Both the position numbers and the translations under genes were made by a program. From positions 1-36,173 of the IMG/VR virus record IMGVR_UViG_3300007519_000037: a stretch of DNA of 36,173 nucleotides; one strand, 5' to 3'. The DNA comes from a virus. Below, piece after piece: positions 1 to 36,173 of this stretch. Each line of letters opens with the position of its first letter. The first letter of the stretch is position 1. The notes below the pieces were generated by a model, which was given only the letters and a program-made list of their open reading frames with translations, was not told the DNA's origin and ran no database searches.

Positions 1-184
1 AAACATCGTATTCTGGAACCTTAGATCATCTGATGGTGTACCAGTTCGGTTTGACGAAAGTGGCGCTGCTCTAGTTAGTGGCTTCTCACCATCGATCATG
101 AAATCGATTCTGGCAAATGAAGATGGGATAACTCCACTAAGTGTTATGTATACCGCAATCAATTCGACCAGATACGATCTCTGA
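1..184 (+). CDS. C-terminal end of a DUF2828-like (vWA-fold) protein, 5' truncated
   Basis: Sixty codons (from base 2) are open to the left edge and end at TGA 182-184. The peptide starts NIVFWNLR, continues with GVPVRFDESGAALVSGFSPS and ends in an Ile/Asn-rich tail. The combination of a 'FWNLR' strand, 'ALVSGFS' and a later 'P..VM..AI' helix is what I recall from the C-terminal vWA-like part of DUF2828/DUF7788 proteins, whose biochemical role is not established. Only the end is present, so the N-terminal domain is unknown. The next gene is a separate vWA protein, suggesting a functional pair. A TATAAATAAA promoter begins directly after the stop codon. Family assignment is from memory of the motif, hence moderate confidence. 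Confidence 0.55.
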   Translation, partial: NIVFWNLRSSDGVPVRFDESGAALVSGFSPSIMKSILANEDGITPLSVMYTAINSTRYDL

Positions 185-185
185 G

Positions 186-195
186 TATAAATAAA
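186..195 (+). promoter_or_regulatory. T4-type late promoter, TATAAATAAA
   Basis: Exact TATAAATA (186-193) followed by AA, directly after the stop of the preceding gene and 77 bases before the vWA start codon. T4 late genes are read from TATAAATA boxes by RNA polymerase with gp55, gp33 and the sliding clamp; gp33 is encoded in this window. The start of transcription would be about 6 bases downstream. Confidence 0.7.
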
Positions 196-271
196 AATAG
201 GTGCTGCAGTTGTTGTGGCACCCTATTATATCATGTGTATGTGAAAACGTTTTAAACATGAAAGAAAAACA

Positions 272-925
272 ATGAAAAAATCAAAATTATCAACATACAT
301 CCTCTTGGACAGATCGGGCTCGATGTCTGGTTCGAAATGGGAACATGCAATCGGTTCTATCAACTCATATGTTGCAGAACTTACAACTGGTGATGAAATC
401 ATCGGCGACGTTACAGTCGCAGCATTTGATGGTCATCACATCAATCCATTCAATACAAACATAAATCTGAAATCGAATGTATCATTTGATATTCTTCGCG
501 AAAATCAAATTTTGTCGAAATTCAAACCAATTGAAATCAATGAAACGTCACCAAGAGGCTCAACACCCCTTTATGATGCTACTGCACAATTGATTAATAT
601 GGTAGAAACTGATAACAGCGAAAAAGCTATTATTATCATTATGACTGACGGTGAAGAAAATGCTAGTACATCATATTCACTAAATGCAATTAGAGACAGA
701 ATTAAAAGCTGTACTAATCGTGGTTGGGAAGTAGTATTCCTCGGTTCAGAATTTAATGCCGACACTGTCGCACAAAATTTCGGCCTTGGATTAAACAAAG
801 TAGTTAACAATGCTGCACATGAAACCGCTGCAACTATGAATTTCTATTCAACTGCAGCAAGATCATATGCATCTTCCGGCGCTGCTATTGATACTACATT
901 GAGAAGAGCCGAAGTTAAGAAGTAA
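272..925 (+). CDS. von Willebrand factor A (vWA) domain protein
   Basis: 217 residues forming essentially one vWA domain. The metal-ion-dependent adhesion site is visible: DRSGS at residues 13-17, Thr98 in GSTPLYDA, and Asp126 in IIMTDGEE, set in alternating hydrophobic strands and helices. vWA domains bind protein partners through a divalent metal. There is no signal peptide or membrane segment, so the protein is probably cytoplasmic. The C-terminal 50 residues are Ala/Asn/Ser-rich. The ribosome-binding region (GAAAGAAAAAC) is weak. It follows a DUF2828-like gene and a late promoter, so it is probably expressed late. The partner is unknown; the fold is clear, the job is not. Confidence 0.85.
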   Translation: MKKSKLSTYILLDRSGSMSGSKWEHAIGSINSYVAELTTGDEIIGDVTVAAFDGHHINPFNTNINLKSNVSFDILRENQILSKFKPIEINETSPRGSTPLYDATAQLINMVETDNSEKAIIIIMTDGEENASTSYSLNAIRDRIKSCTNRGWEVVFLGSEFNADTVAQNFGLGLNKVVNNAAHETAATMNFYSTAARSYASSGAAIDTTLRRAEVKK

Positions 926-935
926 TTAAATAATA

Positions 936-1009
936 AGAATCGGTGTCAGCATTTAACATCAGAGCAGAGGGGTGATAACCTCATTAATATCAATCAAAAA
1001 ACCGATTCT
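936..1009 (+). other. Structured intergenic RNA / 5' leader element
   Basis: AGAATCGGT (936-944) is perfectly complementary to ACCGATTCT (1001-1009), a 9-bp helix enclosing 56 bases. Inside, GAGG (967-970) pairs with CCTC (979-982) around an 8-base loop. The element occupies most of the 104-bp gap between the vWA gene and the next ORF, and the outer helix closes 20 bases before that ATG. It could be a translation-control leader, an mRNA-processing site or a stability element. There is no U-run after the helix, so it is not a classical terminator. Confidence 0.45.
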
Positions 1010-1029
1010 GATAAATTAGGAGAAAAGAA

Positions 1030-1371
1030 ATGAAAAAGTTTCTATTAGCAATAGCAGCTCTTGGATTATTAACACCATCAGCAACATTTGCGCGGGATCG
1101 TGATGGTTACGATAACCATAGACAACATGATAGAGAAAATCATCATAGAAACCGCAACAATTCAGGTGCTATTATCGGCGGGCTTATCGGTGGTATCATT
1201 CTAGGTGGCATTATAAGCTCTCAGAGCCGTTCTAGTGATAGTTATACATCACATTATTATGATAAACCACGGCGCTATAGATATATCACACGACACAGAG
1301 AACAATATTGTGTTAAAGAACAAATTGTTGATCAATATGGCGATGTCTATATTAGAACTACTTGCCAATGA
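1030..1371 (+). CDS. Exported glycine-zipper protein
   Basis: 113 residues. Residues 1-21 form a typical signal peptide (Lys-Lys start, hydrophobic core, ending ATFA). A His/Arg/Asn-rich hydrophilic stretch (22-45) follows, then a glycine zipper GAIIGGLIGGIILGGIIS (46-63) able to insert in or associate with membrane, then a basic Tyr/Arg-rich tail with two cysteines (C94, C112) that could form a disulfide outside the cytoplasm. This resembles bacterial glycine-zipper envelope proteins. In a phage it could alter the host envelope or exclude superinfecting phages, but that is inference. The start has a GGAGAAAAG ribosome-binding site. The stop overlaps the next start as ATGA. Confidence 0.7.
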   Translation: MKKFLLAIAALGLLTPSATFARDRDGYDNHRQHDRENHHRNRNNSGAIIGGLIGGIILGGIISSQSRSSDSYTSHYYDKPRRYRYITRHREQYCVKEQIVDQYGDVYIRTTCQ

Positions 1372-1538
1372 CATATGTAAGAACCATAGATAAAATAGAT
1401 ACGACCCTAATAGCAGGTTTGCTTGGTGCACCTGTTTCAGGCCTCGTCACACACAGTAATATTGTTGATGCTAGACTCTATGAAATCGAGAAAAGAATCC
1501 TTCAGATTGAAGCAAATCAGTTGACAACCAATAGTTAA
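1368..1538 (+). CDS. Small 56-residue protein of unknown function
   Basis: A 56-codon ORF starts at ATG 1368, overlapping the stop of the glycine-zipper gene as ATGA, and ends at TAA 1536-1538. The peptide starts MTYVRTIDKIDTTLIAGLLG. A mildly hydrophobic segment (residues 13-29) is followed by a helical charged stretch (DARLYEIEKRILQIEANQ) that could form a coiled coil. The overlap with the upstream gene implies translational coupling, so it may act with the glycine-zipper protein at the membrane. I do not recognise the family. It is short, so there is some chance it is not translated. Confidence 0.5.
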   Translation: MTYVRTIDKIDTTLIAGLLGAPVSGLVTHSNIVDARLYEIEKRILQIEANQLTTNS

Positions 1539-1543
1539 TATGT

Positions 1544-1553
1544 TATAAATAAA
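1544..1553 (+). promoter_or_regulatory. T4-type late promoter, TATAAATAAA
   Basis: Exact TATAAATA (1544-1551) plus AA, 6 bases after the stop of the 56-residue ORF. It stands about 240 bases before the SleB-like start codon and directly before a cluster of RNA hairpins, so its transcript would begin with that structured region. Confidence 0.65.
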
Positions 1554-1569
1554 TTTTAGTTCGTCATAA

Positions 1570-1675
1570 GGAGTAGAACTCCATTTATCTCTTACGCAAG
1601 CTTGCGTTAAGGCGCGAAGACAGTACTTCGGTACTTTAATTTAACCTAAGGCAATAATGCATTCCTTTGTAAGAG
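1570..1675 (+). ncRNA. Candidate structured non-coding RNA or structured 5' UTR
   Basis: No convincing ORF lies here, but complementary segments nest in an orderly way. GGAGT/ACTCC (1570-1574 with 1578-1582) makes a short hairpin. CTCTTAC (1589-1595) pairs with GTAAGAG (1669-1675) as a closing helix. Within it lie a perfect 14-base palindrome ACGCAAGCTTGCGT (1594-1607, sharing two bases with the closing helix, so the two compete there), a C(UUCG)G-capped hairpin AGTAC..GTACT (1622-1635) and a weaker AAGG..CCTT hairpin (about 1648-1667). A late promoter stands 18 bases upstream of the first hairpin and a terminator-like hairpin follows. Either a phage small RNA or the long leader of the cell-wall hydrolase mRNA. 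I do not recognise a known RNA family. Confidence 0.4.
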
Positions 1676-1682
1676 GGGAATG

Positions 1683-1727
1683 AGAGAAAGAACTTTTTAG
1701 TTTTTGAGTTTTACATTCTTTCTTTTT
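1683..1727 (+). terminator. Weak hairpin plus U-run, possible terminator
   Basis: AGAAAGAA (1685-1692) is complementary to TTCTTTCT (1716-1723), followed by TTTT. The stem is A/T-rich and the loop is 23 bases, so termination would be inefficient. It lies after the structured RNA candidate and 66 bases before the hydrolase start, so it may define the 3' end of a short RNA with some read-through into the gene. Confidence 0.3.
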
Positions 1728-1792
1728 GTATTAAACATATAGCAATACTATGTGAATAATAGAACATTAGTGCTGTGCATACGGAGAAAAGT

Positions 1793-2377
1793 ATGTTAAA
1801 GCTAACGAAATATATTACAGCAGGAATATGCTCATTAAGTTTAACTGGTGCATCATTCGCAGCTACAAACGAAGCGGTTACTACTGAATCGCTAGTTCCA
1901 GAAATTTTATTTCTTGAACCACAAGAAGTTGTACAAGAACTTCCTGCTTCTGTACTTGGTATAGAAGAAGATAAGAGTTCTGAAAACTTAACAGAAAAAG
2001 ATTATGTTCAAATTGAATGTCTTGCTCGAAACATGTATTTTGAAGCAAGGGGTGAAGGTGAACATGGACAAATAGCTGTCTCAAATGTGGTCTTGAACCG
2101 CGTCAAGGATGATAGTTATCCCAGCAACGCATGTAATGTTATTCACCAGCGTTGGAAAAACACATGTCAATTTAGCTGGGTCTGTAAACCAGATAGAATA
2201 AGAAATCAGACCCTCTATCAAAATATGCTTGATTTAGCAGAAAATATTTACATTGGTGATATTGAAGATGTTACTAACGGTGCATTATATTTTCATGCTA
2301 CGAGTATTAGACCAAGGTGGGCGCACCAAAAACGCAAAACACTTAAAATTGGAAGACACGTCTTCTATAAAGGGTAA
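1793..2377 (+). CDS. Exported SleB-like cell-wall hydrolase
   Basis: 194 residues from ATG 1793. This start is preferred over the in-frame ATG at 1775 because GGAG (1783-1786) lies 6 bases upstream and it gives a clean signal peptide (MLKLTKYITAGICSLSLTG..SFA). After an acidic linker, residues 70-194 match the Hydrolase_2/SleB family: LARNMYFEARGEGEHGQIAV with likely catalytic Glu84, VVLNRV, C114 in SNACNV, CQFSW, and a C-terminal GALYFHA.. region. SleB-type enzymes cleave the glycan strand of peptidoglycan. Four cysteines (C76, C114, C125, C131) suit an extracytoplasmic location. With a late promoter upstream, the likely role is lysis via Sec export, in place of a holin-released endolysin; a virion role is less likely. 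It ends 2 bases before gp33. Confidence 0.8.
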   Translation: MLKLTKYITAGICSLSLTGASFAATNEAVTTESLVPEILFLEPQEVVQELPASVLGIEEDKSSENLTEKDYVQIECLARNMYFEARGEGEHGQIAVSNVVLNRVKDDSYPSNACNVIHQRWKNTCQFSWVCKPDRIRNQTLYQNMLDLAENIYIGDIEDVTNGALYFHATSIRPRWAHQKRKTLKIGRHVFYKG

Positions 2378-2379
2378 TT

Positions 2380-2631
2380 ATGACAAGTAAAAGTGAAATT
2401 CTCGAAAAGGATGTTCATTCAACTGAACGTTTCATTAAAGAGATTAATTCATTAGTTGAAAATTATAACGTAGAATTGATTGATGCTATTGTTAATTATT
2501 GTGAAAAGTACAATATTGAAATAGAAGCAATAGCATCAATTGTTCGTTCTAATAGTAAAATTAAAGCTCGGCTTCAGTGTGACGCTGAAGATTTAAATAT
2601 TCTACCGAAAACTTCCAGACTCCCAATATGA
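2380..2631 (+). CDS. 33: gp33-like late-transcription co-activator
   Basis: 83 residues, helical, with no membrane segment. The core (LIDAIVNYCEKYNIEIEAIA...KIKARLQCDAEDLNILPKTS) matches what I recall of gp33 homologues in marine T4-like phages, including the terminal 'EDLN.LPK' segment. In T4, gp33 (112 residues) binds host RNA polymerase and the gp45 sliding clamp to activate late promoters. The final residues here (SRLPI) lack an obvious T4-style acidic-hydrophobic clamp-binding tail. Position supports the call: it lies beside gp59 and gp32, as in T4. Its TGA overlaps the gp59 start (ATGA), implying coupling. The late boxes in this window are its expected targets. Confidence 0.72.
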   Translation: MTSKSEILEKDVHSTERFIKEINSLVENYNVELIDAIVNYCEKYNIEIEAIASIVRSNSKIKARLQCDAEDLNILPKTSRLPI

Positions 2632-3209
2632 TTCCATTCGATGCGTATGTAATGTATCTTGCTTGCAAAATGCATTTCAATAGTCCATCTTATGATTATT
2701 TTAAATACAACGGAAAAGTCAGAGCGAATGCTCAGAAGTTTGATACTAGACGTGACAAATATTTCTATTACAAACTGTCGAAAAAAGACGATCTATTAAA
2801 TTATTACGCAGCAACTCTGTCTGAAAATCCAGACACATGGGTTGATGCATTGTTATCTGAAAAGGGTGAAAAAAACTATGCTGAGTGGAAGCAGCGACAA
2901 GAGTCGTTTACTTATCGATTCGGTTTAGAAACTCAAGACCTCTATCCAGATTTTGATTCACTTGTGGTAGTTGAGGGTGGCCAACATCCTATGCTCTATA
3001 AACACTATAGACAAAATGCTATCTCAAAGGAAACTCTCATCGTGTTAGATGAGATTTATAATATTTTTGAATATTGGAATTCCAATATCGAGGATGTTAT
3101 TTTGTGGCCAAAGGACTTTATGCTACTACAAAAGTATAAACCCTTTATTCGTTATGATGTAAAAAAATGCAAAAACATTTTGAAGAAGCATATAAACCAG
3201 TATAAATAA
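2628..3209 (+). CDS. 59: gp59-like loader of the replicative helicase
   Basis: 193 residues (T4 gp59 has 217). The N-terminal half retains the gp59 signature: a 'Y.MYLACKMHFNSP.YDYFKYNGKVR' start and the strongly conserved block RRDKYFYYKLSKK, equivalent to T4 RRDKYFFQKLSEK. The basic, aromatic all-helical C-terminal half (SKETLIVLDEIYNIFEYW..) also parallels T4. gp59 binds forked DNA and gp32-coated ssDNA and loads gp41 helicase in recombination-dependent replication. The gene overlaps gp33 by 4 bases, and the gp32 promoter overlaps its last codons, a compact 33-59-32 cluster. Confidence 0.88.
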   Translation: MIPFDAYVMYLACKMHFNSPSYDYFKYNGKVRANAQKFDTRRDKYFYYKLSKKDDLLNYYAATLSENPDTWVDALLSEKGEKNYAEWKQRQESFTYRFGLETQDLYPDFDSLVVVEGGQHPMLYKHYRQNAISKETLIVLDEIYNIFEYWNSNIEDVILWPKDFMLLQKYKPFIRYDVKKCKNILKKHINQYK

Positions 3210-3210
3210 A
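3201..3210 (+). promoter_or_regulatory. T4-type late promoter of gene 32
   Basis: TATAAATA (3201-3208) plus AA, overlapping the gp59 stop codon. The predicted start near 3214 gives gp32 an AT-rich leader of about 55 bases with little evident structure. In T4, gp32 represses its own translation by binding an unstructured A/U-rich leader; this leader would permit similar control, but I see no clear pseudoknot. Confidence 0.65.
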
Positions 3211-3269
3211 ATACTACATTATGTTATATGTGGATAAATCGCAATACAACGAATATAAGGATAATACAA

Positions 3270-4175
3270 ATGTCATTCGCAGACCTTAAACGCTCTTCAA
3301 GCAAGAACTTTGATAAAATCAATCAAGAACTTTCTAAACTAAATCAAAAAAGCAGCTACGGTAAAGACGATGGTCGTTACTGGAAACCAACAGTCGACAA
3401 GGTCGGCAATGGTTACGCTGAAATTCGCTTTCTCCCTCCAAAAGAAGGTGAAGATCTTCCATGGGTAATGATATGGGATCATGGCTTCCAAGGATCTAAT
3501 GGCCTTTGGTACATTGAAAACTCTCTAACAACCCTTGGTCAAGATGACCCAGTCTCTGAATATAACAGCAAGCTGTGGAACTCTACATCAGATGATGAGG
3601 GACCAGAGAGAAAACAAGCTCGCCGACAGAAGCGCCGCCTTAGTTACTACTCCAACATTTATGTAGTAAAAGATGCTTCAAATCCAGAGAACGAAGGCAA
3701 AGTCTTTATTTACAAATACGGTAAGAAAATCTTCGACAAGATTAAAGATGTTATGCATCCTGAATTTGAAGACGAAGAAGCAATGAACCCATTTGACTTC
3801 TGGTCGGGTGCTAGCTTTAAACTTAAGATTCGTCAAGTTGAAGGATATCGTAATTACGATAAATCTGAATTTGATTCATCATCTCCATTGTTAGCAGATG
3901 ATGCTGATCTTGAAGGTGTATATGAACAACTTCATTCTTTGAGTGATATTGTTGATCCTAAGAACTTTAAAAGCTATACTGATCTTAAGACAAAAATGCT
4001 TAAGGTTCTAGATGAAGAACCAGAAGAAGCTCCATTACAAGAAAGAGCTAAGCAAGCATCTTGGACTGAGCCTAAAGAATCTACTACTCCAGCAAAACCT
4101 GCTGCAGAAAAACCTGCCACAGAAGATGCCAGTGGCGATGATGACTTAGAATTCTTTAAGAACTTCGCTGAATAA
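3270..4175 (+). CDS. 32: Single-stranded DNA-binding protein gp32
   Basis: 301 residues from ATG 3270, the same length as T4 gp32. An in-frame ATG at 3228 is rejected because AAGG sits 9 bases before 3270 and MSFADLKRSSS matches the N-terminal LAST-type motif (basic then Ser/Thr) used for cooperative binding. The OB core follows: NGYAEIRFLPP, WVMIWDHGFQ, YYSNIYVVKD, NPENEGKVFIYKYGKKI, LKIRQVEGYRNYDKSEF, all close to T4. The acidic tail DDDLEFFKNFAE is the protein-interaction region. The zinc cysteines of T4 (TCSS..CPVC) are replaced by a segment with no cysteine (SLTTLGQDDPVSEY). It coats ssDNA in replication, recombination and repair. Its own promoter is at 3201 and a strong terminator follows. 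Confidence 0.95.
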   Translation: MSFADLKRSSSKNFDKINQELSKLNQKSSYGKDDGRYWKPTVDKVGNGYAEIRFLPPKEGEDLPWVMIWDHGFQGSNGLWYIENSLTTLGQDDPVSEYNSKLWNSTSDDEGPERKQARRQKRRLSYYSNIYVVKDASNPENEGKVFIYKYGKKIFDKIKDVMHPEFEDEEAMNPFDFWSGASFKLKIRQVEGYRNYDKSEFDSSSPLLADDADLEGVYEQLHSLSDIVDPKNFKSYTDLKTKMLKVLDEEPEEAPLQERAKQASWTEPKESTTPAKPAAEKPATEDASGDDDLEFFKNFAE

Positions 4176-4178
4176 AAA

Positions 4179-4200
4179 TGAGGGGGCTTCGGTCCCCTCA
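4179..4200 (+). terminator. UUCG-capped terminator hairpin after gene 32
   Basis: TGAGGGGGC-TTCG-GTCCCCTCA forms a 9-bp stem (one G-U pair) with a C(UUCG)G tetraloop, 3 bases after the gp32 stop. The following CTTTACTT is only moderately U-rich. T4 gene 32 also has a 3' hairpin that ends the transcript and stabilises it. Some read-through is likely needed for the methyltransferase 20 bases downstream. Confidence 0.8.
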
Positions 4201-4220
4201 CTTTACTTGGAATATAAATT

Positions 4221-5108
4221 ATGAGTGAATTTTTTAATTATTCGAGTTCAGCTAGAACTCAATTCAATCCCGAAACAGTTGAAGGACCAATATGGTCCGA
4301 TTTCTCAAGTTCATCAGAACATGCTAAAATGCTTGTTCGCGCGAAGCAAGTGAACGATGAAAACTATTGGAATTGTATGAGAGAAGTGTTTGATCACGAT
4401 TGTGATACACTTCCGATGTCACGATTTAAAGCATGGGTGTCTGTATGGAATGTTCCGCTAATGTCCATGTCTAGACATTCTGTTTACATCAAAGAAGCTC
4501 TTACGTCCCCACCACAAATACAAGATCTTATACAAGATCCTGGTGTTGGTTGTAATAGACAAGATTTGGATCAATATCTTAAAGTCTTTTCAGACAACGA
4601 TATGACGATGAATCGTATTCAACATTACGGCCATCTTAAATATTTTCAATTCAAACCCAAAGATTATAAAACAATAGTCGAGCTTGGCGCCGGCGTTGGA
4701 GACATGGCCGATTTAGTTTACAAACTCGGTTTCAATGGAACATATTCCATCTTCGATTTTACTGAAGTGTCTCGTATACAAAGGTATTATCATGATGCTC
4801 TTGGTCATACTGATATTACATACACAGACAATGCAGATGATCTTGAGCCTGCCGATCTTTGTATCGCAACATGGTCTCTTACAGAAATGCCATTCGATTT
4901 AAGAGATCAAATCTTAGATAAAATTGGTACGACTAAAACATGGCTCATCGCATATTCGAGAAACATTTTCGGATATGATAATGAGAAATGGATTAATGAA
5001 ATATTTTTAAAAAGATCTGAATTGAAAAATGCTAAAACCACAATCGTAGACATCCCCTGGATGGATTGGGACGGGGGAACTAAATATCTATTCGTTGAGA
5101 GGGTTTAA
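4221..5108 (+). CDS. SAM-dependent methyltransferase, putative
   Basis: 295 residues. A Rossmann methyltransferase motif I, IVELGAGVGDMADL, lies at residues 152-165. A motif II-like acidic end (YSIFDF, 176-181) and a motif IV/post-IV region (LCIATWSLTEMPFDLRDQI, 213-231) follow. The helical N-terminal 140 residues resemble an extra domain seen in phage and bacterial 'putative sugar O-methyltransferases'. The substrate is unknown: sugar, nucleotide or protein. It follows the gp32 terminator and its ribosome-binding site is weak (TTGGAA). Its last 29 bases overlap, tail to tail, the end of the leftward peptidase gene. Confidence 0.72.
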   Translation: MSEFFNYSSSARTQFNPETVEGPIWSDFSSSSEHAKMLVRAKQVNDENYWNCMREVFDHDCDTLPMSRFKAWVSVWNVPLMSMSRHSVYIKEALTSPPQIQDLIQDPGVGCNRQDLDQYLKVFSDNDMTMNRIQHYGHLKYFQFKPKDYKTIVELGAGVGDMADLVYKLGFNGTYSIFDFTEVSRIQRYYHDALGHTDITYTDNADDLEPADLCIATWSLTEMPFDLRDQILDKIGTTKTWLIAYSRNIFGYDNEKWINEIFLKRSELKNAKTTIVDIPWMDWDGGTKYLFVERV

Positions 5109-7140
5109 ACCCAAAATACAATAGATAATCACTTACAACAGATCTATCATTAGAGGAGGGCGGTGTTTGAATCGTTCCTCCTCTTTTGTTTATGTTCGGC
5201 ATGTCTAATGCTATTTCTTTTTTAATATCTTTTTCGACAGTTCGATCAACAGCATCTGCGTACTTTTTAGCACTGAATTCACCTATCTTATTAACTTTTC
5301 CACTGGCAATTTCTGCTAATGTTCCCATATATTCACTATCAGTTTTAGCTAACCCGCCAATAATTCCGGCAAGTTTCTTCAGCGGGTCTTCAATAATATT
5401 TGGTATATATTCAGAATCAACACTTTCAGTTGAAGGACCTCCAGGTGCCGAAGAAAACTTTCCTCCACCTCCACCTTTCCAATACGACCGCGGATTAGCT
5501 CCCTTTGTTCCAGTCTGCACATGAAGATGATTCTGGTGTGCTTTGTCAGCTTTCCATAGGACATTATATCCAGCGGCGGTTAGTTCATCGGCAAGATTAT
5601 CAAATTCTTTATTCCATCTAGGCGAATTTGCTTCAACTATTCCACCTGGTGCATTAACATCAAGAGCCTTACCATCTGGATGCGATGATTTTTTGTTGCC
5701 ACGATTTAAATCAAGACTAGCACCCAGACCTTTCTTTTCAAGCCATTTTTTCAGAGCTCTGATATTATTGCGGGGCGGAGAATCTTCGCTTTTAGATTTA
5801 ACCTTTTCGGGCTTATTCTTTTCTTTGTCAGTGATTCTCCATTTGTCAGCGTCACTTCTAACCTGCACTGGTGTTCTATTTGTGGTTACTTTAACGGCTG
5901 GTTTTGCTGGTGCTTTTGCTGGAGCTTTAGTTGCCGGCTTTGATTGTGTCTTCGCTACAGGAGCCGGAGGCTTTGCTGGTGCTTTTGCTGGAGCTTTAGT
6001 TGCTGGCTTTGCTAGTGCTTTTGCTGGAGCTTTAGTTGCTGGCTTTGCTGGTGCTTTAGTTGCTGGCTTTGATTGTTCTGTAGGAGCTTTTTGCTCTATC
6101 GATTTAACATATTTAGATAGTAGCTCTTGTGGTTTAACATATTCAGATAGCTCTTGTGGTTTAGTGTAATCTTCTGCACCGTAAGGTTTTTCTTTAAGTT
6201 CATCGAAAAACCCTACTATCGCATTAGCAAGTGGAAATAATGCGACAGCTAGTGCACCAAGAGCAACCGACATCAATCCTATTTGTGATTCTTCTTCGCC
6301 TTCACCTTCTAGTTTTTTGGATGTAAATAAGCCCTTACTAGAAGCAGAGACTTTTTCTATAAATGATTCTCTCGCATCTGCCCCTCTATCTTTTTCAATC
6401 TCATATTGATTATCTATATCTTTAGCTATAGTTTCATTTATAAGCTCTAGTTTACTTATAGCTTTAACCAACAGAGAGGATGACTCTGATGACCAATTCT
6501 TATTTTTCTTTTTAACTCTAGTTGGTTTATTTTTATCAATAAAAGATTCATCTTCTTTAACAATTTTTGCAGCGGCTGGAATGTTATCAGACATTTCAGC
6601 AATAGCCTTTGTGGTAACAAATCTTTGAAGAAGTTTCTGAATAGAATCAGGAGCTTTTCTGTTACCAGGGCTCATAACCCAATGCTTGTTTTCTATATCG
6701 AATGTATATTTAGTATCACCGATCAGTACTGGTTCAACACCGCGATCTTGTAGCAGTTCAGTTGGCTGATTTTTAGTACCAGTTGCTTTTTCAATAAGTG
6801 GTATTAATTCTTTAGATGCGTGCTTCTTAGTTTTAGCATCTATCCAACCCTTTTTCTTATTATAAACAAATTTTTGTCCAGCAATAGTAATTGCTGTTGC
6901 TGCTTCTTCTGGTTCTTTTTCTGTTTTCTCTTCAGCAGCATTCTGTTCTCTAACACGAACAGCCGATTCATCTTGAATGTGTGGGTGTGGTGGTGTACCA
7001 GCCGGTGAAAATTTACCTTCATGTATCACGTCGATAAGTGACTGTAATGCTTTGTTTGCAATTATTCCAGTCTTTTCTTCTACCCAACCATTTTGACTAT
7101 GTACATATTTTTCATCACCGATAGTTACTGGCTGTTTCAT
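5080..7140 (-). CDS. Tail-associated protein with M15-type D,D/L,D-peptidase domain
   Basis: 686 residues. Three degenerate repeats open the protein (about 4-39, 84-119, 137-173), each with I(G/A)(D/G)..KY/F.....GW/HW followed by a helix. A basic linker is followed by a membrane segment (286-312, IGLMSVALGALAVALFPLAN..), then Lys/Pro/Ala-rich repeats (about 357-418, KPATKAPAKAPAK type). Residues 455-550 resemble VanY/M15 peptidases: SHPDGKALDV gives H487 and D494, and NHLHV gives H538/H540 as zinc ligands. Such enzymes cut peptidoglycan peptides. It overlaps the lysozyme-domain gene by ATGA and both end in a short Tyr..FGF segment, so they probably act together in local wall degradation at infection. 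A free endolysin is less likely because it sits in a tail operon. Confidence 0.72.
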   Translation of the reverse strand: MKQPVTIGDEKYVHSQNGWVEEKTGIIANKALQSLIDVIHEGKFSPAGTPPHPHIQDESAVRVREQNAAEEKTEKEPEEAATAITIAGQKFVYNKKKGWIDAKTKKHASKELIPLIEKATGTKNQPTELLQDRGVEPVLIGDTKYTFDIENKHWVMSPGNRKAPDSIQKLLQRFVTTKAIAEMSDNIPAAAKIVKEDESFIDKNKPTRVKKKNKNWSSESSSLLVKAISKLELINETIAKDIDNQYEIEKDRGADARESFIEKVSASSKGLFTSKKLEGEGEEESQIGLMSVALGALAVALFPLANAIVGFFDELKEKPYGAEDYTKPQELSEYVKPQELLSKYVKSIEQKAPTEQSKPATKAPAKPATKAPAKALAKPATKAPAKAPAKPPAPVAKTQSKPATKAPAKAPAKPAVKVTTNRTPVQVRSDADKWRITDKEKNKPEKVKSKSEDSPPRNNIRALKKWLEKKGLGASLDLNRGNKKSSHPDGKALDVNAPGGIVEANSPRWNKEFDNLADELTAAGYNVLWKADKAHQNHLHVQTGTKGANPRSYWKGGGGGKFSSAPGGPSTESVDSEYIPNIIEDPLKKLAGIIGGLAKTDSEYMGTLAEIASGKVNKIGEFSAKKYADAVDRTVEKDIKKEIALDMPNINKRGGTIQTPPSSNDRSVVSDYLLYFGFKPSQRIDI
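5152..5188 (+). terminator. Rightward terminator embedded in an opposing coding region
   Basis: AGAGGAGG (5152-5159) pairs perfectly with CCTCCTCT (5177-5184) across a 17-base loop, followed by TTTGTTT. It lies 44 bases after the methyltransferase stop, on the correct strand to end rightward transcription before it runs into the leftward tail operon. The same bases encode Arg-Gly-Gly and Pro-Ser-Ser codons near the end of the minus-strand gene. The opposite strand has no U-run, so it should be directional. Confidence 0.5.
5893..6072 (-). repeat. Lys-Pro-Ala-rich low-complexity repeat tract
   Basis: Short near-identical units encoding KPATKAPAKA-type peptides are repeated within residues 357-416 of the peptidase protein. 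On the + strand they read as recurring GCTGGCTTTGCTGG / GCTTTTGCTGGAGC words. The tract is histone-H1-like: flexible, basic, and prone to unit gain or loss by slippage. It separates the membrane segment from the peptidase domain. Confidence 0.8.
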
Positions 7141-8906
7141 TTAGCAAATCCAAAAAATCTGATATATCCAGTAACTATATTCTTATCATCAGTTTTATAA
7201 TTAGGATTGATGACGTCTAATGAACCACCATTTATTGATCTTATAACCGATGGTATGTCTAATGGACCAGCTCCCTGATCATTAGTGGTTTCTTTCTTCA
7301 TCATACCTTTAATAGCGTTTGTTTCCATCTCCATATTTTTCTTATAAAGATCTAAATATTTTGTATTGTCTGGCGCTTCAATGGTGGCTGGTTTATATGT
7401 TGAATCAGTTTTAGCAAGACCTTTAAGTGGAGCCAATCCTTTTCTAAGCATTTCTGCAACAGTAATATTTTCTTCTTCTGGATTTACTTCCTCTGCTGCT
7501 CCATTAGATGAAACTTTTACACCATCATTAGAAATAGTTTTTTGCGGTTTAAAACCAACATAATTACCAACTTCATGTGAAATTATCATGTTCTTGGCTT
7601 TAGAGAATGGCATGCCACGATAATCTACATTGTCTGGCAAAGCGGCCCACGTCATAGTAGCGACGTCTGCATTATTTCTATTTTGATTCCAGTAATACTC
7701 ACCCAAGATGTCTTGAGTTCCCTTATCAAATTTTAATTTCTTCCAGTCTTTACCGAGAGCTGCGGGAGCTATTGTTTGTATAGTTGCTTTAGTAAATTGA
7801 TATGCACCTACAGGTGAATGCCCGCGCTTGTCTAATTTTTCTCCACCTTTTTCTTTTGCCTTTTGTTGTGTTACGGCTAAGAGCGTGTCCTGAAATTGTA
7901 AAACTTCTTCTATTGTGAGGCTTGATAATTTTTTATTGAATGTTGATTGTGGAGATGTATATTTACCGTTACCAAAGACTATATCATAAGCAGACTGTGG
8001 TGCATTCATCACAACATCTTCTTTTTTCTTAGCTTTCTCTGCATCTTTCTGATGTGGTAGTTTTTCCCCTGGCTTTACTATATTAAATAATCCCGGTTCT
8101 GATTGAATCCAAGTTTTTCCACCAAGAGCGCGATTTTGTCTTTTAATCGATTCAGTTTCACGTTTAGCTACATCTGCAGCATTTGGTTTTCTTACATTAA
8201 AGAGCCCTTCTGGTTCTAGATAATTTCCAAGTTCAGAGAGTTTATCGCCGAATGAAGCATTGGCCTTTTTAAATTCACCTTTCTCTAATAGTGTAAGTAT
8301 TTCTGCAGCCGCCTGGCCAACAGCATTAATGTTAGATGCGATTTTTGTTACTGCAACAATTTTATCAGAAATCCAGTCAATATCTTCCTTGGTAAGAGTC
8401 AATGCTTTTATTGCTAAAAGTAAACCGCCAATTTTTAATAATGGAGATAATAATGAACTTCCAGCATTTTTAATTTTTTCTCCGGCGTCACCTCGCCATT
8501 CTTTTCTTCTTAGAGCACCAACACTAAGATGATCGTTGGCAGACTCAATTATAGTTTCGCGAGAATTTGCCGACTTAACTTTTTCTACATTTTTATCAAA
8601 TTCAATTCTTGCTTTTAGATTTTCATTAATTGAATCTAAATGCTCTATCATAACACCGAGAAGTTGTTCTACTGGCATTTTAGAATTAACACTAGAGCGA
8701 GTTGCAACCTTCGCTGCTGGTGGTACAACAGAACCACCGATAGAACTAAGTGTGTCGTTCTCAGTATTAGATGCCAATGCACCACCGAAGGTATCGTTCA
8801 CTGCTCTATTAATAGGCTTCGACTTATCTTCATCAGAAAGTGCTCCTTTCAGACCACCTCCAACTATTTTTGATTTAACCATCGTTCCTATTATTGCTGG
8901 CAACAT
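7137..8906 (-). CDS. Tail protein with lysozyme-like (GH104-type) domain; possible tape-measure/hub
   Basis: 589 residues, about the length of T4 gp29 (590), in the tape-measure position after gp26 and the frameshift ORF. Residues 1-150 are polar, with a helical stretch QLLGVMIEHLDSINENLKAR (81-100). A hydrophobic segment at 151-171 (SLLSPLLKIGGLLLAIKALTL) follows. Two copies of (E)P(E)GLFN(V/I).KP occur at 231-241 and 269-279. Residues 304-447 resemble the lysozyme/transglycosylase domain of phage tail and lambda-R-type proteins: YDIVFGNGKY..P, LTIEEVLQFQ, SPVGAYQFTKATI, FDKGTQDILGEYYW. It probably cleaves glycan strands at the infection site; the catalytic residue is not certain. Its ATG abuts the upstream TAA. 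Whether it is the tape measure or a separate virion muramidase cannot be decided from sequence alone. Confidence 0.68.
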   Translation of the reverse strand: MLPAIIGTMVKSKIVGGGLKGALSDEDKSKPINRAVNDTFGGALASNTENDTLSSIGGSVVPPAAKVATRSSVNSKMPVEQLLGVMIEHLDSINENLKARIEFDKNVEKVKSANSRETIIESANDHLSVGALRRKEWRGDAGEKIKNAGSSLLSPLLKIGGLLLAIKALTLTKEDIDWISDKIVAVTKIASNINAVGQAAAEILTLLEKGEFKKANASFGDKLSELGNYLEPEGLFNVRKPNAADVAKRETESIKRQNRALGGKTWIQSEPGLFNIVKPGEKLPHQKDAEKAKKKEDVVMNAPQSAYDIVFGNGKYTSPQSTFNKKLSSLTIEEVLQFQDTLLAVTQQKAKEKGGEKLDKRGHSPVGAYQFTKATIQTIAPAALGKDWKKLKFDKGTQDILGEYYWNQNRNNADVATMTWAALPDNVDYRGMPFSKAKNMIISHEVGNYVGFKPQKTISNDGVKVSSNGAAEEVNPEEENITVAEMLRKGLAPLKGLAKTDSTYKPATIEAPDNTKYLDLYKKNMEMETNAIKGMMKKETTNDQGAGPLDIPSVIRSINGGSLDVINPNYKTDDKNIVTGYIRFFGFAK

Positions 8907-9095
8907 TTACTTTAAACTTCTTTTCTCTATTTCTTTTCGTTGTTCTTCTAGATATTGTAAAAGCATGTCAACATATATGTCTCTTTCGAATGGTATAAGT
9001 TGTTCAATATCAGTTATTGAATATTTGTGGTGCTGAGCCAGAGCGAATATTAATTTATAATATTCAGCAAGACTGATATGACTCAGCGCTACATA
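8907..9095 (-). CDS. -1-frame extension of gp26 (gp51/tail-assembly-chaperone-like), frameshift product
   Basis: From base 9095, the frame -1 to gp26 is open for 62 codons to TAA 8907-8909: YVALSHISLAEYYKLIFALA, then a basic linker, then DIEQLIPFERDIYVDMLLQY and a charged helix. The 'DIE.LIPFERDIYV.ML' segment resembles small gp51 or chaperone-like proteins of phage tails. No ATG, GTG or TTG occurs between the upstream stop in this frame and residue 44 of the extension, and no Shine-Dalgarno is evident. Expression by -1 slippage on T TTT TTT (9101-9095) gives a fusion of 232 gp26 residues plus 62, i.e. 294. A CTG start at residue 4 of the extension (LSHIS) is an alternative. The next gene starts at the adjacent base (TAA ATG). 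Confidence 0.65.
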   Translation of the reverse strand, partial: YVALSHISLAEYYKLIFALAQHHKYSITDIEQLIPFERDIYVDMLLQYLEEQRKEIEKRSLK

Positions 9096-9790
9096 AAAAA
9101 ATCTTTTACTCCAGTAAGAATAATCGATCTTTCCACACCATTATCATTTACATAATTAAGTTCCTTTGTAAGCTTTGGCATTTTTTCAAAGAAGTCTTTC
9201 ATCTTATCAAATGTTTTACCTGGCAGTGTGTCTAAGTAATCTACTTTTTCTTGAAATGTGTATTCGCTAAATAGATATAAATCATCTCCATCTGTAATTG
9301 TATCTAAGCAATTTACAATAAAGAACGTCATTAATTCTACATTGTCTTCAAAGACAGGTGCATCTTCAACAATCTGTGCTGGTGGATATTTCATAGTAAG
9401 AATAACCGTATCATTAATTTTGATGTTTTTTTCAACCTCAAGAATTTCTATTTCAAGTTCATCTAAGTCTATTTCGAAATCACGTATCTTTTCATCTTCT
9501 TTATCTCTATAAGAAACAGTAACCATATTGTTAACAGATTTTGCTCTTATTTTTAAGAAGAGATATTCTAAATCAAAGCTTGCAAAATCACGAACATCAA
9601 ATTCAGTATCTATAACACAGTTGTTAACAATTTGTATCATGGCTTTAATGATGGTAAGTTCATTCCCATCTTCTTGTGCTATAAGAAGTATCTTTTCTTC
9701 TTTAACATTGAATTGTCTATATGAAATTACTTTCTTTGTAGATGGTATTGTCAATTCAAATAGTGGTTGATTTATAATTTTAGGTAACAT
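9089..9790 (-). CDS. 26: Baseplate hub assembly protein gp26 (T4_baseplate family)
   Basis: 233 residues (T4 gp26 has 208). The N-terminal half follows the family: LPKIINQPLFELTIPSTKKV, YRQFNVKEEKILL, an Ile/Val-rich NNCV segment, then FDLEYLFLKIRAKSV, IDLDEL.IE and a VILTMKYPPAQ strand. T4 gp26 is needed for hub assembly and is scarce or absent in the finished baseplate, i.e. chaperone-like. The start at 9790 has GGAG 8 bases upstream. The 3' end carries a T7 slippery run that probably lets a fraction of ribosomes continue into a 62-codon extension. It sits in the leftward tail operon after the gp54-like gene. Confidence 0.85.
   Translation of the reverse strand: MLPKIINQPLFELTIPSTKKVISYRQFNVKEEKILLIAQEDGNELTIIKAMIQIVNNCVIDTEFDVRDFASFDLEYLFLKIRAKSVNNMVTVSYRDKEDEKIRDFEIDLDELEIEILEVEKNIKINDTVILTMKYPPAQIVEDAPVFEDNVELMTFFIVNCLDTITDGDDLYLFSEYTFQEKVDYLDTLPGKTFDKMKDFFEKMPKLTKELNYVNDNGVERSIILTGVKDFFM
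9095..9101 (-). promoter_or_regulatory. Slippery heptamer T TTT TTT, candidate programmed -1 frameshift site
   Basis: On the minus strand gp26 ends GAT TTT TTT ATG TAG. The seven T's form X XXY YYZ in exactly the 0-frame register required for tandem -1 slippage. The 0-frame terminates two codons later, while the -1 frame stays open 62 codons. A weak downstream stem (CTGA/TCAG with a 6-base loop, 9072-9085) begins about 9 bases after the heptamer. Confidence 0.6.
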
Positions 9791-9808
9791 AATTTTACTC
9801 CAATAATA

Positions 9809-10618
9809 TTAAAATGAGCCCGTGAAAATCTTACCAAACAGGTCGGTTTTATTTCCAGTAAACTCTGCGTATCTAGCATCATTAAATTGTGCTTGGATAG
9901 TCGCGAAATCGTTAAAAATTCTTTGTGGTATTTCTGCTGTATTTTTAGGTGTTATGATATTAATATCTGTGTATGAAAATTCTATAGAAAGCTTAAGAGC
10001 GCTGTCTTGTTCTCCCCAGGAAACTGGGACATCATTTATCGCGGATGGAAACACATCGAATATTTCATATATGACAACTTGATCTAATGCATTATCATAA
10101 ATAAAAATATTCATTTTTGGATTGGAATACGAATCTTTATATCCAAGTTCATATGGACTATAATTAAGACCGCCCATTGTCGACGTGCTGACCATGTCTC
10201 TACCGCCAGCAGAATCATAATTAACAATAGTTTTCATCCACATATTAAAAAATTCCATTATTTTTCCACGAGTGTCCAATACCCAGTTCAATGTAATATC
10301 ATTAAACTGTGCTGAATACGGAACTCTTTCAATTGGACCGTATCCATATCTTCTAATGGTTTCATCTTTAAGTAATCTTATTCCTGGAAGAATTGCACTC
10401 TCACATCTCATTGCTAATACACTACCATTATCTGTTATAAAATTACTTAAGTTAAATGCTGGTCCATTATTAAATGGTGAAAATGTTACTAGATAACTGT
10501 GAGTTGGAACAATACCGCTTTGGTTCATTTCAGCTTTAAATGAATCAATATTAAAACGGCTCTGTCGTGTTTTCGGAATATCTGGATATTCACCGACCTG
10601 TCTTTCGAAATTAGACAT
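9809..10618 (-). CDS. 54: gp54-like baseplate tail-tube initiator (tail-tube fold)
   Basis: 269 residues from ATG 10618; an in-frame ATG at 10660 lies well inside the preceding gene and is rejected. Tail-tube-family features: an N-terminal arm, then SYLVTFSPF, MRCESAILPG, the conserved IRRYGYGPIERVPY segment, FNDITLNWVLD, a MEFFNMWMKTIVNYDS helix and YEIFDVFPSAINDVPVSWGE..LKLSIEFSYTD. In T4, gp54 and gp48 cap the baseplate and template polymerisation of the gp19 tube. At 269 residues it is longer than gp19 (163) and shorter than gp54 (320). It might instead be the major tail-tube protein; the baseplate operon context favours gp54. Start overlaps the upstream stop by 8 bases. Confidence 0.65.
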   Translation of the reverse strand: MSNFERQVGEYPDIPKTRQSRFNIDSFKAEMNQSGIVPTHSYLVTFSPFNNGPAFNLSNFITDNGSVLAMRCESAILPGIRLLKDETIRRYGYGPIERVPYSAQFNDITLNWVLDTRGKIMEFFNMWMKTIVNYDSAGGRDMVSTSTMGGLNYSPYELGYKDSYSNPKMNIFIYDNALDQVVIYEIFDVFPSAINDVPVSWGEQDSALKLSIEFSYTDINIITPKNTAEIPQRIFNDFATIQAQFNDARYAEFTGNKTDLFGKIFTGSF

Positions 10619-11210
10619 TATATATTGCCTTTTCTGAGTCTGCATAAACACGATTAGCACCGCGCTTTTGGAATCTAGCTAGTGGAAGGAAAATCGCAAT
10701 GTCCCATTCTGAGGGATATATGTACATGAAATTGGATCTTACTTGAGTATTTAAATAATGTTTAATACACGGTTTGAAATATCTTAGTTTAGATATAGAA
10801 TTAAGTAATTGATAGTTCATTCTTAGTTTTGTCGTTTCATCAAATCTACCATTATTTGCCAGATCGTACAATCCATCCATCAGTCGTGCTCTAAGTCTTG
10901 GTGTCAGATAATGAAGATTAATTCCGTAGAATCCACCTTTGACTACTTTGAATGGAAATATGAGTGGAAGCCTATCCCAGTATGGTAGTGTGTCTTTAAA
11001 TTTAGCATCGTAACTAAATAGATACATAGAGCCAACTTTTGGTGTCATGACGGCTCTTTTTGTGTCGCTCATCAGTTTCTTTTCGTTAACTCTTTTAACC
11101 GAAGCCTTTGTTGTTTGTCTATACCACTCGCGTGCTTCTTTGGTTCTCGCTGGCACTTGCCCCGATCTCATACCTTTAGTAACAATATCGTCAAAAATCT
11201 GTTTTGACAT
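10611..11210 (-). CDS. gp2-like putative DNA end protector
   Basis: 199 residues. A basic helical N terminus (about 1-50, many Lys/Arg) precedes the conserved stretch GSMYLFSYDAKFKDTLPYWD-RLPLIFPF and GGFYGINLHYLTPRLRARLMD, then a helical region (KLRMNYQLLNSISK..YFKPCIKHYL) and SEWDIAIFLPLARFQK. I recall this 'KD.LPYYDR.PL..P......GFYG.NLHYL.P..RA.L.D' pattern from T4-like phages, where it is annotated as gp2 (caps virion DNA ends against host nuclease) or left hypothetical. T4 gene 2 is also adjacent to gene 4, which supports the call. GGAG lies 6 bases before the ATG. Function is inferred from context. Confidence 0.5.
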   Translation of the reverse strand: MSKQIFDDIVTKGMRSGQVPARTKEAREWYRQTTKASVKRVNEKKLMSDTKRAVMTPKVGSMYLFSYDAKFKDTLPYWDRLPLIFPFKVVKGGFYGINLHYLTPRLRARLMDGLYDLANNGRFDETTKLRMNYQLLNSISKLRYFKPCIKHYLNTQVRSNFMYIYPSEWDIAIFLPLARFQKRGANRVYADSEKAIYNV

Positions 11211-11236
11211 TTAATTCTCCAATTTTAATTATTTAT

Positions 11237-11686
11237 TCAAAATTTCAGGTTGAGTTCTTTTTCTGTTATAACTACCCAGTCCCAACCCTTATTGGCACAA
11301 ACCGTCTTCGCTGCTTTCCACTTGGCATCATTTATTGCCCATGTATGTACTTCATTCAAATATCGTCTAGATGGTTTGCCCTTCTGAGCACGTGGTGGTT
11401 GTGTTTGAGCAAATGGTTTTACTTCAACTAATATTTCGCTTATTTTACCATCTGAATGATTTCTTTTCTTCACGTAAAAATCAGGAAAATATCTATGGAC
11501 TTTGTTATCTACCGGTGACCTGTAGGGGATTATTATTTCTTCAGAACCCCATTCTATAACATCAGGATGTGTATCTAATTTAGACATCACAATAAGCTCC
11601 CACCTACTCCTATATACAATATTAGAAGGGTCTCCAGTGTATTTTTTGGGATTTTTTGGTCTAAATTTACCTCTATATGCTACCAT
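11237..11686 (-). CDS. 4: Head completion protein gp4 (nuclease-like)
   Basis: 149 residues from ATG 11686 (T4 gp4 has 150). The frame is open further upstream, but that part overlaps the divergent gene and the promoter. The family pattern is clear: KFRPKNPKKYTGDPSNIVYR, SRWEL, HPDVIEWGSEEIIIPYRSPV, HRYFPDF, ILVEVKP and WVVITEKEL. The 'PDF..E.K' arrangement is a restriction-endonuclease-like (PD-(D/E)XK) active site. gp4 completes filled heads so tails can attach. It is the first gene of the leftward operon. The start codon has no visible Shine-Dalgarno and lies 4 bases after a leftward TATAAATA, which could make its mRNA nearly leaderless. Confidence 0.85.
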   Translation of the reverse strand: MVAYRGKFRPKNPKKYTGDPSNIVYRSRWELIVMSKLDTHPDVIEWGSEEIIIPYRSPVDNKVHRYFPDFYVKKRNHSDGKISEILVEVKPFAQTQPPRAQKGKPSRRYLNEVHTWAINDAKWKAAKTVCANKGWDWVVITEKELNLKF

Positions 11687-11690
11687 TAAA

Positions 11691-11702
11691 TATTTATAAA
11701 TA
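11691..11702. promoter_or_regulatory. Palindromic divergent late promoter, TATTTATAAATA
   Basis: A 12-bp perfect palindrome containing TATAAATA on both strands (rightward 11695-11702, leftward 11698-11691), in the 40-bp gap between gp4 (-) and gp48-like (+). The rightward copy continues AAA, matching the other five + strand promoters of this window. The leftward copy continues TTT and may be weaker. It would drive both tail operons from one site. Confidence 0.65.
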
Positions 11703-11726
11703 AAATAAAAACGAAAAGAGTTTTTA

Positions 11727-12932
11727 ATGAGTCTCCTAAGTAAATTTACAAAAAAGTCTAATTTAGACCCCCTAAAGCGTTTAGCTGATGTCGCGACCCG
11801 ATCTTTAGAAAATAGTTTCGAGAATGCTGTGGAAGATTTATTTTCTAGTGCATTAAGGAAGAGTGGCTTATCATCAAACATTTCTCAACAGCTGTCTTCT
11901 CGTTTTGGTGATGCTCTAAAAAATGAGCTTGCCGACAAATATTTTCAAACGGCATCATCAGAATACAATAGAGTCAGTAGGCAAGAAATATGTGATAATT
12001 TCTTGCCTTCATATGCTGATACTTCATCGTCTTCAGTTAGAAAAATTGACGATAAACTGAAGAATTTGGATGGAACAAATGTAGATGTGCTACAATTTCC
12101 TGGGAATCTTGCTAAGTATTATATGACTATGCAATTTAGACAGTATGTTAGACAGGCCCCACAGCTTCAATCGACATTAAAATTCGATAATGCTATTATT
12201 TTGCCTATACCGAGAAAACTAGAAGACGGATTTTCTCTTAACATAAGTGATTCGAGTCTAGGAACTCCTGGCGCAATTGCAGACGTTATTCAGACGGTGG
12301 CTGCCGGCGCTAAAGAGGGTTATAGTTCAACAAATGCTGTATTATTTTCATTCATGACAAACACTTTAGGTGAACTGAGTAATGATACTAAAGACGCTGT
12401 TACATCGTATCTCGGATCAACACCGAATCCACATGTCGCTGCTATATTTCAGGGTGTAAATCTAAGAGAACATCAATTCGAATGGACTTTTGCTCCCAGA
12501 AATCCAGAAGAAAGTGTTAAACTAAAAAACATAATTCTTAAATTAAAACAAAATTCATTGCCAGCATTTAGTACTATAGGCACTCCAGTTTTTCAATATC
12601 CATTAATGTGCCAGATACAAATGGAACCATGGCATCGCATTGGTGCTGATTTGATAACATATAAGCCTGCGCTATTAAAAGACGTTAAAGTGAACTATTC
12701 ACCGAATGGAATTCCATCATTCTTTGCTGGAACTAATTTACCAACATTTATCAATATCAGTTTATCATTTATAGAAACAACATACTTTACATCTGGTGAT
12801 TTTGATAGAGCCGGCTATGATGATAATCAATTAGAAAAAATAATTGATAAAGCTGGTGACTTGATTCCAGATGGTATAAGAAAATATGTAGGTGAAGTAG
12901 TCGGCGGCGCAGACGATCTAATAAAGGGGTAG
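11727..12932 (+). CDS. 48: gp48-like baseplate tail-tube cap protein
   Basis: 401 residues (T4 gp48 has 364). An amphipathic Leu/Ser-rich N terminus (1-75) precedes a tube-like beta domain ending in LREHQFEWTFAPRNPEESVK with a helix KNIILKLKQNSLPAF, then FQYPLMCQIQMEP, a DVKVNYSPNGIPSFF strand and FINISLSFIETT. This 'H.F.W...P.n..Es..i..I...l+.n.LP' signature, with a terminal oligomerising strand, is shared by gp48, gp54 and gp19 tube-type proteins; gp48 fits by size and by following the divergent promoter. It caps the baseplate with gp54 and starts tube growth. The SD-like GAAAAGAG sits 7 bases before the ATG. gp48 versus another tube-cap protein is not certain. Confidence 0.6.
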   Translation: MSLLSKFTKKSNLDPLKRLADVATRSLENSFENAVEDLFSSALRKSGLSSNISQQLSSRFGDALKNELADKYFQTASSEYNRVSRQEICDNFLPSYADTSSSSVRKIDDKLKNLDGTNVDVLQFPGNLAKYYMTMQFRQYVRQAPQLQSTLKFDNAIILPIPRKLEDGFSLNISDSSLGTPGAIADVIQTVAAGAKEGYSSTNAVLFSFMTNTLGELSNDTKDAVTSYLGSTPNPHVAAIFQGVNLREHQFEWTFAPRNPEESVKLKNIILKLKQNSLPAFSTIGTPVFQYPLMCQIQMEPWHRIGADLITYKPALLKDVKVNYSPNGIPSFFAGTNLPTFINISLSFIETTYFTSGDFDRAGYDDNQLEKIIDKAGDLIPDGIRKYVGEVVGGADDLIKG

Positions 12933-12937
12933 AACTG

Positions 12938-13765
12938 ATGGGTAAATATTTCGACAAATTTCCTTTAGTGGATTACAATGGCAATATAGCAAAAAACATT
13001 TTAGTAAATGTAGACTTTACAGATGCAACAAAAAATGACATATATTCATCATTTGATTTCATATTAACTGACGAATCTTCGCGATCAGATTTATTGTCTG
13101 AAGTTCATTATGGATCACCTATGTATGACTGGTTAATTTATATTACCAACAACATGATAGATCCGTATTACGATTATTATTTAGACGATAGTAAGTTGAA
13201 CTCACACATAATAAAAAAATACGGGAGTTATGTTGAAGCAGAAAAGCAAATATTGCATTATAGAAATAATTGGGCGCCAGATGATAGCACTATACCTTTA
13301 TTATTATATGACTCATTAGCATTAAATGTTCGCAAATATTATGCACCCGTTGTAAATTCATCAAATCAAATTTTAGAATATGTTAGAAGAAAAGAAGATT
13401 GGGTAGTATCTACCAATAAAATCCTAAAGCTTTATGTTGATGACCCAACACTTTTCACAAAGGATGAAAGGATAACACAGTCCTCAACTTCGGCTCAAGC
13501 CACTGTTATAAAAGTCGATGATGATAATATTTTAGTACAACATGTTGTTGGCACGTTTGATGTCGCGGCATTGAAAACGACTAACATCACATCAACTGAA
13601 CTCATCGCTCAAAATATTAGTGACGAAGAAGCACCATTCTGGGCTTCTGTATCTGCACATGAACATGAAACTGAAGAAAATGAATTAAAAAAATATATTT
13701 CACTTATCAAATCATCATATTTACCAGATGTTGAAAAACTATTTAATGAGCAAATTAAAAAATGA
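12938..13765 (+). CDS. 53: Baseplate wedge protein gp53
   Basis: 275 residues (T4 gp53 has 196). The N terminus shows the family pattern: KYFDKFPLVDYNGN, a domain with YSSFDFILTDESSRSDLLSE, then YGSPMYDWLIYITNNMIDPYYDYYLD, and KYGSYVEAEKQILHYRN. In T4, gp53 joins neighbouring wedges around the hub at the baseplate centre. Residues 145-230 form an extra beta segment (SSTSAQATVIKVDDDNILV...) of the short-hairpin type also found in the wedge proteins here, which accounts for the extra length. The gene lies 5 bases after gp48-like and its stop overlaps the hub gene start (ATGA). Confidence 0.85.
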   Translation: MGKYFDKFPLVDYNGNIAKNILVNVDFTDATKNDIYSSFDFILTDESSRSDLLSEVHYGSPMYDWLIYITNNMIDPYYDYYLDDSKLNSHIIKKYGSYVEAEKQILHYRNNWAPDDSTIPLLLYDSLALNVRKYYAPVVNSSNQILEYVRRKEDWVVSTNKILKLYVDDPTLFTKDERITQSSTSAQATVIKVDDDNILVQHVVGTFDVAALKTTNITSTELIAQNISDEEAPFWASVSAHEHETEENELKKYISLIKSSYLPDVEKLFNEQIKK

Positions 13766-15030
13766 ATAATGTATTAAACGAGGGAAAATATAATCTTCTC
13801 AATTTTACACTTTCTACTCCAACAAAACCGTTGGACATTTCACCATACGTAGTAATGTGTGACATATATGAGAGCATTCTTTCACCGTCAATTGTGGCTG
13901 AAATAATCGTAAATGATTCAACTGGTATTTTTTCGAATATAATGTTGAATGAAGAAGAATTATGCATTTCATTTACTACAAATGTCGATGGACCACCAAT
14001 TCACTACAAATTGAAAATCGTAGAAGTGAACCCAGTTCTTAGAGCAACTAATGATAAAAGTGTTTCATTCGTCTTAACTTGTTTAAATGAAGAAGTAATA
14101 AAATCACATACTACCATAGATGTACCACTTGTTAGAAAAAAATTAGAATGTGAGAAGGTTGTTACCACCATGATGGAAAAGGTGTTGGAAACTAAGAAAG
14201 ACGTATATGTAGAAAAGACTAAAGGATTACACTCATTCTCTTTCACAGACACACCACCGATGAAAGCTATAGACATTGCTCGTCGAGTAGCTATTTCAGC
14301 AACACATCCCGGTTCTGCTTATGTATTCTTTGAAAACGCTCAAGGATTTCATTTTAAATCACTCGAAAAAATAGTAGAAGATGGTCTAAAAAGAATTGGT
14401 GATAAGTTTTTTATTCATAGCGCATTAGCTAATGCAGATGTTGCAGGAAGTAAATGGAGAAATATCATCGGTTACAAGCTCATACAAAGCGGTAACCATA
14501 ATGTCGCATCATTGATTGGTGGATATAGCACATCATCTAAGAGATTAAATTTGATCGAAGGAACTCTCGAATATTATGAAAAGAAAGCAGATGAAGTAGA
14601 ATTCGTAACTCTTAATCCTGGATCTATAAATGCAAGCAGTGAAAGACAACAAGAAAAATCTAAAAGCAGAGGTGGCAAGAGTCTAGGATTATATTCCTCA
14701 GACGAGGAAAACAATCAACTATCTGAAAAGATGAATTTTCTTCCATACTACTTATCGCAATTTCTATCAGTCATTGCACATATGACTATATACGGTGATA
14801 GTACTATTACGGTCGGAGATGTGTTAACATGTAGAATACCTGAAATGAATGGACTTACTACTAATGAATATGTTCCTGATGACATTATGACGAGCGGGAA
14901 TTATTTAATATGTAAAGTTCGTCACGTACTCACATTTGGTGATAATCCACAATACTTTCAGGCATTAGAAATAATAAAAGATGGCATAGGTGGATCAATG
15001 CCGAATGTTAATTTTCATAGGAATGCATAA
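13762..15030 (+). CDS. 27: gp27-like baseplate hub protein
   Basis: 422 residues (T4 gp27 has 391). The N-terminal half is beta-rich: LNFTLSTPTKPLDISPYVV, CDIYESILSPSIVAEIIVND, NEEELCISFTTN, KLKIVEVNPVLRA, SVSFVLTCLNEEVIKSHTT. This is the paired tube-like barrel layout of gp27/gpD/VgrG hubs. A helical insertion (ECEKVVTTMMEKVL..) and a C-terminal domain with GDVLTCRIPE..NYLICKVRHVLTFGDNPQYFQALEII follow. Residues 293-313 are Ser/Lys/Glu-rich and disordered. A trimer of this protein would adapt the sixfold tube to the threefold spike. It ends TAATG with the gp5-like gene, so the two products are probably coupled one to one. Confidence 0.75.
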   Translation: MNNVLNEGKYNLLNFTLSTPTKPLDISPYVVMCDIYESILSPSIVAEIIVNDSTGIFSNIMLNEEELCISFTTNVDGPPIHYKLKIVEVNPVLRATNDKSVSFVLTCLNEEVIKSHTTIDVPLVRKKLECEKVVTTMMEKVLETKKDVYVEKTKGLHSFSFTDTPPMKAIDIARRVAISATHPGSAYVFFENAQGFHFKSLEKIVEDGLKRIGDKFFIHSALANADVAGSKWRNIIGYKLIQSGNHNVASLIGGYSTSSKRLNLIEGTLEYYEKKADEVEFVTLNPGSINASSERQQEKSKSRGGKSLGLYSSDEENNQLSEKMNFLPYYLSQFLSVIAHMTIYGDSTITVGDVLTCRIPEMNGLTTNEYVPDDIMTSGNYLICKVRHVLTFGDNPQYFQALEIIKDGIGGSMPNVNFHRNA

Positions 15031-15893
15031 TGGATGAATTGGAAGACGGTGGATGGTTCATCGGTATTGTAGATGATGTTAATGACCCTAAAAAACTAGG
15101 TCGAGTAAAAGTGCGTATATTAGATGACTACGATCAAAGTGTAGATTCTGAAGATATTCCATGGGCGATTGTTTTAGGTCCTACAACTGGCGCTGCCTTT
15201 TTGGGTGTTGGTCATGCTGTTGTTGGCATGATGCCTGGTTCTAGAGTAATTGGATTTTATTTAGATGGTGACAAAAAAACAAAACCACTTGTTATGGGGA
15301 CTCTACCATTTATTTTAAAGGGTGATGAATTAGATCATTCTACTTCATCGATTGCTAGAGGGTCTGGTCCTATCAAAAAAGACTATTTGGATTATGAACC
15401 AAAAACGGAATATGCTTCTCAATATCCCCTAAATAGTACTATCACTACTAAAAGCGGGCATGTAATAGAAGTAGACGATACACCAAAAGCTGAAAGATTA
15501 CACATATATCACAAGTCTGGGGCATACATAGAGATATTTCCAGATGGTAAAATAGTAACTAAGTCCCCAACTGATAACATAGAAATAACTATTGGTGATA
15601 AGACAATAGTTTCTGATGATGGAAATATAAATATTAATGCCAATAAAAACATAGATTTGATATCTAGTGATGGCGAAATTGGTGTTGTTGCAAATAAAGA
15701 CGTTGGTGTAGTATCTACAGACGGTTCAGTAATATTGTCTGGAAAAAATACTACAGAAATTAGAGGTTCTATTGTTGAAATTAATGCAGATAATGCAAAA
15801 GTTAAAGCTGATACTAGCATTTCAGGAAACGTTACTATAAAAGGTGTTGTAAAAATTGTGGGATTACTTACTGTTAATGGTCGTACTATTTAA
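15030..15893 (+). CDS. 5: gp5-like central spike protein without lysozyme domain
   Basis: 287 residues, half of T4 gp5 (575). The N terminus (GGWFIGIVDDVNDPKKLGRVKVRI..DIPWAIVLGPT, G.MPGSRVIGFYLDGDKKTKPLVMGTL) is the OB-fold of gp5 and VgrG. After a linker, residues 150-287 are short repeated beta strands (HVIEVDD, YIEIFPDGKI, NIEITIG, NININANKNIDLISSDGEI, SVILSG..TEIRG, SISGNVTIKG) expected to form the intertwined trimeric beta-helix. The lysozyme domain between OB and helix in T4 is absent, and no catalytic motif is seen. The spike pierces the outer membrane; wall digestion probably falls to the two leftward-operon enzymes. Starts within the hub stop codon. Confidence 0.82.
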   Translation: MDELEDGGWFIGIVDDVNDPKKLGRVKVRILDDYDQSVDSEDIPWAIVLGPTTGAAFLGVGHAVVGMMPGSRVIGFYLDGDKKTKPLVMGTLPFILKGDELDHSTSSIARGSGPIKKDYLDYEPKTEYASQYPLNSTITTKSGHVIEVDDTPKAERLHIYHKSGAYIEIFPDGKIVTKSPTDNIEITIGDKTIVSDDGNININANKNIDLISSDGEIGVVANKDVGVVSTDGSVILSGKNTTEIRGSIVEINADNAKVKADTSISGNVTIKGVVKIVGLLTVNGRTI

Positions 15894-15895
15894 TT

Positions 15896-15905
15896 ATAAA
15901 TAAAA
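15896..15905 (+). promoter_or_regulatory. T4-type late promoter of the gp25-gp6-gp7 unit
   Basis: TATAAATA (15896-15903) plus AA, 2 bases after the spike stop. The gp25 ATG is at 15920, so the transcript leader would be about 11 bases, just enough for the GAAAAGAG ribosome-binding motif. The same GAAAAGAG-to-ATG arrangement occurs at the gp48-like gene behind the 11695 promoter. Confidence 0.65.
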
Positions 15906-15919
15906 GAAAAGAGAATTAA

Positions 15920-16354
15920 ATGGTAGACACTAGAAGAATTGATAAAATAACTTCTGCAAGAATAGACAACAAGACTTTTAATTATAGTGATCTGTACACA
16001 AATTTCAACAAGCACCCTGATACAGGCTTTCTATTAAAAAACACTGATGCTAATTCTATCAAAAGAGCTCTTCGCAATTTAATACTGACCAATAAGGGTG
16101 AAAGATTATTTCAACCAGACTTTGGTTGTAATATCAGAAAAGCATTATTTGAAGACATGTCTGACATTACTACAGACACAATTAAAATATACATAGAAGA
16201 TGCTGTTCGCGACTATGAACCAAGAATAAAAATAGAGCAAGTTATAGTTGCTCCTAATGAAACACACAATTCATACGAAATATCAATTGTTTATGAAATA
16301 ATAAATAATTCAATACCACAAGCACTCACTTTAACATTATATAGAAGAAGATAA
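15920..16354 (+). CDS. 25: Baseplate wedge protein gp25
   Basis: 144 residues (T4 gp25 has 132). Family features: NTDANSIKRALRNLILTNKGERLFQPDFGCNIRKALFE, followed by a helix and the hallmark EPR motif in YEPRIKIEQV. gp25-type proteins occur in all contractile injection systems (for example TssE and Mu/P2 wedge proteins), where they nucleate the sheath at the baseplate inner ring with gp6 and gp53. An N-terminal extension (about 25 residues, TRRIDKITSARIDNKTFNYS) precedes the core. The stop overlaps the gp6 ATG as TAATG. Confidence 0.92.
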   Translation: MVDTRRIDKITSARIDNKTFNYSDLYTNFNKHPDTGFLLKNTDANSIKRALRNLILTNKGERLFQPDFGCNIRKALFEDMSDITTDTIKIYIEDAVRDYEPRIKIEQVIVAPNETHNSYEISIVYEIINNSIPQALTLTLYRRR

Positions 16355-18147
16355 TGACAGCAAATAGTTCAATAGTACTCAGTCAATTAGATTTTGATTC
16401 ATATAAAGGCTCATTACAACAGTTTTTAAAATCACAAGATGAATTTAAAGATTACAACTTTGATAGTAGTAACATGAATGTTTTACTAGATGTTTTATCA
16501 TATAATACATATTTACAAACATTCTATTTAAATATGGTCGGGAATGAAATGTTTCTCGACAGTGCAAAACTAAGAGATAGTGTAATTTCACATTCGAAAG
16601 AATTAAATTATCTGCCAAGATCTTTCAGATCTGCTGTTGCTAAAATCAATGTTGTTATTAATGCTACAGATCCAACTAAAAAATCTATAGTTATGCCGAA
16701 GGGCACGTCCTTTATTAGTAGAGTTGGTGATGACAGTTTCTCATTTTCCACAGACAATAATATAGTATCTACAAGTTCCAATTCTACGTTCGTTATTGAA
16801 GATGTAGAAATATACGAAGGTTCATTTTTAAACGAAACGTATATTGTAGATTACGTAGATCCTATCAAATATAAAATAAATAATAAAAAAGTAGACATAT
16901 CCAGTGTTGAAGTTTTAGTAATAGAAGATAATGGTTCTAATCAAATAGAATATCGCAGAACTACATCGCTATTTGATCTTGATGAAACGTCTATGATATT
17001 TTTTATTCAACCAACATCAGGTGAAACATATGAAATTGTTTTCGGTGATGGTTTAATTGGCAGACGCCCAAAAAATAACTCAATTATTATTATTGAATAT
17101 AGAATATGTAATGGTGAACTTCCAAACGGGGCACAGAAATTTATTTCTTCTGGTAGAATAGACGGAGAAGCAAACATAACAGTATCTACAGTACAAAATG
17201 CCAGTAGTGGCGCTGTAGCAGAATCATTAGAATCAATTAAGTATAATGCTCCACGAGCATTTACAACACAAGAACGAGCGGTTACAGCTGAGGACTATGA
17301 AAACTTATTAAAAACAAATTTTCCAGAAGTCAATGCTGTAGTTGCATATGGCGGAGAGGATGCAAATCCTCCTCAATATGGGAAAGTGTTTGTATCAGTT
17401 GATCTAAAAGATATTGATGGACTTCCAATAATTAAAAAAGAAGAATACACTAAATTTCTTCGTTCAAGATCAACTGTTGCTATGGAATCTATTTTTATAT
17501 CTCCAGAATATACATATCTCGATGTAAGGACCAATGTAAAATACAACATCAATAAAACTGGTTTCAATCCAGACGATATTAGAACCATTGTTACATCATC
17601 TATGCTTAATTTCGCATCAATCAATCTTAACAATTTTAGTAAAACACTTAGATATTCAAGATTTATAAATGATATTGATGATTCAGATTCAAGCATTCTC
17701 AGCAATGAAACTGAAATAAGTCTTATAAAATATGTATTTCCAAAATTAAATGTCGCGCAAAATATTAGTATAGATTTTAAAATTCCACTACTATCTAATA
17801 TGTCGAAGACGTCTGATGAGCATTTAGCTACTGATAATCATGGGGTTTATACTTCATCGTTTACATACGAAGGTCAGGCTGGTTGTATAATTGAAGATGA
17901 TGGTGATGGAACTTTGAACATATCAGTACCAGTTGGTGCATCACATAGAAAACTTAAAAGCGTTGGAATTGTAGATTATGACCGCGGACAGCTCAATATA
18001 GACACATTAAATATATCCAATTTGAGTGGTAGTGTTTTAAAGGTTTACGTGGTGCCAAGAAACAAAGACATTAGTAGTAATCAGAATACTATATTGAACA
18101 TTTTAGAACCAGATATTTCTATAACAGTTGAACAAATTAGAGAATAA
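16354..18147 (+). CDS. 6: Baseplate wedge protein gp6
   Basis: 597 residues (T4 gp6 has 660). The start SSIVLSQLDFDSYKGSLQQFLKSQDEFKDYNFDSSNMNVLLDVLSYNTYLQTFY, followed by MEFLDSA-type LRDSVISHSKELNYLP, is highly characteristic of gp6/baseplate J-like proteins. The middle has the RRTTSLFDLDE..FFIQPTSGETYEIVFGDGLIGRRP segment, and QERAVTAEDYENLLKTNFPEVNAV also matches the J family. gp6 dimers form the inner ring that holds the wedges together and rearranges on contraction. It begins within the gp25 stop codon and its own stop overlaps the next start (TAATG), so gp25, gp6 and gp7-like should be translated in register. Confidence 0.92.
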   Translation: MTANSSIVLSQLDFDSYKGSLQQFLKSQDEFKDYNFDSSNMNVLLDVLSYNTYLQTFYLNMVGNEMFLDSAKLRDSVISHSKELNYLPRSFRSAVAKINVVINATDPTKKSIVMPKGTSFISRVGDDSFSFSTDNNIVSTSSNSTFVIEDVEIYEGSFLNETYIVDYVDPIKYKINNKKVDISSVEVLVIEDNGSNQIEYRRTTSLFDLDETSMIFFIQPTSGETYEIVFGDGLIGRRPKNNSIIIIEYRICNGELPNGAQKFISSGRIDGEANITVSTVQNASSGAVAESLESIKYNAPRAFTTQERAVTAEDYENLLKTNFPEVNAVVAYGGEDANPPQYGKVFVSVDLKDIDGLPIIKKEEYTKFLRSRSTVAMESIFISPEYTYLDVRTNVKYNINKTGFNPDDIRTIVTSSMLNFASINLNNFSKTLRYSRFINDIDDSDSSILSNETEISLIKYVFPKLNVAQNISIDFKIPLLSNMSKTSDEHLATDNHGVYTSSFTYEGQAGCIIEDDGDGTLNISVPVGASHRKLKSVGIVDYDRGQLNIDTLNISNLSGSVLKVYVVPRNKDISSNQNTILNILEPDISITVEQIRE

Positions 18148-21100
18148 TGAAAAACACAGAAAAAAATATTTCACAATTTGTTGAAAATCAATTCCCTGCA
18201 TTTTATGCTGAAGAAGGGCCACAGTTTGTTGCCTTTGTAAAAGCATATTACGAATGGTTAGAACAGGATGGTAATCCTATTTATGAAGCTCGTCGTCTGC
18301 CAGATTATCGAGACATAGATTCTACCTTAGACGAATTCATCATTTATTTTAAAGAAAAATATCTTAAAAATATTCAATTTGATACAGCAACAAACAAAAT
18401 TCTATTAGTGAAAAATGCATTAGATTTATATAGATCTAAAGGCTCAGAAAGATCTGTAGATTTATTCTTCAAGCTAATTTATGGTACAGACGCCGACGTT
18501 AGTTATCCAGCAGAAAACATAATCAAAGCATCTGACGGTATCTGGGAAAAGCCAAGATATCTAGAAATAGCATATTCGAAATATAATGTGGATTATGTCG
18601 GTAAACAAATTATTGGAGCGGTATCAGGTTCTACGGCTTTCGTTGAAAGATATATAAGAAGAAAAACAAATCGCGGTTACGTTAATCTATTATACATATC
18701 ACAGGCATCTGACAACTTCGCGAAGGACGAAATTATCGGAATTAACGTAAACGGATCTCCATCTTTCGTTTTAGATAAAAGAGTAAAACTAATTGGATCT
18801 GTGTCAAATGTTATAATTCAAGATCGTAGTAGAGATTTTAATGTTGGTGACATAGTAACATTTACTAGTTCTGGCAGAGGTATCGGCGGCGTTGCCAGAG
18901 TATCTGAGGTGCGTGCTGCGTCAGGGGTGATTGATTTCATATTTGAAGAAAGCGGTTGGGGTTACACCATTGATGCCAATTCTATAGTTTCAGAAAAGGT
19001 TATATCGACATCTGAAATAAATCCAGATCCATCATCTGAACAAACTTTCAGATTGTTTGAAAGTGCTAACGAGTCATTAATCAATTTGGCTTTCTCGTCG
19101 GCCTCTGCTAATCTTGCTGTTGGTTCAACTATAACGAGATATGCTTCTGGCTCTCCAACAGCATCTGCAAAAATAATTAATCTAGATCAATCATCAAACA
19201 CTGGGAATATGACAGTGTCCCATATTTATGGTGCATTTGTAAACAACGCCACATATTTCACATCAGGAAATGTTTCATCTTTTGTATCTGACAGCATAGA
19301 AAATAGAACTATAACTGGTAAAGTTATGGGAATTCCAACTACATACACACTGTCGACCATAGGACAAATTGGTGAAGTTAGTTTTGGCGATACTATAACA
19401 CAAAAAATTAATTCGAGAATATTAGGATCTGGTGTAGTTCAAGACATAATCTCAACAGTATCTGGAAATGTTATAACGGTATCAAGTGTTACCGGCTCAT
19501 TAAAAATTAGTTCTGCTGCTAAAAATTATTACTACACTAGCGGGACCGGCAATATAACATCATACATAGCTAATACATTTATTCTTGGTTCTAGTACAAA
19601 TTTTGATAGAGACTATGAAGGTGGATTTCTATATTCAAATTCTAATACTGAATTGGGAACAGTATTATCTGTAATTAATTCTACAGCACTTTTACTAACT
19701 TCTACACCAACGAGTGTAGTAACCAGCGTATCACATTCATATGGTCCAAAATTAAATATTACAACATCAAATAATTCTACTTTAGACATAACATCTATAT
19801 CTAGTACCGTTGGGATGTATGAAATACGAAAATATTTTGGTGTAGTTAATTTCGCATCAGCATCAAGTGCTAACATCATTAATGCAAATAACATATATCA
19901 ATATACTAATGGAATCGTGTCGGCAAAAGCAAAAGTTATGACCGCGTATGAATCCGGTTTAGCTGGTAACGTTTCAGTCATATTGATTAGTGGTTATTTT
20001 GAAGACGGTAAGACAATCTATACGGATTCTAACACGTACTCAGCCACATTAGATACATATCAAGTTACTGTTGCTGGTGGAGACTATATAGCATCTCCTC
20101 ACGCCAAAATTCAAACAGTAAATTCTAATACAGAATTTGTACCAACATCTATAAGCTTTGGTAGTGGGGCAGCATTTAACATTGCATCCATCGGCGACAC
20201 TGAAACGATATTCATTGGGACTGATATGCTTTCTGCAAATAATGTAGATAGATCAAATTATTCTAGAAGAGAATTAACAGTCGGCAGTAACACTGGAATA
20301 GCACTGCTTGGTTATGTTTACCAAGAGAAAAATAAAGTAGCATTCAACGCTAACACCAGTGTTAATGCTGCAACTGGTGCTTTCACTCTGCTTAATCCAA
20401 GCAGCAAATTCGTTGTTGGTGATATTGTAAAATATTCGACAGCAACTGGAAATACTGCAATTACTGGTATGGCTAACAACGATCTATTCTACGTATTATC
20501 ATCAAACACTTCTACTGTAACCTTGTCATTAGTACACGATCACGGTGTTGTTCTCAATGATACATTATCACCAGAATTTACAAGTGGAGCAACATCTGAA
20601 GCTGGACACTATCTATCGATACAGTCTTCTGGTAAAGTGTTTAATTCTACAGGCACATCTATTCTAGCAAAAGACATTTTAAATAGTTTTTCAATCAGTG
20701 GTGGTACAGCAAATACGACACAATATGCAAACAGTAATTTAATATTGTACGGTAATACTTCAGTAAATACAGCGATATCTGCAGTCGTGACTGATACTAC
20801 AACAACTGTAGCGAACCAAGCATTTATGTCTCTTCCACTTTCTGTTGATTCATATGGATTTCCAAAGAACTCATCTGGAAATATTAAAGATAGAATATAT
20901 TCGTGTCTAACATTTCAGCAATTTACTATAGGTTCTATTGGTGGATTGACTGGAATAGATCCTGGTTCTGAATATAATGTAGATCCATATGTACTCGCTC
21001 ATCAGCCATACATTTCGGCATTTGATAGAAAAGATTATACGATAAGCATAGCAAACGCAACTGGTACATTCTTAATCGGTGAAAAAATTAATCAATCCTC

Positions 21101-22748
21101 AGCAAATCTCGTACACTATAATTTAAAGGTTGATAAGTTTGTAAACACTGAAACATATGTAGAAAAAATAAACACATTCAACAGTGCTATAGAGGTAGAT
21201 GCTAATGATTTTATCTACACGTCCGCATCAACAATACAATTTAATGCAAATACTGAAGTGAATGATGTTGATGAATTCATCAACATCACCGATCACACAT
21301 TCTTGGATGGCGATTACGTCCGTTATTATACTGATACAGGCAACACTGTTATCGGTGGACTAGCCAACAATACATATTATTATGTAGTAAGCTCTAACAC
21401 TGCGGGCATAAAATTATCATCATCTTTCGATGGTGTTGCTGTCGACATTACAGCATCTGCAACAGCAGAAGATGGACATAATATCAAAAGATATTTAAAT
21501 ACTATAGCAAACAACAATATGGTTCTCTATAGAATTCCAGCCGGAAATACCGCGATATCAGGTCTTACAGACAACACAAGATATTATGCGGTTAATGCAA
21601 ATAGTTCTGGTTTTGCTGTATCGACAGCATATGGTGGAGCCAATGTTAATATAACTGCAAATGTTGCAGCTGGAGAATCACACACATTTACCACAATTCC
21701 TGGTTATCAAATCGGTGATAGGGTTTATCAATATGTATTGAATACATTTAATGGTAATACAGCGGTAAATTCTACCACCGAATTTATTACATTATCTCCA
21801 CAACCATATGAAGATGGAGATAATGTTCAGTATTATACTGACACTGGTAATACAGTAATAAGTGGTCTTGCTAATGCTGAATATTATTACGTAGTAAATT
21901 CAAATACAAGTGGCATCAAATTATCTACTACTGTGGGTGGTGGAGCAATAGACCTTACCGGCACAGCAATATCAGAAGCTGGGCACAATATATTATCTAC
22001 TACAAATGCTGAAATAACTCTGTTATATGCGGATGGTGCTAATACATACGTTAGAGTCCGCGACGTTACCAATACGTTAGCGAATAATTATACACTATTC
22101 TCATATACAAATTTATATTTAGATGGTTTAGTATCTAATGTAGAATTTCAAAGTATAACAGCTACTGCTACTGGTATAGTTAAATCTAGTAGTAATAGCG
22201 CAGTAAATGTTAAAAGATTAAATTTTGAAAATACATTTATAGAAGGTCAAAACATAATTGGCGATGTATCTGGTACTAGTGCTAATGTAATAAGCGTTAC
22301 TGAAGATAATTCTCTAGTATATCCCATAGGACTGAATGCAATTGTTACTGCAAATGTTGTAACAGCTAATGGACAAGTTTCTGGTTTACAAATTGTAGAT
22401 TCTGGATTTGGTTTCAGTAATTCAGAATTAGTTCAATATACGTCTGAAGATGGCACTAGAGCCGGAACTATTAAAATTGTTACTGGTGGGATTGGTATTG
22501 GTAAGGGATATTATAGAAGCTCTAAGGGATTTCTTTCATCTGATATGTATATCCACGACGGCGATTTTTATCAAGAATATTCATATGAAATATTGTCAAA
22601 GATGTCATTTGAAAAATACTCATCAATGTTTAAAACCGTTATGCATGTAGCTGGGACTAAATTCTTTGGTTCGGTAAGAATAGTTGAAGTCGCAAACGTT
22701 CAAATGACGTTTAGTGACTCTTCAATATTACAAGCAAATACAATATAA
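18147..22748 (+). CDS. Giant gp7-like baseplate wedge protein with repeated beta modules
   Basis: 1533 residues (T4 gp7 has 1032). The N terminus (1-135) carries a conserved T4-like structural motif: FVENQFPAFYAEEGPQFVAFVKAYYEWLEQ, YRDIDSTLDEFIIYFKEKYL, LYRSKGSERSVDLFFKLIYG. The middle is a long series of beta units rich in Asn, Ser and Thr, including four copies of a module about 70-90 residues long (GNT.I.GL.N...YYVV..NT.GI.LS, about 730-1280). The C terminus (QLVQYTSEDGTRAGTI...KGYYRSSKGFLSSDMYIHDGDFYQEYSYEILSKMSFEKY) resembles T4-like wedge C termini. Position between gp6 and gp8 gives the gp7 call; only the ends are family-like. gp7 links the inner ring to gp8 and gp10 at the baseplate rim. 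Confidence 0.62.
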   Translation: MKNTEKNISQFVENQFPAFYAEEGPQFVAFVKAYYEWLEQDGNPIYEARRLPDYRDIDSTLDEFIIYFKEKYLKNIQFDTATNKILLVKNALDLYRSKGSERSVDLFFKLIYGTDADVSYPAENIIKASDGIWEKPRYLEIAYSKYNVDYVGKQIIGAVSGSTAFVERYIRRKTNRGYVNLLYISQASDNFAKDEIIGINVNGSPSFVLDKRVKLIGSVSNVIIQDRSRDFNVGDIVTFTSSGRGIGGVARVSEVRAASGVIDFIFEESGWGYTIDANSIVSEKVISTSEINPDPSSEQTFRLFESANESLINLAFSSASANLAVGSTITRYASGSPTASAKIINLDQSSNTGNMTVSHIYGAFVNNATYFTSGNVSSFVSDSIENRTITGKVMGIPTTYTLSTIGQIGEVSFGDTITQKINSRILGSGVVQDIISTVSGNVITVSSVTGSLKISSAAKNYYYTSGTGNITSYIANTFILGSSTNFDRDYEGGFLYSNSNTELGTVLSVINSTALLLTSTPTSVVTSVSHSYGPKLNITTSNNSTLDITSISSTVGMYEIRKYFGVVNFASASSANIINANNIYQYTNGIVSAKAKVMTAYESGLAGNVSVILISGYFEDGKTIYTDSNTYSATLDTYQVTVAGGDYIASPHAKIQTVNSNTEFVPTSISFGSGAAFNIASIGDTETIFIGTDMLSANNVDRSNYSRRELTVGSNTGIALLGYVYQEKNKVAFNANTSVNAATGAFTLLNPSSKFVVGDIVKYSTATGNTAITGMANNDLFYVLSSNTSTVTLSLVHDHGVVLNDTLSPEFTSGATSEAGHYLSIQSSGKVFNSTGTSILAKDILNSFSISGGTANTTQYANSNLILYGNTSVNTAISAVVTDTTTTVANQAFMSLPLSVDSYGFPKNSSGNIKDRIYSCLTFQQFTIGSIGGLTGIDPGSEYNVDPYVLAHQPYISAFDRKDYTISIANATGTFLIGEKINQSSANLVHYNLKVDKFVNTETYVEKINTFNSAIEVDANDFIYTSASTIQFNANTEVNDVDEFINITDHTFLDGDYVRYYTDTGNTVIGGLANNTYYYVVSSNTAGIKLSSSFDGVAVDITASATAEDGHNIKRYLNTIANNNMVLYRIPAGNTAISGLTDNTRYYAVNANSSGFAVSTAYGGANVNITANVAAGESHTFTTIPGYQIGDRVYQYVLNTFNGNTAVNSTTEFITLSPQPYEDGDNVQYYTDTGNTVISGLANAEYYYVVNSNTSGIKLSTTVGGGAIDLTGTAISEAGHNILSTTNAEITLLYADGANTYVRVRDVTNTLANNYTLFSYTNLYLDGLVSNVEFQSITATATGIVKSSSNSAVNVKRLNFENTFIEGQNIIGDVSGTSANVISVTEDNSLVYPIGLNAIVTANVVTANGQVSGLQIVDSGFGFSNSELVQYTSEDGTRAGTIKIVTGGIGIGKGYYRSSKGFLSSDMYIHDGDFYQEYSYEILSKMSFEKYSSMFKTVMHVAGTKFFGSVRIVEVANVQMTFSDSSILQANTI
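20340..21995 (+). repeat. Four copies of a beta module in the gp7-like protein
   Basis: Copies lie at about 20340-20620, 21240-21495, 21500-21705 and 21746-21995. The shared pattern is FN.NT.VN....I.L....F..GD.V.YYTDTGNT.I.GLANN..YYVV.SNT.GI.LS...GG..I.LT....SEAGH.I. The second and fourth copies are the most alike. A related unit occurs in the 1787-residue protein at about 27905. The divergence at DNA level shows old duplications rather than recent slippage. Confidence 0.75.
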
Positions 22749-22753
22749 ATAAA
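22744..22753 (+). promoter_or_regulatory. T4-type late promoter upstream of gp8-like gene
   Basis: TATAAATA (22744-22751) plus AA, overlapping the stop of the gp7-like gene. The gp8-like ATG is at 22774, giving a predicted leader of about 17 bases. This is the last such box seen in the rightward operon, so the downstream fibre genes would depend on it and on read-through. Confidence 0.65.
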
Positions 22754-22773
22754 TAAGAAATGGAATTATTAAA

Positions 22774-25176
22774 ATGGCTGTAACACAAAAAATTGTTACT
22801 TCTAATTTCAACGTTAATAATGCGAAAGAATTTGTATATTCGTTCAATAAAGTTGACGTTGATAATTATTATATGTTTGTAGGTAAGCATACACCTTATG
22901 CGGGCGGAGATAGTAATATTACTATCCCGGATAATAGTGTCCAATCGTCGCTCATTGATGTTTATAACAATATGATTTTCGCTAAAAGAATAGATGACAC
23001 TGACGTAATTCATATGGTGGCAAAATACACTTGGACAACGGGTACAACATACACTGAATATAGTCATTTAAATACTAATTTGATAAACGATCAATTCTAT
23101 ACTGTCGTCGACGACATTACCGAATATAACGTATATAAGTGTCTTTCTAATAATGGTGATTCGGTTTCAACTGTCGCTCCTTCTAGAGTCGGTTCTCCTT
23201 CAGATCTTGACCCGGTAATTACAGGTGATGGGTATATGTGGAAATATATGTACACCATTACAAAGACTGATTATGATAAGTTTTCAACGAATGCTTATAT
23301 CCCAGTAACAGCAAACACTGTAGTAATGTCAAGCGCCGTTCCAGGAACAATTGAAACTGTTAAGATTACTAACGGTGGCTCTGGGTACGATAACTATATA
23401 GCCAATGCAGCCTTTCAGGTCGGTGACATAAGCGTCTCAGGTATCAATACGATATATGGTGCACCATCAAGTGCTGTTGGAATAGATAACTTCTATACGG
23501 GTGGAATGATTAAAATTACATCTGGTGTGGGCGCTGAACAATTTAGAAAAATTGTAGATTATGATGGAATATCTTCACAAAAGAAATTCTTTCTAGATGC
23601 GCCATTTAGTGTATCTCCTCAGGTCGGTGACACATACGAAATATATCCATATGTGTTTGTGTGGGGTGATGGGAATGAAACGATTGCAGCTGAAGGAAGA
23701 ATTATAATAGACCCAGTAGCAAACTCTGTAGTAGAAGTTGAAATGCTGAATGTTGGCGCTGGTTATAGACAGGGTTCATCAACACCAGGTCAAACCCCAA
23801 ATACTAATCTTCCTACTATTGATTCCATTTTAATTGATGTTCCTATTCTAGTATCATCTGCTGAAGATTTTCTTGTTGCACAATTAACTCCGATAATATC
23901 GCCGCAGAATGGACACGGATCAGACCCATATGAAGAATTGTTTGCGAACCGCGTATGTATCAGTACAAAGTATACTGGAACTGAAAGTGGACAAATTTCT
24001 ATTGATAACGATTTTAGACAAGTGGGTCTTATAAAAAATCCAAAATTCACGAACGTAGATTTGATTTTAAAACCGGCTAATACGACCGGAAGCTTTTCTA
24101 TAAATGAAACAGTTTATCAATTTAAACAGAAGAAATTATTAGGCTCGGTTGAAACAATCAGTGGTAATAACATTGTTATTAAAACAAACCAAGGAAAAAT
24201 ATCATCAACTATTGATATTTTGAATGGTGGTACTGGGTATGACAATACCACAAATAATGAATTGGTATTTGATAATTCTAGTACTGGTGGATCTGGAGCA
24301 GCAGCAATATTTGCAAACAATGGATCTGGGACTATCACATCCGTCACAGTTTCTAGCCAAGGTTCATTATATGATATCGCACCAGTGGTTTCTGTTAATA
24401 TAACTGGAGCCGCACTTGGTAGCAGCGCACAATTTCTAGTATCACTCGCAAATCCTAATGTACCTTCATATGACGATTCTTTTGAACCTAATGATATAGT
24501 TTTAATAAATAATAGTAATACCAACCTCATTACTACAGTGTCTAGTGTTCCAACGAATTATCAGATAAACCTAAACGCTAATGTGTCTTTCTCTACGTCT
24601 AATGCAGAAGTATCTGCAGTTGATATTGGTGCTGTTGGTATAGTTACATCGATTAGTAGTGGACAAATAACATTATCGAATGTAACTGGAACATTCAGAC
24701 CGGGAAGTAAAATAATGGGTCTATCATCTAGTGCCACTTCAGTTATTGGAGATAGTAGTTCCATACAAATAAATGATAAGGCCGTTTTAAATTTTAATAT
24801 TGGTGTTCAGTTAACCAGACTCGTTGGAGATTTTTCTTCTGGTGGAACCACATTTGAAAATGACGAAAAAATCATACAGAATTCATTAATATCGTATGCA
24901 AGACCTGAAGGTGTAATACACCATGCAGAAATCAATGGCGGTACTGATGATGACATTTTACATATATCAAATGAGTTTGGTATATTTAATCTTGATAATG
25001 CCGGAGTTAGAACAATACTTGGTGAAATTAGTGAAGCAACACTAGATAATTTATCAAATAAATATACAGGAGACTTTGTTAAAGATAGTGGTACTATTTT
25101 ATACATTGAAAATATTGATGCCGTTACAAGAAATACGAATAAATCAGAGACAATCCAACTCATTCTCGAGTTTTAA
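22774..25176 (+). CDS. 8: gp8-like baseplate wedge protein, expanded
   Basis: 800 residues, more than twice T4 gp8 (334). The first 185 residues carry the gp8 pattern: QKIVTSNFNVNNAKEFVYSF, NYYMFVGKHTPYAGGD, SSLIDVYNNMIFAKRI, YTVVDDITEYNVYKCLSN, the GDGYMWKYMYTIT motif and DYDKFSTNAYIPV. The rest adds beta units typical of these wedge proteins: VKITNGGSGYDNY, VVEVEMLNVGAGYRQG, SSTIDILNGGTGYDN, SSQGSLYDIAPVV, each a short 'V..I.....G..GY' repeat, and a C-terminal LIQLILEF-type strand. gp8 sits at the outer wedge, tying gp7 to gp10. Its own late promoter is at 22744. Confidence 0.78.
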   Translation: MAVTQKIVTSNFNVNNAKEFVYSFNKVDVDNYYMFVGKHTPYAGGDSNITIPDNSVQSSLIDVYNNMIFAKRIDDTDVIHMVAKYTWTTGTTYTEYSHLNTNLINDQFYTVVDDITEYNVYKCLSNNGDSVSTVAPSRVGSPSDLDPVITGDGYMWKYMYTITKTDYDKFSTNAYIPVTANTVVMSSAVPGTIETVKITNGGSGYDNYIANAAFQVGDISVSGINTIYGAPSSAVGIDNFYTGGMIKITSGVGAEQFRKIVDYDGISSQKKFFLDAPFSVSPQVGDTYEIYPYVFVWGDGNETIAAEGRIIIDPVANSVVEVEMLNVGAGYRQGSSTPGQTPNTNLPTIDSILIDVPILVSSAEDFLVAQLTPIISPQNGHGSDPYEELFANRVCISTKYTGTESGQISIDNDFRQVGLIKNPKFTNVDLILKPANTTGSFSINETVYQFKQKKLLGSVETISGNNIVIKTNQGKISSTIDILNGGTGYDNTTNNELVFDNSSTGGSGAAAIFANNGSGTITSVTVSSQGSLYDIAPVVSVNITGAALGSSAQFLVSLANPNVPSYDDSFEPNDIVLINNSNTNLITTVSSVPTNYQINLNANVSFSTSNAEVSAVDIGAVGIVTSISSGQITLSNVTGTFRPGSKIMGLSSSATSVIGDSSSIQINDKAVLNFNIGVQLTRLVGDFSSGGTTFENDEKIIQNSLISYARPEGVIHHAEINGGTDDDILHISNEFGIFNLDNAGVRTILGEISEATLDNLSNKYTGDFVKDSGTILYIENIDAVTRNTNKSETIQLILEF

Positions 25177-25185
25177 GGAAGAATA

Positions 25186-28100
25186 ATGACGCTACAGACA
25201 AATTTAAATTCTGCGCCATACTATGATGATTACGATCCTTCTAAGGATTATTACGGAGTGCTATTTCAGCCTGGAGTGGCTATTCAAGCCCGCGAACTGA
25301 ATCAACTTAGAAGCATTTTACAAAATCAAATAGAAAAATTTGGTGATAACGTATTCAAGCGCGGAACAATTTTAGAAGGATGTGATTTAATATTTCATAA
25401 ATCTCTTCCGTTTGTCAAAATTAAAGATTCTGAAACTGATGGGACACCGATAAATATATCAGAATACAACAATCTTCATGTTAAAAATGCTGCTAATGTT
25501 AGCGCATACATCGTTAAAACTGAAGCTGGGTTTGAAACGCGCTCACCAGATTTAAATACTTTATTCGTAAAATATAATAGTTCAGGTGCTGACAATAATA
25601 CAGATTCATTTGCCGCTGGTGAAACTTTAACAATATACACACCAGAATATCCAATATTCAATTATAAAATTAGTGATGGTTCTAGCGGATTTTCGAACAA
25701 CGACTCTATAGTTGTTCTATCTTCTATAGCAATTCAAAATTCAACTGGCGGTGCAACCTTTGCTGGTGGTGCTTTCGCGGTTAATCAAATAATTCAAAAT
25801 GGTGTCGCAAATGCTGTTATCGTTGAAGCGAATACTACCGCCAACAGTGAGGCTCTACTTCTTAAAATTAGACCACTCGCTCAAGATCTTCAAACAGCAA
25901 ATAACATAAAATGGCGTTTCGCTTCAGGTGAAACAATCATTAATGCAAATACAGCTAATGTTGCTAATGTCATTTCGATCATTGGTAATGGTGCAGATGG
26001 TTCTCTGATAACAGATGCTCTCGGAAAGGTAGTATCTATTACTGCGGTAAATCGTGGTGAAGGATATTATTATTCTCCATATGTTACAATTTCTATAACA
26101 TCTAATTCGGCTATTGGAACTCCAGAAATCGATCAGCTTGATGCTACATCACAAAACTATCTATCTACAATTACAGTAGCAAATTCGGCTTTTTTACCTA
26201 TCGGCTCTGGTTATGGTTTAAGTGTAAATGAAGGTTGGATATATCAGAAAGGTTTCTTCTCAAGAGTAGAAGAACAGTTAGTAATTGTTAACAAATATTC
26301 ATCAACAGGTTTCACTAAATCTGTTGGATTTACCACTGATGAAGATATTATTGATAGCAACGAAGATCCTACACTGCTTGATAATGCAACTGGAACTCCG
26401 AACGAATCAGCTCCTGGTGCGAACAGACTTAAATTAACACCAAGATTATTCATTTTAGATAAAGCTGAAGCAGATGCTAATAGTGAGTTTCTTCCTATTG
26501 TAGAGTTTGCCGACGGTAAACCATATAGACAAAATAAACAAACTGTTTATAACATTATCGGTGATGTGATCGCCAAGAGAACATTTGAAGAATCTGGTAA
26601 TTACATACTAGATCAGTTTTTACTAACAACTAAAGATTCATCTACATTTTCTGAAAACTCTTCAATATTTAAAATCAATATTGACCCAGGACTTGCATAT
26701 ATTTCAGGTTCAAGAATTGAAACAGTTGAAAATTATACAGCGAACGTTGCTAAAGGCGTTGATGTTATTAATTCTCCGTCATCAACAATTAAAATTGGTT
26801 ATGGGAATTACGTAAATGTAAATGAACTCGGCGGAGTATTTCAGTTCAATACCGGAGACATTGTTAATCTTTACAACCAACCGGCAAATTATCTAAGTAC
26901 TACTCCGGGTAATACAATAACACCAGTCGGTTCAATTATCGGAACCGCAAGAATAAGATCACTTGTTTTAGACGACAGTGAAGTAAGTTCTTCTTCAGCA
27001 ACACATCGACTATATCTGTTTGATCTAGTGATGGATGCCGGTAGCAATTTCAGCAATGTTAAATCTGTTCATTACGATGGTACAAACAAAGGTATAGCTG
27101 ATATTGTATTGGTATCTAATTTAGCGATACTATATGATACTGCAGCTAAAGGACTAGTCTATAAACCAGTAAATGCAATGCAGTATGCTAACAATATTAC
27201 ATATACATACAGAACTATAGATCAATCTAAGATCGCGAACACCTCTGGCTATGCTACAATTACTCCAGGTGCCGGTGAATTTTTTCCATACACAGGCACA
27301 CTTAATAATACTGAAAAGCGCGACTTGTTAATTGTTCCACTTAGTAGTTATCAAACATCTGCTAATGCGCCTGGTGGTATCACAACATCTGCAACGTCAG
27401 ATGTAATCACCGGCACAGGTTCGATGAACTTTACGAATGCATTTAAACCAGGTGATTATATAAAACTTGCAAATTCAACTGTTAATGTTATATCTCAAGT
27501 TAAAAATATTGCAAACACTACATCTATGAATGTGTCTGCAAACGTTGGTTCTACAATTACTGGTAATGTTGTTTTATACTTTCCAAAAAATGCACCAATA
27601 TCACTAACAAACAGAACAACACGTACCGCAAACGTTGCTGCTAATGGTCAGATGACTATATACTTGGCCAACACTATTGCCAACACGACCGGTTCAACAT
27701 CGTCAGCAAATCTTGCAATATACTACAACGTAACAGCAAATAATGTTAATCCAGCTGTTAAAACTTCTAATAGAAACATATACACAAGAGTAAAAGTAGC
27801 AAATAATGCTGGTAGTATTACGGGGCCATGGGCTCTCGGTGTATCTGATGCGTTTAGAATGAGAGGCGTGTATAAAGCATCCGGTGCTTCTACACCAAAA
27901 ACACTTAATGCGAATACTGGTGTTAATGCAAACTTCATAACAATTTCTAATAATCCATTTGCAAATGGCGACAGTGTACTTTATACAGTACCAGCTTCAA
28001 ACACTGTTATAACAGGATTAGCAAACAATACTTCATATTTTGTAGTATATGCCAATACAACAGGTCTTGCAGTATCGGCTACTAGAGGCGGAGCAAATAT

Positions 28101-30549
28101 TGCTCTTACCGCATCTTCATTATCTGAAACACATACACTAACAGGTTCACCACTATACTTCGCTGAAGATACATATGGTGTTGAGGATGTTACCAATAGC
28201 TTCTATGTTGATAATAATCAAAGAGAAGATTACTTAGACACATCATACTTATATCTTAAACCACGTGGACTTTCACTAACTACAAACGACGTGTTATTGG
28301 TTAAGTATGATGCATTTACTACTGGAGCCGGAGTGAAGACTGTTAGCTCATACAGTCTTAATGACTCAGCAAATCTGAGTGTATTATCTGCCGGTTCCAG
28401 TATTAATACTCTAGAAATACCAGAAATGGTTGGTATTGACGGTGAGTACTATGATATAAGAGATCAAATAGACTTTAGACCAATATCGTCTAATACTATA
28501 CCACTGATAACTGAAGTATCAAATACTTCTATTGTTAATCCGTCAGAACCATCTGATGTTAACAGATTTAGTTCTACAGAGCAGAAATTTCCACTGCCAA
28601 ACTCATCAATGTCTGCAAACATTACATACTATGTAGCAAGAAATGATAGAGTCATATTGGATAATAACGGAAACTTTGTTGTTGTTAAGGGTGCACCAAA
28701 TGTATTAGATACATTTCCCCCAGAACCAAAAGACAGTATTACTCTTCAATATCTTAGAATACCACCATATCCATCATTACCATTTTCATTGTCTAGTGAA
28801 ACAGTGGAAATAGTTGACACTAAAGTTGCAAATGAAAAATATGGTAAAAGAAAAGACAATTTTAAAGTAACTACGCCGATCAATAAAGATCAACGCGCTC
28901 GCATTCAAGTTAAAAATTATAAGATGACTGATATTGCGACGCTTGAAAGAAGAATTAAAGATCTTGAATATTACGTATCATTCACATTAGCAGAAGCCAT
29001 CGCTAAATCTAGATTTATTCCAAGCTCTGGTGATAGAACTGTTGATAGATATAAATTTGGTTTCTTTGTAGATCCATTTAGTGATTACAGATTTTCAGAC
29101 ACTGATAATCCAGAATATTGGGCAACTATAAAGGATGATCAATTAATACCAAAACTTAAAGAATTGAATTTCGAATTTGCGTTTGATTCATCGGTTAATG
29201 GTGACGTTGCTGCTAATGAAAATACTATTATTACACTACCATTTGTAGAACATAATCTTCTGTCACAAACCGGTGCAACAGACGGACCAGTTGTAATACC
29301 TGCAGCGAATAACTTTATTCCAGAAGTATCTACTGGTAACAGCGTTATTACTATTCCGTCTTCTGGTAATACTGTTGTTACAATTCCAATCGTAACTCAG
29401 AAAATAACTACAGTTGTAGAAAGAGAAAGGAATACTAATAGAAGCGATTCCGCTCCATATGTATATGACGATTTCTTCTATGCGTTTAGCACAATTGCAG
29501 GACCTGTTGAAATCTATTTGAACGCTCGCGACAATAACATGGCGATAGAAGTTAAACAAAGCACTACATCAAATGGACCGTGGAATACTACTACTATCAC
29601 ATCAGCTAGTTGTACACCAATTACAAATTCAGACATACAAACAAAATATATCAGCGGATTAAATGATCGCAGAACTATAGAACATCCCGGTGAACTTCGT
29701 CGGAAAAGCTATGGACCCGTCGGAGGCTTTGTTGAAGATCAACAAAAACTCTTATGGACACATAATCCACTGAGCGGACAATATTACAGAATAAGAATAT
29801 ACAAGGGCAAAAATCATGGTGCGCAAGGAAGATCTGGTACATATGGTTATAAGTTGTTCTATCCAACAGATACGGTTACAACAACCACAGTATCTGTAAG
29901 AAATCCAACCAACTTTAATTATACCGGTACTGTGTATGAAACCACACCGTCAGAGTTTACTCTTGCAATGTCATATGGAAATATTCTTAGCGGACAGTTT
30001 TTACCAGCTGGATTATACGTAGCAGATTCACAGAAGTTTGTAATATCTATTGCTGGTCTTAAGCCTGAAACTTATCATAAATTTTATTTTGCTGGAGAAG
30101 ATGTTACTAGCAAATGTAAACAGCTTCGCACAGGTACACTAAACACGTCCGGTCTATTAACTGACAACAGAGGTATTATAAGATTTGAATATTATTATGA
30201 TGCTGGAGTTAATGAAGCGACTACAGATACACAACAGCAGTATAAACTATTAGCTGCTGCAGCTGGTATGAAAATATTTAATTTGAAAAATACTGATGGT
30301 AGTTCATATGCAGCGGGTGAAGTAACACTTAAGTATTATACAGCATTGACTGACAGCATCCTAAATTCATACGGTACAGTTAATACTAATTCACCCACAA
30401 TTAATAGTTATGATTACAGTAGTGGACTTACAACTATTTTAGATAATACTGTATCTCGACCAACATCAACTACTACGGTAAATAGACAGTTTACAAGCGG
30501 CAGATTAAAAGATGGAGGCCTAAATGATTTTAAATTTGACCTATTATAA
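25186..30549 (+). CDS. Giant DUF4815-like baseplate/tail-fibre base protein
   Basis: 1787 residues, the largest gene here. The N terminus (1-60) is the DUF4815 signature: PYYDDYDPSKDYYGVLFQPG, AIQARELNQLRSILQNQIEKFGDNVFKRGTIL. A long beta-rich middle contains FADGKPYRQNKQTVYNIIGDVIAKRTFEESGNYIL, a module about 70-80 residues long shared with the gp7-like protein (about 27905-28145) and a TGTGS..F...F..GDYI-type module (about 27380-27590). Around residues 1220-1290, a basic helical segment RIQVKNYKMTDIATLERRIKDLEYYVSFTLAE looks like a coiled-coil bundle. The end has SIAGLKPETYHKFYFAGEDVTSKC. In marine T4-like phages such proteins occupy the gp10/gp9 place and anchor fibres; the exact equivalent is not clear. 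AAGGAAG ribosome-binding site. Confidence 0.65.
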   Translation: MTLQTNLNSAPYYDDYDPSKDYYGVLFQPGVAIQARELNQLRSILQNQIEKFGDNVFKRGTILEGCDLIFHKSLPFVKIKDSETDGTPINISEYNNLHVKNAANVSAYIVKTEAGFETRSPDLNTLFVKYNSSGADNNTDSFAAGETLTIYTPEYPIFNYKISDGSSGFSNNDSIVVLSSIAIQNSTGGATFAGGAFAVNQIIQNGVANAVIVEANTTANSEALLLKIRPLAQDLQTANNIKWRFASGETIINANTANVANVISIIGNGADGSLITDALGKVVSITAVNRGEGYYYSPYVTISITSNSAIGTPEIDQLDATSQNYLSTITVANSAFLPIGSGYGLSVNEGWIYQKGFFSRVEEQLVIVNKYSSTGFTKSVGFTTDEDIIDSNEDPTLLDNATGTPNESAPGANRLKLTPRLFILDKAEADANSEFLPIVEFADGKPYRQNKQTVYNIIGDVIAKRTFEESGNYILDQFLLTTKDSSTFSENSSIFKINIDPGLAYISGSRIETVENYTANVAKGVDVINSPSSTIKIGYGNYVNVNELGGVFQFNTGDIVNLYNQPANYLSTTPGNTITPVGSIIGTARIRSLVLDDSEVSSSSATHRLYLFDLVMDAGSNFSNVKSVHYDGTNKGIADIVLVSNLAILYDTAAKGLVYKPVNAMQYANNITYTYRTIDQSKIANTSGYATITPGAGEFFPYTGTLNNTEKRDLLIVPLSSYQTSANAPGGITTSATSDVITGTGSMNFTNAFKPGDYIKLANSTVNVISQVKNIANTTSMNVSANVGSTITGNVVLYFPKNAPISLTNRTTRTANVAANGQMTIYLANTIANTTGSTSSANLAIYYNVTANNVNPAVKTSNRNIYTRVKVANNAGSITGPWALGVSDAFRMRGVYKASGASTPKTLNANTGVNANFITISNNPFANGDSVLYTVPASNTVITGLANNTSYFVVYANTTGLAVSATRGGANIALTASSLSETHTLTGSPLYFAEDTYGVEDVTNSFYVDNNQREDYLDTSYLYLKPRGLSLTTNDVLLVKYDAFTTGAGVKTVSSYSLNDSANLSVLSAGSSINTLEIPEMVGIDGEYYDIRDQIDFRPISSNTIPLITEVSNTSIVNPSEPSDVNRFSSTEQKFPLPNSSMSANITYYVARNDRVILDNNGNFVVVKGAPNVLDTFPPEPKDSITLQYLRIPPYPSLPFSLSSETVEIVDTKVANEKYGKRKDNFKVTTPINKDQRARIQVKNYKMTDIATLERRIKDLEYYVSFTLAEAIAKSRFIPSSGDRTVDRYKFGFFVDPFSDYRFSDTDNPEYWATIKDDQLIPKLKELNFEFAFDSSVNGDVAANENTIITLPFVEHNLLSQTGATDGPVVIPAANNFIPEVSTGNSVITIPSSGNTVVTIPIVTQKITTVVERERNTNRSDSAPYVYDDFFYAFSTIAGPVEIYLNARDNNMAIEVKQSTTSNGPWNTTTITSASCTPITNSDIQTKYISGLNDRRTIEHPGELRRKSYGPVGGFVEDQQKLLWTHNPLSGQYYRIRIYKGKNHGAQGRSGTYGYKLFYPTDTVTTTTVSVRNPTNFNYTGTVYETTPSEFTLAMSYGNILSGQFLPAGLYVADSQKFVISIAGLKPETYHKFYFAGEDVTSKCKQLRTGTLNTSGLLTDNRGIIRFEYYYDAGVNEATTDTQQQYKLLAAAAGMKIFNLKNTDGSSYAAGEVTLKYYTALTDSILNSYGTVNTNSPTINSYDYSSGLTTILDNTVSRPTSTTTVNRQFTSGRLKDGGLNDFKFDLL
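27905..28145 (+). repeat. Beta module shared with the gp7-like protein
   Basis: Encodes LNANTGVNANFITISNNPFA, then NGDSVLYTVPASNTVITGLANN, SYFVVYANTTGLAVSATRGG and an LSETHTL end. It aligns by eye, block for block, with the four modules at 20340-21995 in another gene, indicating exchange or duplication of a domain between neighbouring baseplate genes. Confidence 0.7.
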
Positions 30550-30582
30550 TTTTAATAAATACTATTTTAAAGAGGGATATTA

Positions 30583-32658
30583 ATGTCTTTTTTCGATTAC
30601 ATACAGACATTCTATGTTAACCCAGATGCCGTCAACGGCGCATTGGAAATTAACTTATCGTCGATAGAACTTTACTTTAAAGCTAAACCGACGCCATTAT
30701 CAAACGTGAGTGGTATTCGCAACCCGGGCATATCAGCCTGGATTTGTGAAGTTTCCAACAATCAACCAGAGCCTACAAAAATTGTAGGTAAAAAACTATC
30801 ATATGTAGAATATGATAGTATCAACACATCTGGTAATGCTTTGTCTGGAACGGTAGTATCATTCCCAGATACAGTCCCACTCAAAGCTGGAAAATTCTAC
30901 GGAATGGTTGTTAAGTTCGATGATCCTGGGTACACCATATGGCTAAACAAACAAGGTGATAGGCTGGTAAATCAGGCAGGACCAACCAACAACCCGTCGT
31001 CTGGTTCACAGAACAGATTTGATGGTACTTTATACAAAGCATCAAATTCAAATGCATATTTAGCATTCTCTGATAGAGATTTAAAATTTAAAGTTAATAT
31101 TGCCCAATACATAAGCACATCGGCTTCTTTCAATGTTTCCAATAAATCTTATGAATTTTTCACAATTGGATCACCAACAGGTTCATTCCGTGGCGGCGAG
31201 TATGTGTGGCAATCTTCATCAAATGAACCGGGCACTATTGCAATATCATCTAGCTCTGCTAATGTTATCGGTGTTGGAACGACGTTTACTACGCACATCG
31301 CAGGGCAATATATTGTTCTCTCACAAAACAATGTTTCTGATGTGGTTAAAATTAAAAATGTCGCCAATGCAACGTTTTTAGAATTAGACAGTTTTCCAGC
31401 TTTCAGTAATACTGCAACAAACTATATTGCTCCTCCACTGGCTAAAGTTTATTATACCGATTATACTGCGAATCAGTTATTTCTCGTTGATTCAAATGCG
31501 GCAAATGCTACATTTAAGTTTACGGCTAATAATAGAGTGTATGGAGAAATATCTAAAGCAACAGCAAATGTTGTATCAATTGATAGATATAAAATAGACA
31601 CATTCGTTCCAAAATTTACTGTGTCTAATCCATCTTCATCTCAATACACATTACAATATGCTCTTGCAAATTCGACAAACAGTATTAGTGCGTTTGATAA
31701 TTTAGAAACATTAAAAGAAAATAAAACTAAGACTGAGTCATATATTTTATCTCGATCACAGGAGGTTGTAGAGGCTGGACTATATGGTACTGCTAAAAAG
31801 TCTGCGGTAATTAATATAGCATTTAATGTTATAGTCTCTAATACAAATCTATTCACTGCACCAAAAATTGATTCTGGTGAATTGGACATATACATTTATC
31901 AAAATGATATTAATGACTATGCATCAACATTAGAAACCAGATATGGAATTTTAAATTTTGATACTGAAATAGAGAAAAACGGACTTGCTAGAAGTAAAGC
32001 ACCACTCAAAAAAGTAGAGTTTGCTCAGGATAGACCTGCAGAAGATTTAAGAGTATATCTATCTGCATATAAACCAGCTGGGACTGATATTAAAATATAT
32101 GCTAAAATTCACAACTCTGCAGACAAAGAAACATTTGACGATAAACAATGGACTCCATTGGAATTAAAAGACAATATCGACAGGTTTAGTAATGAAAATG
32201 CTGACATCATTGAATATACGTATGGATTACCTCAATACCCTGAAACATATGAAAATCTTACTGGTGAATTCACAACAATAAGCGGAAACAATGTTGTGCA
32301 GGCTGTTGTTGATCCTTCGGCCAGCGTTATAGCAGGCGATTTGGTTAAAATCTATAATCCTCTATTGCCTGATAATCATGAAGTTTTTGTTGTTGCATCA
32401 TCGAATTCTACATCAATCAGTGTAAACAAAGATATAAGCAATTTAAATATTGTCGGAAGTGTTTACGTTGATAGAATAAAATACAAAGGCACTGCCTGGA
32501 ACAATATAGCAAATGATGATATTTCAAGATATGTAAATTCAGCATCGGCGGAATTCGATACATTTAATACCATGCAACTTAAAATAGTATTCTACTCTGA
32601 CAATTCATATAGTGTTCCGAAAGTAGAACAAATTCAAGCTATCGGCGTTTCTGCATAA
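30583..32658 (+). CDS. Baseplate/tail-fibre structural protein
   Basis: 691 residues, no signal peptide. The N-terminal 180 residues (YIQTFYVNPDAVNGALEINLSSIELYFKAKP..GISAWICEV.., LKAGKFYGMVVKFDDPGYTIW, RFDGTLYKASNSNAYLAFSDRDLKFKVNIAQY) resemble the second structural protein that follows DUF4815-type genes in marine T4-like phages. Beta modules of the 'GTTFT..IAGQYIVLSQ..VSDVVKIKNVANATFLELDS' type occur at about residues 218-280 and 560-630. The C-terminal third (DRPAEDLRVYLSAYKPAGTDIKIYAKI) resembles an outer-rim domain. Probable partner of the preceding giant in anchoring fibres. AGAGGG ribosome-binding site; stop overlaps the next start by one base. No precise T4 equivalent. Confidence 0.6.
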   Translation: MSFFDYIQTFYVNPDAVNGALEINLSSIELYFKAKPTPLSNVSGIRNPGISAWICEVSNNQPEPTKIVGKKLSYVEYDSINTSGNALSGTVVSFPDTVPLKAGKFYGMVVKFDDPGYTIWLNKQGDRLVNQAGPTNNPSSGSQNRFDGTLYKASNSNAYLAFSDRDLKFKVNIAQYISTSASFNVSNKSYEFFTIGSPTGSFRGGEYVWQSSSNEPGTIAISSSSANVIGVGTTFTTHIAGQYIVLSQNNVSDVVKIKNVANATFLELDSFPAFSNTATNYIAPPLAKVYYTDYTANQLFLVDSNAANATFKFTANNRVYGEISKATANVVSIDRYKIDTFVPKFTVSNPSSSQYTLQYALANSTNSISAFDNLETLKENKTKTESYILSRSQEVVEAGLYGTAKKSAVINIAFNVIVSNTNLFTAPKIDSGELDIYIYQNDINDYASTLETRYGILNFDTEIEKNGLARSKAPLKKVEFAQDRPAEDLRVYLSAYKPAGTDIKIYAKIHNSADKETFDDKQWTPLELKDNIDRFSNENADIIEYTYGLPQYPETYENLTGEFTTISGNNVVQAVVDPSASVIAGDLVKIYNPLLPDNHEVFVVASSNSTSISVNKDISNLNIVGSVYVDRIKYKGTAWNNIANDDISRYVNSASAEFDTFNTMQLKIVFYSDNSYSVPKVEQIQAIGVSA

Positions 32659-32843
32659 TGGAAGATATTAAATATAAAAAGAATCCAGACAATGGTGTAA
32701 TAATAAATAATGATATTAGTGATTATCAAAAAATTCTTCAAATAAGAAAAAGCAAAAAAATACAAAACGATTTGACGAACACTATTGAAAAGCTCACCAG
32801 AGACATACAAACAATTAAAGATTTTTTAGGAATTAAAGACTAA
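32658..32843 (+). CDS. Small coiled-coil protein in the tail operon
   Basis: 61 residues. A short N-terminal segment (VIINNDISDYQKILQIRKSK) is followed by a heptad-like helix LTNTIEKLTRDIQTIKDFLG with Leu/Ile at spacing 3-4, suggesting a trimeric or dimeric coiled coil. Small ORFs of this type lie among the late tail genes of T4-like phages. It overlaps both neighbours by one base (TAATG at each end), so it is almost certainly translated and coupled to them. It might be a baseplate-to-fibre connector or an assembly factor. Function unknown. Confidence 0.7.
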   Translation: MEDIKYKKNPDNGVIINNDISDYQKILQIRKSKKIQNDLTNTIEKLTRDIQTIKDFLGIKD

Positions 32844-34954
32844 TGTCTAAGAATACATCAAATACGGATATAATTGTAGACACATGGGAAATAGCTCTAT
32901 TAAAACTTAATAGTCTCCTGTATTCATTATCGACTGAAATTATAACTGCAAACACAACATATGCGAATACTGGTAATATTAGTGTAGCTCGTACTTCACA
33001 ATTGTGGGGCACGTTTGGTTCAAATACTATTGTTGTTGGTGATGTGCTACGTGGTGGGAATGTAAATGGTTTATCAGCGAATTTAAACATTAACAGTAAT
33101 GTTAATGTAACAAATGCTACATCTAGTGTTATAAACATATTAGTATCTAATAGTACTTCTTTGTCTACTTTAACACCAACATCATTATCCATTGGGAATA
33201 CTACTTCTAATACATTCAGTAATACTAGTACTATTATAACACAAAGCAACACAACTGTCAACACAAATATTACGAGTTCGTCAATAAAGGTTGAGAATGC
33301 TACGTCATCTGCCAATATAACATCTGGCTCGTTTAGTACAGGTTTATTTTTAGCTAATACGAGTGTAATATCAATTGGTGCTAATGTGGTATCTAATACT
33401 ACAACGATAAGAGTCAACGGTGCATCTGTTAATACGGTTATCAATTCAACCAAAGTATTTCTTGGTAATAGTACTTCTAATTCTACATTAACTCAGATAA
33501 GTCTTGGCGTAGCAAATGCTACTCATAATACTAATATTACACCAAATTCTATTAATACGGGCAACGCTACTTCGAACAGTGTATTAAGCCAATCACTCGT
33601 GTTAGTATCGAATTCTACATCGAACACAATTATTACTCCAGCCACAATTACTGTCGGCAATAGTACTATCAATTTAGCCGTATCACAAAACACTATTAGT
33701 GGTGCTTTCAGAGCAGTTAATGCTGTGGCAATGTCGAATACTTTAATAGTAACTGGCACAGCAACACTGTCGAATACTTTAATAGTAACTGGCACAGCAA
33801 CATTTAACGGGGATGCTATATTAGGGGATGCCACCAGTGATACTATTATAGTAACTTCTAGAATTGGTTCTAATGTAGATCCATTATCTAACACTTTAAG
33901 TTTTGGTTCTACTACTAGAAGATGGAATGTAAACTCTAATAATATAAATTCTAGTGGAACACTATTAGCAACTGGCGCAGCAACACTGTCGAATACTTTA
34001 GCAGTAACTGGCGCTACCACATTATCAAATACTTTAATAGTTACAGGTGATGCTACATTTAATGGTGATACTATATTAGGTGATACTGTAACCGACACTA
34101 TTACAGTAACTTCTAGAATTGGTTCTAATGTAGATCCAGTATCTAATACGCTTAATTTCGGTAGTACTACTAGAAGATGGAATGTAAACTCCAATAACAT
34201 AAATTCTAGTGGAACATTAGCAGTAACCGGTGCTACAACTCTTTCTAATACTCTAGCAGTAACTGGCGCTACCACATTATCAAATACTTTAATAGTTACA
34301 GGTGATGCTACATTTAATGGTGATACTATATTAGGTGATGCCACCAGTGATACTATTACTGTTGCTGCTAGAATTGGTTCTAATGTAGATCCAGTATCTA
34401 ATACACTCAATTTCGGTTCTACTACTAGAAGATGGAATGTAAATTCTAATAATATAAATTCTAGTGGAACACTAGCAGTAACCGGAGCAGCAACGCTTTC
34501 TAATACTTTAAATGTTACCGGGTTTGCAAATGTTCAGTCAACATTGCAAGTTGGTACTAACTTAACTGTTGGTGCTAATGCTAGTATAGGTGAAACTGTA
34601 CTAATTAAAAACGACTATTTAATACAGGTTGAATCTAATACCGATGTCGGTATTACTACTGGAAGCGAAGTCTTAGTATATAGATTCCCAAAGAGTGTTT
34701 ATTCGTCTGGAAAATTTGAAGTACAAATCAAAAACACTGGAAATACTCAAATATCAGAATTTGTACTCGCACATGATACTACAAGCGCATATATTACAGT
34801 ATATGGAACGATAGCTTCTCCTGCTGCAGCTAATGGTTCTATCTCACCACTGGGCAACTTTTCCGCAAATGTAAATGGTGCTAATGTTGATGTATTACTA
34901 ACACAAACAAATCCAAATTCTGCGGTGAAAATCGTAGCACATTTAATTAAGTAA
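32843..34954 (+). CDS. Repeat-rich tail fibre / fibrous virion protein
   Basis: 703 residues, dominated by Asn, Thr, Ser, Ile and Val. The N terminus (20-80) is a mixed segment including WEIALLKLNSLLYSLSTEI and RTSQLWGTFGSNTIVVGDVLRGG. Residues 85-290 are short degenerate repeats of the form NATS...I....S..VGN(S/A)TSN. Residues 298-555 contain three copies of an 85-residue unit (SRIGSNVDP.SNTL.FGSTTRRWNVNSNNINSSGTL..TGA.TLSNTL..TG). The C terminus (YLIQVESNTDVGITTGSEVLVYRFPKSVYSSGKFEVQIKNTG..ISEFVLAH..) is a compact beta domain, possibly a receptor-binding or trimerisation tip. 'TTRRWN' repeats are common in phage fibres. It probably forms a long trimeric beta-structured fibre. Confidence 0.75.
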   Translation: MSKNTSNTDIIVDTWEIALLKLNSLLYSLSTEIITANTTYANTGNISVARTSQLWGTFGSNTIVVGDVLRGGNVNGLSANLNINSNVNVTNATSSVINILVSNSTSLSTLTPTSLSIGNTTSNTFSNTSTIITQSNTTVNTNITSSSIKVENATSSANITSGSFSTGLFLANTSVISIGANVVSNTTTIRVNGASVNTVINSTKVFLGNSTSNSTLTQISLGVANATHNTNITPNSINTGNATSNSVLSQSLVLVSNSTSNTIITPATITVGNSTINLAVSQNTISGAFRAVNAVAMSNTLIVTGTATLSNTLIVTGTATFNGDAILGDATSDTIIVTSRIGSNVDPLSNTLSFGSTTRRWNVNSNNINSSGTLLATGAATLSNTLAVTGATTLSNTLIVTGDATFNGDTILGDTVTDTITVTSRIGSNVDPVSNTLNFGSTTRRWNVNSNNINSSGTLAVTGATTLSNTLAVTGATTLSNTLIVTGDATFNGDTILGDATSDTITVAARIGSNVDPVSNTLNFGSTTRRWNVNSNNINSSGTLAVTGAATLSNTLNVTGFANVQSTLQVGTNLTVGANASIGETVLIKNDYLIQVESNTDVGITTGSEVLVYRFPKSVYSSGKFEVQIKNTGNTQISEFVLAHDTTSAYITVYGTIASPAAANGSISPLGNFSANVNGANVDVLLTQTNPNSAVKIVAHLIK
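33735..34510 (+). repeat. 255-bp tandem repeat, three copies
   Basis: The anchor GGTTCTAATGTAGATCCA recurs at 33866, 34121 and 34376, exactly 255 bases (85 codons) apart. The segments 33999-34084 and 34254-34339 are identical over 86 bases. The reading frame is kept, so unit number can change fibre length without breaking the gene. The copies also share the ATTCTAGTGGAACA junction. Confidence 0.9.
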
Positions 34955-34962
34955 GGTTATAG

Positions 34963-36173
34963 ATGGCAAATACTGCATTTAAAATAGACAATGGATTGGT
35001 TGTATCTGGTCAATCCGCCGACATCTATTCTCCAGTAAAAATATTTAGTACACTAAATGTGTCTTCATCAGTTACGATTGGTGGGTCTTTAACAGTAACT
35101 GGAAACTTAACATACTCTAACACTCAAATTTCAGGTGAGTTGGTTCCAACGTCATCCGGCATACCTCTAGGCAACACCGCAAACAGATTTGATTTATATG
35201 CTAGAAATATATATGTTGCAAATAATGTATTGCCGACAGCTAATGGTATTGTTCTAGGTGGAGTTTCCGCAAGATTTGATGGATATTTTACAAACATAAA
35301 TTCAAATGGTATTATAACAGTTGGCACCACTACATTAAATTCTACATTCTATGCCGCCACCGCGAACAACGCAAATACAGTATTTGGGCTTGGTGATAAT
35401 GGTATCGTAGTAAGAACTGGAAGCGGATCAGGCGCCGTTAGAACTCTTCAATCATCCAATGGTATGTCTATAACAAATGCTAATGGTGTTAGTGGTGATC
35501 CTACTATGACATTGTTGATACAGGATGGTTTATTTTCTAATACTACTGGCATGTATATTAATGCGTCTGCAATAGCTATTGGTAATGTACCAATAACTCG
35601 TGGTGGTACTGGTAGTACTAGTCAAGCGGGTGCAGCAAATAACATATTACCGGCTCAAGGCGCTCCAGCTATAGGTCAGTTTTTAAGATCAACAGGAAGC
35701 GCCGTTGAGTGGGCGGATGGTCCACTTGGATTTACCGGTTCGAAGGGATTTACTGGTTCTCAGGGCACGACAGGATCTGTGGGTTTTACAGGATCTAAAG
35801 GTGATATAGGTAACACTGGCTCGACCGGCCCTCAAGGTCCAATAGGATTTACTGGATCAGCATCAACTGTAGTAGGACCGACTGGTCCAACCGGACCAGT
35901 CGGGTCTATAGGATTTACTGGCTCGTTGGGTGGGGTTGGACCGACTGGTCCAACCGGTGGAATAGGACCAGCTGGTTTCACTGGGTCTCAGGGTAATCTT
36001 GGGTATATTGGATCACAGGGCTATACTGGGTCTGTTGGACCAGTAGGACTGACGGGTGGAACAGGACCTATAGGTTTCACCGGCTCGAAAGGTAATATCG
36101 GTAATACTGGTCCAATAGGATTTGCTGGATCAGCATCAACAGTTGCTGGACCTGGCGGAGGTACTGGACCTAT
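34963..36173 (+). CDS. Tail fibre with collagen-like repeats, 3' truncated by the window
   Basis: Open from ATG 34963 to the right edge: 403 codons with no stop. AAGG lies 8 bases upstream of the ATG. The N terminus (FKIDNGLVVSGQSADIYSPV, then SVTIGGSLTVTGNLTYS) carries a trimeric beta-fibre pattern, followed by two PTANGIVLGG.SARFDGYF / SGIPLGNTANRFDLYA units. The IPLG(N).A.RFD..A and VPITRGGTGSTSQAGAANNILP segments are classic phage fibre motifs. From residue 256 onward (base 35728) it is collagen-like Gly-X-Y (GFTGSKG, GPTGPTG). It is probably a host-recognition fibre. The tip and C-terminal chaperone region lie outside the window. Confidence 0.85.
   Translation, partial: MANTAFKIDNGLVVSGQSADIYSPVKIFSTLNVSSSVTIGGSLTVTGNLTYSNTQISGELVPTSSGIPLGNTANRFDLYARNIYVANNVLPTANGIVLGGVSARFDGYFTNINSNGIITVGTTTLNSTFYAATANNANTVFGLGDNGIVVRTGSGSGAVRTLQSSNGMSITNANGVSGDPTMTLLIQDGLFSNTTGMYINASAIAIGNVPITRGGTGSTSQAGAANNILPAQGAPAIGQFLRSTGSAVEWADGPLGFTGSKGFTGSQGTTGSVGFTGSKGDIGNTGSTGPQGPIGFTGSASTVVGPTGPTGPVGSIGFTGSLGGVGPTGPTGGIGPAGFTGSQGNLGYIGSQGYTGSVGPVGLTGGTGPIGFTGSKGNIGNTGPIGFAGSASTVAGPGGGTGP
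35728..36173 (+). repeat. Collagen-like Gly-X-Y repeat tract
   Basis: About 148 codons with Gly at nearly every third position. The recurring words are GFTGS, GPTGPTG, GSQG and GNTG. Two short Gly-Ser-Ala-Ser-Thr-Val interruptions (SASTVVG near 35855 and SASTVAG near 36127) break the triplet pattern and may act as hinges. Thr is common where animal collagen has hydroxyproline, as in other phage and bacterial collagens. The tract continues off the window. Confidence 0.9.

Follow-up and report, generated by a model that had tools for sequence, protein, structure and literature searches.

Lambda gpG/gpGT and other -1 tail-assembly chaperones (TACs) consist of a short protein and a longer form made by -1 slippage near the 3' end of the gene into a small extension. 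In lambda the locus lies between the tail tube gene and a tape-measure-sized gene, and the slippery heptamer is G GGA AAG. A TAC with a conserved -1 shift at a poly-T (GTTTTT) site ending TAC-N has been described in Vandenendeviridae/Andersonviridae (phage Adele; PMC12846349). For T4, PMC3004832 names gp26 and gp51 among the hub assembly chaperones and describes gp51 as essential and of unknown function. Vladimirov, Gautam & Davidson (2022) identified T4-like TAC genes, according to two papers that cite that study (PMC10885494, PMC12846349). The PRFect paper (PMC10885494), citing this study, states that certain T4-like phages do without frameshifting and have two TAC genes, a short one and a long fused one, and PMC12846349 credits the same study with poly-T -1 signals in T4-like TAC-N genes. 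On these accounts, the core idea developed below is not new and has largely been in print since 2022.

We analyzed a 36,173-nucleotide viral sequence (IMG/VR record IMGVR_UViG_3300007519_000037, positions 1 to 36,173; hereafter the window). Sequence comparisons indicate that one of its loci very probably encodes a tail-assembly chaperone and uses a programmed -1 ribosomal frameshift to pass from gp26 into a gp51-like extension. The relevant features are:

9809..10660, minus strand: tail tube protein gene, upstream (PHROG_45, E 3.3e-23)
9089..9790, minus strand: gp26-family gene, 233 aa, putative short form of the chaperone (TAC-N, G-like; PF12322, PHROG_150)
9095..9101, minus strand: slippery heptamer T TTT TTT, seven T's in the 0-frame X XXY YYZ register
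9089..9091, minus strand: 0-frame stop TAG closing the short form, one codon past the heptamer
8907..9095, minus strand: -1 frame extension, gp51-like C-terminal part (TAC-C, T-like), 62 aa plus TAA, predicted fusion product
9026..9093, minus strand: predicted stimulatory RNA structure (MFE -25.8 kcal/mol, z -4.26, 0/200 shuffles as stable)
9087-9079 with 9040-9032, minus strand: predicted long-range 9-bp stem, GCUGAGUCA with UGGCUCAGC, plus flanking pairs
9045..9065, minus strand: nested hairpin GAAUAUUA/UAAUAUUC within the long-range stem, in both the MFE and centroid structures
7137..8906, minus strand: next gene, 589 aa, candidate tape measure protein by position and size, with a lytic-enzyme-like stretch

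The gene order is tail tube, TAC, candidate tape measure protein; as in lambda, the gene after the TAC is of tape-measure size. Unlike lambda, the window has a different heptamer and a larger gp26 domain, and the family searches returned no lambda-type TAC. The phage Adele TAC differs in its phage families and its slippery motif.

On the minus strand, gp26 ends ...GTA AAA GAT TTT TTT ATG TAG. This reading places the T7 run (9101-9095) in the exact register for -1 slippage, as the first-pass annotation had it, and corrects the spacing given there: one codon (ATG), not two, separates the heptamer from TAG. The -1 frame is open for the 62 codons claimed, from TAT (9095-9093) to TAA (8909-8907), and encodes YVALSHISLAEYYKLIFALAQHHKYSITDIEQLIPFERDIYVDMLLQYLEEQRKEIEKRSLK. 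Two further claims held, that no start codon precedes the middle of the extension (its sole ATG, GTG or TTG comes past residue 43, two thirds in) and that the extension's TAA abuts the next gene (ATG at 8906). At the window's GC content, about 1% of random 62-codon stretches are open. Among the 33 window ORFs of at least 100 aa, only gp26 and one ordinary gene-gene junction have an X XXY YYZ in register close to the end together with 55 or more open -1 codons. The junction is confirmed to be beyond chance, and the decisive evidence is its conservation across relatives.

The window gp26 matches PF12322 (E 1.8e-48, 165.6 bits against a cut-off of 24.5) and PHROG_150 (E 5e-49). The -1 frame peptide aligns with the latter half of PHROG_634 (gp51, 'baseplate hub assembly catalyst'; E 8.4e-24), a family that all 60 of the 60 extensions from relatives match as well. 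A profile of the extension aligns to residues 208-244 of T4 gp51 (P 9e-5), and its comparison with T4 gp26 gave no match. With both the gp26 domain and the gp51-type extension matched, the locus belongs to the T4 gp26/gp51 family. An AlphaFold2 model of gp26 reached a pLDDT of 93.9; the extension modelled alone is mostly helical, at moderate confidence (pLDDT 76.5). Foldseek ranked 2ob9 first (E 0.79) and 3fgx fifth (E 1.5) among PDB chains for the gp26 model, neither match being significant; 2OB9 (HK97 gp13) and 3FGX are named as TACs in PMC9603447. PDB sequence searches with the gp26 and extension profiles gave matches at chance level only, and an Rfam search at the junction returned nothing meaningful.

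Roughly 300 loci, drawn from IMG/VR and public phages, gave 219 unique -1-related junctions. The alignment of related gp26 loci proposed earlier as a check came out in favor of the frameshift: T TTT TTN (T TTT TTT, T TTT TTC or T TTT TTG) occupies the same register in 218 of the 219. In the remaining one (L101) the T7 run is intact, but a premature TAG lies upstream. After clustering of gp26, the heptamer is in register in 61/61 clusters at 70% identity and 19/19 at 50%. Elsewhere in gp26, a six-T run in that register occurs at 2 of 17451 other codon positions. For 18 diverse phages, treated as independent, the synonymous choice at the site has a probability of ~1e-13 given each phage's own codon usage. 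In phages richer in GC, the site runs counter to codon usage: the rest of pf16 gp26 has 13 TTC codons and a single TTT, yet the site reads TTT TTT.

Hosts of the public isolates include Synechococcus, Prochlorococcus, Pelagibacter, Methylophilales, Sinorhizobium, Rhizobium, Pseudomonas, Vibrio, Aeromonas and Desulfovibrio. KVP40 and AS-zj, assigned to Straboviridae in their records, keep the heptamer. A Stenotrophomonas phage whose extension falls below the profile threshold reads GAT TTT TTC GGC TGA with an open -1 frame. A viral-contig search seeded with the Desulfovibrio gp26 found no loci. The arrangement had been viewed as a variant hub-assembly system; it is not confined to the window's phage and is the usual one among the non-T-even relatives found.

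The extension evolves as a -1 frame protein under purifying selection. In pairwise comparisons of related sequences its median dN/dS is 0.092 in the -1 frame but 1.13 and 1.68 in the remaining two, and that of the last 58 codons of gp26 is 0.112. Together with the PHROG_634 match and the conserved heptamer, this selection strongly supports the earlier proposal of a -1 frameshift into a gp51-like extension.

The RNA downstream of the heptamer is predicted to fold stably. In the window, the inner helix of the predicted stem starts 7 nt past the heptamer. Across loci, the 80 nt 3' of the heptamer have a mean z of -2.67, against -0.56 in control windows of the same loci (the representatives are not fully independent). 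The window and most members of its clade have a strong fold, and several divergent phages have no strong downstream structure. In 36 relatives, 96% of stem cells are paired, with double changes at only 1 of 14 pairs, and both arms encode conserved residues. The stem thus probably helps slippage, a role that is likely rather than proven given the coding arms and the single double-change pair.

T4 encodes the same parts differently. Over their length, T4 gp26 and T4 gp51 each match PF12322 (8.8e-64 and 3.9e-52, respectively) and PHROG_150, and are therefore paralogues. They are separate, divergent genes, and gp51 consists of a gp26-like domain with the C-terminal extension fused in frame. T4 gp26 ends GAG TTC TTT GAG, which keeps Phe-Phe and lacks the slippery heptamer; because T4 writes these residues TTC TTT, the heptamer is no by-product of the protein sequence. 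The earlier statement that T4 uses separate genes without frameshifting is thus supported. The proposal that gp26/gp51 are the T4-type counterpart of G/GT gains strong support from homology, T4 paralogy and the conserved junctions. From this homology, the T4 paralogy and the lack of a heptamer in T4, we infer that the short/long pair arises by -1 frameshifting in the window's phage and by gene duplication in T4. T4 gp28 was considered as a third paralogue and rejected: T4 gp26 gave a single weak PHROG match (E 0.00094), and profile comparison gave no support.

In-frame fusions of the extension to a gp26-like domain also occur in RB43, Krischvirus, Campylobacter WX1 and phiKT1024, and a separate short copy stands beside the fusion in T4, RB43, Krischvirus and phiKT1024. 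In our tree, the T-even 26 and 51 copies group together, and phiKT1024/Campylobacter lie apart. The topology is consistent with at least two duplications, to be read with caution for long-branch effects.

Other explanations of the split frame were weighed against this evidence. Sequencing or assembly error, to which homopolymers are prone, or a decaying pseudogene is effectively refuted: the register is identical in hundreds of independent contigs and isolates, purifying selection is strong in both frames, and the T7 run recurs unchanged in a near-identical contig (L002), which argues against assembly error. Slippage of RNA polymerase on the homopolymeric T run, rather than of the ribosome, would give mixed transcripts and an identical protein pair. 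We consider this very unlikely, since 137 of the 219 junctions have the TTTTTTC form with six T's only, the codon register is fixed as for tandem tRNA slippage, and a stable RNA structure often lies 3' of the site. Efficient transcriptional slippage usually requires longer runs.

Re-initiation or internal initiation might instead produce the extension as a small protein of its own. It is annotated as a gp51 gene separate from gp26 in many records, most of the cyanophage ones among them; in KVP40, D486 and P10VF a -1 frame ATG overlaps the gp26 stop (TAATG or TGATG), and in many cyanophages an ATG lies a few codons in. However, the late start codon in the window, the lack of any ATG, GTG or TTG in the extension of Desulfovibrio phage 7757, and the lack of a start in the first 16 residues at 53 further junctions (of 218) make this very unlikely as the general explanation. 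Independent initiation also leaves the invariant heptamer unexplained, and the extension is fused to a gp26 domain in the five in-frame cases above. Ribosomal frameshifting remains the preferred reading, and a free extension may be made alongside the fusion in KVP40, D486, P10VF and the cyanophages with an early ATG. At three loci, KVP40 (L134, 3004-3171), L152 and L149, the -1 frame ATG lies over the gp26 stop with the heptamer retained, and both fusion and free extension might be made. Among public records, those of AS-zj (L142), L137, L139, L146 and others either leave the gp51 extension unannotated or start it at an internal ATG, so that its first residues are lost. Such missing or shortened annotation is as expected when a frameshift product is overlooked.

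In the proposed mechanism, most ribosomes would terminate at the TAG at 9089 and release the 233-aa gp26. A minority, probably aided by the RNA stem just 3' of the heptamer, would slip into the -1 frame at T TTT TTT and produce a gp26/gp51-like fusion of ~294 aa with the predicted junction peptide ...VKDFFYVALSHISLAEYYK. On the lambda gpG/gpGT model, coating of the tape measure protein would be the task of the short form, and the extension would recruit tail tube subunits in hub and tail assembly. T4 would obtain both products from its duplicated genes, gp26 as the short form and gp51 as the long one. We infer the occurrence of slippage, its ratio and the binding partners; gene architecture, with the weak but top-ranked 2OB9 match, points to a short/long TAC pair function for gp26 and the fusion.

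The first-pass annotation placed this G/GT layout before a protein of tape-measure size. The 589-aa gene does follow directly, and its size is close to that of T4 gp29 (590 aa). It was rejected as a gp29 homologue for want of detectable similarity, so its tape measure role is suggested by position and size only and not by homology. Its product matches PHROG_6126 at 324-460 (E 3e-22) and, at residues ~318-411, PDB 11mn_A ('66 kDa protein', E 5e-6), a possible lytic domain within a tape-measure-like protein.

We also noted features of other genes in the region. A 686-aa protein (5080-7140, minus strand) has a long Ala/Pro/Lys-rich repeat stretch and a C-terminal half that looks peptidase-like by eye; it has no PHROG or Pfam match. 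Overlapping the end of this gene is a convergent 295-aa ORF (4221-5108, plus strand) that looks methyltransferase-like by eye (VELGAGVGD) and has no PHROG match. A head-closure ORF (11237-11881, minus strand) overlaps the divergent tail-tube-cap gene (11727-12932, plus strand), and its true start is probably internal, as homology begins at residue 68.

The gain over the published idea is one of breadth and detail, and the window is a well-supported further case. The findings support the view that gp51, a hub protein whose function has long been unknown, is the long form of a TAC, and explain why cyanophage 'gp51' annotations often have no credible start. They also allow an evolutionary comparison of frameshifting and gene duplication as ways of setting a protein ratio. 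T TTT TTN frameshifting may be ancestral and near-universal for the hub chaperone pair of the T4 supergroup, with at least two replacements by duplication (in T-even phages and in phiKT1024/Campylobacter). We hold this proposal to be evenly balanced between true and false: the tree is consistent with ancestral frameshifting, but its branches are long. If true, these phages would provide a natural test set for the importance of the short:long ratio.
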